Below are positions 1-64,000 of a DNA stretch of 64,000 nt, in pieces; positions within the stretch are counted from its first letter, which is position 1, and every line of letters starts with the position of its first letter. A program made the position numbers and the translations under genes. The stretch is from Hyphomicrobium sp. (GTDB lineage Bacteria; Pseudomonadota; Alphaproteobacteria; Rhizobiales; Hyphomicrobiaceae). The stretch spans positions 124,001-188,000 of the forward strand of contig NZ_JAIELN010000005.1 in NCBI RefSeq assembly GCF_019753045.1. Reading direction: 5' to 3'. The notes beneath the pieces were generated by a model. It saw nothing but the letters and a program-made list of their open reading frames with translations, was not told the origin of the DNA and did not search any database.

Positions 1-1839
1 ACCCACCACGCGACCAAGCAATGGCGGCTCGCCTGCGGCGGTAAGCGCCGAAGGCCATTTGTCGCCAAGCTCGATGAGCAGGCGGAAGAAAACCCATTCA
101 AAGAATATATCGTGCGTGAATGACACCATCGCGCCTGCGCGCTCAAGACGCACAATGTGATCCGCCTGAAGCGCTGCCAGTTGCGCGACGGTCTCCGGTT
201 CGAGAGCGCGGACTAAGATTTCCTTGCCGAGATTACGCACGCCTTTTTCAGCAAGATCGATAAGCGCGCGCTGACGTTGCGGCACCGTTTCAGCCATCGC
301 GTCGTGTCCGGCACGCAGCCACCACGCGTTGATCAAATCAGCTTCGGTTTTCGGCTCGGCGTCCTGCGGAAGGGCTTTGGCCAGAACCGCTGCAAAAAAC
401 GGACGCCGGGCGATCTGCTCCACCGCGCGGCTGGGGCTGAAAAGGAGTCGGCGGAGATGAGGCTTAGATTTGGCAAGGAGTTCGGCCTCCTCCTCGGAAA
501 ACCCCTTGACAGAAACGCTGCCCATACCCTTCGCGGAATAAAACGGTCGGGGAAACCAATTCCGGTAGGCTTCGAGACCTTGATCGCGCGAGCTGGCGAG
601 TACCTTCCAGTGCTGGAGACTTGGGTCGGCCTCAATGGCGCGGATGAGATCGGTGATGATGTGTTGTTGGTCTGGCCGGATACGATCGATGCCATCGATG
701 AAGAGGATGGGCGTACCTGAAGCACCGATTTCAGCGAGAAGATCGGGCACGTTGGTGTGGCGCAGACCGAGCGATGTCGCAAACGTCGTCCAGCTCGTTC
801 CTTGCAACCGGTCGTTTTTGAGAAAGAGGATCGGACCCGACTTCGCCGCGTTGGCTGCAAAGTGCTTCAGTACGGCTGACTTGCCGCAACCCGGCAGGCC
901 GCCGATGGAAACAACGCGATGCCTCTCAAGCTGCTGCGCGACTTCCGCCTGCAAACCGTCGCGCGCGACATGAAAATCATCAACAGATTCGGAAACATCG
1001 TTGAGGGCATCGAGCGATGCGGTGTTCAGCCGATTGATGTCGTCGCTGAAGTTCGGTGCCACTTTGAGACGCACAGAACCTTTCAGTTGGGCGAGCAAGG
1101 AGGATCGCGTCCATTTGGTTGCGTTTGCTGCGCCTTCGCGCGCGATGCGGCAAAGGCGGTCAAAAAGAAGGATGTCTTGACCGTCCACATTATCTGCGAT
1201 GAGCTCTTGCAGGCGATTGACGATCTCGGCGCGGAGCGCCCCGCCTTCGTCCAAACCTGCCAGGTGGAGCGCTACAAAGTTCCGGTAGAAGCTTACTTCC
1301 TCATCCAGATTTGCTGCGTTGATTACAATCCGTAGGGCTTCTCGTAATTTCTTATCGTCGGCTCCTGCCGTGCCTGTCGGCGCGAAGTATTGTTCGAAGT
1401 CCTTGGCGTCAGGGCTCGCCTTCGCCTTGCCGATCAGCCGCGAAAGGCTTCGGAAGGTCGCATCCGTGACATGCTCAACGACAATCCCGCTCGCGTCCGT
1501 TCCCTTGCCAAAGGTCTCGCATCCTTGCGTCTTCACAGCCGCCGCGATGATCTCTTTGAATTTCTCGTCAGCGCCGCTGATCGTGACGGAGCGTTTGACC
1601 TGAAGATCGATCGCTTTTTTTGTCCCGGCATCGTCCAGCCCGACGATGACGTCATCCATCGGATGGCCGTGACCTTGCCGTTGAACTGCGACGCTAGCGA
1701 CAATGCCGGGCTGGCCAGCCGCGCGCTCATGCCGGAGCAAATGCGCGAGATAATAGGCGACAACCGTGTCTTCATATGTGAACCCCGCACCGCCGGTCAG
1801 TTCGGTGGAGGCTGGTTTCTGATTAAGTGTGTCGTTCAA
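1..1839 (-). CDS. Avs-like nuclease-STAND NTPase, 3' end outside window
   Basis: Read by hand on the minus strand: an open frame of 613 codons with no stop before the left edge, so the ORF track omits it. Residues about 17-110 (LTGGAGFTYEDTVVAYYLAH, then DD at 62-63 and IDLQVKRS at 77-84) resemble the PD-(D/E)XK fold of Cap4/DUF4297-type nucleases, with a QxK core. A P-loop, GLPGCGKSA, lies near residue 313; a Walker B-like strand ILFIDGIDRI near 378-387 and a sensor-like strand KVLASSRD follow, as in STAND/NACHT-type NTPases. A C-terminal sensor region would lie beyond the window. Antiviral STAND (Avs) proteins have this order: nuclease, NTPase, sensor. The start is uncertain: an in-frame TAA at 1876-1878 leaves TTG at 1839 as the first plausible start, with a weak GGCAGGA before it. 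The function is inferred from domain order only; it could also be another NTPase-linked defence nuclease. Confidence 0.72.
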   Translation of the reverse strand, partial: MNDTLNQKPASTELTGGAGFTYEDTVVAYYLAHLLRHERAAGQPGIVASVAVQRQGHGHPMDDVIVGLDDAGTKKAIDLQVKRSVTISGADEKFKEIIAAAVKTQGCETFGKGTDASGIVVEHVTDATFRSLSRLIGKAKASPDAKDFEQYFAPTGTAGADDKKLREALRIVINAANLDEEVSFYRNFVALHLAGLDEGGALRAEIVNRLQELIADNVDGQDILLFDRLCRIAREGAANATKWTRSSLLAQLKGSVRLKVAPNFSDDINRLNTASLDALNDVSESVDDFHVARDGLQAEVAQQLERHRVVSIGGLPGCGKSAVLKHFAANAAKSGPILFLKNDRLQGTSWTTFATSLGLRHTNVPDLLAEIGASGTPILFIDGIDRIRPDQQHIITDLIRAIEADPSLQHWKVLASSRDQGLEAYRNWFPRPFYSAKGMGSVSVKGFSEEEAELLAKSKPHLRRLLFSPSRAVEQIARRPFFAAVLAKALPQDAEPKTEADLINAWWLRAGHDAMAETVPQRQRALIDLAEKGVRNLGKEILVRALEPETVAQLAALQADHIVRLERAGAMVSFTHDIFFEWVFFRLLIELGDKWPSALTAAGEPPLLGRVVG

Positions 1840-1879
1840 GGCGTCCTGCCGGGAATGTCTTTTTGAAAAGGTTTTTTAT

Positions 1880-2406
1880 GCGCGCGAGCAGTATACAGGG
1901 CGCAGGCCCTTTATTTAGGTGGCATTTGGAATCGGGCAAAGGCTTCACAAGCCTCATTCCCCAACGATAAGCCGATCACGCAGCCGGATGACGTAAGAGG
2001 GTTCGAACCACGAAATGGCGGATGTCCGCTTCGGGGTCATTTTCGACCAAGTCCGAGGGCGCTGCCTACCATTTGATGTCTGCTTTGCCTCAAAAGCGGC
2101 TGGGTCGATAAGAGCGGCGACGAGGCGACCGCTCCATCACTGGATCGAGGTTGATCGCATAAGGTTGCAGAGCTACCGCGCAAGCGTCCATATGATGCCA
2201 CTCATCTCAGACAATGCTCGGATTACAAAGAAGGCTGTTGGATCGCAGCGAGTGCACGGAATCTGAGTTGCATCCACTCTTGGGTTATGGACTGCTGTAG
2301 CAAGTCTCGTAACAGCCCCTGCTCGACTAGAATGTCCTTTGCTGTACCCGGTTTCGACCTAGGACGGGCATTTGAATGCCGGCTGGTAGGCTGGTGGCCA
2401 CCGGAC
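1880..2406. other. Intergenic stretch, no convincing gene
   Basis: About 530 bases between the NTPase gene and the terminator of the next gene. The 83-codon plus-strand ORF (2015-2266) shows no recognisable domain and no clear ribosome binding site. A perfect 10-bp palindrome, GGTGGCCACC, sits at 2393-2402. Confidence 0.5.
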
Positions 2407-2425
2407 TAAAAAGCCGCCTACGGCT
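2407..2425 (-). terminator. Intrinsic terminator of the 2435-2797 gene
   Basis: On the minus strand the sequence reads AGCCG-TAGG-CGGCT followed by TTTTT, just after the stop codon of the minus-strand gene ending at 2435. The 5-bp stem, 4-base loop and U-run fit a rho-independent terminator. Confidence 0.6.
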
Positions 2426-2434
2426 CAATACGGG

Positions 2435-2797
2435 CTATTCCTCCTCCGAGGCAGTCCAAAACTGGATGCGCAATCCCGAACGCTGGCGGTCATAGGCCAC
2501 AAGCTTCGAGGCCGCATGGATACTTTTCACCTCGGCGTCGATTGCGTGAGGAGACTGGGCATGACGGAAGCGCGCTGGTCCATCGGGAACGCCGGCGGCT
2601 ACCAAAGCGCGGCAGGCCGCAAAGATCACACTCGACGACGCTCGCTCGACCAACCGATGAGCATCGAGCATCGCTGTGAATTTCCCCCGCCCCGCCGAAT
2701 GAAGGGTGACCACAATCGGAACAACAGAATTTGTTCGCGACTCGTCGCTGCTCGTCAGATCTTGCGCCATCAAATCGGCGATTGGATAGTATTCCAT
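2435..2797 (-). CDS. Hypothetical protein, 120 aa
   Basis: No family recognised. The listed ORF is longer (203 aa), but its N-terminal part overlaps the upstream gene in another frame and has the arginine/serine-rich look of a shadow. The ATG at 2797 (MEYYPIADLMAQ) follows a good GGGAGG ribosome binding site about 7 bases upstream, so I chose it. The protein is soluble, with no signal or membrane segment. It ends in an acidic tail (TASEEE) and is followed at once by an intrinsic terminator. It sits 103 bases downstream of the winged-helix protein gene on the same strand, probably in the same island module. Confidence 0.6.
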   Translation of the reverse strand: MEYYPIADLMAQDLTSSDESRTNSVVPIVVTLHSAGRGKFTAMLDAHRLVERASSSVIFAACRALVAAGVPDGPARFRHAQSPHAIDAEVKSIHAASKLVAYDRQRSGLRIQFWTASEEE

Positions 2798-2900
2798 GTT
2801 CGTGCCTCCCTCGATCAATCTGCGCGCTGTTCCCGTGAAAACGACCAGCTCCGTCACCGACATGAACGCAAACGCCGCTCCTGAGCGATCCTCGTGAGCC

Positions 2901-4028
2901 TCAGATGCCTTTGAAGTTTCTCGCACCCCATCCGCCGCGACCGATGCTGAAGCGCTTCGGGCCGCCAGCAGCAGGCGAGCGCTTGTCCTGCTCCTGGTAG
3001 GCAAGCGCTTGGTTGATCTCGGCGAGGACCATCGTCGGCGTCGCATTGCGCGGATCTTTGGCGATGCGGGTCGCGGCCTTCACGAGCGCCGCGGAGAGAT
3101 CGAGGCCGCGCTCTGCGCAGTGCGTCTCGAACGACACAAGTGTTCCATTGACCAGCGTGAGCTTCCCGAGCTGGATGTCGTAGTGGACCCCCTCCGAGCC
3201 ATCGAGCGTCGTCAGTGCGCCATAGCGGCGATTGTTCCGGACGCTGTAGGCGTGAGGGTTCAGGTTGTTGAGGTCGGAGCCGAACCCAGACCCCAATGTT
3301 GCACCAACAACGTGCTGACCCCTATTTGTTGTATCTGCAATCTTCGAGCGGGGGGACATAGGGGGGTCTTCACTTGGTCCCGTTCCAGCGTGACGATTAC
3401 CGCTACTCTTCTCGGAAGAGCTTGCGCCAGCAAGAAGCGGGGTTTGGGCGCTCGTCGCCCTTTGGCCCTTCACTTGGTCTTTCGATTGGCCGTTATTAAT
3501 CCTTTTGGTCGCCTGAAATGGCGGGGGTGTATCGTCTGAATTGGCAGGGGCAATATCGTGTGAAATGGCGGGGGTACAATCGTGTGAAATGGTACTGGTG
3601 TTGCTCGCCGCACCATCGTTTGAAGTGGTGGGGCTGCTATCGCCCGAATTGGCGGGGGTATTGGGCACAGAGCCGTAGATGGAATAGACTTTCCTTTTGG
3701 CGCGTTCGGCGATCAGACTGTCGTGGATAGAATAGATGCGCTGGGCATTCACTTGCACGATTGGCGCTCGGCCAGGGCGCTCGGTTACGAAAATCAAACC
3801 TTCTTTGATCGCGGCTTGGCGCGCTCGACTTCCTGCGCGCGGATCAGTCGAGCCAACGGCTGCTGCATATGTGAAGTTGGACGCCCACGAGGTTCCACTT
3901 TCACTATTTTCGCGACGAAGCGCAACGAGCGCAGCCAGCTTCGGACGCATATTGATTTCTGGATCAAACAAGATGGCGTCGATGCGTTGAAAATCGCTCA
4001 ACTCATTCGTTTCATTCTTTTTGGACAA
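2901..4028 (-). CDS. Winged-helix DNA-binding protein with repetitive linker
   Basis: About 375 aa from the chosen TTG at 4028, which follows a GGGGGAG ribosome binding site. The listed 485-aa version starts inside the upstream AlpA-like gene and its first part looks like a shadow. Residues about 25-100 (MRPKLAALVALRRENSES, then TDPRAGSRARQAAIKEGLIF) look like a helix-turn-helix or winged helix of the type seen in plasmid, phage and island replication proteins. A low-complexity Ser/Asp/Pro linker encoded by 24-bp imperfect repeats follows. The C-terminal part (YGALTTLDGSEGVHYDIQLG, then a helical segment) is not recognised. It is downstream of an AlpA-like gene, so a role in island replication or excision control is plausible but inferred. 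Confidence 0.6.
   Translation of the reverse strand: MSKKNETNELSDFQRIDAILFDPEINMRPKLAALVALRRENSESGTSWASNFTYAAAVGSTDPRAGSRARQAAIKEGLIFVTERPGRAPIVQVNAQRIYSIHDSLIAERAKRKVYSIYGSVPNTPANSGDSSPTTSNDGAASNTSTISHDCTPAISHDIAPANSDDTPPPFQATKRINNGQSKDQVKGQRATSAQTPLLAGASSSEKSSGNRHAGTGPSEDPPMSPRSKIADTTNRGQHVVGATLGSGFGSDLNNLNPHAYSVRNNRRYGALTTLDGSEGVHYDIQLGKLTLVNGTLVSFETHCAERGLDLSAALVKAATRIAKDPRNATPTMVLAEINQALAYQEQDKRSPAAGGPKRFSIGRGGWGARNFKGI
3512..3667. repeat. 24-bp imperfect tandem repeats inside a gene
   Basis: Six imperfect units on the plus strand, such as GTGAAATGGCGGGGGTACAATCGT, with period 24; the fourth unit is 36 bases long. They encode 8-residue repeats on the minus strand (ISHDCTPA, ISHDIAPA, NSDDTPPP) that form the linker of the winged-helix protein. 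Confidence 0.75.
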
Positions 4029-4222
4029 TGCACAAATCTCCCCCCGTTCGTCGTCAAGACAATCTTGACGGCGCTTTCGACTGCTCGTAAGTGGGAGATC
4101 AGATCTGCTGTCTTGATCTTCCCGATCTTCGACAAAAATCCGCGAGGTTCTGGCGAGCCTCGCTCCACAATCTGAGCCGGTGGTCTTGCAGGACTGCCGG
4201 TTCTTTCGTTTCTGAAAACTCG

Positions 4223-4471
4223 TTACGCTGACTTCTGCATGACGCGTGCGTCGCGCTCTGCAATGCGCTCGCGTTGCCAGCGAATGATGTCGGACTCCAA
4301 AAAACCGATCCTTGAATTTGATGTTCGAATTGGCGCGGGATAGGCACCCTTGGGCCAACCGCGCTTCAACGTGCTGACAGAAATACCGAGGCGCTCTGCA
4401 GCGCCGGAAATACCAAAAATGCGCCCCGCGACGATTCCAGCGACAATCGCGTCTTCGTTTGGCGATGCCAT
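4223..4471 (-). CDS. AlpA-like helix-turn-helix regulator
   Basis: An 82-aa protein with the layout of AlpA/MerR-like excisionase-type DNA-binding proteins. IFGISGAAERLGISVSTLKRGWPKGAYPAPIR gives the helix-turn-helix and wing, and the typical ending GFLESDIIRWQRERIAERDA follows. These proteins regulate integrase or excision genes of prophages and genomic islands. It lies upstream of the winged-helix protein gene on the same strand (about 195 bases to the preferred TTG start), which suggests one operon. The family call is firm; the target is unknown. Confidence 0.8.
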   Translation of the reverse strand: MASPNEDAIVAGIVAGRIFGISGAAERLGISVSTLKRGWPKGAYPAPIRTSNSRIGFLESDIIRWQRERIAERDARVMQKSA

Positions 4472-4678
4472 CGTATTAGACCCCGTATGATCAGTCTTGC
4501 GATATGTCGTTTATATGCCTTTCTCTTCTAAACTTCCATCGTAACCCATTGAACTGCCTGTCAAATTTTTCTGGACAGGCAGCACACTCAAGTCATTGGA
4601 TGGATTCAGCTTTTTTGTTGCCCGCTATCGCCAATTCCAATTTGCTTTCGCGGAATCGGATACTTGTTGTTGATAAAC

Positions 4679-5068
4679 ATGCAATTTGTAGCGGCCATCC
4701 CCAAAATGGATCACTCTCTGATCAAGACCGAATGCGCCAGACTCGCAAGAAGTGCCGAGTTTTGGGGCGCGGAGCCACAGGGCGGGGCACTCGCGGAGCT
4801 TGCCCAGTATCTAGCTGCCAATGACATCGTGGGCGCGATGTGGGTCAGGGATGACCTTCTGGACGCGCGCAACCAGGCAAGACAGAGAAGGCTAGCCCTG
4901 GCGGGAGAGGTTTTAGAAGGGATCATATTGGCGCCTGTGGCGCTGCTGGCGAGGATCGGAAAATCAATTCAGAAGGCATTTCCGTCGATACTCGAAATTG
5001 CCATCTGGTTATCTCTCATCTTGATACCTGTCTGCGCCCCCTGGCTCGCGCACTTGCTCGGACACTAA
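4679..5068 (+). CDS. Hypothetical protein with C-terminal membrane segment
   Basis: About 129 aa from the ATG at 4679. An in-frame TTG at 4664 and an ATG at 4706 are alternatives, and none has a strong ribosome binding site. The first 90 residues look helical and charged (ARLARSAEFWGAEPQGGALAE). The C-terminus, FPSILEIAIWLSLILIPVCA, forms one hydrophobic span. No family is recognised. It is divergent from the AlpA-like gene and tail-to-tail with the SRAP remnant, with which it overlaps slightly. Confidence 0.45.
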   Translation: MQFVAAIPKMDHSLIKTECARLARSAEFWGAEPQGGALAELAQYLAANDIVGAMWVRDDLLDARNQARQRRLALAGEVLEGIILAPVALLARIGKSIQKAFPSILEIAIWLSLILIPVCAPWLAHLLGH

Positions 5069-5560
5069 AGTCGACCACTTTAGCCAAAGCCGCAATCGAG
5101 TCTGTATGCGAAAGGGGGCTGACACCTCGGCAAAGCGATGGTGCTCAACTGGTGCGTTCGGCGCCGTCGTCATGAACGAGTAGACGTCCAGCTCGACGTT
5201 CGGGCCGTCCTTCTTCACCGGTCCCTTCCAGCGCTGCCAGATGCCGGGAAATGCAAACAGGCGCCGCTCTTCGTCGCCATTGACGGCGAACCAATGGCGC
5301 CTTGCCGGCTTACCGGTATCGGGTTCGCAGTAGCTGGACGCGGGCACGAGGCAGCGGCACTGCTCAAATGACGGCTTCCAGAAACGGCTCGATAGGATTT
5401 TGTCGTCGCGCACATTGGTGACATGGCACGATGCTTTGCCCGGCTGGAGGAGCACGAAGCTCCAGCTCATAGTAACTAGTTCGCGCTCACCGTCTCCGAC
5501 CTAGCGGATCACGCTGCCGTTCCAGCCCGCGAAGATCGCGGGCTGCGGATCAATTCGGGT
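5009..5560 (-). pseudogene. Decayed SRAP (YedK/HMCES-like) gene
   Basis: The frame contains clear SRAP-family sequence: FVLLQPGKASCHVTNVRDDK, FWKPSFEQCRCLVPASSYCEP, LFAFPGIWQRWKGPVKKDG and VYSFMTTAPNAPV. SRAP proteins form protective crosslinks with abasic sites in single-stranded DNA through a Cys directly after the start Met. That MCGR-type N-terminus is missing. Upstream, the same frame continues (PAIFAGWNGSVIR, TAG, VGDGERELVT) through an in-frame stop that I read as a nonsense mutation. After TTAPNAPV the sequence diverges and the expected C-terminal part is gone. I therefore call it a pseudogene; the upstream extension is less sure than the core. Confidence 0.7.
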
Positions 5561-5889
5561 TGCTCGATTATCGGAGCCACAACAGCCGAGGATGATTCTA
5601 ATGCCGCACTCCTCGATGTGCGCGAGCGTCACGGCCATCCAGTCATTGCCACGCGGCAACGGGTGAGCGCGATCAATATCATTCTGTAGGATAGAGTTTT
5701 GGGTCGTACGGCGACATCGAGCAGGCCTCCAGATGGCTTGCCGATCCCCCCCTACCTGCCGGATACTCGATTGTGCGTCAGCCGTTCAACTCACGAATGG
5801 TTTCTGCTCCGCCGAGCCCAACGCGTTCAAGGAACGGGTCAGTTGCCGACGCCCGCGACCCGAGATAGTCTCATTTGGGGGATATCTCG

Positions 5890-6255
5890 ATGTTCAAGCG
5901 TTTCCTTGTAGTCGCTGCATCCGGCCTGACAATTCACGCGACGCTGTTGCGCGCTGACGCCTTGCCGTTGCCCGACCCAAGAGCCGAATCTGCATCGACG
6001 GAGACGACGACAAAAGAAGTGCTAACCGATGCTGCGATTGCTGCGCTGATCATCGCGGGCTCGATCGCACTTTACAAAGCGCGGGGTCGTCCATGCGCCT
6101 GCCCAAGCGACAGGATGCGAAATGGCCGGGCGTGCGGGGGGCGAAGCGCGTGGAGCAAAGCCGGCGGTGCAAAGCCACTGTGCTTTCCGACAGACATAAC
6201 CTCGGAAATGATTTCCGCTTATAGAGCCACCCAAGCCATACCGCCTGTGTGGTAA
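5890..6255 (+). CDS. Small exported protein with Cys-rich motif
   Basis: The ATG at 5890 follows GGGGGA at suitable spacing, giving 121 aa. The N-terminus, MFKRFLVVAASGLTIHATLL, is a plausible signal peptide ending near ADA. A second hydrophobic stretch, AAIAALIIAGSIALY, precedes the segment RPCACPSDRMRNGRACGGRS and then GGAKPLCFPTDI. Short proteins with this CACP...CGGRS...CFP pattern occur widely as uncharacterised Rhizobiales proteins. The role is unknown. Topology suggests a signal or anchor plus a second membrane span with the Cys motif after it. Confidence 0.7.
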   Translation: MFKRFLVVAASGLTIHATLLRADALPLPDPRAESASTETTTKEVLTDAAIAALIIAGSIALYKARGRPCACPSDRMRNGRACGGRSAWSKAGGAKPLCFPTDITSEMISAYRATQAIPPVW

Positions 6256-6275
6256 CGTTCAGTCATGGACCTGTG

Positions 6276-6461
6276 ATGCCCATCGATCCAACGCGAATAC
6301 TTTCGATCCTCAGTGAACTCGAACAAACGTCGCCAGACGCTTTGAAAGAAATGGATCGCGAGTTGCTGATATCGATCAAGAGCACGATTCAAGAACACAA
6401 GCGCAAAGTCGATAAGGTGCTTTTGCGGTTGTCGTTCGTCGATGGGCAGCAGTTGAACTAG
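6276..6461 (+). CDS. Possible small helical protein, 61 aa
   Basis: The ATG at 6276 opens MPIDPTRILSILSELEQTSP, followed by a charged helical stretch (DRELLISIKSTIQEHKRKVD). The composition is coding-like, but there is no recognisable ribosome binding site or family. It follows the exported Cys-motif gene by 20 bases. It overlaps by four bases, tail to tail, with the 42-aa gene on the other strand. Confidence 0.35.
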   Translation: MPIDPTRILSILSELEQTSPDALKEMDRELLISIKSTIQEHKRKVDKVLLRLSFVDGQQLN

Positions 6462-6586
6462 CCGAATTTTATCCAACAAGCGATCATCGCCACTGCGAGG
6501 ACCCAAGCTACCAGCCAAGCCGACCGACGCGGATCTACAGGTGGCCGACCACCATAATCTGGAGACTGCTCGTAACCGGACGGCAT
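6458..6586 (-). CDS. 42-aa single-span membrane protein
   Basis: Too short for the ORF track; found by reading the minus strand. ATG at 6586 is preceded by AGGAAG at five bases' spacing. The product has a short polar N-terminus with a Pro/Gly-rich patch (YGGRPPVDPRRS), then one membrane span, AWLVAWVLAVAMIACWI, and ends KFG. The positive residues before the span suggest an N-in orientation. No family is recognised; small proteins with this layout are common in Hyphomicrobiales. Confidence 0.5.
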   Translation of the reverse strand: MPSGYEQSPDYGGRPPVDPRRSAWLVAWVLAVAMIACWIKFG

Positions 6587-6837
6587 TTACGTCTTCCTAG
6601 ATTGGCTGCTTCGAAGGCAGAGTTCGTTCGCCTACCACGGCGAGTTGCTTCGGTCAGCAGCTAATCACTGATGGCGCCCCGTCGCGGGATAGTCGAGAGA
6701 CATAAGCGCGCGACCTTCGACAACCAGAAATCGCAGCAAACGTCCGACAGCGACGCAGTTGTATTAACACTGTCATCTCGAAGGCATAATGTCAGCGACG
6801 TCCGAAAAGCGTTCATCGATTAAACGGGTGTGGACCC
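6587..6837. other. Upstream region of the recombinase operon
   Basis: About 250 bases with no gene. It lies between the 42-aa gene and the recombinase and should hold the recombinase promoter. I see no clear -35/-10 pair or strong inverted repeat. Confidence 0.3.
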
Positions 6838-8364
6838 GTGGGGATTCGTGCTGCTGAATATGTTCGGATGTCGACCGAACATCAAAAATACTCAACCGAA
6901 AATCAATCCGATGCCATTCGGCAGTATGCAGCTCGGCGTGGGTACGACGTCGTCCGCACTTATGCTGATAAGGGCAAGAGCGGTCTACGTCTCGATGGCC
7001 GGGAGGGTCTCAAAAATCTAATCGACGACGTACAGAACAAAGACGCCGACTTCGAAGCTGTGCTTGTTTACGACGTGAGCCGCTGGGGTCGATTTCAAGA
7101 CGCCGACGAGAGCGCCTATTACGAATACATCTGCAAACGCGCGGGCATCCGTGTCGAATACTGTGCCGAACAATTCGAAAATGATGGGAGCCCCGTCTCG
7201 ACCATCGTCAAAGGCGTCAAGCGCGCGATGGCGGGCGAGTACAGTCGCGAACTATCCGCCAAGGTGTTCGCTGGCCAGTGTCGACTAATCGAGCTGGGAT
7301 TCAGGCAGGGTGGCCCGCCCGGCTATGGCTTGCGCCGCAAGCTTATTGATCAATCCGGCAATGCCAAAGGTGAATTGGCTCCAGGCGAACACAAAAGCAT
7401 TCAGACAGACCGGGTCGTCTTGATTCCCGGGCCTGCAAACGAAGTTGGGACGGTACGTTGGGTCTATAGAAGCTTCATTCGCGATGGAAAATCTGAGGCT
7501 GAAATTGCAGCACTTCTCAACGTGCGCGGGATTGTAACAGACTATGGGAGATCGTGGACGCGTGGGACAGTGCATCAGCTGCTCACGAACGAGAAATATG
7601 TCGGAAACAACGTTTGGAATCGGCGTTCGTTCAAGCTCAAAAAGAAGTACGTGACAAACTCTCCTGACATGTGGATCCGTGCCACGGGCGCCTTCGACCC
7701 AATCGTCACGTCGGAAGAGTTTCTCGCGGTTCGTGAAATTATCGAAAGGCGAACTGCTCGCCTTTCCGATGGCCAGATGCTTGAAGTTCTGCAGCAGGTC
7801 CTCGACGCAAACGGACGCTTATCAGGTCTGATTATTGATGAGTGGGAATCCGCCCCCTCTAGCAGCAGCTACGTACGACGTTTCGGAAGTCTGAGGCGCG
7901 CCTATAAGTTAATTGGTTATTCAGCAGAGCGCGACGAGAGACACTACGAAATTAATCGGACGCTGCGTGCGCTTCATCCCGAAATTGTTTCAAACATCTT
8001 GGAGGGCATTCATGCGCACGGCGGTAGCGCTCGGTTGCTTCCCGATTCTGGCGCGATCCTCATCAACGGTGAAGTTTTAGCGACGGTTACCATCGCTAGA
8101 TGCCGCACAACATTGTCCGGCGCATCGAGATGGATAGTCCACTTTGATCGCCGAACATGCTTCGATTTGATTATCGCCGTACGCATGGACGGGGCCAACG
8201 AGCGTCCGCGCGACTATTACCTTCTGCCTCGTCTTGACTTCGTCGAGAAAAAAATTCGGCTTGGAGAAAGTAACGGCATTTGGTTTGAGGCCTACCGCGT
8301 CGACAGTCTACAGCCTCTATTCGAACTCACCGCGAGAAACAGCGTAGCGGGGTTGGCAGCATGA
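6838..8364 (+). CDS. Large serine recombinase
   Basis: A 508-aa site-specific recombinase starting with GTG. The resolvase domain comes first: AAEYVRMSTEHQKYSTENQ carries the catalytic Ser, and DVSRWGRFQDADES and KRAMAGEYSRELSAKV carry the conserved Arg-rich helix. The recombinase domain follows (GFRQGGPPGYGLRR, then WVYRSFIRDGKSEAEIAALLN and RGTVHQLLTNEKYVGNNVWNRR). The C-terminal third is less typical. Such enzymes integrate and excise mobile elements. It overlaps the next gene by ATGA, so it heads a three-gene translationally coupled operon with two ParB-like proteins. The combination suggests an element with partition-like or regulatory functions linked to recombination. Confidence 0.92.
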   Translation: MGIRAAEYVRMSTEHQKYSTENQSDAIRQYAARRGYDVVRTYADKGKSGLRLDGREGLKNLIDDVQNKDADFEAVLVYDVSRWGRFQDADESAYYEYICKRAGIRVEYCAEQFENDGSPVSTIVKGVKRAMAGEYSRELSAKVFAGQCRLIELGFRQGGPPGYGLRRKLIDQSGNAKGELAPGEHKSIQTDRVVLIPGPANEVGTVRWVYRSFIRDGKSEAEIAALLNVRGIVTDYGRSWTRGTVHQLLTNEKYVGNNVWNRRSFKLKKKYVTNSPDMWIRATGAFDPIVTSEEFLAVREIIERRTARLSDGQMLEVLQQVLDANGRLSGLIIDEWESAPSSSSYVRRFGSLRRAYKLIGYSAERDERHYEINRTLRALHPEIVSNILEGIHAHGGSARLLPDSGAILINGEVLATVTIARCRTTLSGASRWIVHFDRRTCFDLIIAVRMDGANERPRDYYLLPRLDFVEKKIRLGESNGIWFEAYRVDSLQPLFELTARNSVAGLAA

Positions 8365-9254
8365 CCGAAGAAGAGGTCCAAGAAATCGAACTGATTTCTG
8401 TCGATCTGATCGACGTGCTCAATCCTCGCGTACGGCCAGATCGGTCTTTTGAGCAGATAAAAGCCAATATCTCGACTGTCGGACTGAAACGCCCCATCAC
8501 TGTCGCCCGCCGACAGCATCTGGACAGGAATCGGTACGACCTAGTATGCGGCCAGGGCCGATACGAAGCCTACCTCGCCCTCGGCGAAAAGCAGATACCA
8601 GCAGTGGTTATCGAGGCAAGCGAGCACGACTGCTTGGTAAGGAGTCTAGTCGAGAACTGCGCTCGCCGACGTAGGGGCGCTCTAGACCTCTTCAAAGACA
8701 TTCAGCGCATGAAAATACGCGGCTACTCTGTAAATGAGATAGCCACCAAAACGGGCCTACACAACAACTATGTCAGCGACATCAGCAGACTCTTTGATCG
8801 GGGCGAGGAACGCCTTCTGCAAGCGGTAGAAGCTGGCCAAATTCCAATCAGCGTGGCAATTGAAATAGCTGAATCGGACGATGCCGGTGTTCAGAAAGCT
8901 CTTACTCAAGCGTACGAAAAGAAAATCCTGCGCGGACGAAAGCTTATGGCGGTTAAGCGCCTAATCGATCGACGTCGCCAATACGGCAAGGGCTTTCCTT
9001 CCAAGCATCAGAAACGACAAACTTCTTTGACATCCCACGCGCTCGTCAAAACGTTCCAACAAGATGTCGATAGAAAGCGCGTTCTTATCAGGAAAGCTTC
9101 AGCCACCCGGGACAAATTGATATTCGCGGCTCACGCGCTCCGAACACTTTTTCATGATGAGAATTTCCGATCGTTGCTGCAGTCTGAGGGCTTGGACACT
9201 CTTCCCAAAAGCCTGGCCTCGCGGATTGAAACGGGAGCTGTGTCGGCCCAATGA
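8361..9254 (+). CDS. ParB/RepB-like partition protein (first copy)
   Basis: A 297-aa ParB/Spo0J-type protein. An N-terminal ParB domain contains ISVDLIDVLNPRVRPD, the fold segment GLKRPITVARR, and the box CGQGRYEAYLALGEKQIPAV in place of the usual GERRYRA. A helix-turn-helix follows (IRGYSVNEIATKTGLHNNYV). The C-terminal third is basic. ParB proteins bind centromere-like sites; no ParA ATPase gene is adjacent. The start ATG overlaps the recombinase stop (ATGA) and its stop overlaps the next start (ATGA). It may act as a regulator or accessory factor for recombination instead of a true segregation protein. Confidence 0.85.
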   Translation: MTEEEVQEIELISVDLIDVLNPRVRPDRSFEQIKANISTVGLKRPITVARRQHLDRNRYDLVCGQGRYEAYLALGEKQIPAVVIEASEHDCLVRSLVENCARRRRGALDLFKDIQRMKIRGYSVNEIATKTGLHNNYVSDISRLFDRGEERLLQAVEAGQIPISVAIEIAESDDAGVQKALTQAYEKKILRGRKLMAVKRLIDRRRQYGKGFPSKHQKRQTSLTSHALVKTFQQDVDRKRVLIRKASATRDKLIFAAHALRTLFHDENFRSLLQSEGLDTLPKSLASRIETGAVSAQ

Positions 9255-10144
9255 GCGCGAAATCTCGTGGTCCAGTAAAGCTGAGCTTCGAACGTAAGAC
9301 CGTGCGCATAGCGATCAACGACATTGCGCCGCTCCATCAAGTCGCACCTGCAGTAAAGAAAGGCGTCAAGTATCGGCAGATCTGCTCATCCATTAGAGAA
9401 GTCGGCACCATCGAACCGCCCGTTGTTTTACGTTCGGGCGAAGCCGGTAAGTACATCATGCTCGACGGCCACCTTCGGTTGGAGGCGTGCAAAGATTTAG
9501 CGCATACGCATTTGGTGTGTTTGATCGCGATCGACGATGAAGCGTTCACGTACAACAGACACATCAGCCGGCTCGCTGCCGTTCAAGAACACAAGATGAT
9601 TGTTCGGGCCATAGAGCGAGGAGTTCCGGAGAAAACGATCGCAAAAGCGCTCGACGTCAGAATTCCAACACTGCGAGCGAAGACGCAGATGCTTCACGGA
9701 ATATGCTCAGAGGCAGTCGATCTTCTCAAAGATAAGCATGTGCCGGTACACACTTTTGGGGCGCTCAAAAAAATGACCCCCCTCAGACAAATCGAGGCTG
9801 CCGAGCTGATGATCTCAATGAACATCTTTTCTCAAGGGTACGCAGCATCCCTCCTTGCGAGTACGCCAAAGGAGCAACTTGTCGAGCCCGACAAGCCCAA
9901 AAAGGTGAAGGGGCTCACCGAGCGGCAAATGGATATGATGGCTCGCGAATCTACGAGCCTAGATCGAGAGTTTAAAATGGTCGAGCAATCCTATGGTGGC
10001 GATCATTTGGAGCTCGTTCTCACGATCGGTTATCTGCGTAAGCTGATCGATAACACCCGTGTTACGCGCTACCTTGAGCGCAATTACCAAGAGATATATG
10101 CGGAGTTTCGTAGGCTGGTCGATTCAGGACAAGGCGCGACGTGA
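9251..10144 (+). CDS. ParB/RepB-like partition protein (second copy)
   Basis: A 297-aa protein of the plasmid RepB type. A ParB-like N-terminal domain has VRIAINDIAPLHQVAP, GTIEPPVVLR and YIMLDGHLRLEACKDLAHTH. A helix-turn-helix follows (VPEKTIAKALDVRIPTLRAK), and then a RepB-like C-terminal region (GALKKMTPLRQIEAAELMI). It differs strongly from the preceding ParB-like protein, so this is not a recent duplication. It is the last gene of the coupled operon, converging on the LuxR-type gene 12 bases away. Confidence 0.82.
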   Translation: MSAKSRGPVKLSFERKTVRIAINDIAPLHQVAPAVKKGVKYRQICSSIREVGTIEPPVVLRSGEAGKYIMLDGHLRLEACKDLAHTHLVCLIAIDDEAFTYNRHISRLAAVQEHKMIVRAIERGVPEKTIAKALDVRIPTLRAKTQMLHGICSEAVDLLKDKHVPVHTFGALKKMTPLRQIEAAELMISMNIFSQGYAASLLASTPKEQLVEPDKPKKVKGLTERQMDMMARESTSLDREFKMVEQSYGGDHLELVLTIGYLRKLIDNTRVTRYLERNYQEIYAEFRRLVDSGQGAT

Positions 10145-10156
10145 GGGAGTTATCTC

Positions 10157-10828
10157 TCACTCCTTCGTGGTGCGGTCTATTTGGTTCACGAGCATGGCCG
10201 CCCGTGTACGATTTGGCAGCTTAAGCTTCTGCAGAACGGCGGTCACATGCCGCTTAACGGTGTTAATCGAGCAAGATAGGTCGCCCGCAATCTCCACATT
10301 GCTCTTTCCCATACCGATGAGCTTGAGTACTTCGCGTTGACGGTCCGTGAGACTTTCAATGCCGTCGTAATAACCTTTCGGCTTTCGCCCATCCTGATGA
10401 GCCAATTGCTCGCCGCCCATGAGCGTCATGGCCATAGCCCTCTGAAGCAGCCCTTGGCTAAGTTCAGAAGGCATCTCTGCTTGGTGCTTGTCGCTGCCGA
10501 CCCACGGTGAAATGTCCATATGCACGAATAGCGCCCCGCCCTCCTTCGAAACGCCGAGCGGAACTCCGACGACCGCGAACCACGCATGGGTTCCGAGTGT
10601 CGGCGGAGGCATTACGAGCGACAGGAGTTGCCGACGGCGGTTCAACAAGCCGGTGATCGCATCCCGAAAACTTGAAGCGCACTGATCCGCGTAATTGCGA
10701 CCCTTGAGATTTACTGGAGCTGTGTCGTCGAGCATGTGGTGGGCCCGGACGTCTATGATTTCGCCAGATGGCCCAACCAGCACAGCGTAGGTGGGCAGTT
10801 CGACTGGCTTAGATTTGTTGCTGCTCAT
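10157..10828 (-). CDS. LuxR-type transcriptional regulator
   Basis: 223 aa with a C-terminal LuxR/FixJ helix-turn-helix (SLTDRQREVLKLIGMGKSNV, then IAGDLSCSINTVKRHVTAVL). The N-terminal 120 residues look like a PAS-type sensory fold (TYAVLVGPSGEIIDVRAHH). There is no receiver domain with a phosphorylatable Asp. It lies between the ParB operon, which converges on it, and the decayed phage-tail gene. Its signal and targets are unknown. Confidence 0.82.
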   Translation of the reverse strand: MSSNKSKPVELPTYAVLVGPSGEIIDVRAHHMLDDTAPVNLKGRNYADQCASSFRDAITGLLNRRRQLLSLVMPPPTLGTHAWFAVVGVPLGVSKEGGALFVHMDISPWVGSDKHQAEMPSELSQGLLQRAMAMTLMGGEQLAHQDGRKPKGYYDGIESLTDRQREVLKLIGMGKSNVEIAGDLSCSINTVKRHVTAVLQKLKLPNRTRAAMLVNQIDRTTKE

Positions 10829-10940
10829 GACACGCCAAACAGAAGAGAATCGTCAGATACTAATTGACTAGTACCATGAAACAGGCAACAAACCATTTCC
10901 TTCCTGTTGGATAGGGGTCGTGCGGCTGGGTGTTCGCTGT

Positions 10941-11395
10941 TCAATGGCGTGAAAGCTGGAATGGTCGTGAAGCGTGACGTCCGATCGACTCGGCCACCGC
11001 ACGAAAGCGAGAAATGCCGTGAAATGCCTCACCATCGGCGTCGCGGCGTGCTTCGGAAAACTCGTGGCGCAGATTGACGAGGCGATGGCCTTAGAGAGGA
11101 AGACGCTGGTTGTGTAGCGCATCACGCGCAGCCGCGATGACAGCCTATGCTTCTTTGCAGCCACGGGCGCGCGACCAGACGTGCAGCTGATGACGTGCTC
11201 GTAATCTTCATCCGTTCCGGTCGACCAATCGTGTTCCGCGGACTGGCCGAGCGTCATGAAAGGAAATTCTGCGCGCGCCGGAACGTCATCATAAATACGT
11301 GGCCCGCCAAGCGCTGTCGTTGCGGCGGCATCGCTCACCAACTTCGAGAAGATCGCCTGCTGAAGAGCGAAATCGTGGTCGAAATCAAACCACCC
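10941..11395 (-). pseudogene. Broken DUF3168 (phage tail terminator-like) gene
   Basis: Minus-strand sequence ALQQAIFSKLVSDAAATTAL, GPRIYDDVPARAEFPFMTLG and DWSTGTDEDYEHV matches the N-terminal half of DUF3168 proteins, which occur in phage and gene-transfer-agent tail modules. After EHVIS the frame shifts by one base. The second half continues in the neighbouring frame as HVWSRARGCKEA and AVIAAARDALHNQRLPL, interrupted by in-frame TAG and TAA. The ATG-containing ORF in the track (10868-11341) mixes true sequence with out-of-frame sequence. It lies 10 bases beyond the end of the integrase gene and reads as a relic of a prophage or GTA segment. Confidence 0.7.
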
Positions 11396-11404
11396 GAAGC
11401 CTAC

Positions 11405-12673
11405 TTACTTCACTAGGCGAGACAGGTGCCGCGCCCACCGGTCCAGCGCTTCCCACTTTTCTCTGGCGCCGTCGTGCCAATCATAGTGCTCCGCGGTGAC
11501 GCCCTTGGCCGTGTGATTTAGCACCATCCCAACGGTGTCACGATTGATCCCCAGGCGTCGCATGCCCGTGGCCGCCGAGCGACGGAGATCGTGAACGGTG
11601 GCAGGCGTCATCGATTTAAGAGTTTTGACGAAGAAATCGCGCTGGGCTGATGGCAGCACGACATCCGCGATCGGATTCTCTGCATCATCAGGACTCGGAA
11701 AAACAAGCAGCGAACCGCTGTCCGAACTGGCGGCTGCTGCTTCGGTGAAGAGCTGCGCGGCCAGGTGCGACAGGGGCACATAATGCTGGCGCCCGTTTTT
11801 AGAGTGCTCGACAGGAATCATCCAATAGGGCTCGGCGGCGGTTAGGTGCAGGTCCTGCTTGCGTGCTCGCCTCACCTCTCCTGGCCGCTGTGCGGTAACC
11901 AATACTAGCTTGAGCGCCAACTTCGTCCCGAGACGCTTCTCGCTATCGTCTAGCGCCCGCCACCATTTCGCGATCTCCGGATCGTCTAGAACACGCTCTC
12001 GCGCCTTCGGTTTCGTATAACTGCCGCCTGCCCCTCTCCTGCGTCGACCGAGCATCACCGCGGGATTCGAGGTGATCCCATAACGCTGTGCTAGACTAGG
12101 TTGATCGAGGATCACGTAGTTGTATAGCGCCTTCATGTGCATCACGAAACGCGAGGCCATCGCCTCTGAGCCACGGCGCAGAATGGCGCGGCCCACTTCG
12201 TCGATATCTCCGGCAGTGATCAGTGCCGGGTGTTTTGCGCCCAGCGCGGGAATTGCATCCTTCCGCAGCTCGCGCTCGGCCTCTCCAATGCGTGCAAGGC
12301 CTCTTCGTTCGGCCAGGTAGTCATCGAGCAACTCTGCAAAGGTGAGCTTCCCCTTAGCCTGGGCAGCCAGCAGGAGCCCGTCATTCGCGACGACGTCTCC
12401 CTCATTGGCCACCCGCTCCAGTAGCTCAGCCGATTTTTTCCGCGCCTGAACGAGGGTAGTCGCGGGGTACTGGCCCAACCTGACCTTTCGCTTTTTGCGG
12501 ACGCCGTCCTTCTGAATCGAATAGTGCGCCTTCCAGGTCTTGCGCCCCCTCTTGCTGATGTGAAGGACGAGGCCGGCAAGGTTTCTAAAGCGATACTCGA
12601 CGTCAGGTTGACATCCTACATACCGCGCTGCGCGAACCGAACGATCAGTGAATTGCAATTCGCGCAATGACAT
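11405..12673 (-). CDS. P4-type tyrosine integrase
   Basis: A 422-aa integrase of the family that inserts islands at tRNA genes. It has the N-terminal arm-binding DUF4102-type domain (YRFRNLAGLVLHISKRGRK, RKVRLGQYPATTLVQARKK), a SAM-like core-binding domain, and the catalytic domain with Arg in VTAQRPGEVRRAR, HxxR in VHDLRRSAATGMRR, the second His region in VLNHTAKG and the nucleophile Tyr in TAEHYDWHD. It looks intact. It reads away from the tRNA 3' fragment about 160 bases upstream, the expected layout at the end of a tRNA-integrated island. Confidence 0.93.
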   Translation of the reverse strand: MSLRELQFTDRSVRAARYVGCQPDVEYRFRNLAGLVLHISKRGRKTWKAHYSIQKDGVRKKRKVRLGQYPATTLVQARKKSAELLERVANEGDVVANDGLLLAAQAKGKLTFAELLDDYLAERRGLARIGEAERELRKDAIPALGAKHPALITAGDIDEVGRAILRRGSEAMASRFVMHMKALYNYVILDQPSLAQRYGITSNPAVMLGRRRRGAGGSYTKPKARERVLDDPEIAKWWRALDDSEKRLGTKLALKLVLVTAQRPGEVRRARKQDLHLTAAEPYWMIPVEHSKNGRQHYVPLSHLAAQLFTEAAAASSDSGSLLVFPSPDDAENPIADVVLPSAQRDFFVKTLKSMTPATVHDLRRSAATGMRRLGINRDTVGMVLNHTAKGVTAEHYDWHDGAREKWEALDRWARHLSRLVK

Positions 12674-12834
12674 TCTGGGTCCATTTGTGGGGGCACTTTT
12701 GTGAACCTAGGTGACCCGCATTGGCCCCGCAAGATCGACATCAGACTGTCAACAAGTCCTTTGTTTTTCGGATTTACTGCACATTCAAGAGGATCATATT
12801 GGATCAAGCGAGTTCATGCGATATCATACCAGAA

Positions 12835-12873
12835 ACCGTCTGGTTCCAGGTTCGAGTCCTGGCGGGCCCACCA
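12835..12873 (+). mobile_element. Orphan tRNA 3' end, integrase att site
   Basis: The sequence holds a perfect T-arm (CCAGG-TTCGAGT-CCTGG), then CGGGCCC, A and CCA: the 3' end of a tRNA with encoded CCA. No matching 5' half (GGGCCCG, D-arm) precedes it, so it is not a whole tRNA gene. An orphan 3' end arises when an island integrates into a tRNA gene, and the island then lies on its 5' side, here to the left where the integrase is. The intact tRNA and the other att copy should lie outside the window to the left. The amino acid identity cannot be read from this part. Confidence 0.8.
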
Positions 12874-12930
12874 ACGCGATTTTGGCACCCAGCGGACTGC
12901 TTTTAGGTCCATCCTAGGGTCGGCGCAGAT

Positions 12931-12956
12931 AAAAAAGCGCTGATCGAAATCAGCGC
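12931..12956 (-). terminator. Strong intrinsic terminator, minus strand
   Basis: On the minus strand: GCGCTGAT-TTCG-ATCAGCGC followed by TTTTTT. An 8-bp perfect stem capped by a UUCG tetraloop and a six-U tract is a textbook terminator. No minus-strand protein gene ends here. It may end an unannotated small RNA, or serve weakly in the other direction for the original tRNA. Confidence 0.75.
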
Positions 12957-13095
12957 CCTAAGTTTTGCCCGAACCACAGAAACAGAGCCCTCCGCTGAGG
13001 TGATCGCGTTAGCTGAGTAACACCGACTACGTCATAGAGCTTGTCCTTCCGCCCAGTTACTGTTCACTATTGTTACAGGCCGTCGAGGAGAGAGC

Positions 13096-13863
13096 ATGAC
13101 AGCGATTGCCATCATTCATCATTTGTCCAGCAGTGGCGGTACTGTCTTTTCAAAATGCATTGCAGCCCAGCCGAACGTTGTACTTCTGAGCGAGGTCCAC
13201 CCGCTGATCGGAAGGCACGAGCCGATATTCATGCCTTTCGACCCGTTGGTCCACTTACTTGTAAATTATCCGGAAATCGGCCCCTCCGAGAGCGAGATGA
13301 ACTCTCTATTCTTGACACGGCTGGAGCCAGTTGTGCGCGCATGCGAACGAAACGGAAGAAAACTGGTCCTGCGAGACCATTCCCACTCCGACTATTTAAC
13401 TGACCGCAGCCCGCGACCTCGACTAGCTGAATTACTCGCCGAGCACTACGAACTGCAACGCATCGTAACTTTTCGCAATCCCATCGACGCATATTTAAGC
13501 ATGCAGTCTAGTGGCTTCGATACCTATCTGACCGGATTTGATGACTATTGCCAGCGCGCTTTAAAGTTTCTTGATGACCACAAAGGACTGCCGCTGTGGA
13601 CGTACGAAAAATTCGTTTCCTCACCTCAAAAAGTGATCGAAGATATGTGCGCGCGGATCGGAATCACGTTTGATGCCGCCTTCCAAGAGCGCTTTTGTTC
13701 AGTACGTCTCACGGGAGATAGCGGACGACGTCCTGACAAGATTCAGCCATTGGAACGTAGATCCTACTCGGCGGACTTTATGCGTAGCGTTGAAAGCTCC
13801 AAGGCCGCCGGCGCGATTGCCTCACGTTTGGGTCACGATTCTCAGCAGTTTTTTTTTTGCTGA
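13096..13863 (+). CDS. Sulfotransferase-family protein
   Basis: 255 aa, ATG preceded by GGAGAG. The N-terminus, AIIHHLSSSGGTVFSKCIAA, has the P-loop-like 5'-phosphosulfate-binding pattern of sulfotransferases. The later IVTFRNPIDAYLSMQSSG matches the 3'-phosphate-binding segment with its Arg and Ser. These enzymes move sulfate from PAPS to sugars or other acceptors; the acceptor here is unknown. It is directly followed by glycosyltransferase genes, which suggests a surface glycan. The gene ends in a ten-T run encoding FFFC just before the stop. The region looks more AT-rich than the right half of the window. Confidence 0.75.
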   Translation: MTAIAIIHHLSSSGGTVFSKCIAAQPNVVLLSEVHPLIGRHEPIFMPFDPLVHLLVNYPEIGPSESEMNSLFLTRLEPVVRACERNGRKLVLRDHSHSDYLTDRSPRPRLAELLAEHYELQRIVTFRNPIDAYLSMQSSGFDTYLTGFDDYCQRALKFLDDHKGLPLWTYEKFVSSPQKVIEDMCARIGITFDAAFQERFCSVRLTGDSGRRPDKIQPLERRSYSADFMRSVESSKAAGAIASRLGHDSQQFFFC

Positions 13864-15267
13864 ATGATTGCAAACCGGCTTCCTTTCAGAGAGGATCTGT
13901 CGCGTAGCCTGAAAGCTAATTTATCAACTGACTGCCACATAAAAACTTCTGGGATGCTTCCATATGCCCGAGCATTTCCCTCTCAGCTTCGCCAAGATGT
14001 GGTCGAGTTGCGGAGTGTGATCGTCGACCCCGCGCTGCGAGACGCCGCTGGACATCATTTGAATACTGCTCGCAGACTGTCATTCGCCGCTCGCTGTTTC
14101 GGACATAAGCCCACATGGCTTGGCCACAAACATCTCAATGCTGCGCTGGTGCCCGACTATGTCACCTTTGTTCCGGCCTTCTCTTCCACAATTTATCAAA
14201 ATCAAATCGGAATTGTGGGGAGAGCCTTGCGACCGATTATTGGAGATAGGAGAATTTTGCGGAGCACCCTTCGCGAACGCGCGTGGGAGATCAATTTTCG
14301 CCAACGGTTTTCGACTAAGTTGCTTTGGGGCGATCGGCGCAGAGAGCTTGTGCAGGCTCTTCGGGACCTGTGCTTGACGGAGGACGACAATATAATTTTG
14401 CCTACCGCTGATGCGCAAACGATCGACATGTTGGTAGGTTGGTGCAGCTCAAATCTGCTACATGCTCAGCCTCATATTCATATTAGAACGTGCTGGTCGG
14501 ATACAAACATGCCTTACGCCGAATACGCAGGCGGTTTTGCGACTGCTGTCAAGCGCATCGCGACTGTTGCACGCAAACTTTCTCTCTCGGCGGAAACGAC
14601 TGACGCCGCAATTTTGTGGAGCGAGAGAACCGGCTTAAGATTTGACATCTGCCGCTGCATAGTTGACGCAACGGAATTGCCAGTGGCGCAGGAATTCCCA
14701 GTCAAGAAACCACTTGTTGTCGCTTGGCTTGGGGAAGTGCGAGCGGAAAAAGGATCGGCAATTCTACCCGCAATTATCGAGCGTGTTCTGGCGAAAGCGA
14801 AATCCGCTGAGGTTAAGTTTTTGTTGCAGGGCTCGGGGAGGACATCGCGAAAAGCGCGGACGTTCGATGCCCAGATCGAAAAGTTCGGCGACTTGATAGA
14901 ACGCCTCCCTCACGGACTTGATCCGAATAATTATACGGCAACGCTAGAACGGTCGAACATTATTTTGCTACCCTACGATCCCACTTGTTATCCGCCGACT
15001 CGGGGTTCGGGAATCGCTGTCGAAGCTCTTCTGACAGCCAAGCCGATGGTGGCGACACGTGGCACCTTCGCTGGGTCGCTGATCACTTGCGGGAATGGCG
15101 TAATCGGATCGGACGTTGAGGAACTATCAGCGGGCATCCTACAGATCCTATTGAATTACCAAGAATTCCACGCTGCATCATTGCGCGCCCGAGAAAAGGC
15201 ATTGGTAGATTACGATCTTTTGTCGACTTATCGGCGGATGTCTGGCCTGCGCGAACAGCATCAATAG
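13864..15267 (+). CDS. GT-B fold glycosyltransferase
   Basis: 467 aa. The second half has the layout of GT4-like enzymes: VAWLGEVRAEKGSAILPAII, FLLQGSGRTSRKAR, ILLPYDPTCYPPTRGSGIAV and EALLTAKPMVATRGTFAGS, the nucleotide-sugar-binding region with its conserved Glu-like position. The N-terminal half is divergent. The start codon directly follows the stop of the sulfotransferase gene and has no clear ribosome binding site, so it is probably made by translational coupling. Donor and acceptor are unknown. Confidence 0.75.
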   Translation: MIANRLPFREDLSRSLKANLSTDCHIKTSGMLPYARAFPSQLRQDVVELRSVIVDPALRDAAGHHLNTARRLSFAARCFGHKPTWLGHKHLNAALVPDYVTFVPAFSSTIYQNQIGIVGRALRPIIGDRRILRSTLRERAWEINFRQRFSTKLLWGDRRRELVQALRDLCLTEDDNIILPTADAQTIDMLVGWCSSNLLHAQPHIHIRTCWSDTNMPYAEYAGGFATAVKRIATVARKLSLSAETTDAAILWSERTGLRFDICRCIVDATELPVAQEFPVKKPLVVAWLGEVRAEKGSAILPAIIERVLAKAKSAEVKFLLQGSGRTSRKARTFDAQIEKFGDLIERLPHGLDPNNYTATLERSNIILLPYDPTCYPPTRGSGIAVEALLTAKPMVATRGTFAGSLITCGNGVIGSDVEELSAGILQILLNYQEFHAASLRAREKALVDYDLLSTYRRMSGLREQHQ

Positions 15268-15280
15268 GTTTAGGCTGCTC

Positions 15281-16279
15281 ATGTTGTTAATCACTTCCGT
15301 GCCGCCCGTTTTTTCGCGGAAAGACCGTAAGACCGGCGAAGAAATCGGCACTCGCTATCTCAAATCGTGCATCGATTCGTGGCGTAATAACGGTTTTCGA
15401 CCGTTGTCTATCAATCGCCTGGATGAAGTGGATGCGATCAATCGATTGGGATTGATCGACTGCTGTGGCGTGTCGAATGACGCGGCCCATTTTCCGAACC
15501 GTTTTGGTCCCAGCCTTGGCGCGCTTTTAGATGTTGTGCCGCCGACCGAGCCGGTGGCAATCGTCAATTCTGACATTTACATGCTCTCGGTTGAAGGCTG
15601 CGCGGATTTTCTGGCACAACATTCGCAAGATTCTATCGTTGCTGCTCGGCGTATCGATGTGGCGGATCACGGTGCATCGCGCGGCACAATTTTCGAATTG
15701 GGCTATGATCTTGTGGCGTTCACTCCAGCGAAGATCCCAAAGACTATATCAAGCGATCGCATACGCCGCTTTCAGCTGGGAGCCCCGTGGTGGGATTACG
15801 TATTTCCGTATTCCTGTTCTGAAGAGATGCCAGCGTTTAGAATAAGAGAACCCTTTCTGACGCACTTGTTGCATCCGGATCGATGGGATAGCGACGTGTG
15901 GGAGAAATCCGCAGTAAGGGCGCGTGACGCCTGTCCTTCTGTCCAAAACGATGCGATGAGAGCGGCTGTTGGCTCTGCTCAGCTTGGGCCAGCAATAGCT
16001 CTGGGCTTCAATGAGGCGCTTTTTGGCGCTCGTTTCTGTGAAATTGAAGCGCCGCCGTTTAGAAGCGATTCCGTCTATCGAAGCCGCCCTCTCGCAATCA
16101 ATCCCGTCTCGCAACTTCGCTTGGCGCAATCAGGTTCTCGAGATTGGGATTTTCAATCCCTCATTGAAAGCGCTTTTGGCAACACCAAAGTGCCTGCTTC
16201 TGGAAAACGCGACCCTATCGGACGGAAAATACGGCGAGCAATTAAGAGCACAATTCTTCTGCGGTCGCAGTCCCGCTAG
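15281..16279 (+). CDS. Putative GT-A-like glycan protein
   Basis: 332 aa, third gene of the unit, 13 bases after the glycosyltransferase. TRYLKSCIDSWRNNGF near the N-terminus and VAIVNSDIYMLSVEG near residue 90 resemble a GT-A nucleotide-sugar fold with an NSD in place of a DxD motif. WWDYVFPY and FLTHLLHPDRWD also appear in uncharacterised proteins from polysaccharide clusters, as I recall them. No exact family is recognised; a glycosyltransferase or glycan-modifying role is an inference from neighbours. Confidence 0.55.
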   Translation: MLLITSVPPVFSRKDRKTGEEIGTRYLKSCIDSWRNNGFRPLSINRLDEVDAINRLGLIDCCGVSNDAAHFPNRFGPSLGALLDVVPPTEPVAIVNSDIYMLSVEGCADFLAQHSQDSIVAARRIDVADHGASRGTIFELGYDLVAFTPAKIPKTISSDRIRRFQLGAPWWDYVFPYSCSEEMPAFRIREPFLTHLLHPDRWDSDVWEKSAVRARDACPSVQNDAMRAAVGSAQLGPAIALGFNEALFGARFCEIEAPPFRSDSVYRSRPLAINPVSQLRLAQSGSRDWDFQSLIESAFGNTKVPASGKRDPIGRKIRRAIKSTILLRSQSR

Positions 16280-16480
16280 GACGATGTCGCCAAGTGCAAA
16301 GTGCCGTTAGGACGCTCTTCGCCTTCGTTGAACGTGTGCACCACAAGGATACCGCGTCGGTGCAGGAAGGCATCTGCGAACGTCGGCAACCCGTCGATTG
16401 TCTCGACCGCGCGTGCATGTGCTCCGGGCGGAATGGGTTCTTGTCTTTCCTCCAGCGAAGCCCCACCGCATCGGAACGAT
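16276..16480 (-). pseudogene. Second SRAP remnant (central fragment)
   Basis: One minus-strand frame reads PMRWGF, and after a frameshift the next reads AHARAVETIDGLPTFADAFL then HRRGILVVHTFNEGEE. This order matches the central part of SRAP/YedK proteins (RWG, NARxET, FRDAF, a CLV-like strand). Both ends are missing and the usual Cys/Asn residues have drifted. It differs from the SRAP remnant at 5 kb, so it is not a copy of it. Only the fragment shown is convincing. Confidence 0.5.
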
Positions 16481-16630
16481 TTCACGTCGAACCGAGCGAT
16501 CAGTTACTTTCTAATTCGCGCAGTGGCATTCTCCGCAGCAACGCTCGCCGCCTTTAACCATAGAAATCTTGAAACCGTTTCTGCCGCGCGTGGTTACACG
16601 CCAGGACATCGGCAATCCTGGCAGGTCAAT

Positions 16631-16957
16631 ATGCGCGCAATCATTGTTATGGCGGCCTTTGCGATCCTAATTCCGGAGGGCGTCGCTGCCGGTCAGATTG
16701 GGATCGCCTCTCGGTATTGTCACCACAATAGTGCCAGCGGGCGAAAGGTGACGTGCCGGAGCAAAGTCGCGGCCCATCGCACCCTTCCCCTCGGAACGCA
16801 CATCAAGGTGAGAAACTTGGCCAACGGCCGATCAGTGATCGTCACGATCGTCGATCGCGGTCCTTTTGTGAAAGGACGCATCATCGATTTATCAGAAGGA
16901 GCTGCGAATGCCATCGGCTCCTCCGACTTGATGCGCGTTGAACTTAGCCGTTACTAG
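16631..16957 (+). CDS. RlpA-like double-psi beta-barrel protein
   Basis: 108 aa from the ATG at 16631. The signal peptide, MRAIIVMAAFAILIPEGVAA, excludes the longer ORF start. The mature part matches the RlpA barrel: IGIASRYCHHNSASGRKV, AAHRTLPLGTHIKVRNLANG and VTIVDRGPFVKGRIIDLSEG, with the conserved His and Asp of lytic transglycosylases of this fold. Full RlpA adds a SPOR domain, missing here. A periplasmic role in peptidoglycan is likely. Confidence 0.85.
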   Translation: MRAIIVMAAFAILIPEGVAAGQIGIASRYCHHNSASGRKVTCRSKVAAHRTLPLGTHIKVRNLANGRSVIVTIVDRGPFVKGRIIDLSEGAANAIGSSDLMRVELSRY

Positions 16958-16966
16958 TCGGTGCGA

Positions 16967-18751
16967 TTAGCGGGCATCGATGAGGCCCGAATCCATAAGC
17001 CGCCGGTGAAACGCAAGGATCTCCTGCGATTTCTTGCACGTGAAGTAGCGTCCGTCGCAGAGGCCCAGAAGGCGCAGCCGTTCTTTATAGGAGTCAGGCA
17101 ACGGCAAACGTGCGGCCTGCAGCATGATCGTGCCTAGATAAGGCACATCGACAACGTCGACCTCCGGCAAAGACGGGGGGCTATAGTTCACGCCATCAAC
17201 GGAATAGTAGGTCAGCAGACCCCGACTTTCGGGTGTCAGCTTGATGTCTTCGGCGAACGAACTTGCGTCGAAGCCAAGCAGCGTGCGCGTTGCGATCGGC
17301 TGGTGATCGCCGTATTGCACGATGAGAAAGCGCTCGTTTGGAAAGCGCTTCGAGAGCGACGTCCGAAATTCATCGTAGTCCATGTGCGCCAACGCGAGAC
17401 GGCGCAGATATTCATTCATTTCCGGATCTGTTCCAGGGCCGCCGCCCGAAACGTGCACGTTTGGTTCGTACGTCTTGTCATACGGAAGGTGCGTTGCCGA
17501 CGTGATGACGAATGTGAAGAGCGGGCTGGTCGACACCGCGATATGGCGCTCAATATCGTTCAACGCGTTCGCATAGTAGAAGCGATCACGCTCATCGAAG
17601 CGTTTGGCGCCCTGCGCCCTATAATCGAAGATCTCCGGCATTCCGACGGTCGCGTAGAAGCGATCGTTAGAAACGAATGCCTTCGGAACCGGGTAGAAGA
17701 CACTGTTGTGATATCCGCAGCGGGCCAGAACCTGTGGCACGGCGTCGTGGATCTTTCCCTGCATGAGTGATTGAACGAACGTGCGCATACCGCCGAACGA
17801 ATAGGACGATACGCCGGCGAGAACTGAGAACTCAGTGAGCCAGGATGCTCCGCCGTACGTTTCTACGCGTAGTTTGTGCAGTCGTCCGTCAAACGACTTG
17901 AAGAATGGGTCGAGCCCGTGATCGTAGTCGATTTCGGAGAAGTATGAGGGAGGAAAAACGCTTTCCTGGTGGATCAGGATAATGTGCGGCGGCTTCTGCT
18001 GCAGGGCGCATGTTGGAATTTTGAAGGGCGGCATCGGCTGCGATTTCAGCGCATCAAACAATTGACCTTTCCAAAGCGTCTGCAAAGTCTCCGACCACGA
18101 GGAATAGAACGATGAAACGTAGAGATGGTCCCAGTAAAACTGCGTATTCCGCCGTTCGCCTTTCGCGTAGCTCGCGCCCACACTGAGCACAACGAAAAGA
18201 ACGAATAGCCCACCACTGGAGCGACGCGGAACACGCGAGCTATCCAGGCGCCAAAGCACCAGACCCGAGACAAGCGCGAACGTGATCATCGCCAGAAGCA
18301 CGAGCAGCATCGACCTATGGTCGGTCCATAGGTAGACGACGGTCGACCACGACATCAGGTAGAATACGACGTCGTAGGCATGCAGCACCATCTCGATGTA
18401 GTGCTGCTTGATATCGGACGCGATTACGATCGACGCGACTAAGATTGCGATGAGCGTGATTGAAAAAAGAACACGCCTGGAAAGAAACGTCAGCGCACAT
18501 ATCAGAGCCGACGTGATCGCCGCTGAGAAGATGATGGTTTGGAGCCAGCCTTCGTAACACCAATGGTAATAAGCAAGGCCAACCGCAATTGCAGCCGTTG
18601 CGTACCAGACGGTTGCGGCCGAAAACTGACGCTGAAGCGGTTGGTCACCGATGCGCGTCAGCGACCCGGTCCGATCAATCAGTTCGACACTCATCGGAAT
18701 GCAATCGCCTAAGGACCCGCCGGTCGGCGGGAGAAGCACCGTAGCTCTCAT
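16967..18751 (-). CDS. Membrane sulfatase-superfamily transferase
   Basis: Up to 594 aa; an alternative ATG at 18694 (MSVELIDRTG) is possible. About five membrane spans fill residues 45-200 (for example SITLIAILVASIVIASDI). A periplasmic alkaline-phosphatase-superfamily domain follows, starting with PHIILIHQESVFPPSYF. The Thr/Ser region TYGGASWLTEFSVLAGVSSY resembles the nucleophile segment of phosphoglycerol or phosphoethanolamine transferases. YGDHQPIATRTL carries the late metal-binding Asp-His. It likely adds a phosphate-linked group to a lipid or glycan at the cell surface; the substrate is unknown. It is separated by about 300 bases from the arylsulfatase gene on the same strand. Confidence 0.78.
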   Translation of the reverse strand: MRATVLLPPTGGSLGDCIPMSVELIDRTGSLTRIGDQPLQRQFSAATVWYATAAIAVGLAYYHWCYEGWLQTIIFSAAITSALICALTFLSRRVLFSITLIAILVASIVIASDIKQHYIEMVLHAYDVVFYLMSWSTVVYLWTDHRSMLLVLLAMITFALVSGLVLWRLDSSRVPRRSSGGLFVLFVVLSVGASYAKGERRNTQFYWDHLYVSSFYSSWSETLQTLWKGQLFDALKSQPMPPFKIPTCALQQKPPHIILIHQESVFPPSYFSEIDYDHGLDPFFKSFDGRLHKLRVETYGGASWLTEFSVLAGVSSYSFGGMRTFVQSLMQGKIHDAVPQVLARCGYHNSVFYPVPKAFVSNDRFYATVGMPEIFDYRAQGAKRFDERDRFYYANALNDIERHIAVSTSPLFTFVITSATHLPYDKTYEPNVHVSGGGPGTDPEMNEYLRRLALAHMDYDEFRTSLSKRFPNERFLIVQYGDHQPIATRTLLGFDASSFAEDIKLTPESRGLLTYYSVDGVNYSPPSLPEVDVVDVPYLGTIMLQAARLPLPDSYKERLRLLGLCDGRYFTCKKSQEILAFHRRLMDSGLIDAR

Positions 18752-19058
18752 CTAGTTTAGTTCAATACGTTTCTTCTTATTTCACGGCGGATTTGAGGGT
18801 GATCATGAATTAGCTCTCATGCTGCGATGCAACCGACCGAATCCACATCAGGGTTGCGGAGGCGCACCTAACGACGGCGGACGGACGCTCTCTCGCCGCT
18901 GGACTAGGCTCGGAGAATTATCCACTTGCCGTCGAGGATTTCTTCCCGTGGACGATATCGCCGAACAGTATGGGCCGTCGCAGAATTTGGATAGCGACGG
19001 GGCGCGCTGGACCGCTCCCCGCGATCGAGCGCGACCAGCGCGAGCCTATGCCCGGCAG
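18752..19058. other. Intergenic, no gene seen
   Basis: About 300 bases between two minus-strand genes. The plus-strand ORF starting at 18819 runs antisense into the arylsulfatase gene and is taken as a shadow. A promoter for the membrane transferase probably lies here. Confidence 0.4.
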
Positions 19059-20873
19059 CTACTGCATGCCCCGCTGTTGAAGCTGCTCGTCGATCATCCT
19101 GTTCAAGCCGCCGCGAATGCGGTCGAGGTCCAAGTTCTTCTTGAACGCCTCCTGCCGTTTAATCTGGTCCATTTCCTCGTCCAGGATATTGGCCGGATTA
19201 AAGCTCGGCGGGAACGAGCGTGGCGGGAAGTCTTTAAACGATGAAGCGAATTGGAAGACGTCGTCCATCGTCCCATATACGCCCCCGACGTGATTGAGCT
19301 GCCAATCCCAGAACGTGTTGGACGTGATGTCAGCCCGTTCGAATGGGTCTTGAAAGAGGTTGAATATTTTCTGCAGGCGAAGCGTTGTGAAAGGCTCGGC
19401 CCACAGGCCCATCGTGCCTTCCATGCGCTGCTCGGAATAAACGTACTTGAGGTCCTCCTTGCGATAGGCGACCAGCAGGCCGTCGTCGTTGGAATAGAAG
19501 AAATTGTTGCGCGCGCTTTTCTTCCCGTTGTTGTTCGTCGCGCTTCCGCTTACGGCCTTCAGGAACGCCGACTGGTCATAGCCATCAAGGTGAACTTTGT
19601 AGTTGATGCCGTTTGCCGTGTAGCCTGCTTTGAGTTTGTTGACGATGTCCGGCTCACCCGCGATGGAGCAGAGCGTCGGGATCCAATCGTTGTGGCTCAT
19701 CAGTTCGTTCGTGACGGTTCCGGGCTTAATTTTTCCCGGCCAGCGAACCAGGCAGGGCACGCGGAAGGCGCCTTCCCAGTTTGTGTTCTTCTCCGAGCGG
19801 AACCAAGTCATGGCCCCGTCTGGCCACGTGTTCATGTGGGGGCCGTTGTCGCTCGAATAAACAACAATCGTGTTGTCGGCGATCCCCATGTCGTCCAGCG
19901 CTTTGAGCAGCGTGCCTATGGTGTCATCGTGCTCCATCATGCCGTCGATGTACTCGCTGTCTCCATGCGTATACCGGCCGCGGTGACTGGGACGGACGTG
20001 CGTCCGCAAGTGCATGCGCGTGGAATTGAACCAGACGAAAAATGGCTTGCCCGCAGCGTGCTGTCGCTTCATGTAGTCGATAGCCGCCGATGACGTTTCG
20101 TCGTCAATCGTTTCCATGCGCTTCTTGGTGAGCGCGCCCGTGTCTTCGATCGTCTGCTTACCTATTTTGCCGAAGCGCGGATCGACAGTCGGGTCGTCGA
20201 CGTCCGTCGCTTTGCACTTCAGAACGCCGCGGGGGCCGAACTTGGCGCGATAGGCCGGGTCCTTGGGATAATCGGGCAGTTCTGGCTCTTCCTCGGCGTT
20301 GAGATGGTAGAGGTTGCCGAAGAACTCATCGAACCCATTGACGGTGGGCAATGACTCATTGCGGTCACCGACGTGGTTCTTGCCGAACTGTCCGGTTGCG
20401 TAGCCAAGATTTTTCAGCAGGCCGCCAATCGATGGGTCAAGCTGGCTCATGCCCATCGGTGCGCCGGGAAATCCGACCTTGCTCAATCCGCTGCGCATGA
20501 TGTGCTGGCCGGTCAGGAATGCCGAGCGGCCAGCTGTGCAGGATTGCTCGCCGTAGTAGTGCTGGAACTTCAACCCTTCCTTGGCGATCCGATCGATGTT
20601 CGGGGTCTCGTATCCCATCAGCCCATTTGAGTACGTGCTGAGATTCGCGATGCCGATATCATCGCCCCAAAGGACAAGAATATTGGGCTTTCCGGCGGAC
20701 GAAGGCGCCGCGGTTGGTCCCGCTGGCTGGGTTTCCTGCGCCGCCGCGCCGGCGGTCAGTGCCGTCGATAGAGCGAGCAAAGATGCCCCGCTCCTCAGAA
20801 CATGTCGGCGATCCAGGGCGCACTGAAGTTCGGTCTGTGCGTCGTCTTTTCTGTCCTTCGCGTCAACACTCAT
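19059..20873 (-). CDS. Tat-exported arylsulfatase
   Basis: About 604 aa from the ATG at 20873 (GTGGAG upstream); the listed start at 20936 lies inside the preceding gene. A Tat-type signal, RRHVLRSGASLLALSTALTA, is followed by NILVLWGDDIGIANLSTYS with metal-binding Asp residues. QSCTAGRSAFLTGQH is the sulfatase signature, in which the Cys would be oxidised to formylglycine. VVYSSDNGPHMNTWPDG gives the late Asp-Asn metal ligands. It hydrolyses sulfate esters, probably periplasmic. It lies 31 bases downstream of its likely activator, the formylglycine-generating enzyme. Oxidation before Tat export would fit that pairing. Confidence 0.92.
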   Translation of the reverse strand: MSVDAKDRKDDAQTELQCALDRRHVLRSGASLLALSTALTAGAAAQETQPAGPTAAPSSAGKPNILVLWGDDIGIANLSTYSNGLMGYETPNIDRIAKEGLKFQHYYGEQSCTAGRSAFLTGQHIMRSGLSKVGFPGAPMGMSQLDPSIGGLLKNLGYATGQFGKNHVGDRNESLPTVNGFDEFFGNLYHLNAEEEPELPDYPKDPAYRAKFGPRGVLKCKATDVDDPTVDPRFGKIGKQTIEDTGALTKKRMETIDDETSSAAIDYMKRQHAAGKPFFVWFNSTRMHLRTHVRPSHRGRYTHGDSEYIDGMMEHDDTIGTLLKALDDMGIADNTIVVYSSDNGPHMNTWPDGAMTWFRSEKNTNWEGAFRVPCLVRWPGKIKPGTVTNELMSHNDWIPTLCSIAGEPDIVNKLKAGYTANGINYKVHLDGYDQSAFLKAVSGSATNNNGKKSARNNFFYSNDDGLLVAYRKEDLKYVYSEQRMEGTMGLWAEPFTTLRLQKIFNLFQDPFERADITSNTFWDWQLNHVGGVYGTMDDVFQFASSFKDFPPRSFPPSFNPANILDEEMDQIKRQEAFKKNLDLDRIRGGLNRMIDEQLQQRGMQ

Positions 20874-20904
20874 CGGAGGGCTCCACTGCTGATTTTCGCT
20901 TTTT

Positions 20905-21885
20905 TTATTTTCGGATGACGCACCGGAATCCAACATGGCTTGTCGATGTATCGACTGGCTCCGGATGGCGCGCTGCGGGACGGTAGCGACGGCAATAGTT
21001 GGGCGCGCAAAGATGCGAGCCCCCTTTCAAAACTTTCCGCGGAATGCGGATATTCGGCTGCTGCGGATCGAAACTTCGCTCCTTGCTCGGGCCTCGCGGA
21101 TTTTCGGGAATGCAGCAGGCTTTCGCAGCATCCGCTGGATGCTTTGGCGCATACCAATCGGTCGTCCACTCCCAGACGTTTCCGATCATATCGAAGAGTC
21201 CATAGCCGTTCGGCGGAAACGTCTTGACCGGCGATGTTCGCGCGAAGCCATCGAGTTCGAGATTTTCGTGAGGAAAGTTGCCTTGCCACGTGTTGGCCAT
21301 GTGCTGGCCGTTGGGCGTCAACTCACCGCCCCAGGCAAATTCGGCGCCCTCCAAGCCTCCGCGCGCGGCGTATTCCCATTCGCCTTCCGTCGGCAACTCC
21401 TTTCCCGCCCACTTGGCGTATGCCTCTGCGTCTTTGTAGGCGACGTGGACGACGGGGTGATCGTCTTGCCCCTTGATCCACGAGCCCTTGCCGTAAGGGT
21501 GACGCCAATTCGCGCCGAAACGAAACTCCCACCATTGGCTCCAGTCGTTTAGACCGACGGGCCCCGCAGGAGGACGGAAGACAAGCGATCCGGCCTTCAG
21601 CATGTGCGGCAGGGCACCGGGGTAGTCTTTGGCCGTGGGCGCGATTTCTGCGAATGTGATGTAGCCCGTTTCTTCAACGAACTTTCGGAATTCGGCGTTC
21701 GTGACAGGCGTCTCATCGATCCAGAAGCCATCGATAGCAACGCGATGGGAGGGTGCTTCTTCCGGGTAATGCCGGTTCGACCCCATGGCAAAGATGCCGC
21801 CGGGTATAAAAACCATGCCCTTGCGATGCGCGTTCGTCATCGTCTCGTGGGCGATATCTTGGACATCTGCGTGGTTGGCAACCAT
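20905..21885 (-). CDS. Formylglycine-generating enzyme (sulfatase activator)
   Basis: 326 aa of the SUMF1/FGE family. It has MVFIPGGIFAMGSNRHYPEE at the start, VTNAEFRKFVEETGY, the LPTEGEWEYAARGG core and MIGNVWEWTTDWY. The segment GGSHLCAPNYCRRYRPAAR carries the paired active-site cysteines that separate true FGE from related EgtB-type proteins. It has no signal peptide, so it acts in the cytoplasm, converting the sulfatase Cys to formylglycine. It is transcribed just upstream of the arylsulfatase, in one operon. Confidence 0.93.
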   Translation of the reverse strand: MVANHADVQDIAHETMTNAHRKGMVFIPGGIFAMGSNRHYPEEAPSHRVAIDGFWIDETPVTNAEFRKFVEETGYITFAEIAPTAKDYPGALPHMLKAGSLVFRPPAGPVGLNDWSQWWEFRFGANWRHPYGKGSWIKGQDDHPVVHVAYKDAEAYAKWAGKELPTEGEWEYAARGGLEGAEFAWGGELTPNGQHMANTWQGNFPHENLELDGFARTSPVKTFPPNGYGLFDMIGNVWEWTTDWYAPKHPADAAKACCIPENPRGPSKERSFDPQQPNIRIPRKVLKGGSHLCAPNYCRRYRPAARHPEPVDTSTSHVGFRCVIRK

Positions 21886-22100
21886 CGTACCTCTGCCGTT
21901 TGGACACGAGTTGATGCGTTACATTTCTGCGCGAAATGTCCGAACTGGAAAGTTGCTGGAATTGCTACAAATGAAGGCTTGTGATGGGTGTCTGGTGGTC
22001 GACACCGTGCGCCGCTTCCCCCCACTTAGCGTTGCGTAAGTCGAGGCAACGCTGCGCGATGCGGCAGTCCAAAAGCGCGTTGAGGAAAGAGAAAAACGTG

Positions 22101-22123
22101 AAATCGATTCAAACAATCGATTT
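22101..22123. promoter_or_regulatory. 9-bp perfect inverted repeat before the FGE gene
   Basis: AAATCGATT-CAAAC-AATCGATTT, about 215 bases upstream of the formylglycine-generating enzyme start, within the 414-base gap (21886-22299) that otherwise has no gene. It looks like an operator for a dimeric regulator. A weak terminator for the upstream SphA-like gene is a less likely reading, since the stem is AT-rich. Confidence 0.45.
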
Positions 22124-22299
22124 AACAATCCGACAAAGGCTAACCGCATTTCCAGCCTCGCTCTGGATGCGTAGTCGCCCTGCCCGTCCCAAGTCACTGT
22201 CGAATGGGCGGCCAATGCAGTCAAACGAATAGGTCGCCGCGGCGCAGCGGATTGCGTCTCATGGTAAATACAAAGTACGAATATTTAGATTTGCGGACG

Positions 22300-23232
22300 T
22301 CAATATCGAATGGTGCCGGACAGAATTGTCATGCTGCCGCTCCATCGGCGCTCGACGGCAAACTCCTCATAATGACGTGCGCTGAGTATCAAAGGCGCAC
22401 CGTTCGCCATCGTCGTGTAGGTCAAGCCGCCACCGATTGCGTCGACGCTTCCCTGAAGCGAACCTAGCCGGGCGCCGGATCCAGAGTCGCCCGTCAACTG
22501 ACGATAGTCATATCCGACGATGCCGATCATGAGCCCCTTAGAGATGTCACGGCCGATCGCCCACTCGTGGTGAAAATCGATGCCGCTCAAATAGTCGGTG
22601 GCGTCATTGTTGAAATTGTAAGTGATGCCCAACGTGCTGTTGAACTGGAGCTTCGTTGTTTTCTCAGTCCACGTGAAAGCCCATCCACCATCGATGCCCG
22701 GCCGATTAAGGCCGATGTTGGGCTCGAAGCCGACGGCGTATCGCCCGGTTGGGGCGACACCCTGAAAATAAACGGTATGGGCAAAATCGGCTTCTTGCCA
22801 ACCGAGCTGAATGCGTGCCGTTAAGTCACCAAGGCCCCCGCCCGATGTTTCCTCTTCGAACGTGTTGCCGAGCGGACCAGTGACGGCTGCCTTCAGATCG
22901 ATATGGCCGACAGGCACCGTTACCGCGAGCCCGAGGTTTCCGCCCAGAATTTTCTGCTTGGGGACGTAAAGGCCATTCACCGCTTCTTGGAAGAACTGAA
23001 CTCTGCTGCCGACGTTCAATGTAACTCCGCCCAAAGTCACAGGCGCATTGATTTTGCCTTCGTAATAGCCACTGACGAAAGACACGTAGGTGCCGGGCGG
23101 TGGGGTGGCACCGGCGCCGAAAGCTGATCCGCCAAGCCCGTATGACGAAAAGCCGAATTCGGCGGCGTCGGCACTCGAATCGAGGCCCATGGAGAGCGCG
23201 CCGCCGATAACGATCGCCATGCTCGTTCGCAT
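22300..23232 (-). CDS. SphA/MetA-type outer-membrane channel
   Basis: 310 aa with a short signal peptide ending near SADA, and a GGAAGGG ribosome binding site. The sequence is a run of amphipathic beta strands with glycine-rich turns (PPGTYVSFVSGYYEGKI, GGLGDLTARIQLGWQ, FAHTVYFQGVAPTGRY, GIDFHHEWAIGRDISKGLMI). It ends with strands typical of the family once called phenol meta-degradation protein, now often SphA. These are outer-membrane porin-like channels for hydrophobic or sulfated compounds. Its place upstream of the sulfatase pair suggests uptake of a sulfated substrate, but that link is inferred. Confidence 0.8.
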   Translation of the reverse strand: MRTSMAIVIGGALSMGLDSSADAAEFGFSSYGLGGSAFGAGATPPPGTYVSFVSGYYEGKINAPVTLGGVTLNVGSRVQFFQEAVNGLYVPKQKILGGNLGLAVTVPVGHIDLKAAVTGPLGNTFEEETSGGGLGDLTARIQLGWQEADFAHTVYFQGVAPTGRYAVGFEPNIGLNRPGIDGGWAFTWTEKTTKLQFNSTLGITYNFNNDATDYLSGIDFHHEWAIGRDISKGLMIGIVGYDYRQLTGDSGSGARLGSLQGSVDAIGGGLTYTTMANGAPLILSARHYEEFAVERRWSGSMTILSGTIRY

Positions 23233-23520
23233 TCTTGGAACCCTTCCTAAGAACGCAACAGCAGCCGAAAAAGCGTACTTGACTCATATGCTGCCTGCTG
23301 TAGCGGGAATGGCACGGTGCGATGTTATTCATTGAGCTGAGATAAAGCATTCACCCCGTGGCTTCGGCACGCGCCCCACTCTTGTTGTCGACGCCCGTCG
23401 CGCTGTGATCGAAGTCGAAATCATACAAGTCTGTAACTATTCCAACGCATTGGAAATGCAGACGCGCATTGCGCTCGCGCGCGCTGCGTTTATATCTTCC
23501 GGGCTTTGCGGAGACCGCTT

Positions 23521-24336
23521 ATGGACGATGCCGTGCCTCGTCTTCCCATTTCTGCGTTTATCATTTGCCTCAACGAAGAGCGCTATCTCGGCAAATGCAT
23601 AGAGAGCCTCGCCAATTGCGCGGAGATCGTCGTCGTCGATTCCGGATCGACGGACGGCACGCTCGCGTTGATCCGCACCTACGTCGACAAGGGATGGCCG
23701 ATACGCGTGTTTCAGGAAGCCTGGCGCGGTTATGCGGCGCAGAAGCAGTTCGCGCTCGATCAATGCAACCAGCCTTGGGCTCTCAACATTGATGCCGACG
23801 AACGTTTGGATGCGACACTCATCAAGGCGTTCCCGGAGCTGATCCGTGCGGACACCGCCGTCGTTGGCTGGCGGGTGGCGCGGCGGCCCTATTTGATCGG
23901 TCTCGGCTACACGCCGGAGCACGTGCGTGAGCGCAAAAACCTTCGTCTTATCCGGAAAGGCAAAGGCGCTTACGATCTATCGCAGACGGTTCACGAGGGC
24001 ATTGTCCCCTCGGGGCAGGTCAACGATGCCGAGGCGGGCAGCATCCTGCATTTTCGTCCGCTCATCATGGATGAGCAGATTCTGAAGGAAAATCGCTACT
24101 CCACCCTCAAGGCGGATCAGCAGGTGGCTGAAGGAAAGCCTGCGAGCGTGATGAAGCTTATCTTCAGTCCGCCGATTTATTTCCTCCGGCTTTATTTTAG
24201 ACACGGTCTATGGCGCTGCGGCGCTCCGGGCTTCATCCAGTCTGCGACCGGCGCGGTGTATGCGTTCTTGACCCAAGCTAAAATTTATCAACGTCACGCA
24301 ATGAAGCGCCGTCCCACCGTCGACTCAGCCGGCTAA
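23521..24336 (+). CDS. GT2 glycosyltransferase, LPS-core type
   Basis: 271 aa from the ATG at 23521. A GT-A fold opens with ISAFIICLNEERYLGKCIES, and IVVVDSGSTDGTLALI and NIDADERLDATLI give the nucleotide-binding and DxD motifs. The pattern, including QTVHEGI and the later LRLYFRHG segment, resembles WaaE/KdtX-type enzymes that add a sugar to LPS inner core. It starts a run of surface-glycan genes, with the next glycosyltransferase nine bases downstream. Confidence 0.85.
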   Translation: MDDAVPRLPISAFIICLNEERYLGKCIESLANCAEIVVVDSGSTDGTLALIRTYVDKGWPIRVFQEAWRGYAAQKQFALDQCNQPWALNIDADERLDATLIKAFPELIRADTAVVGWRVARRPYLIGLGYTPEHVRERKNLRLIRKGKGAYDLSQTVHEGIVPSGQVNDAEAGSILHFRPLIMDEQILKENRYSTLKADQQVAEGKPASVMKLIFSPPIYFLRLYFRHGLWRCGAPGFIQSATGAVYAFLTQAKIYQRHAMKRRPTVDSAG

Positions 24337-24344
24337 ATGCGGGT

Positions 24345-25385
24345 TTGCGAATGCACGTGATGCACTATCACTTCGGCAAGGACGGTGGCGCGGAACGCTT
24401 TTTCGTCCATCTCGTCCGCGCACTCTCTCGCCGCGGCCTCGAGCAAACCGTCGTCATTCGCAAAGACAGGAGCTGGCGCGGCGAGATCGAAGGTCTGGCA
24501 AACATCATCGAAAGCAACTTCCGCAATCTATCGCCCGAACGGATTCTGTTGCCGCTCAAGGTCAAGCGCATCGCTCGCGAGACGAAGCCTGACGCGCTTT
24601 TCGCATGGGCTACGAGGGCAAGCCGCCTCATGCCGAATTACAAGGACTGCATCCGGATATCGCGGCTCGGCGATTTCCCGACAAATCTCAGCTATTTCAA
24701 AAATTGCGATGTCCTCGTCTGCAATACACCGGCGATCGGCGAGCACGTGCGAAAGATGGGATGGACGCGCGGCATTGAGGTCATTTCCAACTTCACGGAC
24801 ACCGATCGTGCCGTTCCCGCCGATCGCACTGCACTCGGCACGCCGCGTTCCGCGCCTGTGGTCATGTCCATGGGGCGCTTTGTCGAGCGTAAGGGCTTTG
24901 CGCAGCTTATCGCGGCTGTTGCGCTGCTGCCGGGCGTTCATCTCTGGCTCGCAGGCGACGGCGAAGAGCGCGCCAATCTTGAAAAGCTCGCAATGGATCT
25001 TGGCATGCTGGATCGGATGCGATTTCTCGGATGGCAATCCGATCCGCGCCCGTATCTCGCTGCTGCCGACATCTTTGTTATGCCATCGAGCCACGAGCCG
25101 CTCGGAAACGTCATCCTCGAAGCGTGGGCGCAACAGAAGCCCGTTGTATCAAGCCGCGCCGAAGGGCCGTCCTGGTTTATGCGGGATGGCGAGAACGGAT
25201 TGCTCGTCGACATCGGCGATGTGAAAGGTTTTTCGAACGCGATCGCGCGATTGATCGCCAACCCGGATCTCGCGGCCCGAATTGCCGAAAATGGCAATAG
25301 CACACTTTCAGACTGGTTTTCCGAAGAGGCGGTCGCCAACGCCTACATCGATCTCTTCAAGCAGAAGCCGCCGACGCAAGCGTAG
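24345..25385 (+). CDS. GT4 glycosyltransferase, LPS-core type
   Basis: About 346 aa; TTG at 24345 or the ATG at 24351 is the start. It opens MHVMHYHFGKDGGAERFFVH, a classic GT4 start with the glycine-rich acceptor loop. The donor domain has VVMSMGRFVERKGFAQLIAA, LWLAGDGEERANLEKLAMD and the EX7E-like region SSHEPLGNVILEAWAQQKPV. It resembles Rhizobiales LPS-core glycosyltransferases. It is co-directional with, and nine bases from, the GT2 gene. Confidence 0.87.
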   Translation: MRMHVMHYHFGKDGGAERFFVHLVRALSRRGLEQTVVIRKDRSWRGEIEGLANIIESNFRNLSPERILLPLKVKRIARETKPDALFAWATRASRLMPNYKDCIRISRLGDFPTNLSYFKNCDVLVCNTPAIGEHVRKMGWTRGIEVISNFTDTDRAVPADRTALGTPRSAPVVMSMGRFVERKGFAQLIAAVALLPGVHLWLAGDGEERANLEKLAMDLGMLDRMRFLGWQSDPRPYLAAADIFVMPSSHEPLGNVILEAWAQQKPVVSSRAEGPSWFMRDGENGLLVDIGDVKGFSNAIARLIANPDLAARIAENGNSTLSDWFSEEAVANAYIDLFKQKPPTQA

Positions 25386-25411
25386 GCTTGCCTCCTCTAG
25401 CTGTCCCTTGC

Positions 25412-26896
25412 TCAATGCGTTTGGTTGCTGTGCGAATATTCCGCGTCGGCAAGCGGCAGACCATCGAGACCCCTTGCGCTCGCTTCCGCGGCCGACGGGT
25501 GTCGCAACAAGGCTCGATAAACTTCGAGGATCTTGCCTGCTTCGGTTTCAATCGAGAACTCTGTCGCGACGCGGGCGCGGCCAGCTGCTCCCATTTCGGC
25601 AGCACGTCCCGGATCATCCAACAGGCGGGCCGTGGCGGCCGCTAGCGCCTCCACATCCGAGGGCGCGACCAGAATGCCGGTATCATCGGCCACGATCTCA
25701 GGAAAAGCTCCGACCGTCGTTGCGACGACCGGCAAGCCACTTGCCATAGCTTCGAGCGGGGTGACCCCAAATCCTTCCCATCGTTGCGGAGCGACAAAGA
25801 TATCAAGCGCGCGATACCAGCGCGGCATTTCCGACGTTCCGACTTCCGGTAAAATCAGGAGCCGTTCGTTAAGCCCTGCGGCCGCTATCTTGGCGCGAAG
25901 CCCTTCAAGAAAGTCCGTATGTGCGAAGGTTGCGCGCCCTACCAATACCGCGCCGACGCCGGGGCGCGACGCCAGTACGCGGAGCATTGCGTCGACGAAA
26001 ACATCGCTACCTTTTCCGGGGCGAATGCGGCCGAAGCAGCCAACCAGCTTCAAGTCGGGAAGACCAAGCTCGTCGCGCGCGGCAGCCCGATTTTGAGCCG
26101 GGTGAAATGCGTCGGCGTTGATGCCGTGGCCAATCACTGTCGCTGGATGCTCGAGGTACATTGCAGTTTTGCTGGACGTCGCGATCAAGCCGTCCATGCG
26201 GGCGATCAGCGAGCGGGTCCAGCGCGTGTGATGTCGTTGCGACGCCGAAGTGAACACAAGCCGCAGGGGAAAGCCAAGCACGTCCCGCAGAACGACTCCG
26301 GCCAGCATCTCGATATTCCGGCGCGCGTGCCAAATCCGGTAATCTCCGACAGCGGGCTTTTGCCAAAGCGTTGGCAAATCGAGAACGCTCATTTTCGGCG
26401 TCGAGGGCGCCAACCCCGGGCCCAATGCGGCAATTCTCGCGTTGCGCGCCAGAACTGGCAAAATCCGTTCGAGCGTGGACGTGACGCCCGACAGGCGCCG
26501 GGTGAAATTCGGCGCGACGATTTCGAGGTCACGTACGGACACCGGCGTCGAGGATCCGGCCGCGTTATCGCCTGGCGCAGCATAACTGCCCAGCTCATTG
26601 TTCTTTGTACGTCCGATTGCCGTCAGAATGTTGAGAAGGCGGCTCGGCCGCGGTCGATCCTTGTGGAAGCCGCTTCCGCTTTCAGCTTGATAACCCTGAT
26701 GCAGCGACCCGATGTGCCCGGGGTAAAACGCCCGCCTTTGACCAATTCCCATTGTGCCTCCCGGCAAGCCGCTAAAATGGGCTCGTCGGGAGTTCTTGGT
26801 GGTCAGCAAAGGCTGAATAGCGTCCGTTTTGTTACTGTTTTGTATGCGTTGCGTTACTGGCAATTCCGTGATGGATCTGCGCAACAACAACAGCAT
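25412..26896 (-). CDS. GT4 glycosyltransferase (LpcC-like)
   Basis: The conserved part begins at RDLEIVAPNFTRRLSGVTST, typical of rhizobial LpcC-type core glycosyltransferases. It continues with VGCFGRIRPGKGSDVFVDAM, VGRATFAHTDFLEGLR and RWEGFGVTPLEAMASGLPVV, the donor-binding EX7E region. The first about 120 residues have a shadow-like composition and no family similarity that I can see. The true start therefore probably lies well downstream of 26896, but no good ribosome binding site settles it. It probably transfers mannose or a related sugar to the inner core; the donor cannot be told from the sequence. Confidence 0.83.
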   Translation of the reverse strand: MLLLLRRSITELPVTQRIQNSNKTDAIQPLLTTKNSRRAHFSGLPGGTMGIGQRRAFYPGHIGSLHQGYQAESGSGFHKDRPRPSRLLNILTAIGRTKNNELGSYAAPGDNAAGSSTPVSVRDLEIVAPNFTRRLSGVTSTLERILPVLARNARIAALGPGLAPSTPKMSVLDLPTLWQKPAVGDYRIWHARRNIEMLAGVVLRDVLGFPLRLVFTSASQRHHTRWTRSLIARMDGLIATSSKTAMYLEHPATVIGHGINADAFHPAQNRAAARDELGLPDLKLVGCFGRIRPGKGSDVFVDAMLRVLASRPGVGAVLVGRATFAHTDFLEGLRAKIAAAGLNERLLILPEVGTSEMPRWYRALDIFVAPQRWEGFGVTPLEAMASGLPVVATTVGAFPEIVADDTGILVAPSDVEALAAATARLLDDPGRAAEMGAAGRARVATEFSIETEAGKILEVYRALLRHPSAAEASARGLDGLPLADAEYSHSNQTH

Positions 26897-26915
26897 GCAT
26901 TGACGGGATCAGACG

Positions 26916-27149
26916 GTGCCACAAGACGAACAACCCGATTTTGCGCCGATCGCGCTGGTCTTCCTGGTGGTGCTGGGCATTTTCGGCATCGTTCATGCCG
27001 TCCTCGGGAATGGCCGTAATATCGTCGATTACGCGATAGCGGTCATACTTTGGCTCGGCGCGTGCTTGCTCGTCGTTGCTGCAGTCAATCAGGCTTTTCG
27101 CGCGACACGGGCCATTGCAGAGTTCATCCGGTCGCGAAAGGCGAAGTGA
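26916..27149 (+). CDS. Small two-span membrane protein
   Basis: 77 aa from GTG at 26916, with ACGGGATC upstream. Two hydrophobic spans are clear (PIALVFLVVLGIFGIVHAVL and YAIAVILWLGACLLVVAAV), followed by a positively charged tail (FIRSRKAK). No family recognised. It is divergent from the LpcC-like gene and tail-to-tail with the PP-loop protein gene. Confidence 0.55.
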   Translation: MPQDEQPDFAPIALVFLVVLGIFGIVHAVLGNGRNIVDYAIAVILWLGACLLVVAAVNQAFRATRAIAEFIRSRKAK

Positions 27150-27175
27150 ACGTCGTTCGCAGAATCAATCGATAA

Positions 27176-28375
27176 TCAGTGCGAGCAGACTCCCAAGGCG
27201 CTGCGAACGCGTGCGTGAAGCGGGCGGATGTATCGTTTTTCGAGGGGCTGGAAGATACCGTTGAACCCAAGGTTCAAACGCGAACGCGATAAAAGTGTGG
27301 TGATTGCCCATCGAGCTGCGCGATCCCGGCGCGGCATGCGTCGAAGAATATCGTACCAAAACATCAACTCGACCTCCGATAGACCTTGGATCGAGAGGAT
27401 TTGAGATGGACCCGGTATTCGCGAAAAGGTCGGCTTGACGTCACCGGTCGCCACGTAAAGGCCCATTGCGGTCCGAATGCACTTTTCACATTCCTCGCAA
27501 TTGAGGCGGTTGCCCACGCCATTCGGCTTCCTGCAGACACCGAGCCTCGATAGCGCGTCAGGGATTTTGGCAAGATAAGCCATCTTATCGACCCTCAGCG
27601 TATCTGCGCCTCCGCCGACAACTGAAAATCGCGATGAGCCGAGCAGGTGCGGCATGTACTGGTTGTTTCCCCACGGCATGATCTCGAGGTCTTCGCCGAA
27701 AGTAAAATCTGCGGCAATGCTGGCACCCGCGTGGGTCGCGCTTAATGTGTGAGCGATCGCGGAAAGACCAAGCTGCGTGTCGAGTTCATACTGGATGCAG
27801 AACTCTCTCCAATTCGTCGAACAGACGAGCATAGGCAGACCTAGAGATTGAGCGATCGCCGATACGCGCTGTTCGAGGAGTGGAAAAAACGTCGTATCCG
27901 ACAACGGGTAGTCGAAGCCGTGAACAAGAAAGACGCTCCCCGGCGTGCGGTTGTCGCGTCCCGCGTCACCCGCGCAATTAGCAAAGATGGAGAACATGCT
28001 GTCGACGCCACCCGAGAACGGGTACGTCCATGGCTGCGAGCCCGGATGGGGCGCTTCTTCAATTTCACTTTCCGCAAAAAGCTTGGCTTGCTTGTATTTA
28101 TCCGGACGCCATTGCGACCAGATTTTTGTGTAGCGTTTGGCATTCTGGAGAAGTTTGGCGTCGACCGCGCCCCGAACGTACAAATTGCTGCCGGTATTCA
28201 TCGCGATCGGCAACGCCGCCAGCAGTGCGAAATTGGCGTTCGGAGGCTCGACACCGACGATATTCGCCGGCCCCCTCCAATCGAACCAAATTGTGCCCGC
28301 GATTTCCGGGACATCAACTTCGATGCGTGATCCTAAGATGCGCGGCACTGCTGTAATTGCGGCGATCGAGTTCAT
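27176..28375 (-). CDS. PP-loop ATPase related to QueC, in glycan cluster
   Basis: About 399 aa from the ATG at 28375; the listed start (28438) adds 21 residues of doubtful coding. Residues near 122 read WTYPFSGGVDSMFSIFANCA, the SGGxDS motif of PP-loop ATP pyrophosphatases. FLVHGFDYPLSDTTFFPLLE and the late C-x(n)-NCEECEKC cluster recall QueC and related enzymes that activate a carboxylate and bind zinc. The N- and C-terminal thirds are unlike QueC, and no other queuosine gene is near. It sits among glycosyltransferase and pyruvyl-transferase-like genes, so an amidation or modification of a glycan building block is a guess. The reaction is unknown. Confidence 0.72.
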   Translation of the reverse strand: MNSIAAITAVPRILGSRIEVDVPEIAGTIWFDWRGPANIVGVEPPNANFALLAALPIAMNTGSNLYVRGAVDAKLLQNAKRYTKIWSQWRPDKYKQAKLFAESEIEEAPHPGSQPWTYPFSGGVDSMFSIFANCAGDAGRDNRTPGSVFLVHGFDYPLSDTTFFPLLEQRVSAIAQSLGLPMLVCSTNWREFCIQYELDTQLGLSAIAHTLSATHAGASIAADFTFGEDLEIMPWGNNQYMPHLLGSSRFSVVGGGADTLRVDKMAYLAKIPDALSRLGVCRKPNGVGNRLNCEECEKCIRTAMGLYVATGDVKPTFSRIPGPSQILSIQGLSEVELMFWYDILRRMPRRDRAARWAITTLLSRSRLNLGFNGIFQPLEKRYIRPLHARVRSALGVCSH

Positions 28376-28573
28376 CTCGAGATGTCCATCGCTTGGATAA
28401 GAAATCGTGTTCGTGGCCAGCAATAACCAAAGAGCCATTTGTGGCTAACGTTGTCGTGCATCCGCCGTTTGACGAGAGCCGCGAGCATTTCGTAGCGCTC
28501 GACATGGTTCATTGCTATCGAGTATTTGACAGGGAACTTTGGTGATATTCCAGCGGGACAGTTCAGAAGGCCA

Positions 28574-29662
28574 ATGCGGAAAGTTGGGATCGTATGCGCG
28601 TTCAATCCAGGCAACACAGGCATGTTCTCGGTTGATCTCGCGGCCAGCCGAGTGTTCGACGCATGGAATATCGAGCACACGCTGATCAACTTTCAAAAGC
28701 GACGCTGGCGACTGCCCTTAAAGTATCAGGTCTCTAGGACACCCAACAAGCTTGCAAAGTACTCACACATCCTCTTTTGGGGTGATTTCCAGAACAATCC
28801 CGTATACGGCACACGGGATTTTGCAAACCGTGAAGTCAAGTTCCGGTACGCGCGCACGGCCCCTGAGGGCGTCGCCAACTGGACTCGTCTGCACCTCGAA
28901 CTTTCCAGTGTCTTGCCGAAGAGCACGGTCGTCGCCTCAATCGGCAACTGCTTTCTTGGATCGCGCGAGGCAGCTTCGCAACACAACCTCTCCGCATCGC
29001 TGAAGACCTTTGCTGACAGTGCAGTACGGATCTTGCCACGAGAATCCCAGTCCGGGGCGGAACTCGTGGAGGCTGCGGGAGGCTCACCACGCAGCAACGT
29101 TTTGACCGGACTTGACCCGGCGTTTTTGCTGGAGCCCGAGAAGCGAGAGGATTTTCGGGAACGCAAATATTTCGGATACTGCTTTGCAAGATCCCAGGTC
29201 CAAGATGTCACCGAGGGACTCGACGCTATCATCAAGGCAACGGGATTGACCCCTGTTGAAGTGCCGTGGAGCGTCGGCAAGCGAAGAGTATCGCAGAGGC
29301 AGATTTTTTCCGACGCGTTAGAGGCGTTCGCAAAATGCCGGTTCATTGTGAGCGACGTCTATCACCTCACTGTGAATGCAATCAATCACGGCGTACCGGT
29401 CATCGTTCTGAGCCGACGCCAGGAAATCACCCGATCGTCCGTCGATGATCAGAAAAAATCCGCACTCACAGATCAAATCGGAGCAAGCGGATTGCACGTC
29501 ATGCTGGCCGACGACGCCTCGTTCGCAACGCAGGTTCCAACGGTCGTCGGGGCATATGAGGCGCTGATGGACGGCCAGACATCTTTCGACGAGATCATAG
29601 AAGGTCTCATTTCTCAAAAGACGCGATATCGATCCGCGATCAAAGAGATCTTGTGCGCTTGA
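28574..29662 (+). CDS. Polysaccharide pyruvyl transferase-like protein
   Basis: About 362 aa from the ATG at 28574 (MRKVGIVCAFNPGNTGMFSV), which fits the family start better than 28526. HILFWGDFQNNPVYGTRDFA and the late FIVSDVYHLTVNAINHGVPV, followed by IVLSRR, match the CsaB/pyruvyl-transferase fold. These proteins attach ketal pyruvate to sugars from phosphoenolpyruvate, although many members have no proven activity. It is divergent from the PP-loop gene with about 200 bases between the starts, which would hold the promoters for both. Confidence 0.68.
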   Translation: MRKVGIVCAFNPGNTGMFSVDLAASRVFDAWNIEHTLINFQKRRWRLPLKYQVSRTPNKLAKYSHILFWGDFQNNPVYGTRDFANREVKFRYARTAPEGVANWTRLHLELSSVLPKSTVVASIGNCFLGSREAASQHNLSASLKTFADSAVRILPRESQSGAELVEAAGGSPRSNVLTGLDPAFLLEPEKREDFRERKYFGYCFARSQVQDVTEGLDAIIKATGLTPVEVPWSVGKRRVSQRQIFSDALEAFAKCRFIVSDVYHLTVNAINHGVPVIVLSRRQEITRSSVDDQKKSALTDQIGASGLHVMLADDASFATQVPTVVGAYEALMDGQTSFDEIIEGLISQKTRYRSAIKEILCA

Positions 29663-29671
29663 TCACGGCAA

Positions 29672-30613
29672 TTATCTGCCGTCGATGGTTCGATAATATG
29701 CGCTGTAAAATCCAAAGCCGCCCAAGATCTGGCCAGCGGCTTTGACGATGCGGAGAGCCCCGCTGTAGAACAGTGATTTTCCGGCTATGGGGCGAACAAT
29801 CCACACGATCGCGCTGAACAGCAAAGCGGAGCTTCCGATGATAAGTCCGCGCATTATCTTAGGGAGCAATGTCAGAAAGCCCCTGACGGCTCCGCGCTGA
29901 ATTCGTAAAACCTGAGCTTGCGAAGTCGCGACCATGTACGTCCGCGAAATGCGCTTTTTGACGGAAAGGCGAGACGCCGGCAGCTCTTCGCAGAGCCGAG
30001 CTTCGGCGACCCATATGATTTTTGCACCATTGTCTGTTGCCCGACGGAAGAACTCGACATCTTCCGAACCGCCCAGCAACCGTTCGTCAAATCGTAGCGC
30101 CAAGCCGTCTTTACGCACCAAATGCGCGCGCATCAAAATGTTGTTGGTTGCCGCTCCGCGTAGAATTTTTCCCGTCGGACGGCACGGCCTGATGCGCGGC
30201 GTCCACCAATCGGGGGGCTCTCCCACGCAGATCTGGTCGACGGGTCCACTTGCTACATCGGCGCCAAATGTAACGCTACCTTCGTAAAGTTTTATCAGCC
30301 AGTCAGGCTCGGCATATTCGTCGTCGTCGATCAGCGCGATCCAGTCGGCACCAAGCGCAGTTGCCAAATCGAGCGCAGCGTTACGGGCAAAAGGAATTCC
30401 CGATCGTTGTTCGAGCCGGTAGTGGATTTCTATCGGCGATTTTTGCTGTATGCTGGACACGATTTCCGCCGAATCCGGCGTCAAGGCATTTTCGACAACG
30501 ATAATCTGAATGCGCGCATCAGTCGGTGCCGTGAGTTGCACGAGACTTTCCAGACATCTCCTCAGCATTTCCGGTCGCTGCGCTGTGCAAACCGCGACAA
30601 CAAATTCGGTCAT
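29672..30613 (-). CDS. GT2 glycosyltransferase with C-terminal membrane spans
   Basis: 313 aa. The GT-A domain comes first: FVVAVCTAQRPEMLRRCLES, IIVVENALTPDS, SGIPFARNAALDLA and WIALIDDDEYAEPDWL with the DDD motif. GGSEDVEFFRRATDNGAKI carries the ED catalytic-base region. The C-terminus has two hydrophobic stretches (GLIIGSSALLFSAIVWIV and a weaker one), suggesting membrane attachment. It converges on the pyruvyl-transferase-like gene, nine bases away. Sugar and acceptor are unknown. Confidence 0.83.
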   Translation of the reverse strand: MTEFVVAVCTAQRPEMLRRCLESLVQLTAPTDARIQIIVVENALTPDSAEIVSSIQQKSPIEIHYRLEQRSGIPFARNAALDLATALGADWIALIDDDEYAEPDWLIKLYEGSVTFGADVASGPVDQICVGEPPDWWTPRIRPCRPTGKILRGAATNNILMRAHLVRKDGLALRFDERLLGGSEDVEFFRRATDNGAKIIWVAEARLCEELPASRLSVKKRISRTYMVATSQAQVLRIQRGAVRGFLTLLPKIMRGLIIGSSALLFSAIVWIVRPIAGKSLFYSGALRIVKAAGQILGGFGFYSAYYRTIDGR

Positions 30614-30835
30614 CTGCTCGTCACCAGCATGGTCAATGGCAAGAAGACGAAGTCGTAAACTGAAGTGATTCGGGCCTTAAAGCGCCCAAATGCCTCTTGC
30701 GGTTGCAATATGTTTGGAATGCCGTGTTGATAACTCTGCGAGCGTCAATTCATCGGCTCCGCGGTCGCTTGAGGCGATCCGTCGCCGCGGAAGGTTCTCG
30801 ATTGAAATCGCGACGGAGACGGCATTAGCTAACCG

Positions 30836-32059
30836 ATGCCACCTGTTATTCTTCCTCAGACGCCGGGCCTTTGGGGCCATCGACCGCTGCAGGTCTTCCT
30901 TTGGGCGCGCGGTTTCTCGAAATTTTCCTCGCAGATACTAACGGTCGCGGTCGGCTGGCAGATCTACGATATGACGAGCAGCGCACTTGCTCTCGGCATG
31001 GCAGGTCTCGTGCAATTTCTGCCGACTGCAATTCTGGTGTTCGTCGCCGGGCACGTTTCGGATCGATATGACCGCCGGCGATTGATGCAGCTCTGCCAGC
31101 TTATCGAGGCACTTACCGCGCTCTTTCTCGCGTGGGGCAGTTACGAAGGCTGGCTGACCGTGCCGCAGATTTTCGCCGCCGTCGCACTTTTCGGTGTCGC
31201 CGCCGCGTTCGAGAGCCCTTCAACAGCTGCATTGCTGCCAGCTGTCGCGCCCACGGGCATGCTGCAAAAAGCAACCGCGCTTTCAACAGGGGTGTTTCAG
31301 CTCGCGGCCATTACCGGTCCGGCCGTCGGCGGACTTTCCTATGGGGTTTCCGCTGCGTTGCCTTATGCGATCATGGCGGGCTTCTGGGCCACCGCGGCGA
31401 TCCTCAATGGCCAGATCAAAATCGAGAGGTCGGTCAGCGCGCGCGAGTCACCGACGCCTGGGGCTCTCTTCGCGGGCCTGCATTTCGTTCGCAATAATCC
31501 CGCCATCCTTGGCACGATCTCACTCGATCTCTTTGCTGTTCTGCTTGGCGGTGCTTCCGCGCTGCTGCCGATCTACGCTCGCGACATCCTGCAGACGGGC
31601 CCGTGGGGTCTCGGAATGCTACGCGGCGCGCAGGCCGTCGGCGCCTTGTTGATGACGGGGTTTCTCAGTCGCCACGCGATCATCGACCGGGTTGGAATGC
31701 GCATGTTCCAAGCGGTCATCGTATTCGGCGTTGCGACCGTGATCTTCGGACTTTCGCATACGCTTTGGCTGTCGGTGCTGGCGCTCGCGGTGATGGGTGC
31801 GGCTGACACGATCAGCGTCGTGATCCGGGTTTCGCTGGTCCAACTCAAAACGCCTGACGAGATGCGCGGCCGTGTCGGCGCGGTCAATTTCCTTTTCATC
31901 AACGCGTCGAACCAACTCGGCGAATTCGAAAGCGGGATGATGGCCGCGCTTCTCGGCGCCGTCCCAGCGGTCGTGTTCGGCGGCATTGGAACGATTGCGG
32001 TGGCGCTGCTCTGGATGAAGCTCTTCCCGGCACTGCGCGATCTGACCCGCCTCGAATAG
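30836..32059 (+). CDS. MFS exporter (EntS-like)
   Basis: 407 aa, about ten to twelve membrane spans. LWARGFSKFSSQILTVAVGW, then the loop GHVSDRYDRRRLMQLCQLIE (the GxxxDRxxRR motif of MFS proteins) and FESPSTAALLPAVAPTGMLQ are typical of the DUF894/EntS branch. Members export siderophores or other small molecules. The substrate is unknown. The 220 bases before it hold no gene. It converges on the hydroxy-acid dehydrogenase gene. Confidence 0.85.
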   Translation: MPPVILPQTPGLWGHRPLQVFLWARGFSKFSSQILTVAVGWQIYDMTSSALALGMAGLVQFLPTAILVFVAGHVSDRYDRRRLMQLCQLIEALTALFLAWGSYEGWLTVPQIFAAVALFGVAAAFESPSTAALLPAVAPTGMLQKATALSTGVFQLAAITGPAVGGLSYGVSAALPYAIMAGFWATAAILNGQIKIERSVSARESPTPGALFAGLHFVRNNPAILGTISLDLFAVLLGGASALLPIYARDILQTGPWGLGMLRGAQAVGALLMTGFLSRHAIIDRVGMRMFQAVIVFGVATVIFGLSHTLWLSVLALAVMGAADTISVVIRVSLVQLKTPDEMRGRVGAVNFLFINASNQLGEFESGMMAALLGAVPAVVFGGIGTIAVALLWMKLFPALRDLTRLE

Positions 32060-32065
32060 CCTCGT

Positions 32066-33208
32066 TCAGGTCTCGAGAGTGCTTGGTGTTATCGCGTCGA
32101 TGGTGCGTACGCCGGCGAGCGCCATCGTGACGTCGAGCTCCTTGGCGATGATGTCGATGGCTTTGCTGACGCCCGCCTCGCCCGCGGCGCACAAGCCGTA
32201 GAGATAGGCGCGCGCAATCAGGCACGACTTCGCTCCGAGCGCCAACGCGCGGAAGACGTCCTGGCCGGATCGAACACCACCGTCGAACATGATCTCGATG
32301 TCCGATCCGACCGCGTCCGCGATCCGCGGCAGCATGGAGATCGACGATACGGCGCCATCGAGCTGGCGGCCGCCGTGGTTCGAAACGACGATTGCGCTCG
32401 CTCCTGTTCGGGCAGCGAGGCGTGCATCTTCGACGTCGAGAATGCCTTTGATAATGAGCTTGCCGGGCCATTTCTCGCGAACCCAGGCGACGTCGTCCCA
32501 AGACAGCGCCTGGTCGAACTGACTGCCGATCCAATCCCGGTAGGAGGCGAGGCCCTCGGTCCCGGCGATGCGCCCTTGGACGTTTCCGAACGACTTCCTT
32601 TTGCCCATGAGGACATTGGCGATCCAGGCAGGTTTCGAAAGCGTGTTGGCGATCGTGCGCAGGCGCAAGCGCGGCGGCACTGAGAGGCCACTATGAATGT
32701 CGCGGTGGCGCTGACCTAGAACCTGAAGATCGACCGTCAGCACAAGAGCGGAGCACTTCGCAGCTCGCGCGCGGGCAATGAGATCGGCAACGAAGCCGCG
32801 GTCCTTCATAAAGTAGAGCTGGAACCAGAACGGCTGCGTAACCGCGGCGGCTACGTCCTCGATCGAGCAGATCGAGAGCGTGCTGAGCGTATACGGGACG
32901 CCGGCTTTCTCGGCGGCACGGGCGGCTGCGATCTCGCCATCGCGATATGCCAATCCGCTCATGCCAACCGGCGCGAGCGCGAGCGGCAGACGCGCTTTCT
33001 CACCGAGAATGGTTTGCGTTAGATTTCGATTGTCAGCGCCTGCGAGAACGCGCTGCCGGATATGGATATTCGCGAGGTCGCGGAGATTGGCGTGGAGCGT
33101 TTGCTCCGAGTACGAGCCGGATTCGTAATAGCCCATGACGTCGGCCGGCACCCGACGGTGCGCTAAACGCCGTAGATCTTCGATGCAGGCAACAGAGTCG
33201 AGTGTCAC
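32066..33208 (-). CDS. FMN-dependent alpha-hydroxy-acid dehydrogenase
   Basis: 380 aa of the LldD/glycolate oxidase family. It has DVMGYYESGSYSEQTLHANL at the start, LALAPVGMSGLAYRDGEIAA, the FMN-binding LIIKGILDVEDARLAARTGA, and SNHGGRQLDGAVSSISMLPR with the active-site His and Arg. GGVRSGQDVFRALALGAKSC follows. It oxidises L-lactate, glycolate or a similar 2-hydroxy acid to the oxo acid. It has no signal peptide, so it is cytoplasmic or membrane-associated. The exact substrate is not fixed by the sequence. Confidence 0.9.
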   Translation of the reverse strand: MTLDSVACIEDLRRLAHRRVPADVMGYYESGSYSEQTLHANLRDLANIHIRQRVLAGADNRNLTQTILGEKARLPLALAPVGMSGLAYRDGEIAAARAAEKAGVPYTLSTLSICSIEDVAAAVTQPFWFQLYFMKDRGFVADLIARARAAKCSALVLTVDLQVLGQRHRDIHSGLSVPPRLRLRTIANTLSKPAWIANVLMGKRKSFGNVQGRIAGTEGLASYRDWIGSQFDQALSWDDVAWVREKWPGKLIIKGILDVEDARLAARTGASAIVVSNHGGRQLDGAVSSISMLPRIADAVGSDIEIMFDGGVRSGQDVFRALALGAKSCLIARAYLYGLCAAGEAGVSKAIDIIAKELDVTMALAGVRTIDAITPSTLET

Positions 33209-33254
33209 GCGGTCCGTCCGAAAAGATCAGCCGCCGAATTTCAGTGAAGCGAAA

Positions 33255-33635
33255 TCATGCATCGGCTTCGCTGACAGAAATGGCTACGCCGGGGTGGACG
33301 GATTTGAGCTGGCGGACGTCATCGAGGGCCTGTGCCCAGACGTTGCAAGGTCCAGCGAGGCGAATTTCGCCCCGCGTTTTCGATAGCGGCGTCGGCCCGA
33401 AGCCGATTGAGATAGCATCGCCATCGGGCCAAAAGACAATGTCGCCCGCCTTGACGAGGACGCGCGCGTCAGGCTCAGCAGCCGAGCTAACCGGCGCGTC
33501 GAAATAAATTTCTTCGCCCCACGTGCGCGCCGCGGACTCGATGGGGAGCGCAGCCCAAATGCGTTCGGCAGTCGGCGTGTCGAGCAGCCTCGCTCGAATA
33601 GCAACACCCCCGGCCCGGATGACGATTTTTCGCAT
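33255..33635 (-). CDS. Cyclophilin-like fold protein
   Basis: 126 aa from the ATG at 33635 (MRKIVIRAGGVAIRARLLDT). ERIWAALPIESAARTWGEEI, VKAGDIVFWPDGDAISIGFG and FGPTPLSKTRGEIRLAGPCN match the small TM1367-type family with a cyclophilin fold. No peptidyl-prolyl isomerase activity is established for this family. It is cytoplasmic, co-directional with the hydroxy-acid dehydrogenase 46 bases ahead. Function unknown. Confidence 0.75.
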   Translation of the reverse strand: MRKIVIRAGGVAIRARLLDTPTAERIWAALPIESAARTWGEEIYFDAPVSSAAEPDARVLVKAGDIVFWPDGDAISIGFGPTPLSKTRGEIRLAGPCNVWAQALDDVRQLKSVHPGVAISVSEADA

Positions 33636-33864
33636 ACCGCACAATCCCGATCAGCTGCGCGACCGGGATCGTTTGCGGTCGCAGAGGCGAAGTCTCTCAT
33701 CGAGGCTGTCCGCCCACAAGGGGCTTCACGGCTTCGAACCCGAACAAAATGCCACTCGCCGGCCAAAAGTTGCCTAGAATCGTTTGGCGAGCAGTGCATT
33801 GCCAATGCTGCAGGTGCGAAAAGCACCTGCGAGGCACCTTCAGACAAGCACAGAGGATCTGCGA

Positions 33865-35109
33865 TCAGGGAGCGGGTCCGAAGACCAGCGATGTGTTCAG
33901 GCCGCCGAACGCAAGCGAGTTCGACATCGTGTACTTGAGCTTCATCTCCCGGCCGACATTCGGGATGTAGTCGAGATCGCATCCCTCACCCGGCTCATCG
34001 AGCCCGATGGTCGGCGGTGCCCAGCTCTCGCGCATCGCCATGATGGTCGCGACGGCTTCGATGCCGCCACCTGCTCCAAGAGGATGGCCGTGCATCGACT
34101 TCGTCGAGGAGATCGCAAGCTTGTAGGCGTGATCCTTGAAGACGTTCTTGATCGCCTTCGTCTCGTTGATGTCGTTGTCGGCCGTCGCCGTTCCGTGGGC
34201 GTTGAGGTAGTCGATCTGGTCCGGCGTGAGGCCGGCTTCCTCGATGGCCGACTGCATGGCGACACTCGGGCCTTCGACGGTCGGCTTGACCATGTCCTGG
34301 CTGTCGGAAGCCATGCCGTATCCGCAAAGCTCGGCGAGGATGGTCGCTCCGCGCGCCTGAGCATGCTCAAGGCTCTCAAGAACGAGGATACCCGCGCCAT
34401 CGGCCAGAACCGTGCCGTTGCGCTTCTTCGCAAACGGGAAGCAGCCTTCCGGCGAGAGAACGTGAAGCGCCTGCCAAGCCTTCATGGTTCCGTAGTTGAT
34501 GACGGATTCGGACGCGCCTGCGATTGCAACGTCGGCCATGCCATCGCGGATGTAGTCGCGGGCGATGCCGATGGCGTGCGTTGCCGTCGAGCATGCCGAG
34601 CAGGTTGCGAACGTCGGTCCCTTGACGCCGAATTCGATGCCGACGTGAGCGGCGGCAGACGAACCGATAATGCGCAAGAGCGTCAACGGATGAGTCGCGC
34701 GCTTATTGTGAATGAAGAGGTCGCGGTAGGCGGTCTCAAATGTTGTGAGGCCACCGGCGCCCGAGCCGATGATGCAAGCCGAGCGATAAGGATTGGTCAG
34801 CGGCATCTCGAGGCCGGACATCTTGATCGCTTCGTCGGCCGCAGCCGCAGCGAACCAGGAATAGCGATCGGCAAGCGTGATGATGCGATCGCGTTTGAAA
34901 TGTTTCAGGCGCTGCTTAGGATCGAAATCCTTGATCTGCGCAGCGATCAGAATCTTGAGATCGTCCAACGGAAATCCGGCGAGCGGGGTGACTCCGGATT
35001 TCCCCGCCTTCAAACTGGCCCAGAAATCAGGAACGTTTTGCCCAATCGGGGTTACAACTCCGAGGCCCGTGACGACGACTCGGCGCCCCGGTTTACCATT
35101 CGACATCAA
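33865..35109 (-). CDS. Beta-ketoacyl-ACP synthase (FabF-like)
   Basis: 414 aa, KAS II family. The catalytic triad is visible: Cys in FATCSACSTATHAIGIARDY, His in DYLNAHGTATADNDINETKA, and His in SSTKSMHGHPLGAGGGIEAV. The start GRRVVVTGLGVVTPIGQNVP is typical. It extends acyl-ACP by two carbons. It is probably cotranscribed with the acyl carrier protein about 90 bases upstream, so it likely serves a special fatty acid rather than bulk synthesis. The other partners of the AcpXL-type very-long-chain cluster are absent from the window. Confidence 0.9.
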   Translation of the reverse strand: MMSNGKPGRRVVVTGLGVVTPIGQNVPDFWASLKAGKSGVTPLAGFPLDDLKILIAAQIKDFDPKQRLKHFKRDRIITLADRYSWFAAAAADEAIKMSGLEMPLTNPYRSACIIGSGAGGLTTFETAYRDLFIHNKRATHPLTLLRIIGSSAAAHVGIEFGVKGPTFATCSACSTATHAIGIARDYIRDGMADVAIAGASESVINYGTMKAWQALHVLSPEGCFPFAKKRNGTVLADGAGILVLESLEHAQARGATILAELCGYGMASDSQDMVKPTVEGPSVAMQSAIEEAGLTPDQIDYLNAHGTATADNDINETKAIKNVFKDHAYKLAISSTKSMHGHPLGAGGGIEAVATIMAMRESWAPPTIGLDEPGEGCDLDYIPNVGREMKLKYTMSNSLAFGGLNTSLVFGPAP

Positions 35110-35198
35110 TCAATCTTTCTTCTCTGACGAACGCGCAGAAGCCCCATGAGGGGCCTCCGGCATTCATACCCGTTACGTCCGAAGACGCCGCGAGACCG

Positions 35199-35468
35199 TT
35201 AAGCTTTGGCTGCGGAAGCCTGCTTCGCGGCGATCAGCGACTTCACCCGATCCACGACCGAGCCAACAGTCTTGAAGGCTTCGACTTCTTCGTTGGCGTT
35301 GTATGGGATCTCGATCCCAAAGCCATCTTCGATGTCGAATACGATCATCGCAAGATCAAGAGACTCGATCTTGAGATCTGTTAGCTGGGTGTCGAGCGAG
35401 ATGTCGTCGCGCGGCTCCTTCATATGCTTCTTGAGGATTTCGATAACCTTCGTCGCGACTTCGTCCAT
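35199..35468 (-). CDS. Acyl carrier protein
   Basis: 89 aa from the ATG at 35468, which follows GGGAGAGG; the listed 106-aa start is too long. The protein is acidic and helical. The phosphopantetheine site is TDLKIESLDLAMIVFDIEDG, with ESL in place of the common DSL. It differs from housekeeping AcpP. Its place just upstream of the FabF-like gene suggests a dedicated carrier for that synthase. Confidence 0.87.
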   Translation of the reverse strand: MDEVATKVIEILKKHMKEPRDDISLDTQLTDLKIESLDLAMIVFDIEDGFGIEIPYNANEEVEAFKTVGSVVDRVKSLIAAKQASAAKA

Positions 35469-35784
35469 CGGCCTCTCCCACCCTCGCAATGTCTGCGATG
35501 GGCCAGTTTTGCTTGGCATCTACCTAAGCCAAGACCATTTCTTCAGCAAGCGGGGGGGTCACTTATCCTTAAACAACCGGCAAGTCTAGACGCGGACCGT
35601 CGCGCACCATCCGGGACCCCGCTGGGGTGCCAAAGTTGTACCATCCTAGCGGGGATAGGTTTGATCGAGCGCTAGCTTTCGGAAGCCGAATTTGACTAAT
35701 ATTAAGCGAGCGCCGCAAGCGTTCGAAAGTTCTGCGAAGTAAACGGGATCCGGACAACATAAATTCCAAACATACCGGACGGAT
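35469..35784. other. Divergent promoter region, ACP and acyl-CoA ligase
   Basis: About 315 bases between the divergent ACP and FadD-like genes. No gene is seen. A run of seven G's lies near 35550 and an AT-rich stretch (TTTGACTAATATTAAG) near 35690 may be part of the ligase promoter. Confidence 0.35.
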
Positions 35785-37503
35785 ATGAAACCCGAAACAA
35801 CTCAGGCGACGATGATATCTCCCCTGTGGGTCGATCATTACCCGCGCGGCGTCGATTGGCACATGCCAATACCGAAGCGGACGGTGCCGGAGCTCCTCGA
35901 ACGTGCAGCGAATGAGTTTCCCGGTAATCCCGCCATTAGCTTTCTCGGCCGGACAACGAGCTATTCGATGCTCGCATCGGAGGTTGATCGGGTCGCGGCC
36001 GGCCTGCAGTCAATTGGAGTAAAGCGCGGCACTAAGGTCGGTCTCCTACTTCCAAACACTCCGACGTTCGTTGTCTATTATTTTGCAATACTGAAAGCGG
36101 GCGGCACAGTCGTCAATTTCAATCCTCTTTATACTCTCGAAGAGCTAACCTTCCAAGTCAAGGATAGCGAAACTGAGATCATGATAACGCATGATCTCAG
36201 CCTGCTATTTTCCAAGGCTGAGGCACTGATGCTCAGCGGCGTTATTGCGCGATCGGTCGTCATTCCGTTCGCCAGCGTGCTCCCGCCGCTAAAATCTGTG
36301 CTCTTTCGCCTCTTCAAAAGGAAAGATGTCGCGGACGTTCGAGCGTCGCGCGCGGCCGATCGCGTCATCAATGGCCTAACGCTGGCCGCGACATCCGCGC
36401 CGATGACGCCCGTCGCCATCGATCCGGACGAAGATGTCGCGGTGCTGCAGTACACCGGCGGCACCACGGGCACGCCCAAGGGCGCGATGCTGACGCACGC
36501 AAACCTGACCGCGAACGCCGCGCAGATCGCGGCGTGGGGCGTCGATCTGGAGCCCGGAACCGAAAGCATCCTCGGAGCGCTGCCTCTGTTCCACGTTTTC
36601 GCGATGACCGTCGTGATGAACCTCGGAGTCGAACTCGCGGCCAAGATCATATTGATTCCGCGGTTTCAGCTCGTCGAAGTTCTCAAACTCCTCAACCGCG
36701 AGCGGCCGACTGTTTTGCCAGCGGTGCCGACGATGTTCACGGCGATGCTCAACTATCCCAAATTCAAATCATACGACGTCTCATCGCTGCGCTTTTGTCT
36801 TTCGGGCGGGGCTCCGCTGCCCATGGAGGTCAAGCTCAAGTTTGAGGCGGTGTCGGGAGCAAAGGTCGTCGAAGGCTACGGACTTTCCGAGGCCTCTCCC
36901 GTGCTGACCTGCAATCCCGTTCAGGGAGAACCCGTGGCCGGCTCCATTGGGCCGCCGATGCCCGGCACGACCATTTCGCTTCGCGATATCGAAGACCCGA
37001 CCAAGGAAGTGGCGCAAGGCGAGCGCGGCGAACTTTGCGCCAAGGGCCCGCAGATCATGAAGGGCTACTGGAAAAAGCCGGCCGAGACCGAAAAGCAGTT
37101 CGTCGGAGAGTTCCTGCGCACGGGCGACGTCGCGATCATGGACGAACACGGGTATTTCTCGATTGTCGACCGGATCAAGGATCTCATTATTTGCTCGGGT
37201 TACAACGTCTATCCGCGGCGCATCGAGGAGGCGATCTATACGCATCCGGCAGTCGAAGAAGTGACGGTCATCGGTATCGCGGACGACTACCGGGGCGAAG
37301 CACCCAAAGCTTTCATCAAGTTGAAAAGCGGGATGTCGGCAACGGCGGCAGACATTCTCAAGCATCTGGAGCCGAAGATCTCCAAGATCGAGATGCCGGC
37401 CGCAATCGAGTTTCGCGATAGCTTGCCCAAGACGATGATCGGCAAGCTTTCCAAAAAGGAGTTGGCCGCCGAGGAAGCCATGCGCGGCCGCCCGGCGTCA
37501 TGA
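35785..37503 (+). CDS. Long-chain acyl-CoA or dicarboxylate-CoA ligase (FadD-like)
   Basis: 572 aa AMP-forming ligase. The adenylate-binding motif VAVLQYTGGTTGTPKGAMLT, then EGYGLSEASPVLTCNPVQGE, the LRTGDVAIMDEHGYFSIVDR segment and KTMIGKLSKKEL with the late Lys are all present. The beginning (WVDHYPRGVDWHMPIPKRTV) is typical of alphaproteobacterial FadD and PimA-type proteins. It activates fatty acids with CoA and ATP for beta-oxidation. It overlaps the MerR-type gene by ATGA and faces the fad genes on the minus strand. Confidence 0.9.
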   Translation: MKPETTQATMISPLWVDHYPRGVDWHMPIPKRTVPELLERAANEFPGNPAISFLGRTTSYSMLASEVDRVAAGLQSIGVKRGTKVGLLLPNTPTFVVYYFAILKAGGTVVNFNPLYTLEELTFQVKDSETEIMITHDLSLLFSKAEALMLSGVIARSVVIPFASVLPPLKSVLFRLFKRKDVADVRASRAADRVINGLTLAATSAPMTPVAIDPDEDVAVLQYTGGTTGTPKGAMLTHANLTANAAQIAAWGVDLEPGTESILGALPLFHVFAMTVVMNLGVELAAKIILIPRFQLVEVLKLLNRERPTVLPAVPTMFTAMLNYPKFKSYDVSSLRFCLSGGAPLPMEVKLKFEAVSGAKVVEGYGLSEASPVLTCNPVQGEPVAGSIGPPMPGTTISLRDIEDPTKEVAQGERGELCAKGPQIMKGYWKKPAETEKQFVGEFLRTGDVAIMDEHGYFSIVDRIKDLIICSGYNVYPRRIEEAIYTHPAVEEVTVIGIADDYRGEAPKAFIKLKSGMSATAADILKHLEPKISKIEMPAAIEFRDSLPKTMIGKLSKKELAAEEAMRGRPAS

Positions 37504-37937
37504 CCGGCAAAACCGCGAACGCGCTTCCGCCGGCTCGGGGCGCCCATCAGGACGCGCATCACGAGCCCTCCTACACCATTTCGGCGCTCGCCAAAGAATT
37601 CGGTATTACAACGCGGACGATCCGCTTCTACGAGAGCCGCGGGCTGATATCGCCGGAGCGTATCGGGACAGCGCGGCGGTATTCGAAGCGGGACCGGGCG
37701 CGGCTCATCCTGATTTTGCGTGGCAGGAACCTCGGCTTCACGGTCGAAGACGTGAGCGACTATCTTTCGCTTTACGATTCAGATCCCGGGCATCTCGCCC
37801 AGACGCGTCACCTTCTCGACAAGGTGACGGCGGCAATTGCGGAGATCGAGACGAAGCGGCACGACATCGAGCGCTCGCTGGCGGACCTCACCGAGATCCG
37901 CGCACGCTGCGAAGCACATCTCAAAAAGAACGCTTGA
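37500..37937 (+). CDS. MerR-family regulator
   Basis: 145 aa, start overlapping the ligase stop (ATGA). YTISALAKEFGITTRTIRFY and SRGLISPERIGTARRYSKRD form the MerR helix-turn-helix and wing. A coiled-coil dimerisation helix follows (LLDKVTAAIAEIETKRHDIE). There is no metal-binding Cys set, so it is not a metal sensor. The layout resembles LiuR-type regulators of acyl-CoA catabolism, which respond to CoA thioesters. It probably controls the fad genes nearby; a candidate operator lies before fadE. Confidence 0.85.
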   Translation: MTGKTANALPPARGAHQDAHHEPSYTISALAKEFGITTRTIRFYESRGLISPERIGTARRYSKRDRARLILILRGRNLGFTVEDVSDYLSLYDSDPGHLAQTRHLLDKVTAAIAEIETKRHDIERSLADLTEIRARCEAHLKKNA

Positions 37938-37941
37938 GCCT

Positions 37942-39261
37942 TCAGCGATAAAGATCGGCGCGCGTCGGCGGCAGAACGGGGTTCGGTTTTGCCGACTTCG
38001 ATGCGAGCGTCTGGAAGAGACGCAGCGTACCGCGCGAAAACGCCAAGCTGACGCCCGCCAGATACGCGACCCAAATCCGGTACTTCTCTTCGCCGACATA
38101 GCCGATCGCCTGCTCACGATTGGCGGTCAGGCGTTCGCACCAGAGCTGACAGGTGCGCGCATAATGGAGACGCCAGCCTTCGACGTCGTGGACCTCGAAC
38201 CCTGCCCGTTCCATCGCCGCGATCGAATGACCGATGTCGTCCAGTTCGCCACCCGGAAAAATGTATTTCGCGATCGCCTTCTTTTCAGGGCGCATACGCG
38301 ATTTCAGCCAGCCGGTTTTCGGTTTATGTGCGCGGCGCGAGATGGCGTGATTGAGGAACAGGCCGTCGTCGGCGAGCAGGGAACGAACCTTCCGCATGTA
38401 TTCCGGGATGTTCTTCAAGCCGATGTGCTCGTACATGCCGATCGAGGCGATCTTGTCGTAGGTGCCCGTCAGCTTCGAGTAATCGTTGAGTTCGAACGTC
38501 ACGCGGTCATCGATGCCGAGGCGTTTGGCCTTGTCGCGCGCAAACGCGAGCTGTTCTTCCGACAGCGTGACGCCGTGCGCGACGACGCCGTAGTTCTTCG
38601 CCGCATGGCACAGGAGGCCGCCCCATCCGGCGCCGATGTCGAGCATTCGCTCGCCGGGCTTCAGGCGCAGCTTCCGGCAAATCATCTCGAGCTTGTCGTG
38701 CTGCGCCTGCTCGACGCCGTTCGACCAATCCGTGTAGTACGCGCACGAGTAGACCATCTCGGGATCGAGGAAGAGCGCGTAAAAGTCGTTCGACAGGTCG
38801 TAGTGGAACTGGATGAAGGCCTTGTTGTCTTCGGTCTTGCGGTTCTTGCCGGTTATCTCGCCCTCGAAGCCGTGAGCGTCGCGTGCGTCCGCGGATTTGG
38901 CGAAGAGGAAGGGCGACAGCTTCAGGGCAAGGCTCGCGAACTCTCCGGGCTTCATCTTTATGGATTTGGCCTTGCGGCCATCCTGGAGGCCCAAACCGAA
39001 ATCGACGAGGGTGCCGCCCGAAAAGTCGATGCCCTTCTCGACGTATTGGCGGATGATCGAGTCGAGCGATGGCCGGCGGAGGATCGCGCCGATGACGCCC
39101 GGATCGCGAATGGAAATCTCGAAGTCCGATTTCGGCGCGCTGCCGAGCGGTAGGCGGGTGCCGTCCCACAATCGCACCCAACCGTCGGCATTGAGGCGGC
39201 CTGCGAGATCGCGGACAAGCCCGCGCGCCGCCTCGAGTTGCTTGTCGTCCTTCGCACTCAT
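37942..39261 (-). CDS. Cyclopropane-fatty-acyl-phospholipid synthase
   Basis: 439 aa from the ATG at 39261, with an AGGGA ribosome binding site; the listed 541-aa start runs into the thiolase gene in another frame. AFIQFHYDLSNDFYALFLDP, MVYSCAYYTDWSNG and RMLDIGAGWGGLLCHAAKNY (SAM site) identify the CFA synthase family. It transfers the SAM methyl carbon to double bonds of membrane phospholipid chains. It follows fadI on the same strand. Confidence 0.92.
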   Translation of the reverse strand: MSAKDDKQLEAARGLVRDLAGRLNADGWVRLWDGTRLPLGSAPKSDFEISIRDPGVIGAILRRPSLDSIIRQYVEKGIDFSGGTLVDFGLGLQDGRKAKSIKMKPGEFASLALKLSPFLFAKSADARDAHGFEGEITGKNRKTEDNKAFIQFHYDLSNDFYALFLDPEMVYSCAYYTDWSNGVEQAQHDKLEMICRKLRLKPGERMLDIGAGWGGLLCHAAKNYGVVAHGVTLSEEQLAFARDKAKRLGIDDRVTFELNDYSKLTGTYDKIASIGMYEHIGLKNIPEYMRKVRSLLADDGLFLNHAISRRAHKPKTGWLKSRMRPEKKAIAKYIFPGGELDDIGHSIAAMERAGFEVHDVEGWRLHYARTCQLWCERLTANREQAIGYVGEEKYRIWVAYLAGVSLAFSRGTLRLFQTLASKSAKPNPVLPPTRADLYR

Positions 39262-39340
39262 GCGCGTCCCTCGCTTGCCTTCGGCCGCAAGCTCAATAGC
39301 GCATCGAAACGGCCAAGTCTTCTCTTCCAGATCCGGCGCA

Positions 39341-40645
39341 TTACGCCGCGGCGCGGGCCTCGATCGTCTGTGGGGCTTCCATGATTGCCGCGACCCCCAT
39401 GCCGCCTGCGGTGCAGACAGAGATGAGGCCGCGGCCGCCCTTCGTCGACAAGAGCTTGGCGAGGTTTGAAACGATACGGGCGCCGGTTGCGGCGAAGGGA
39501 TGGCCGAAGGCGAGCGAGGAGCCTTTGACGTTGAGTTTCGCGCGATCGATCGAGCCGAGCGGGGCATCCTTGCCCATGTGCGTCTTGCAGTATGCCGGGT
39601 CTTCCCAGGCCTTGAGCGTGCACAGCACCTGGGCTGCGAAAGCTTCGTGGAGTTCGTAGAAGTCGAAGTCCTGCAGCGTGAGGCCGGCGCGGTCGAGCAT
39701 CTTTGAGACGGCGATGGTCGGCGCCATCAGCAATCCGTCGCCGCCGACGAAATTGTTGCCAATGTGCTGGCCGAACGTCAGATACGCGAGCACCGGCAGA
39801 TTGCGGGCCTTGGCCCACTCTTCGGACGCGAGAAGCACGGTCGCTGCGCCGTCAGTGAGCGGCGTTGAGTTGCCGGCCGTCAGCGTGCCCCGCTCGGATT
39901 TTTCAAAGGCGGGCTTCAGGCTCGCCAGTTTCTCGAGCGTGATGTCGGGACGCAAATTGTTGTCGCGGAAGACGCCGGCGCACGGAACGATCAGATCGTC
40001 CATGTAGCCTTCGTCATAGGCGGCAGCGCCTTTCTTATGGCTCTCGAAGGCAAGCTGGTCCTGATCTGCGCGGGGAATGTGCCATTCCTGCGCCATCAGC
40101 TCGCAGTGCTGACCCATCGTCAAACCCGTGCGCGGCTCGGCGACGCTCGGCGGCTGCGGCGCCAGCTCGGTGGGTGAAAGCCCCTTGAAGACTTTGATCT
40201 TGTCGAGCGCGGTCTTGCCTTGCTGAGCGCCGACGAGGCGCTTCGAGAATTTTTTCGAGAATACAATCGGGGCGTCCGACGTCGTGTCGGAGCCGACGGA
40301 GATCGCGCTTTCAATTTCGCCCGTTGCAATCTTGGCAGCTGACATGAGCGCCGATTGCAGCGAGGTTCCGCACGCCTGGATCAGCGTGACGCCCGGCGTC
40401 GAGGGCGCGAGCTTGGTCGACAAGACCGCTTCGCGCGCCAGGTTGAAATCCTTGGAGTGCGTGACGACTGCGCCGCCGACGACCTCGTCGATGTGCTGGC
40501 CCTTGAGCCCGAACCGGTCAACCAGACCGTTCAAGGCGGCGGCCATCATGTCGAGGTTCGAGAGGTCGGCATAAAGTGTATTCGAACGGCAGAACGGGAT
40601 GCGGACACCGCCAATCACTGCAACGCGCCGGAGTTCTCGTGCCAT
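39341..40645 (-). CDS. fadI: 3-ketoacyl-CoA thiolase
   Basis: 434 aa. The three thiolase catalytic residues are visible: Cys in GVTLIQACGTSLQSALMSAA, His in SSLAFGHPFAATGARIVSNL, and Cys in GLISVCTAGGMGVAAIMEAP. YELHEAFAAQVLCTLKAWED is typical of the FadI branch, whose members are near this length. It is the thiolytic step of beta-oxidation. It lies 14 bases after fadJ, as in the fadJI order. Confidence 0.92.
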   Translation of the reverse strand: MARELRRVAVIGGVRIPFCRSNTLYADLSNLDMMAAALNGLVDRFGLKGQHIDEVVGGAVVTHSKDFNLAREAVLSTKLAPSTPGVTLIQACGTSLQSALMSAAKIATGEIESAISVGSDTTSDAPIVFSKKFSKRLVGAQQGKTALDKIKVFKGLSPTELAPQPPSVAEPRTGLTMGQHCELMAQEWHIPRADQDQLAFESHKKGAAAYDEGYMDDLIVPCAGVFRDNNLRPDITLEKLASLKPAFEKSERGTLTAGNSTPLTDGAATVLLASEEWAKARNLPVLAYLTFGQHIGNNFVGGDGLLMAPTIAVSKMLDRAGLTLQDFDFYELHEAFAAQVLCTLKAWEDPAYCKTHMGKDAPLGSIDRAKLNVKGSSLAFGHPFAATGARIVSNLAKLLSTKGGRGLISVCTAGGMGVAAIMEAPQTIEARAAA

Positions 40646-40659
40646 TTCAATCTCCCAAA

Positions 40660-42681
40660 CTATTCGGCTGCTGCAGCGTGCGGAGCGGACGCAGGACCGG
40701 CCGCGCTCAAGCTCTTCTTGTAATGCAGCGGGCCGCCGCGGAACGGCGCGAAGCCGGTGCCGAAAATCATGCCCGCATCGACGAGGTCGGCGGTTTCAAC
40801 GACGCCGTCGTCGAGCGATTTCTGCGCTTCCGCGATCATCGGATCGACAAGCTCGCGTCCAAGGCGGTCGAGATCCGCCTTCTCGAATTTCTTGTCCGAC
40901 TTGACGGGCTTGCCGTCCTTCCAGACGTAGAAGCCCTCGCCCGTTTTCTTGCCGAGACGGCCGGAGGCAACGAGCCGGTCAAGCCGCGAGCCTTCGCTGC
41001 TCTGGCCCAGAATTTTCGCAACGTGGGCGCAGATGTCGAGGCCGACGTTGTCAGCCAGTTCGATCGGGCCCATCGGCATGCCGAAGGCGCGCGCCGCTTC
41101 GTCGATCTTTTCCTTGTCCTCGCCCTCTTCGAGACGCTTCATCGCCGCGAACATGTAGGGCGTCAGCACCTTGTTGACGAGGAAGCCCGGGACGTCCTTG
41201 GTGATCAGCGGGAACTTGTCGATGGCGATGACGAACGCCGCGCCTTTTTTCACTTCCTCGTCGCGCGTGTTGGCTCCGCGCACCACTTCGACGAGCGGCA
41301 TCTGCGCGACGGGCGAGAAGAAGTGCAGCCCGATCAAGCGGCCCGGATCTTTCAGCGGGCTAGCGATGTCCTCAAGCTTCAACGAGGACGTGTTCGTCGC
41401 GAGCACGGCGCCCGGCTTGATCTTCGTTTCGAGGTCAGCGAACAGCTTCTGCTTCACATCGAGCCGTTCGACGATCGCCTCGATGACGACGTCCGCGCGA
41501 GAGATGCCTTTGCCTTCGGGGTCCGCAATCAATCGCGTCTTCGCAGCATCGCGCGCGGGCTTCGTCTTGAATTTCCGCGCGAAGAGCTTGCCTTGCGCCT
41601 TGATGCCCTTCTCGAGCTGTTCGGCGGAGATATCCTGCAACGTCACTTCCATGCCGGATGCGACGCAGACACCTGCGATATCGGCACCCATGGTGCCTGC
41701 GCCAATGACGTGAACGCGGCTCGGCCGCCATTTGAAGCCCTTCGGCGCCTGGCCCTTCAGCAGCTCCGTCAGACGGAAGACGCGGCGCAGATTGCGTGAG
41801 GTGTCCGACACCATCAGCGGCGCGAAAGCCTTCGTCTCCTCGCGCTTCATCGTGCCGAGATCGCCGCCGAATTTCTCGAACAGGTCGATCAAACGGAACG
41901 GTGCGGGATAATGGTCTTCGCGAACCTTCTTCGCCGTCTCCTGACGCATTTTGTTGGCGATGAGGCCACGCACGGGCCACTTAGCCAGCAACATCTTGGC
42001 GAGACCGGCCGACTTCGAACGGCGGTTCTGCAGCACGGCCTTGCGCGCCGCCCAATGCAGCTCTCCGGGGCTGCCGACGAGTTGATCGATGAGGCCCTGC
42101 GCCTTTGCGACGGTCGCCCGGATCATGCCGCCTGTCAGCATCAGTTGCATCGCCGCCATCGGGCCGGCCTGCTTGATCGAGCGCGCGGTGCCGTTGAAGC
42201 CGGGGAAGATGCCGAGCTTCACTTCAGGGAAGCCGACGCGGGTCGAGTCATCGCGCGTGGCGATGCGGTAGTGGCAGGCGAGGATCAGCTCGAGGCCTCC
42301 GCCGACGCACACGCCATGAATTGCCGCGACGACCGGAATGGGCAGCTTCTCGATCCGGTCGAGCAGATCGTTCACCGGCTTCAGAGCGTTGACGACGTCC
42401 TGCTCGCTCTGGAACGTCTCGAACTCGCGGATGTCGGCGCCGACGATGTAGCCGCGCTCCTTCCCCGACATGATGACGAGGCCGCGAACAGTCTTCGCAC
42501 GAGCTTCCGCCTCGACGCGCTCGATGATCGCGTTCAGCTCTTCGATGGGGCGACGCCCGAGAGAGTTCGCGCTTTCACCTTCGCGGTCGAAGGTCGCCCA
42601 GGCGATGTTTTCGCCGTCGATCTTGAAGCGCCAGTCTTTCAACTGCGTTTCATTCGCTTCGGTCGCTGCGTCCGTCATCAC
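40660..42681 (-). CDS. fadJ: Multifunctional fatty-acid oxidation protein
   Basis: 673 aa, start ATG-ATG. The N-terminal enoyl-CoA hydratase domain has RGYIVGADIREFETFQSEQD and IHGVCVGGGLELILACHYRI, with the two Glu of crotonases. The 3-hydroxyacyl-CoA dehydrogenase domain has the NAD motif VHVIGAGTMGADIAGVCVAS and the catalytic LIGLHFFSPVAQMPLVEVVR. It carries out hydration and dehydrogenation in beta-oxidation, in complex with FadI. It is slightly shorter than E. coli FadJ (714 aa). Confidence 0.93.
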   Translation of the reverse strand: MMTDAATEANETQLKDWRFKIDGENIAWATFDREGESANSLGRRPIEELNAIIERVEAEARAKTVRGLVIMSGKERGYIVGADIREFETFQSEQDVVNALKPVNDLLDRIEKLPIPVVAAIHGVCVGGGLELILACHYRIATRDDSTRVGFPEVKLGIFPGFNGTARSIKQAGPMAAMQLMLTGGMIRATVAKAQGLIDQLVGSPGELHWAARKAVLQNRRSKSAGLAKMLLAKWPVRGLIANKMRQETAKKVREDHYPAPFRLIDLFEKFGGDLGTMKREETKAFAPLMVSDTSRNLRRVFRLTELLKGQAPKGFKWRPSRVHVIGAGTMGADIAGVCVASGMEVTLQDISAEQLEKGIKAQGKLFARKFKTKPARDAAKTRLIADPEGKGISRADVVIEAIVERLDVKQKLFADLETKIKPGAVLATNTSSLKLEDIASPLKDPGRLIGLHFFSPVAQMPLVEVVRGANTRDEEVKKGAAFVIAIDKFPLITKDVPGFLVNKVLTPYMFAAMKRLEEGEDKEKIDEAARAFGMPMGPIELADNVGLDICAHVAKILGQSSEGSRLDRLVASGRLGKKTGEGFYVWKDGKPVKSDKKFEKADLDRLGRELVDPMIAEAQKSLDDGVVETADLVDAGMIFGTGFAPFRGGPLHYKKSLSAAGPASAPHAAAAE

Positions 42682-42712
42682 TCACCTCAATCGTTCGAGA
42701 CTTCAACCCGGC

Positions 42713-45190
42713 TCATTCCGCTGCCAGGCTCTCGGCTCCGCGCGCGTTATGACCGAGCGTCACATAGTGTGGTTTCAATTCAGCGGGGTCGAAGTGATCG
42801 ACCGCAATCACGCGAGCGACAAGCTGTTCAACCTCGCGAAGCTGATCGGCCTCTGCTTCGCTGATGACGCCCTTCGCTTGCGCCTCCGCGAACCAGTCGA
42901 TCCCGTGATACCGGCGTACGAGGCCGTCGCGGATGGCTTTCTCAAGCCGCTTTTCGATAGGTTCGGCGGCGATCACCTTTTCCAGCGTCACTTCGAGGAC
43001 GCCGGTCGGATCGTTGACGTCCTTCGATACGAAAATGTGCCGTGTCAGGCGGTCACGAACATCTCCAGGCTGCAACGCGTGCCGCGCCACGAGGTGGCCC
43101 TGCAGGTCGGACGCGGGTTTGAAGCGGCGTCCGAGCGGGAAGACGACGACGCGCATTAGCGGCCGCGCCCAGCGCACAGGGAAGTTGTCGATCGTGCCGC
43201 CGATGGCTTCCTGGAAGCGATACAGCGCGTTCTGAGCGGCAAGTTCGACGATGTACTCGTCGCCGGCCGGGCGGCCGTCATCGTCGTAACGCTTCAATGT
43301 CGCCGCGAGCATATAAAGCTCGGAGAGGGCGTCGGCCATCCGGCCAGTGATCTTCTGTTTCGTCTTGAGGCCGCCGCCGAGCAGCGCGACCGTAAGATCG
43401 GCAACGAACGCAAACGACCGGCTGGCGCGTCCGAGCTGGCGATACCAATGGGACATCCGCAGCGCGCCGGCGGGCGCCGCGACGAAGGCGCCGCCCGTCA
43501 GATTGTGGACGAAGCCGCCCGTCGCATTCGAGAGCGAAAAGGCGATGTGATTATTGAACGCGTTTTCGAAGGCATCGAGGCCGCGCTTTCTATCGGTGTC
43601 CTGAGCCGCCTGCACTTCCTTGTAGAGATACGGGTGCGAGCGGAGCGCGCCTTGCGCGAAAGTGATCAGCGTGCGCGTCAGAATATTGGCGCCTTCGACC
43701 GTGATGCCGACGGGGACCATCTGGTAGGCCGACTGCAGATAGTTCGCGGGGCCATCGCAGATGCCGCGGCCGCCGTGGATGTCCATCGCGTCGTTGACGG
43801 CGCGGCGCATCTTCTCGGTCGTCTGATATTTCATCAGCGCGGAGATGACAGATGGCCGTTCGCCTCGCGACACCATTGCGGCCGTCATGGCGCGGGCCGC
43901 CTCGTTGACGTAAGCGGCTTCGACGATGCGCACGAGCGGTTCCTCGACGCCTTCCATGCGCGAAACGGGAAGTCCGAACTGCTTTCTGATGCGGCCGTAA
44001 GCGGACGTTACGCGCAGCATCATTTTGGCGCCCGCCGTCGCCGACGACGGCAGCGAGATCGCGCGTCCGGCGGACAGGCATTCCATCAGCATGCGCCAGC
44101 CGTGACCGGCCATGGCTTCGCCGCCGATGACCCAGTCGATCGGGATGAAGACGTCGTTGCCCCAGTTGGGACCGTTCGGAAACGCGGCGCCCGAAGGCAG
44201 ATGTCTGCGACCGATGTTGACGCCCGGATGGCTCGCCGGGATGAGCGCGAGCGTGATGCCGACGTCTTCGCCTTTGCCGAGAAGATTGCCCTGGTCGAAA
44301 AGCCGGAACGCCAGGCCGACGAGCGTCGCGTTCGGCCCGAGGGTGATGTAGCGCTTGTCCCACGAGAGGCGGATGCCGAGCGTGTCCTTCCCCTGGTAGG
44401 TGCCGCGCGTCACGTGGCCGATGTCGCGCATGGTGGCGGCGTCGGAGCCGGAGGTCGGGCCGGTCAGCGAGAAGCAGGGAACTTCCTCGCCCTTGGCAAG
44501 ACGCGGCAAGTAATAATGCTTCTGCTCGTCGGTGCCGTATTTCTCGATCAGCTCGCCCGGTCCGAGCGAATTCGGGACCATGACGATCGTCACGACGTCG
44601 GGCGAGCGCGAGGCGATCTTGCCGAGAATGAGCGATTGGGCCTGAGGCGAAAATCCGAGACCGCCGTGCTCCTTCGAGATCAGCATGCCCAGGAAGCCGT
44701 GCGCCTTGACGAAGTCCCAGATGTTGTCCGGGATCTCGTGCAGGTTATGGCGGATCTGCCAGTCGCTGATGAGGCGGCAGAGCTCTTCCGTCGGGCCGTC
44801 GAGGAACGCCTGTTCCTCCGGCGTCAGTTCAATCGGCGGAATGGATTGGAGCTTGTCCCAGTCGGGCGTGCCGGAAAAAAGCTCGGCGTCGAAGCCGACG
44901 GTGCCTGCTTCGAGCGCTTGGGACTCGGTGTCGGAGACTTTGGGGAGAATTTTGCGGATCCGGGCGAAAACGGGTGCGACGACGAGGTTCCGGCGGACGG
45001 ACGGAACCGAGAGCGCTGCGAGCGCCAAGAACGGGATCCACGCGATCCATGCCAGGATACCGGAGCAACCGCCGGTCGCGAGCCACGTGAAGACGCCGAC
45101 CGCTGCAGCCCAGCCCCAAAGCGGCGCGCGGATCATTCCCAGCGCCAGTAAGCCGATCAAAGCCACCAGTAAAAGTACGACGGGCGCCAT
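42713..45190 (-). CDS. fadE: Membrane-anchored acyl-CoA dehydrogenase
   Basis: 825 aa from the ATG at 45190, chosen because GGAGG lies eight bases upstream. Two or more hydrophobic spans open it (VVLLLVALIGLLALGMIRAP; ILAWIAWIPFLALAALSV), as in FadE of E. coli (814 aa). The dehydrogenase core has FSLTGPTSGSDAATMRDIGH, GPNWGNDVFIPIDWVIGGEA and YQMVPVGITVEGANILTRTL, with the catalytic Glu region. It is the first oxidation step of beta-oxidation. It heads the minus-strand fadE-fadJ-fadI operon. Confidence 0.93.
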   Translation of the reverse strand: MAPVVLLLVALIGLLALGMIRAPLWGWAAAVGVFTWLATGGCSGILAWIAWIPFLALAALSVPSVRRNLVVAPVFARIRKILPKVSDTESQALEAGTVGFDAELFSGTPDWDKLQSIPPIELTPEEQAFLDGPTEELCRLISDWQIRHNLHEIPDNIWDFVKAHGFLGMLISKEHGGLGFSPQAQSLILGKIASRSPDVVTIVMVPNSLGPGELIEKYGTDEQKHYYLPRLAKGEEVPCFSLTGPTSGSDAATMRDIGHVTRGTYQGKDTLGIRLSWDKRYITLGPNATLVGLAFRLFDQGNLLGKGEDVGITLALIPASHPGVNIGRRHLPSGAAFPNGPNWGNDVFIPIDWVIGGEAMAGHGWRMLMECLSAGRAISLPSSATAGAKMMLRVTSAYGRIRKQFGLPVSRMEGVEEPLVRIVEAAYVNEAARAMTAAMVSRGERPSVISALMKYQTTEKMRRAVNDAMDIHGGRGICDGPANYLQSAYQMVPVGITVEGANILTRTLITFAQGALRSHPYLYKEVQAAQDTDRKRGLDAFENAFNNHIAFSLSNATGGFVHNLTGGAFVAAPAGALRMSHWYRQLGRASRSFAFVADLTVALLGGGLKTKQKITGRMADALSELYMLAATLKRYDDDGRPAGDEYIVELAAQNALYRFQEAIGGTIDNFPVRWARPLMRVVVFPLGRRFKPASDLQGHLVARHALQPGDVRDRLTRHIFVSKDVNDPTGVLEVTLEKVIAAEPIEKRLEKAIRDGLVRRYHGIDWFAEAQAKGVISEAEADQLREVEQLVARVIAVDHFDPAELKPHYVTLGHNARGAESLAAE

Positions 45191-45246
45191 TTCCGTGCCT
45201 CCCATACGGGCTGCTGCCGCATTCGCGGCGAGCCCAGTCATCAGCG

Positions 45247-45262
45247 TTAACGTATACGTCAA
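45247..45262. promoter_or_regulatory. Near-palindromic operator before fadE
   Basis: TTAACGTATACGTCAA contains a perfect 10-bp palindrome, ACGTATACGT, and one mismatch pair over 16 bases. It lies about 57 bases upstream of the fadE start, in a 290-base gap with no gene. On the minus strand it starts TTGACG, a possible -35 box. It is a good candidate for the MerR-family regulator coded beside the FadD-like gene, by analogy with ACGT-containing LiuR sites. Confidence 0.5.
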
Positions 45263-45480
45263 TCTAGGGATTTCTCGCGTGCAGTCCAGACGAGGCGCCA
45301 TAAAGAGGCGCCACGACGCGTTGCTGGCCTCAGGTATCCGGCAGTCGTTCGGCCATGTCTCGCGCCCAGTTAATCACGTTTCTGCAACGGAACCTAACTT
45401 GCAGGTACATTGCCCTCACCCATCCCGTTCCCAATCCGCCGGAACAGATGCTGCGCGCTAATCCTTAAGGATTGCAGAAA

Positions 45481-46797
45481 TCAGCGGACGGGCTTCGCGG
45501 GGGCCTCACCGAAAAGATCGGCGACGAGGGTCTGATACCACTCGGCGCTCTCCTGATAGGTCTCGCGGCGAACCTCGGCGCTGTCTTCGGGTTTGGAAAT
45601 GAACGGCTCTTTGACTTCGAGATAGGGCTTTCCATCCTTTGTTGCCGGCACGTAATCGCCGCCGATTTTAGCACTGTTGTCGGGCGCGAGCATTGACCAG
45701 CACGTATTTCTGTATTTGCCGGGGGCGTGCGGTTTCCCCTCAAGGCTCGCAAGGATGTCGGCTGCGACGACGCCCGCCTGGCTGACGGCGGAGTACGCGG
45801 ATTTCGGCATGTCGTTTGCTATCGCGGCGTCACCGAGGACGTAGACGTCCTTCGCCTTGGTCGACGCAAAGTTGTCGGGGTGGACCGGACACCAGTCGTT
45901 CTCGGTGAGGCCCGCGTGGGCCGCAATCGATCCCGCCTTCTGCGCCGGGATGATGTTTGCAAGTGCGGCCCGCTCCGTGCGGCCGGCCTTCGTCGTTACG
46001 ATCCCGGTCGCCGCATCGACTTTGACGACCGCGAAATCGTCGATCTCGTTCGTCAAGTTGATCTCGATGATGCCCTTGTAATACTCCTCGAACGCCTCCT
46101 CGAAAACGGCCTGCTTCGAATATGTTTTCTTGGCGTCGAAAAGGATGAGCTTGGCGTTCGGCTTCTTCGTCTTCAGGAAGTGCGCGATCATGCAGGCGCG
46201 TTCATACGGGCCAGGCGGGCAGCGGTACGGGTTGGGCGGGGCGGACATCACGACGAGGCCGCCATCCGGCAGCGCCAGCAGCTTTTCCTTGAGCAGCCAG
46301 GTCTGCTCGCCCCCTTGCCACGCGTGCGGCATGATCTTGGCAGCTTCCGGCGAGTAGCCTTCGATCGTCTCGTATTTGAAATCGATGCCTGGAGCGACGA
46401 CGAGCCGGTCGTACTTCATGGGCGATGAACCGCGCGCCAGCGTCACGGTCTTTGCCTTCGTGTCGATCGCCGTCGCGGTATCCGTGACGATGTTGATGCC
46501 GCGCTGCTTCACGCCCGCATAATCGTGCGTGATCGATTTGAAGGACCGGAACCCGCCGAGATAAAGGTTCGAGTAAAAGCAGGTCGTATATTTTTCCTTC
46601 GGCTCGATCAGCGTTACGTCGAGGCGCGGATCGGAAGCCTTGAGGCGATTTGCGACGGTCACGCCGCCGGGGCCGCCGCCGATGACGATGATCCTGGCCG
46701 GGCCTGCGGCAAGAGCCGGGCACGGCAGCCCGGACGCCGCGACGAGACTTGCGCCTGCGGTCAGCAGAGAAAATTCGCGGCGCGTGATCTCGGTCAT
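45481..46797 (-). CDS. fccB: Sulfide dehydrogenase flavoprotein (FccB/SoxF)
   Basis: 438 aa from the ATG at 46797, after GGCGGGGGA. A Tat signal (TRREFSLLTAGASLVAASGL) leads to an FAD-binding fold, ARIIVIGGGPGGVTVANRLK, and CFYSNLYLGG. The late NTCWSMLAPDNSAKIGGDYV carries the second redox Cys and marks the FCSD C-terminal domain. It oxidises sulfide in the periplasm, normally with a cytochrome c subunit, FccA, which is not seen next to it. It is divergent from soxYZ, with about 190 bases between the starts that should hold both promoters. Confidence 0.9.
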   Translation of the reverse strand: MTEITRREFSLLTAGASLVAASGLPCPALAAGPARIIVIGGGPGGVTVANRLKASDPRLDVTLIEPKEKYTTCFYSNLYLGGFRSFKSITHDYAGVKQRGINIVTDTATAIDTKAKTVTLARGSSPMKYDRLVVAPGIDFKYETIEGYSPEAAKIMPHAWQGGEQTWLLKEKLLALPDGGLVVMSAPPNPYRCPPGPYERACMIAHFLKTKKPNAKLILFDAKKTYSKQAVFEEAFEEYYKGIIEINLTNEIDDFAVVKVDAATGIVTTKAGRTERAALANIIPAQKAGSIAAHAGLTENDWCPVHPDNFASTKAKDVYVLGDAAIANDMPKSAYSAVSQAGVVAADILASLEGKPHAPGKYRNTCWSMLAPDNSAKIGGDYVPATKDGKPYLEVKEPFISKPEDSAEVRRETYQESAEWYQTLVADLFGEAPAKPVR

Positions 46798-46987
46798 TCC
46801 CCCGCCTCTCATTTCGACACCCGGCTTGAAGTTCGGCCGCGCCTTTTGACCGTTAGCTTAGGCGTTTCAATGGCTCATTTGCCACGGGCAGCTACCCGAT
46901 GTCAGGAAAATAAATCGTAAGGAAGCTGGAGGTCGAGCGAGCGGGTATCCTATATTACACGCAACCTTCAGCTTCGAGGCCCGGCGC

Positions 46988-47476
46988 GTGCCAGATCCCA
47001 TCGATATTTCAATTCTGAGCCGCCGGGAATTCATTGCAGCGGGCGCCGCAGCGGCGGCCCTTGCTCCGTTCGTTGCACGTGCCGAGGACCCGGCGCCCGG
47101 CACGCCCGCCCCCAGCCAAAAATTCAAGGATGACTTCGCCCGGATCGCCGGTTCCGCTAACCCGATCGAAGGCAAGATCATGGTTGATTTGCCCGAGACG
47201 GCCGAGAACGGAAATTTCGTGCCGATCACCATCGCTGTCGACAGCCCCATGACGGACGCGGATTACATCAAGGCGATCCATCTTCTCTCGACGGAAAATC
47301 CCGCCGCGCATGTCGCCACGTTCCATTTGTCGCCGGTCAACGCCGTCGCGCGCGTCCAATCGCGGATGCGGCTCGCGAAGACGCAGGACGTCGTGGTCCT
47401 GGCGGAGCAGTCGAACGGCGAGATGCTGATTTCGACGACGCGCGTCAAGGTCGTCATCGGCGGCTGCGGGATTTGA
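46988..47476 (+). CDS. soxY: Sulfur carrier protein SoxY
   Basis: 162 aa from GTG. A Tat signal (LSRREFIAAGAAAAALAPFV) leads to a SoxY domain with ENPAAHVATFHLSPVNAVAR. The C-terminus is the carrier motif GGCGI, whose Cys binds sulfur intermediates. It works in the periplasm as a dimer with SoxZ, encoded 12 bases downstream. Other Sox proteins (XA, B, CD) are not in the window. Confidence 0.93.
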   Translation: MPDPIDISILSRREFIAAGAAAAALAPFVARAEDPAPGTPAPSQKFKDDFARIAGSANPIEGKIMVDLPETAENGNFVPITIAVDSPMTDADYIKAIHLLSTENPAAHVATFHLSPVNAVARVQSRMRLAKTQDVVVLAEQSNGEMLISTTRVKVVIGGCGI

Positions 47477-47488
47477 GGCGCAAGCACC

Positions 47489-47812
47489 ATGGCAGCCAAT
47501 CCGCGCATCAAGCTTCCTGAGACTGCCGCAATCGGCGACGTCATCGAGATCAAGACGCTCATCACGCATGTGATGGAAACCGGCAATCGCCACGACAAGA
47601 CCGGCAAACCGATACCGCGCGACATCATCCATGCTTTCGTTGCGAAGTTCGAGGGCAAGGAAATTTTTCGCGCCGAGTTCGGGCCGGGCATTTCGGCGAA
47701 CCCGTATCTGGCATTTCACATGCGCGTTCCGGGCCCCGGCGTTTTCGAGATCGCGTGGACCGACGATCACGGCGTTACGACCGTTGCGACGGCGCCGCTG
47801 AAGCTTGTTTGA
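47489..47812 (+). CDS. soxZ: Sulfur carrier partner SoxZ
   Basis: 107 aa. PRIKLPETAAIGDVIEIKTL, THVMETGNRHDKTGKPIPRD and IHAFVAKFEGKEIFRAEFGP are SoxZ hallmarks. It has no signal peptide and is exported bound to SoxY through the SoxY Tat signal. The last gene of the two-gene unit; hairpin repeats follow its stop. Confidence 0.93.
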   Translation: MAANPRIKLPETAAIGDVIEIKTLITHVMETGNRHDKTGKPIPRDIIHAFVAKFEGKEIFRAEFGPGISANPYLAFHMRVPGPGVFEIAWTDDHGVTTVATAPLKLV

Positions 47813-47826
47813 TTGTGCGCTTCTTT

Positions 47827-47985
47827 GCCTGTGCCCCGCGACTCGCGTTCCGCGAGCCGGCCGCCGGGCACGGCCAGTTTGCTTGTGCCCCGCGACTCGC
47901 GTTCCTGCCAAGCCAGCCGCCGGGCACGGGCTGTTTGCTTGTGCCCCGCGACTCGCGTTCCAGCCAAGCCGGCCGCCGGGCATGG
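47827..47985. repeat. Three tandem hairpin (REP-like) repeats
   Basis: Three near-identical units begin GTGCCCCGCGACTCGCGTTC and end GGGCAC or GGGCAT, at 47831-47871, 47885-47927 and 47941-47983. The end hexamers GTGCCC and GGGCAC pair, so each can fold into a hairpin; the first has an extra inner stem (CTCGCG-TTC-CGCGAG). They lie between the convergent soxZ and SnoaL-like genes, a usual place for REP elements, and may act as a bidirectional transcript end. Confidence 0.7.
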
Positions 47986-47994
47986 AAGTGAGGG

Positions 47995-48378
47995 TCAAGA
48001 GGCGGACCTCTCGACAAGATGCGCGCGCGAAGGTCCGGGCGCGAACGGATCGGCGAAATATTGCGTTTCGTTGGCCACCAGTCCTTCGCGGAACTCCATG
48101 ATGCTCACCGCGTAAGATGGCTTGCCGTCATACGTGAGAATGAATTCCGTGACCCAAAGGTTGCCGCTGCCGCTCATTCGCCGGATTTTGAAACGCTTTC
48201 TGTTCGGCTGCACGAACCGGCTCTCTTGGATATTGCGCCGACCGCGGATGCGTTCGCCCGATTGCGGGTATTCGAGCACCGCATCCTCGCGGTAGATCTC
48301 ATGCTCCGTCTCGAAATCATTCGCATCGGAAGCGTCCCAATGGCGGACGAGCGCGGCCCGCACGGTTCCATCATCCAT
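47995..48378 (-). CDS. SnoaL/NTF2-like fold protein
   Basis: 127 aa from the ATG at 48378, preceded by GGAGA; the listed 173-aa start is too long. ALVRHWDASDANDFETEHEI and YREDAVLEYPQSGERIRGRR match the SnoaL-like alpha+beta barrel. IEFREGLVANETQYF-like text (MEFREGLVANETQYFADPFA) is the family's closing strand. These small proteins bind hydrophobic ligands or catalyse isomerisations; no substrate can be named. Confidence 0.82.
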   Translation of the reverse strand: MDDGTVRAALVRHWDASDANDFETEHEIYREDAVLEYPQSGERIRGRRNIQESRFVQPNRKRFKIRRMSGSGNLWVTEFILTYDGKPSYAVSIMEFREGLVANETQYFADPFAPGPSRAHLVERSAS

Positions 48379-49070
48379 CGTCAATCTCCATTTCCCGCCG
48401 CGCAAATGCGTTGGTCGATTTCGAAAACGTGCGAAACGCGCCAACGTTCTGCGTTTAAAAAAATTGGGGTTGCTCATGGTGAAAAGTTCGTGCGCCGGGC
48501 GCGGCTTAGCGCCCAACTCCGCGGAACAGAGCCGGTTGAAAGGAAGCGAAGGGGCAGATCGGCGCGGCCTCGCATTTTTCTGTTTTTATTCGGGATGCAG
48601 CCTTCGCCGATCCGCGACGCGCAACGGAGGTGGGCCCCCATTTCGAACCGTCGACACCGCCATCCGCCCGCGCATTCCGATTTTTCGAACGGGCGTTGAA
48701 CCACGGCGCCACGCAGTGGCTACCGCGGCCGGCAGACGACCCCGGATCCAGCTGATGGGTCCCGGCAGTCCGGCGCGCTCCCACCGCCCTCAGGCGCCCA
48801 GCTCGAGCCTTGAGCCCTTCGCACGCGGCAGGATCAGCGGAGTATGCCGACGGCTGGGAGAGCGGGGATAAGTTTTTCGACGAATGCGCGGCTCGCATTC
48901 GTCGACCGCAGTGCGCTCCGCAACGAGTTCGGTTCTTCCTCCGCCGAGCAGCCTTTGGCGCGATCGATCCATACTGACGCCGCCTGCAGACAAAGCTGCG
49001 CCGTCAGGACGCGAGCGACCGTCTGCAGGCGAACAAGCGTTCAAAAAAATATTCTGTCGGAGGTAGACGC
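48379..49070. other. Gene-poor stretch before the esterase gene
   Basis: About 690 bases. Several overlapping ORFs occur on both strands (for example 48464-48871 plus and 48506-48898 minus), but none has a recognisable domain, and arginine and serine richness suggests chance frames in GC-rich DNA. Promoters for the SnoaL-like gene and the esterase should lie at its two ends. Confidence 0.4.
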
Positions 49071-50204
49071 ATGAACCAAGCTGCATTCGCGGTTATCGCA
49101 GCGCTAGCCGCCGGCGGCCTCGTCGGCATTTCCGGGGCGATCGCACATGACGGCAATTCGCAAAACAACAAATCCATCGTTCTGAAGGATCAGGGAAGCT
49201 TTACCGCCGGCGGCGGCGTCATAACCAATGCTGGAACTTTCGACCCGATAAAGTTGACGCCTGACGGCCAAACGATCCACGGCGACTTTGCCTACGTGCA
49301 GTACCAAATCCCGCCCAACGCGCGCCAATATCCGCTCGTGATGTGGCACGGCGGCGGCCAGATGGCGAGAACGTGGGAGTCGACGCCGGATGGACGCGAC
49401 GGCTTTCAAAACATCTTCATTCGCCGCGGATTTTCGACGTACATCCTCGATCAGCCCAATCGCGGGCGCGCGGGGCGCGCGTTGCAGCCGACGACGATAA
49501 CACCTGTTCCGGGCCCCGGTCCGACGGGCGAGCAAGGCATATTCGTGCGGTTCAGGATCGGCATTTGGCCGAACTACTTTCCTGGCGTGCAGTTCTCACG
49601 CGATCCCGACGCGCTACTTCAATGGTGGCAACAGCAAACGCCAAGCACGGGGCCAGCGAACGATGAAGTTGCTTCTGACGCAGGCGCGGCGATTTTTAAA
49701 AAAACCGGCCCAGCCGTTCTGCTGTCGCATTCGGCCGGCGGCTATCCGGGATTTCGTACCGCCGAGAAAAGCGCGAACGTGAAGGGCATTATCTCGTTCG
49801 AGCCGGTCGGCTGGACTTTCCCCGCGGGTGAAGCGCCGGCAAACATACCGACCAATGCGGGCGATATCGTCGCTCAAACGGTGCCGATGGACCAATTCCT
49901 GGCGCTTACGAAAATTCCAGTCCTGCTCGTATACGGCGATAACATTCCCGCTCCCGATAAGCCGAGCGTTTATCCCGGCATCGACATCTGGCGCGGCCGA
50001 TTGATGATGGCGCAGCTCTTCGTGGATGCGATCAACAAGCATGGCGGGAACGCCGAGCTTCTGCATCTTCCCGACATCGGCGTGCGTGGCAATACGCACT
50101 TCATAATGTCGGACCTCAATAACGTGAAGATCGCGGATGTTGTGTCGAGCTATCTCAAAAAGCGCGGTCTCGATAAGTATCCGCGCGGGGGCGGCCACGA
50201 CTAG
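49071..50204 (+). CDS. Exported alpha/beta hydrolase (esterase 713-like)
   Basis: 377 aa, with GGAGG upstream. A signal peptide (AAFAVIAALAAGGLVGISGA) precedes the hydrolase fold: YPLVMWHGGGQMARTWESTP gives the oxyanion region, and AVLLSHSAGGYPGFRTAEKS holds the nucleophile Ser. The Glu of ISFEPVGWTFPAG and the His of VRGNTHFIMSDLN may complete the triad. The pattern recalls Alcaligenes esterase 713. It is probably periplasmic; the natural ester is unknown. Confidence 0.8.
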   Translation: MNQAAFAVIAALAAGGLVGISGAIAHDGNSQNNKSIVLKDQGSFTAGGGVITNAGTFDPIKLTPDGQTIHGDFAYVQYQIPPNARQYPLVMWHGGGQMARTWESTPDGRDGFQNIFIRRGFSTYILDQPNRGRAGRALQPTTITPVPGPGPTGEQGIFVRFRIGIWPNYFPGVQFSRDPDALLQWWQQQTPSTGPANDEVASDAGAAIFKKTGPAVLLSHSAGGYPGFRTAEKSANVKGIISFEPVGWTFPAGEAPANIPTNAGDIVAQTVPMDQFLALTKIPVLLVYGDNIPAPDKPSVYPGIDIWRGRLMMAQLFVDAINKHGGNAELLHLPDIGVRGNTHFIMSDLNNVKIADVVSSYLKKRGLDKYPRGGGHD

Positions 50205-50512
50205 CAGGTGAGGCCGTTGCAACATCCTCCGATCAAACCCAGCGGTCCGGCGGCCCTTTTTCAAGCTGCCGGATCAATACGATAATCCGTGATTGAAGAA
50301 GCCCGCCGTCGCCGGAAATGGTTGCCCCTTTCGGCCGGCTCAGCGCAGCTCAATCGGAAGGCGCGCAGCAAGCCACCGCCGTCCCTCATTTTTTTCCGAA
50401 ACCTATGTCGGGATGGCCCCTCGCCGTGCGTCCTCGTGCGGTGATGGACTTCAAAATGTTCCCGGTCGAGGCGATAATCGGGCTTCGCCGGGCAGGATGA
50501 CAGGGAGGCGAC
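50205..50512. other. Intergenic stretch before the BNR gene
   Basis: About 310 bases with no convincing gene on either strand. The only clear signal is a GGGAGG ribosome binding site near its right end, for the BNR-repeat gene. Confidence 0.35.
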
Positions 50513-51628
50513 ATGACAGGTGTACGGGTCTTGGTTGGAACGCGAAAAGGCGCATTCGTCTTGACGTCCGACGGCACGCGGAAATCCTGGGACGTCAGCG
50601 GCCCGCATTTTCCCGGTTGGGAAATCTACCACATGAAAGGTTCGCCGGCCGATCCCAATCGTATTTACGCCTCGCAGTCGAGCGGTTGGTTCGGGCAGCA
50701 GATCCAGCGGTCCGACGACGGCGGCAAGACCTGGGCGCCGGTCGACAACAAATTCGCCTATGACGGCGTTCCCGGCACGCATCAATGGTACGACGGCACC
50801 CCTCACCCGTGGGAATTCAAGCGCGTCTGGCACATCGAGCCATCGCTCACCGATCCCTATACGGTCTTTGCAGGCGTCGAAGATGCAGCCTTGTTCCGTA
50901 CGAGCGACGGCGGAAAATCGTGGGCTGAACTTTCGGGCCTGCGCGGCCATGGATCGGGAGCGCATTGGATGCCCGGCGCGGGCGGCATGTGCCTGCATAC
51001 CATTCTGCTCGACCCCGTCGATCCAAAGCGGATGTTCATCGCAATTTCGGCCGCGGGCGCTTTCAGAACGGATGACGGCGGCGAAACATGGCAGCCGATC
51101 AACAAGGGGCTGCGGTCGGAGTACATACCGGACCCGCACGCTGAAGTCGGCCACTGCGTGCACCGCCTCGCGATGCACCCGTCGCGATCGAATGTGCTTT
51201 TCATGCAGAAGCATTGGGACGTGATGCGGAGCGACGATGCTGGCAATTCGTGGCGCGAGGTGAGCGGCAATCTGCCGACGGATTTCGGGTTTGTCATCGA
51301 CGTGCACGCGCACGAGCCGGAGACGATCTACGTCGTGCCCATCAAGAGCGACGCCGAGCACTTTCCGATGGACGGGAAGCTGCAAGTCTGGCGCAGCCGC
51401 TCGGGCGGGAACGAATGGGAGGCTTTGACCAAGGGTCTGCCGCAATCGAATTGTTACGTGAACGTCCTCAGGGACGCAATGGCCGTCGATACGCTCGACA
51501 CTTGCGGCGTCTACTTCGGGACGACTGGCGGCCAAGTCTATGCCTCGGCCGACGCGGGCGATACGTGGAGCGCCATCGTTCGCGATCTGCCGGCGGTGCT
51601 CTCGGTTGAAGTTCAGGCTCTCAAATGA
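50513..51628 (+). CDS. BNR/Asp-box beta-propeller protein
   Basis: 371 aa. Five Asp-box motifs repeat ([48 protein letters not shown]), as in sialidase-like beta propellers. There is no signal peptide and no clear sialidase Arg triad, so a sialidase activity is not supported; such proteins usually bind ligands. Its stop overlaps the start of a MoaD/ThiS-like gene (ATGA), a tight coupling. A ribosome binding site (GGGAGG) precedes the ATG. Confidence 0.8.
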
Positions 51629-51921
51629 TCCGCGTGGTGCTGCCGTCGCATCTCAGAATGCACGCGAACGTCAACGGCGAGATCCTGCTCGACGTTGACG
51701 GGGAAGCGACGCAGCGGTCGCTGCTCGACGCACTCGAGACGCGCTACCCCGTGTTGCGTGGAACGATCCGGGATCACGGTACGCAAAAGCGGCGGCCGTT
51801 CCTCAGATTTTTCGCCTGTCAGCGCGATCTTTCGCACGAGCCCGCGGACGCGCCGCTGCCGGATGAAGTCAGGAGTGGATCGAAGCCGTTCCTGATCGTC
51901 GGCGCGATTGCGGGCGGGTGA
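51625..51921 (+). CDS. MoaD/ThiS-like ubiquitin-fold protein
   Basis: 98 aa. [20 protein letters not shown] starts a beta-grasp fold and the C-terminus ends ...GAIAGG, the diglycine that E1-like enzymes adenylate and thiolate in MoaD and ThiS. The start overlaps the BNR gene's stop. No E1-like or molybdopterin synthase gene is near, so the partner is unknown. Sulfur delivery to something made with the BNR protein is possible. Confidence 0.75.
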
Positions 51922-51957
51922 TCACACGCGCGGCCCGGACTCGTCAGCCGAATCCTG

Positions 51958-53589
51958 TCACCCGACGTGAGCTTCGTCCTTCAGGAGCTTGTAGTTGATA
52001 CTGTCGAGAAGGGCCTCGAAGCTCGCATCGATGATGTTCGGGGAGACGCCGACGGTCGTCCAGCGTTCGCCAGTGGTTGCATCGTGGCTTTCGACGAGGA
52101 CGCGCGTCACGGCGTCGGTGCCGCCTTCGTGCGTCTGCGTCAGGATGCGGACCTTGTAGTCGACGAGTTCGACGTTCTCGATGTGCTTCTGGTAACGGCC
52201 AAGATCGCTGCGCAGCGCCTTGTCGAGCGCATTGACCGGGCCGTTGCCTTCACCGACCGAAACCAGCGGCGCGTCGTCGCCCGCGATCGATACGGTGACG
52301 ACTGCGTGCGAGACGGTCCCATTGCCGTTCATCGCTCTCGATCGCTCTTCGCGCCGTTCGACGGTCACGCGAAAATTATCGACCGAGAAATAGCGCGGCA
52401 CGGTTGCGAGCGCGCGGCGCGCCAGGAGTTCGAACGACGCCTCGGCTGCCTCGTAGGAATATCCCTGATCCTCGCGCGCCTTCACCTCGTCGAGGAGTGC
52501 TTGCACGCGTGCATCGTCCTTGTCGGACGGCAGGCCCAGCCGCTCGAGAGCCGACGTCAGCGAGGAACGGCCTCCTTGCTTCGAGACGAGAATGCGCCGC
52601 TCGTTGCCGACGCTTTCGGGCGGCACATGCTCGTAGGTTTCCGGCGCCTTCATCAGCGCGGAGGCGTGAATGCCCGCCTTCGTCGCGAAGGCGCTTTCGC
52701 CGACGTAGGGTGCGTGGCGGTTCGGCGCCTCGTTCAGAACTTCGTCGAGAACGCGGCTCGCGTGCGTGAGGGTGCGCAACTTTTCGGGCGTGATGCTTGT
52801 CGTGAAGGCATCCGCGAATTCGCTTTTCAGAAGCAGCGTCGGAATGATCGATGTCAGGTTGGCGTTGCCGCAGCGCTCGCCGAGGCCGTTGAGCGCGCCC
52901 TGGATCTGGCGGCATCCGGCGCGGATGGCCATCAGCGTATTGGCGACGGCGTTGTCGGTATCGTTGTGCGTATGGATGCCGAGGTTCGCGCCCGGAACGT
53001 GCTTCGCGACATCGGCAACGATACGTTCGATCTCGTGCGGCAGCGTTCCGCCGTTGGTATCGCAAAGAACGACCCAGCGCGCGCCCGCGTCATAGGCCGT
53101 CTTGGCGACGGCTAACGCGTAGTCGCGGTTCGACTTGTAACCGTCGAAGAAATGTTCGCAGTCGATCATCGCCTCGCGTTGCGTTTCGACGACGGCGCCG
53201 ACCGATTGCCGGATCGTTTCGAGGTTTTCTTCGTTAGTGATGCCAAGCGCGACGCGCACCTGATAGTCGGACGATTTCGCGACGAGACAGATGCTGTCGG
53301 CGGCGGACTGGAGAACGGCCTGCAGGCCTGGATCATTGGATACGGAACGACCCGAGCGCTTCGTCATGCCGAACGCCGTGAAGCGGGCAGACTTCAAGTT
53401 GGGACGCGACGAAAAAAGTTCCGTGTCGGTGGCGTTGGCGCCGGGAAAGCCGCCCTCGATATAGTCAATCCCGAGGTCGTCCAGCACGCGCATGAGGCGG
53501 CGCTTGTCTTCCAGCGAAAAGTCGACACCCGTCGTCTGCGCACCGTCGCGCAGCGTCGTATCGAAGAGGTAGAGGCGCTCTTTGCTCAT
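51958..53589 (-). CDS. cimA: Citramalate synthase
   Basis: 543 aa, 2-isopropylmalate synthase superfamily. LYLFDTTLRDGAQTTGVDFS at the start carries the metal-binding Asp and catalytic Arg. WVVLCDTNGGTLPHEIERIV and LGIHTHNDTDNAVANTLMAI carry the metal-binding His pair, and a LeuA-type regulatory domain closes the protein. It condenses pyruvate and acetyl-CoA to citramalate, opening an isoleucine route. The ORF overlaps the GNAT gene by four bases. Confidence 0.9.
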   Translation of the reverse strand: MSKERLYLFDTTLRDGAQTTGVDFSLEDKRRLMRVLDDLGIDYIEGGFPGANATDTELFSSRPNLKSARFTAFGMTKRSGRSVSNDPGLQAVLQSAADSICLVAKSSDYQVRVALGITNEENLETIRQSVGAVVETQREAMIDCEHFFDGYKSNRDYALAVAKTAYDAGARWVVLCDTNGGTLPHEIERIVADVAKHVPGANLGIHTHNDTDNAVANTLMAIRAGCRQIQGALNGLGERCGNANLTSIIPTLLLKSEFADAFTTSITPEKLRTLTHASRVLDEVLNEAPNRHAPYVGESAFATKAGIHASALMKAPETYEHVPPESVGNERRILVSKQGGRSSLTSALERLGLPSDKDDARVQALLDEVKAREDQGYSYEAAEASFELLARRALATVPRYFSVDNFRVTVERREERSRAMNGNGTVSHAVVTVSIAGDDAPLVSVGEGNGPVNALDKALRSDLGRYQKHIENVELVDYKVRILTQTHEGGTDAVTRVLVESHDATTGERWTTVGVSPNIIDASFEALLDSINYKLLKDEAHVG

Positions 53590-54098
53590 GACGCTTCTTG
53601 AGGCTCAGCTTTTGCCGGACTTCCGGCGAGACGCTTTACCATGGTCGTGTTGGAAAGCCATTGATCATCGAGGGGAATGGAATTGCGTTGCGCTGCGACG
53701 TAACCGCGACGCTCAAAAAACGGCACGGCCGTATCGCTCGCATCGACTGTGACCCCCTCGGCTCCGCGTGCGGCTGCGATCTTCTCGAGCGCGTCGACAA
53801 GCGCGGTTCCAACCCCCTCGCCCGCGAAGTCCGGATGCACATAAAGCATATCAATGGTTTTGTTGTCCTTAAGGGACCCGAAACCGAGGTATTCGCCGTC
53901 CAGATGAACGACGAGCGTCAGCGCTGCCGCGAGCCTGTCGCGGAAGGCGGCCGCGTCCTCGGCTGTCGCGACCCATGCGAGCCGCTGATCCTCGTCGTAG
54001 TCATCGCCGGTCAACCCATCGATGCTTTGTGCGAAGAGATCGCGGAGCACCATGGCATCGGCGGGGAGAAAGGGACGGAGCGGATAGTCGTCGGTCAT
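53586..54098 (-). CDS. GNAT N-acetyltransferase
   Basis: 170 aa. YPLRPFLPADAMVLRDLFAQ opens it, and MLYVHPDFAGEGVGTALVDA is the acetyl-CoA-binding motif A of the GNAT fold. VDASDTAVPFFERRGYVAAQ closes it. It is upstream of cimA and coupled to it by overlap (ATGA). The acceptor is unknown. Confidence 0.87.
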   Translation of the reverse strand: MTDDYPLRPFLPADAMVLRDLFAQSIDGLTGDDYDEDQRLAWVATAEDAAAFRDRLAAALTLVVHLDGEYLGFGSLKDNKTIDMLYVHPDFAGEGVGTALVDALEKIAAARGAEGVTVDASDTAVPFFERRGYVAAQRNSIPLDDQWLSNTTMVKRLAGSPAKAEPQEAS

Positions 54099-54195
54099 GG
54101 TTCAAGTACACGGGGTCGAAAATTGCTTTAGGCCGGATGGGGCCGGCCTTGTCTCGCTGAAACGGTTGCTAAGGGATGCTGTGTTCCGCGTATCC

Positions 54196-55068
54196 CTATG
54201 TGGCCGGGGATGCAACCCCCCGTAAGGTCGCCGCCTCCGCGGAAGATGCAATCAGAGCCTTGATGCGCTCCCTGTCGTCCTCCGTGGCAGGGTTGTAGAC
54301 GACCAGCCCGAGATCAGGACGGCCATCGACTGCAAACGCCGAGAATTCCAGATTAACCGTCCCGAGGACCGGATGGCGAAGCTGCTTCAAGCCACCGCCA
54401 TGACTGAGGACGTCGTTGCTGCGCCAGAGCCTATCGAAATCCGGGCTTTGCCGACTGAGATCGTCGACGAGAGCGGCAACCTTTGCGCTCGCGCCGACGC
54501 GCGCGACGTCTGCGCGGAAAACACCGACGACGAACCGCGCGACACTCTCCCAATCGAATTGCGCCGCGCGCACATGCGGATTGCCGAAGAAGACGCGGAG
54601 CACGTTGCGTCTTTCCGGCGGAAGCGCGCCGTAGTCGGTCATTACCGTTGCAAACGCGCGGTTCCAGGCAATGACGTCCCAGGTGGCGTTCTTGACAATT
54701 GCGGGACTGTACTCAAACGCATCGACGAGCCTTTGCAGGCGCGGCGTGACGCTGTCGTCCGCTTGCAAGCGAACCTCCGGAAGCCGCCCGAGACCGAGGA
54801 CGAAAAGGTGCTCGCGCTCGGCGCCGGTCAGCATCAAGGCCCGCGCGATCCGGTCGAGGACATCGGCGGACGGCGCCCCGCCCCGGCCCTGTTCGAGCCA
54901 CGTGTACCAGGTGGCGCTGACGTTGGCGCGCTGCGCCACTTCCTCACGCCTGAGCCCCGGCGTGCGGCGTCGCGTCAGCGGCAAGCCAAAAGAGGCCGGG
55001 TCGAGCTTGGTGCGGCGGTCGCGGAGGAAGGCGCCGAGCGCGCTCTCTCTGGTGTCGGTTTGGCTCAT
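54196..55068 (-). CDS. HTH regulator with MmyB-like ligand domain
   Basis: 290 aa. An N-terminal Xre-type helix-turn-helix (LRREEVAQRANVSATWYTWL) is followed by an MmyB-like ligand-binding domain (SPAIVKNATWDVIAWNRAFA, WESVARFVVGVFRADVARVG, VLGTVNLEFSAFAVDGRPDL). These regulators commonly repress a divergent short-chain dehydrogenase gene, which is the layout here. A palindrome in the shared promoter region is the likely operator. Confidence 0.88.
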   Translation of the reverse strand: MSQTDTRESALGAFLRDRRTKLDPASFGLPLTRRRTPGLRREEVAQRANVSATWYTWLEQGRGGAPSADVLDRIARALMLTGAEREHLFVLGLGRLPEVRLQADDSVTPRLQRLVDAFEYSPAIVKNATWDVIAWNRAFATVMTDYGALPPERRNVLRVFFGNPHVRAAQFDWESVARFVVGVFRADVARVGASAKVAALVDDLSRQSPDFDRLWRSNDVLSHGGGLKQLRHPVLGTVNLEFSAFAVDGRPDLGLVVYNPATEDDRERIKALIASSAEAATLRGVASPAT

Positions 55069-55079
55069 CCTAGTAGGAA

Positions 55080-55093
55080 TTATACCCGTATAA
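55080..55093. promoter_or_regulatory. Palindromic operator between regulator and SDR gene
   Basis: TTATAC-CC-GTATAA: perfect 6-bp arms, 2-base spacer, 12 bases before the regulator's start and about 67 before the SDR start. A natural binding site for the dimeric MmyB-type regulator, probably repressing itself. Confidence 0.6.
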
Positions 55094-55159
55094 CGTCACT
55101 ACTTTACCAGCATAAAGACTAGCACGACTTTCCCTCCAACGTAACCAGGAGGGCATTTC

Positions 55160-56047
55160 ATGCGTGTTTTCATAACCGGGGCCGCGGGTTTTATCGGCAC
55201 CGCCACCACCAAGGAATTGATCGCAAACGGACATCAGGTCGTCGGCCTGGCGCGTTCGGACGCCAATGCCGAAGCACTGCAAAAAATTGGTGCCGAGGTT
55301 CATCGCGGCTCGCTGGAGGATCTCGACAGCCTCAAGCGCGGCGCGAAGGAAACCGATGGCACCATCCACTGCGCTTTCATCCACGACTTCTCGAAGTTCG
55401 CGGAGAACGGGCAGATCGACAAGCGCGCCATCGAAGCGATGGGCGATGTGCTGGCGGGCACGAACAAGCCCTTCATCGTGACGTCCGGAACGGGGCTCGT
55501 TGCACCGAACGTTACGGTGACCGAAGAGATGCGGCGCGAGTCCAGCCCGACCGCTCCGCGCGTGTCCGAACAGGCTGGTTTGGCGTATGCTTCCCGCGGC
55601 GTGCGAGCGATTGCGATACGCCTACCGCAAGTGCACGGCGGCGAAGGTAAAGCCGGCTTGATCACTTATCTGCTCCAACTTGCGCGTCAGAAAGGTGCGG
55701 CCGCCTATGTCGGCGAAGGCAACGAACGCTGGGCCGCAGCGCACAGACTGGATGTCGCTCGCCTCTATCGGCTCGCGTTGGAGAGGGGCACGGCGGACGC
55801 GATCTATCATGCCGTCGGCGAGGAGGGCGTCCCCATGAAACAAGTGATCGAAGTGATCGGCCGTGCGCTGAATGTGCCCGTGATTTCGATCAGGAAGGAA
55901 GACGCCGGCGATTATTACGGCCCGCTCGCGATGTTTGCCGGTCTCGACATGCCGGCATCCAGCGCATTGACGCAGCAGTGGCTCGGCTGGAAGCCCAGAG
56001 AGATCGGGCTCATTGCCGATATCGGTCAGCCGGGATATTTCGGTTGA
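55160..56047 (+). CDS. NAD(P)-dependent epimerase/SDR protein
   Basis: 295 aa extended SDR. The N-terminal FITGAAGFIGTATTKELIAN holds the Rossmann GxxGxxG motif. VTSGTGLVAPNVTVTEEMRR and YASRGVRAIAIRLPQVHGGE follow. The usual YxxxK motif is not obvious: the Tyr-Lys pair seems replaced around QAGLAYASRG, as in many atypical SDRs. It is divergent from the MmyB-type regulator and presumably induced when the latter binds a ligand. Confidence 0.85.
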   Translation: MRVFITGAAGFIGTATTKELIANGHQVVGLARSDANAEALQKIGAEVHRGSLEDLDSLKRGAKETDGTIHCAFIHDFSKFAENGQIDKRAIEAMGDVLAGTNKPFIVTSGTGLVAPNVTVTEEMRRESSPTAPRVSEQAGLAYASRGVRAIAIRLPQVHGGEGKAGLITYLLQLARQKGAAAYVGEGNERWAAAHRLDVARLYRLALERGTADAIYHAVGEEGVPMKQVIEVIGRALNVPVISIRKEDAGDYYGPLAMFAGLDMPASSALTQQWLGWKPREIGLIADIGQPGYFG

Positions 56048-56108
56048 GAATTCCCGTCATCCTCGATGCGGCAAGCGTTGCGAAGCGCGTGGAGGATGAC
56101 GGCCCAGA

Positions 56109-57518
56109 TCAACGCGCGATTTCCCAGGTGGTTTCGATTTCGCCGGTTTCCTTGTTCTTCGTGTCCTTGAGGGCGATGCCCATCTTGGCGAGCTCGTCGC
56201 GGATGCGATCGGACTCGGCGAAGTCCTTGCGCTTGCGAGCTTCAAGGCGGGCGATGATCAGTGGTTCGACGGTGGATGCCACGGATTGCGCGGTTTCTAC
56301 CGCGCGCGCGTCCGCCTGTCTCAATGTTGCGCCATCGAAGCCTAGAAAGCCCAGCGCAGCGCCGAGATTTTTGAAATCCTTGGCAGCGGCGTAGCCGTGA
56401 AGCTCGGCGATGGCTTTCGGCGTATTGAGGTCGTCCTCGAGTGCTTCGATAACGTCACGCGGCAAGCTTGTGCGGTCGTCGGTGTCGAGGCCTTCGTGCG
56501 CAAACCAGCCCGTCAGAATCTTCTGGCTTTCCTCGAGGCCCTTCTTCGTCCAGTCGATCGGCTGGCGATAGTGGGTCCTCAGCATGTTGAAGCGCAGCAC
56601 CTCGCCCGGCCAGCCGTCGGTCAACAGCTCATGAATCGTCACGAAGTTGCCGAGGCTCTTCGACATCTTCTCGCCTTCGACCTGCAGGAAGCCGTTGTGC
56701 ATCCAGACGTTGGCCATTTTCGACGTGCCGTGGGCGCAGCGCGATTGCGCGATCTCGTTCTCGTGGTGCGGGAACGTCAGGTCGATGCCGCCGCCATGAA
56801 TGTCGAATACGGGGCCGAGCAACGCGCCTGCCATCGCCGAGCATTCGATGTGCCAACCGGGGCGGCCTGGAGTCTTGATGCCGCTCGGTGAAGGCCACGC
56901 GGGCTCGCCGGGCTTCGATGGTTTCCAGAGGACGAAATCCATCGGCCCCTTCTTATAGGGAGCGACTTCGACGCGGGCTCCGGCCTCCATCTCCTCCAGC
57001 GTGCGGTTGGAGAGGCGCCCGTAATCGGACATCGAGCCGACGTCGAAGAGCACGTGATCTTCCGCGACGTAAGCATGGCGGCGTTTCACCAGCGCTTCGA
57101 TGAGCGAGACCATGTCCTCGCGGCCGTCCTTGCGGCGGATGTACTCCGTCGCGCGCGGCTCGTAGGTGGGCGGCAGAACGCCCAAGGCGGCGATGTCGGC
57201 GTGGAACTGGTTCTCGGTCGCTTCCGTGACTTTGCGGATCGCTTCGTTAAGCGGCAGGCCGGGGTAGTCGCGCGCGGCGCGGGCATTGATCTTGTCGTCG
57301 ACGTCCGTGATGTTCCTGACGTACGTGACGTGATCGGGGCGGTAGATATGGCGCAATAGCCGGAACAGCACGTCGAACACGATCACCGGGCGCGCGTTGC
57401 CGATGTGGGCGTAGTCGTAGACGGTCGGACCGCAGACGTACATGCGGACGTTCGACGGGTCGATCGGCACGAACTCGGCCTTTTGCCGGGTCAGCGTATT
57501 GTAAAGTTTGAGCGCCAA
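56109..57518 (-). CDS. cysS: Cysteinyl-tRNA synthetase
   Basis: 469 aa from TTG at 57518, close to the usual CysRS length of about 460; the listed 499-aa start adds an arginine-rich shadow. [20 protein letters not shown] has the zinc Cys and the HIGH-type motif (HIGN), and [20 protein letters not shown] has KMSKS. It charges tRNA-Cys in the cytoplasm. AAGAGG precedes the TTG. Confidence 0.92.
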
Positions 57519-57809
57519 ACTGGACCTCTTCAGTCGCGTGTCTCTGCGGTTCGGCCGGAAGGTATTCCGGAAACGTGAGTATGCCATAGGCCGCCTCGGG
57601 CGGCACAAGGGCGCCGTCGCGCCTTAGGCGGTTGTCCCCTGCCCCGTCAAGCGGCGTCCAAGTTTTTGAAACCCCACGTAAAATGGTCCACGTCGCAATT
57701 GCTCCGCATTGACCCGCTAGCAAATCGCTGCTTAGGGTCCGGAAAGTGCCGCTTCGGATGACTTCATCCGGAGCGCGAAAGCCGTCAAAAGGGGCGTCGG
57801 GGAGCAGGC

Positions 57810-59102
57810 GTGAGCCAAGGGAATTCGATCAATATTGCCGCTCGCCGGTTGCTACTCGTGGCGACGGCGACGCTGCTCGCCCTGCTTTTGGTCTCGGAAG
57901 TGGCCTCGGCGCAGAGCTGGTGGCCCTTCGGCGGTGGAGGCGGCGACCGTGAGGACGGCGATCGCGCGCCCGTTCCGCAGGAGCCCGTTTACCGGCAGCC
58001 GCCGCCACCGGCGCAGGCCCCGCCGCCCTATCCCGCTCCCGGCCAGCAATACCCGCCGCAGTCCCAGTATCCGGCTCAGCCGCAATATCCGAATTCTCCG
58101 GCAGCGCCCGGCGCGCCTGCGGCTCCGGGCGCCCCCGGGGCTCCGGCACAGCCGGCGACGAACTGGTCCGCCAAGAACCCGATTTGCTACCAGCTCGAGC
58201 AGCGGCTCGTGCAGGAAGGTCAAAAGAGCGGCCAATCGCAGAATGATTTGCCGCGACTCGAAATCGAGATCCGGCAGCTTGAACGCGTCGCCGACCAGAC
58301 CGGCGCGCAGCTCGATCGCGGGTGCTATGAATATTTCCTGTTCACGAAGTCGCTGAAGAACACTCCGCAGTGCAAAGACCTCGCACGGCAGTCAGACGCG
58401 ACGAAGCGGCGGCTCGCCGATCTCGATGCCCGGCGGCGCGATATTCTCGGTTCGGCCGGACGTTCCTATCAGGACGACATCATCCGCGAGCTTGCGCGCA
58501 ACAACTGCGGCGCGAACTACGTCGACATGGCGCGTCGCAGCCGCGGCGATAGCGGCATGTGGGAAGACGAGGAATCGAGCGGCGGCAACGTATGGAATCC
58601 CAACGCTGCGAACGGGGCGCAGACATACCGGACGCTTTGCGTTCGCCTTTGCGACGGCTTCTATTTCCCGGTGAGCTTCTCGACGCTGCCGAGCCATTTC
58701 TCCCAGGACGCCGACGCGTGCACCTCGAAATGCGCGGCGCCGACCGAGTTGTATTACTATCCAAACCCTGGCGGCACGGTCGAGCAATCCGTGGCGCTCA
58801 GATCGCAAGAGCCCTACACGCGGCTCAAGTTCGCCTTCCGCTACCGCAAGGAATACGTGAACGGCTGCTCGTGCAAGACCGCCGAATACGTGCCGCCGCC
58901 GGAAGGTGCCGCCGACAAGAAGGCGGACGCGACGACGCCCGGCTCGAAATCGCCAGCGCGGCGTGCCGATGGCGCGGGGGCGACTGCGATAACGACCGGT
59001 TCAACGGCTGGGCGTTCACCGGTCCCCTCGCCTGCGGCTCAAGCTCCTGCAGGTCAGCCAGGCGATACTGGCGGATGGCAGACCGAGGCCCAGCCTCAGT
59101 AA
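57810..59102 (+). CDS. DUF2865 exported protein
   Basis: 430 aa from GTG, with GGGGAG upstream. The signal peptide RRLLLVATATLLALLLVSEV precedes a proline/glutamine-rich linker (residues 50-115). The conserved DUF2865 part has CYQLEQRLVQEGQKSGQSQN, a helical coiled region and the Cys-rich RTLCVRLCDGFYFPVSFSTL with ACTSKCAAPTELYYYPNPGG. Function is unknown; it is typical of Hyphomicrobiales and likely envelope-linked. Confidence 0.88.
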   Translation: MSQGNSINIAARRLLLVATATLLALLLVSEVASAQSWWPFGGGGGDREDGDRAPVPQEPVYRQPPPPAQAPPPYPAPGQQYPPQSQYPAQPQYPNSPAAPGAPAAPGAPGAPAQPATNWSAKNPICYQLEQRLVQEGQKSGQSQNDLPRLEIEIRQLERVADQTGAQLDRGCYEYFLFTKSLKNTPQCKDLARQSDATKRRLADLDARRRDILGSAGRSYQDDIIRELARNNCGANYVDMARRSRGDSGMWEDEESSGGNVWNPNAANGAQTYRTLCVRLCDGFYFPVSFSTLPSHFSQDADACTSKCAAPTELYYYPNPGGTVEQSVALRSQEPYTRLKFAFRYRKEYVNGCSCKTAEYVPPPEGAADKKADATTPGSKSPARRADGAGATAITTGSTAGRSPVPSPAAQAPAGQPGDTGGWQTEAQPQ

Positions 59103-59133
59103 CGCTCGGTCGTCAATGGATGGGGCGGAGGTG

Positions 59134-60504
59134 TCAGGCGCGTTTGCCTTCGAGGCGCGCGAGGACGCGGTCGCGGCCCATCAACGGCAGTAGCGTCTTA
59201 AGTTCCGGTCCGGCTTCGAGGCCAGTCAAGGCCAGCCGCAGCGGATGGAACAGGGCCCGGCCCTTGGCGCCGGTTTTCGCTTTGACTGCGGCTGTCCACT
59301 CCGACCAGGTGTTCTCGCTCCACGGCGCGTCCGGCAGGACGCTCGCCGCAGCGACGGTCAACTTCGAATCTTCGATCACCGGCTCGATGTCGCCCGCGAC
59401 GACGTTCCACCAGATGCCGGCGTCCGCGAAGGTCTCGAGGTTGCCGCGAACGGCATTCCAGAAGTCCTCGCGGCCTTCGATGCCCGCGGCGCGCAGACGC
59501 TCCGCGACGGCTGCGTATTCGAGCGTGTGAAGGAGCTTGCTGTTCAGCACCTTCAACTCGGCGACATCGAAGCGTCCGGGAGCCGTCGAGATTTTCGAGA
59601 AATCGAGCTTGGCTGCAAGTTCATCGCGCGACTGCAACGGCTCGATCGCGTCCGACGTGCCGACGAGCGCCGCGTGGCAGAGGACCGCCATCGGCTCGAG
59701 GCCTTCGTCACGGAAGCTTTGGATGGAGAGCGCGCCTAGGCGTTTCGAGAGCGCCTGTCCGTCCGCGCCGACCAGCAGCGAGTGATGACCGAACGCGGGG
59801 GGCGTTGCGCCCGCCGCTTCGAAGATCGCCATCTGCACGCCCGTATTCGTTACGTGATCTTCGCCGCGTACGATGTGCGTGATGGCGAAGTCGACGTCGT
59901 CGATGACGCTCGTGAAGGTGTAGAGGTAGGTTCCGTCGCCGCGGATCAGCACCGGGTCCGACAGCGAACCGAGATCGACCGACTGATCGCCGCGGATCAG
60001 GTCGTTCCAGGAAATGAGCGTCGGCTGCGGCGCGAGCCCGCGCCCTTCCGAGGTGTTCGGCAGTTTGAAGCGCCAGTGCGGCTTTTCTCCGGCTGCGATT
60101 TTGGCGGCGATCTCTTCGGCTGAGAGCTTCAACGCGGCGCGGTCGTAGATGGGCGGCCGGTGCATCGCGAGCTGGCGCTTGCGGCGGCGGTCGAGTTCCT
60201 CTTCCGTCTCGAAGCATGGATAGAGCGCGCCTGACGCTTTGAGGGCCTCCGCGGCTTCGTCGTAGCGGGCCGTCCTGTCCTGCTGGCGCGCGAAATCGTT
60301 CCAGGTGAGGCCGAGCCAAGTCAGGTCATCGCAGATTGCGGCGGCGAATTCCTCCGTCGAGCGCACCGTGTCGGTATCATCGAGGCGCAGCAGGAAGCTG
60401 CCGCCATGCTTTCGGGCGAACAGCCAGTTGAGCGCCGCCGTCCGGATGTTGCCGATATGGAGCCGCCCTGTTGGGCTCGGTGCGAAGCGGACGCGCGGTG
60501 TCAT
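59134..60504 (-). CDS. gltX: Glutamyl-tRNA synthetase (second type)
   Basis: 456 aa. [20 protein letters not shown] carries HIGH, and [20 protein letters not shown] carries the KMSKS-like LSKR. The latter form marks one of the two alphaproteobacterial GluRS types. It charges tRNA-Glu or misacylates tRNA-Gln for later amidation; which one is not settled by the sequence. Confidence 0.92.
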
Positions 60505-60587
60505 GTCTGGCCTTTGATCGATTCAGCGCCGCACCCTACTTCCTGCTAGCCCAAACGCAAGGCGTGCGATCCGGGGGGGGCGGTCGC

Positions 60588-62336
60588 CTACTGCGTCTTC
60601 GACGCATCCAGCGCGGGATCCGCGGCCTTTGGGGCGCCTTCCGGCGTGCCCGGCCGAGGTTGACGGGCCGGCCCGACATCCTCGCGGAATTTGTTGGTGA
60701 TCGGATAGCGGCGATCGCGGCCGAAGTTCCGGGCCGAAATCTTGACGCCCGGCGCAGCCTGGCGGCGCTTGTATTCGGCGAGATAGAGAAGCCGTTCGAC
60801 CTTCTTCACCGTTTCGACGGTATGGCCGCGGGCGATCACGTCGGCGACGGGCATCTCCTTCTCGACAAGGCATCTGAGGATGTCGTCGAGCGCTTCGTAG
60901 GGCGGAAGCGAATCCTGATCGGTCTGGTTGGCGCGAAGTTCTGCGGTCGGCGCTTTCGTCAGGATACGTTCTGGAATGACGACGCCCGAGGGACCGAGTG
61001 CGCCTTCCGGCAGGTGGGCGTTCCGCCAGCGCGTCAAATCGTAGACCTCGGTCTTGTAGAGATCCTTGATCGGATTGAAGCCGCCATTCATGTCGCCGTA
61101 GAGCGTCGCGTAGCCGACCGACATTTCGCTCTTGTTGCCGGTCGTGACGACCATGCCGCCGTACTTGTTCGACACGGCCATCAGGATCGTGCCGCGCACG
61201 CGGCTCTGCATGTTCTCTTCGGTGATATCGGCGTTGGAGCCGGCGAAAAGATCCTTGAGGCTCCAGGTGAGACCGGCGACGGTCGGTTCGATCGAAATCT
61301 TGTCGTAGCGAATGCCGAGCGCCTTCGCACAAGCGGCGGCATCATGCAAACTATCGTCGGACGTGAATTTCGAAGGCAGCATGATCGCGTGGACGCGCTC
61401 GGGCCCCAGCGCGTCGACGGCGATGGCCGCGACGAGCGCTGAATCAATGCCGCCGGAAAGTCCGAGCACGACGCTGGGGAAACCGTTCTTCTCGACGTAG
61501 TCCCTGAGACCTAGAACGCAGGCTTGATAAGCGGACGCCGGTCCTGCGGGAAGCTTCGCGACATCTCCCCGCTCGCATCGCCAGACATCGGCAGATTTTT
61601 TCCACTCGGTCAAAACGATTGCTTCGCGCCACGCGGGAAGCTGAATGGGCAAACTGCAATCGGCGTTGAGGACGAACGACGCGCCGTCGAAAACCAATTC
61701 ATCCTGGCCGCCGACCTGATTGAGATAGGCGAGCGGCAAACCGCTTTCCGTCACGCGTGCGACGGCGACGTTCATGCGGTTGTCGGGCTTCGGCCAATCG
61801 AAGGGCGAGCCGTTAGGCGACACGAGGATTTCGGCTCCCGTTTCGGCAAGCGTCTCGACGACCTCAGAGCCCCAGATGTCTTCGCAGATCGGCACGCCGA
61901 TTCGGACGCCGCGGACGTTCAGCGGGCCCGGCATCGGTCCCGCTGCGAAAACGCGCTTCTCATCGAAGACGCCGTAGTTCGGCAGATCGACTTTCAGTGT
62001 CGTCGCCTGGATGCGGCCGCCATCGAGCAGCGCGACGGCATTATAAATTTTGCCCTCGTGGTTCCAGATCGCGCCGATCAAAATCGCCGGGCCTTCGGCG
62101 CAGGCGGCGGCCAGCCATTCGAGCCGCTCGCGCGTCGCCTGTTGGAACGCGGGCTTCAGCACGAGATCTTCGGGCGGGTAGCCGTTGAGAAAAAGCTCGG
62201 GGAACACGACGACGTCGGCGCCGAGTTCCTTGGCGCGGGCGTGGGCGGCTGCGGCGCGCTCGGCATTACCGTTCAAATCCCCGACGACGGGATTGAGCTG
62301 CGCGAGGGCGATCTTGAGTGAATGAGGTGCGATCAT
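60588..62336 (-). CDS. nadE: Glutamine-dependent NAD+ synthetase
   Basis: 582 aa, two domains. The N-terminal nitrilase-type glutaminase has Glu in VVFPELFLNGYPPEDLVLKP, Lys in TTLKVDLPNYGVFDEKRVFA and Cys in GVPICEDIWGSEVVETLAET. The C-terminal synthetase has VVLGLSGGIDSALVAAIAVD. It makes NAD+ from nicotinate adenine dinucleotide with ATP and glutamine. It follows the 53-aa secreted gene on the same strand. Confidence 0.95.
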   Translation of the reverse strand: MIAPHSLKIALAQLNPVVGDLNGNAERAAAAHARAKELGADVVVFPELFLNGYPPEDLVLKPAFQQATRERLEWLAAACAEGPAILIGAIWNHEGKIYNAVALLDGGRIQATTLKVDLPNYGVFDEKRVFAAGPMPGPLNVRGVRIGVPICEDIWGSEVVETLAETGAEILVSPNGSPFDWPKPDNRMNVAVARVTESGLPLAYLNQVGGQDELVFDGASFVLNADCSLPIQLPAWREAIVLTEWKKSADVWRCERGDVAKLPAGPASAYQACVLGLRDYVEKNGFPSVVLGLSGGIDSALVAAIAVDALGPERVHAIMLPSKFTSDDSLHDAAACAKALGIRYDKISIEPTVAGLTWSLKDLFAGSNADITEENMQSRVRGTILMAVSNKYGGMVVTTGNKSEMSVGYATLYGDMNGGFNPIKDLYKTEVYDLTRWRNAHLPEGALGPSGVVIPERILTKAPTAELRANQTDQDSLPPYEALDDILRCLVEKEMPVADVIARGHTVETVKKVERLLYLAEYKRRQAAPGVKISARNFGRDRRYPITNKFREDVGPARQPRPGTPEGAPKAADPALDASKTQ

Positions 62337-62405
62337 GCCCGGTATTTAGAGTGCACCGCAATCAAGGTCCAGGACCACAACGTTCTCGCGGCAGCGGAAC
62401 CCTCC

Positions 62406-62567
62406 TCAACCATCATCGTCTTCACAGGGAACCGGGAATTCCACGTCGGGGTCCCAGCAGATTTCGGCTGCATGGATGCGGGAATCGACAGGGGCCGTTC
62501 GCGCGTGGGCCGATGCCGCGGAAATTCCCGCGAGAACGGCCAAGATCAGAAAGAGGCGTATTCGCAT
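62406..62567 (-). CDS. Small secreted protein, 53 aa
   Basis: Not in the ORF track; read by hand. ATG at 62567 opens a signal peptide, MRIRLFLILAVLAGISAASA, with cleavage expected near ASA-HA. The mature part is about 33 residues, acidic, with two Cys (EICWDPDVEFPVPCEDDDG). No ribosome binding site is strong (GGATG nearby). The WDP...VPC...acidic-tail layout resembles small uncharacterised Rhizobiales exported proteins, as I recall them. It lies between aroG and nadE, same strand. Confidence 0.55.
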   Translation of the reverse strand: MRIRLFLILAVLAGISAASAHARTAPVDSRIHAAEICWDPDVEFPVPCEDDDG

Positions 62568-62660
62568 AGCCGCAACATCCGGTAAAACCGAATTGGCGGC
62601 TCGCTATCGCAAGCCGTCATTCAGTATACAGCATTTGCAGTCGGCGGGAAATCGCGCCGG

Positions 62661-64000
62661 CTATGCGATCAGCGTTTTCGGCTCCGGCCGCCCCTCAGCA
62701 TCTCGCTCTTTCTTCAATTGCTCAGCAACGAGGAAGGCAAGTTCCAACGCCTGATCGGCGTTGAGGCGCGGATCGCAGTGGGTGTGGTAGCGGTCCGAAA
62801 GATCCTGCTCGGAAATGGCCGTCGCGCCGCCGGTGCATTCGGTAACGTTCTGGCCCGTCATCTCGACGTGGATGCCGCCCGCATGCGTTCCTTCGGCCCG
62901 GTGGACTTCGAAGAACGACAGGCTTTCCTTCAGGATGCGATCGAAGGGGCGCGTCTTGTAGCCATTGACGGCGGAGATCGTGTTGCCGTGCATCGGGTCG
63001 CAAGACCAGACGACGGAACGGCCGGCCTTCTTCACCGCGCGAATGAGCTTCGGGAGATGCGCCTCGACCTTATCGTAACCGAACCGGCAGATGAGCGTCA
63101 GGCGGCCGGGCTCGTCCTTCGGGTTCAGAAGGTCGATCAGGCGCAACAGACCGTCGGCGTCGAGGGACGGACCGCACTTCAGGCCGATCGGATTCTTGAT
63201 GCCGCGGCAGTACTCGATGTGGGCGTGATCGGGCTGGCGCGTTCTGTCGCCGATCCAGATCATGTGTCCGCTCGTCGCGTACCAGTCGCCGCTCGTCGAA
63301 TCCTTGCGCGTCAGAGCCTGCTCGTAGCCGAGAAGCAGCGCTTCGTGGCTCGTGTAGAAGCTCGTTGCGCGAAGTTGCGGCGTGTTGTCGGACGTGATCC
63401 CGCAGGCGCGCATGAACTGTAGCGTCTCGGCGATGCGGTCGGCGATCTCCTGATAGTGATGGCCTTGAGGGCTATCCTTCACGAAGCCCATGTTCCACTG
63501 ATGCACGCGCTCTAGGTCGGCATAGCCGCCCGTTGCGAAGGCGCGGATCAGGTTCAGCGTCGCCGCCGATTGGCGATAGGCTTCGAGCTGACGGACGGGA
63601 TCGGGAATACGCGCTTCCGAAGTGAACTCCGGGCCGTTGATGATGTCACCGCGATAGCTCGGCAGTTCCTGACCGTTCTTCTTCTCGGTCGGCGACGACC
63701 GCGGCTTCGCGAACTGCCCGGCAATGCGCCCCAGTTTCGTAACGGGTTCGCCGCCGGCATACGTCAGCACGACCGCCATCTGAAGAAAGACGCGGAAGAA
63801 ATCGCGGATGTTATCGGCGCGGTGCTCGGCGAAGCTTTCGGCGCAATCGCCGCCCTGGAGCAGAAAACCGGTGCCCGATGCGATGACCGCGAGCTGCTTT
63901 TTCAGCTCCCGCGCTTCACCTGCAAAAACGAGCGGCGGGAACGTCGCGAGCTTGGCTTCGGCATCGGCCAAAGCCTTGGGGTCCGGATACTCCGGCACCT
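62661..64000 (-). CDS. aroG: Class II DAHP synthase, 5' end outside window
   Basis: 445 codons visible. The frame is open at the right edge, and the GTG listed at 63998 is probably internal, since this family normally begins some 15-20 residues earlier. [60 protein letters not shown] and [20 protein letters not shown] are class II (plant-type) hallmarks. It opens the shikimate pathway from phosphoenolpyruvate and erythrose 4-phosphate. Confidence 0.93.

Follow-up and report, generated by a model that had tools for sequence, protein, structure and literature searches.

A probable single-gene antiviral STAND protein from Hyphomicrobium belonging to a family sister to Avs4

Avs proteins are the bacterial counterparts of NLR immune receptors, and published Avs surveys describe N-termini which vary within the Avs families. 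Avs1-3 sense the terminase and Avs4 senses the portal (PMC12724215). The nucleases of Avs1-4 kill (PMC12931631), and other Avs triggers differ (JADA in Avs5, Ksap1; PMC12931631). Furthermore, an effector pair consisting of an MBL nuclease and a trypsin-like protease has been described (PMC12799240).

Here, we analysed a window of 64,000 nucleotides from Hyphomicrobium sp. (contig NZ_JAIELN010000005.1, positions 124,001 to 188,000), whose left edge cuts through a large gene on the minus strand. The open frame at window positions 1..1839, which the original prediction had read as the start of an Avs-type protein, represents codons 1-613 of a complete gene encoding 1,767 amino acids. Extension of the contig leftwards placed this gene at C2:120536-125839 of the same contig, with C2:120536-124000 outside the window and no internal stops. 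Frame, coordinates and motifs were all reproduced as claimed when the sequence was re-examined. Translation starts at a TTG codon with AGGA about 6 bp upstream. In comparison with orthologues of 77-85% identity from Bradyrhizobium (L020, 85% identical) and a Hyphomicrobiales, dN/dS values of 0.08-0.17 were obtained in each domain; therefore, the gene is maintained under purifying selection. The claimed order of a nuclease followed by a STAND P-loop NTPase holds for the complete gene, in which effector, NTPase and helical-repeat sensor succeed one another.

The N-terminal effector module (residues 1-265; window 1045..1839, minus strand) was assigned by fold model and PADLOC to the HamA/LmuA/Cap4-type PD-(D/E)XK nucleases. 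Its end was set by residues 254-312, where relatives with exchanged effectors start to match, and by the end of the match to the PADLOC candidate DUF626_VIII, which detects 20 of 20 family members and covers residues 12-267 of the window protein. A model of residues 1-300, folded with 24 sequences (pLDDT 83), revealed the PD-(D/E)XK core of alpha-beta-beta-beta-alpha-beta topology (residues 22-123; window 1471..1776, minus strand; structure model and alignment), built from helix 22-35, strands 46-52, 64-70 and 73-84, helix 92-106 and strand 116-123. Residues E23, D62, D63, Q80 and K82, the latter two forming the QxK element (Q80-x-K82), are invariant in 24/24 sequences, and the motif DD...LQVKR is invariant or nearly so in the family alignments. 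Membership in the PD-(D/E)XK superfamily is thus indicated by both the core topology and the E / D / (E,Q)xK residues. The best Foldseek matches of the model were HamA (8zue, 2.7e-7), LmuA (9hr5, 4e-6), Avs3 (8dgc, 1.2e-5) and Cap4 (about 3e-5), with DUF4297-HerA ranking below them as a weaker match. The Pfam model Cap4_nuclease/DUF4297 (PF14130) matched none of 20 family members at E 0.1; in a search across the host family this model was silent everywhere, controls included, and that search has no bearing on absence. Of the proposed Cap4/DUF4297-like nuclease, the PD-(D/E)XK fold with its HamA, LmuA, Avs3 and Cap4 likeness was borne out, but the narrower Pfam assignment was not, and because no member matches the Pfam model we place the domain in the wider HamA/LmuA/Cap4 kind.

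The central region showed weak yet consistent Pfam matches to NACHT, AAA_16 and nSTAND. Alignment located the Walker A motif GLPGCGKS (residues 314-321; window 877..900, minus strand) and the Walker B motif LFIDGIDR (residues 379-386; window 682..705, minus strand) of a STAND/NACHT-like NTPase, both intact and occupying nearly or fully invariant columns of the family alignment. The conserved motif FTHDIFFEWVF (residues 574-584; window 88..120, minus strand; by alignment) joins the NTPase to the sensor.

Beyond the window edge, the C-terminal part of the protein consists of about 1,190 residues of alpha-solenoid, a large repeat domain homologous to the Avs4 sensor. Neither of the two outcomes named in advance as speaking against the original prediction, absence of the PD-(D/E)XK fold from the model or a complete gene whose C-terminus has no repeat or sensor domain, was thus observed. 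A single-sequence phmmer search of the PDB found nothing and Avs4 was found only with the family profile: with a profile of 20 relatives, the sole strong match was Avs4 (8dgf, E 1.3e-13), the aligned stretches falling in the NTPase, the linker and the sensor. Comparison by hhalign with genuine Avs4 proteins, collected with NF041815 and by plasmid search, gave 99.6% (E 1e-24, 1,183 columns), and the sensors, with the NTPase removed on both sides, still gave 98.3% (E 1.2e-14). The control comparison with Avs2 sensors yielded 0.1% (E 0.62), that is no homology, as did Avs4 sensors against Avs2 sensors (nil), and the PADLOC match to Avs2 is confined to the P-loop region (E 0.02). A model of the sensor from the Bradyrhizobium orthologue (residues 580-1767, pLDDT 85) matched 8dgf in Foldseek with E 3.3e-17 and a TM score of 0.61 over 1,238 columns, whereas the runner-up, the generic solenoid of an importin, reached a TM score of 0.17. 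The sensor is specifically related to that of Avs4 and not to that of Avs2. Since sensor identity to Avs4 is about 13-14% and the final 130 residues or so do not align to Avs4 by profile, the sensed target may have shifted from that of Avs4.

The window protein is of the Avs kind but does not belong to Avs4 proper, because it failed three tests, namely score, nuclease family and clade. It scores 65.6 bits on the NCBIfam Avs4 model NF041815 with its cutoff of 1500, compared to 2088 for a genuine Avs4 (L058). The hhalign homology begins at residue 284/185, behind a nuclease of HamA/LmuA/Avs3/Cap4 resemblance rather than the Avs4-type N-terminal nuclease. In a tree of NTPase and sensor, which is unrooted and contains long branches, Avs4 proper lies beyond a long 100/100 branch. 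These results place the protein in a family sister to Avs4. The suggestion that the protein could be a new subtype gains support and is narrowed to an Avs4 sister family with a different nuclease, a reading which we prefer because the sensor is specifically Avs4-related. More distant relatives are L060 (G591) and L008/L009; L060 shows matches to the nuclease module and, at the same time, to Avs4 and PDC-M54A, and is possibly an intermediate between Avs4, PDC-M54A and the sister family.

A scan of GTDB genomes identified 27 loci in Alpha-, Beta- and Gammaproteobacteria, Magnetococcales and Desulfovibrio, and full-length relatives span all of these groups. More copies were found on plasmids and four on IMG/VR contigs; a search of annotated phage genomes found no relative. 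On a predicted viral contig, a family member (L065:854-2014, 5998-11358) has both an integrase and a Zot-like morphogenesis gene of inovirus type in its vicinity, which suggests carriage by a filamentous prophage. The distribution is patchy: matches at E <= 0.001 occur in 8 of 199 near relatives, and only two of these, apart from the host, are strong and full-length. An order-wide search with PDC-M54A returned mostly P-loop noise.

Three relatives (L035, L038 and L040) share just the NTPase and sensor and carry different N-termini. In L035 from Psychrobacter, we read the N-terminus as that of a trypsin-like protease (ITSKHSIC, KDLAII, GISGS; no Pfam match); the gene immediately upstream encodes a nuclease of the MBL fold with matches to LmuA/RTasMBL/Avs1a models. 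In L038 (L038:7322-12338), a 120-residue protein, probably with two transmembrane segments, is encoded just upstream of an effectorless member; this small gene is possibly a split membrane effector. In Enterobacter wuhouensis (L040:7332-8150), a helical module without Pfam or PADLOC match precedes the same NTPase-sensor; an integrase is found just upstream of this gene. In the unrooted NTPase and sensor tree, these relatives are placed among nuclease-bearing members (L040 with L032, 96/92; L038 with L039, 94/98). The family has had its effector module swapped several times on a common NTPase-sensor.

The gene resides on an island of 32,396 bp (C2:104438-136874) flanked by 41-bp copies of the 3' end of tRNA-Met, of which window positions 1-12874 form the right part. 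The right copy (window 12834..12874, plus strand) marks the island border, and the left copy (C2:104438-104478) belongs to the region of the intact tRNA-Met at C2:104402-104477, 32.4 kb to the left. Adjoining the right repeat is a tyrosine-type integrase (window 11405..12673, minus strand), recognised by reading of the sequence and by its likeness to integrase-like genes beside relatives, and presumed to be the island's own; a second tyrosine integrase (P0009) is also present. The original prediction of a tRNA-integrated island is upheld by repeats and integrase, except that no tRNA gene was found inside the window itself. Further genes of the island are candidate defence genes, encoding a CAP12/Pycsar-type TIR protein (PDC-S35) and a KAP NTPase (PDC-S49). 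Window 6838-10144 holds plasmid-like cargo, namely a serine recombinase and, behind it, two ParB/RepB-like genes that overlap.

Neighbours of the relatives include homologues of Shedu, type I and II RM, Gabija, DRT and pAgo; LmuA, RTasMBL and Avs1a matches in the neighbour scan are probably one MBL gene in L030 and were not treated as separate systems. On the same strand and 113 bp downstream, the STAND gene is followed by a 389-aa gene, which was rejected as a partner, having no family match and no homologue beside any relative. As only recombinases and one large-protein pair recur across the relatives' loci, we regard the gene as a one-gene system.

We estimate a probability of about 0.7 that the product of this one gene, without a partner, is an antiviral STAND sensor of Avs type from the Avs4 sister family, which senses a portal-like phage protein, oligomerises, cuts DNA and aborts infection. 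The protein would be inactive at rest. Its C-terminal alpha-solenoid would bind a conserved phage protein, most likely the portal as judged from the homology to the Avs4 sensor. Following the precedent of other Avs proteins, ligand binding would lead to oligomerisation through the NTPase, which would bring the N-terminal HamA/Cap4-type PD-(D/E)XK nuclease domains together. The nucleases could then cut cellular and phage double-stranded DNA so that the cell is killed or arrested and the infection stopped. The identity of the trigger appears to be the least certain of these steps.

This step is where the most serious rival arises, in which architecture and antiviral role are the same and the target is a phage protein other than the portal, such as terminase or another capsid-vertex or jumbo-phage protein, giving an independent Avs specificity. 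The long branch between the sister family and Avs4, the low sensor identity with its unaligned C-terminal end and the different triggers of other Avs proteins (JADA in Avs5, Ksap1; PMC12931631) all argue in this direction. Because the sensor finds its homology specifically in Avs4, with none to the terminase sensor Avs2, and because its fold follows that of portal-bound Avs4 throughout its length, we consider such a target somewhat unlikely. Slightly more weight, though still as a tentative proposal, may be given to a separate Avs type: an Avs4 sister family, found across Proteobacteria and in one Desulfovibrio, whose sensor chassis has been refitted repeatedly with differing killing modules and responds to its own phage trigger unlike that of Avs4.

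Two further explanations dispense with phage protein sensing or with the single gene. A restriction-like NTPase-nuclease, or one excluding plasmids and other mobile elements, would act on incoming DNA; it would combine a PD-(D/E)XK nuclease and an NTPase in one protein as observed here, and the integrative island would be a fitting location. The fold match to HamA and LmuA also points to the nuclease kind of Hachiman and Lamassu, which in those systems is paired with DNA-sensing partners. The gene, however, has no conserved helicase, SMC or modification partner at its side, the C-terminus is a protein-sensing solenoid of the Avs4 type, and the swap of the effector for a protease makes little sense in a restriction enzyme, which leaves this explanation very unlikely. 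At least as improbable is that the protein constitutes one half of a two-gene system, the PADLOC candidate PDC-M54, with a required partner gene. PDC-M54A is indeed the top PADLOC match (E 1e-21, residues 17-593) and the downstream 389-aa gene is close enough to be considered, but the match ends short of the sensor, and neither the downstream gene, as described above, nor the recurrent neighbours of the relatives, confined to recombinases and the large-protein pair, provide such a partner.

A family that is sister to Avs4, has the sensor fold in common and carries interchangeable effectors makes it possible to ask directly which residues of the sensor maintain recognition of the portal and which parts of the effector are truly plug-in. 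Current databases give the relatives no family name ('hypothetical protein', 'ATP-binding protein' or 'NACHT domain-containing protein'), and defence surveys may therefore miss the family.

Among known systems, Avs4 (AVAST type 4; NF041815, PDB 8dgf) is the closest. It shares the STAND NTPase, the THDI(F/Y)xEWA linker, which reads THDIYEEWAL in Avs4 where the window protein has FTHDIFFEWVF, and the alpha-solenoid sensor over about 1,180 columns, and it is likewise a single gene with an N-terminal nuclease effector. It differs in its nuclease family, with homology to the window protein only after residue 284. The nearest structures to residues 1-300 are the nucleases of Hachiman HamA, Lamassu LmuA and CBASS Cap4 and the N-terminal nuclease of Avs3, which have the PD-(D/E)XK core with QxK in common; HamA, LmuA and Cap4 work with helicase, SMC or SAVED partners, whereas the nuclease described here is fused to a STAND NTPase and an Avs4-type sensor. 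Two uncharacterised PADLOC candidates cover parts of the protein and not the sensor, PDC-M54A the effector and NTPase and DUF626_VIII the effector region. The Avs1-type pair of MBL nuclease and trypsin-like protease (PMC12799240) is carried by the Psychrobacter relative on the same NTPase-sensor, unlike the window gene, which possesses a fused PD-(D/E)XK nuclease and no protease.
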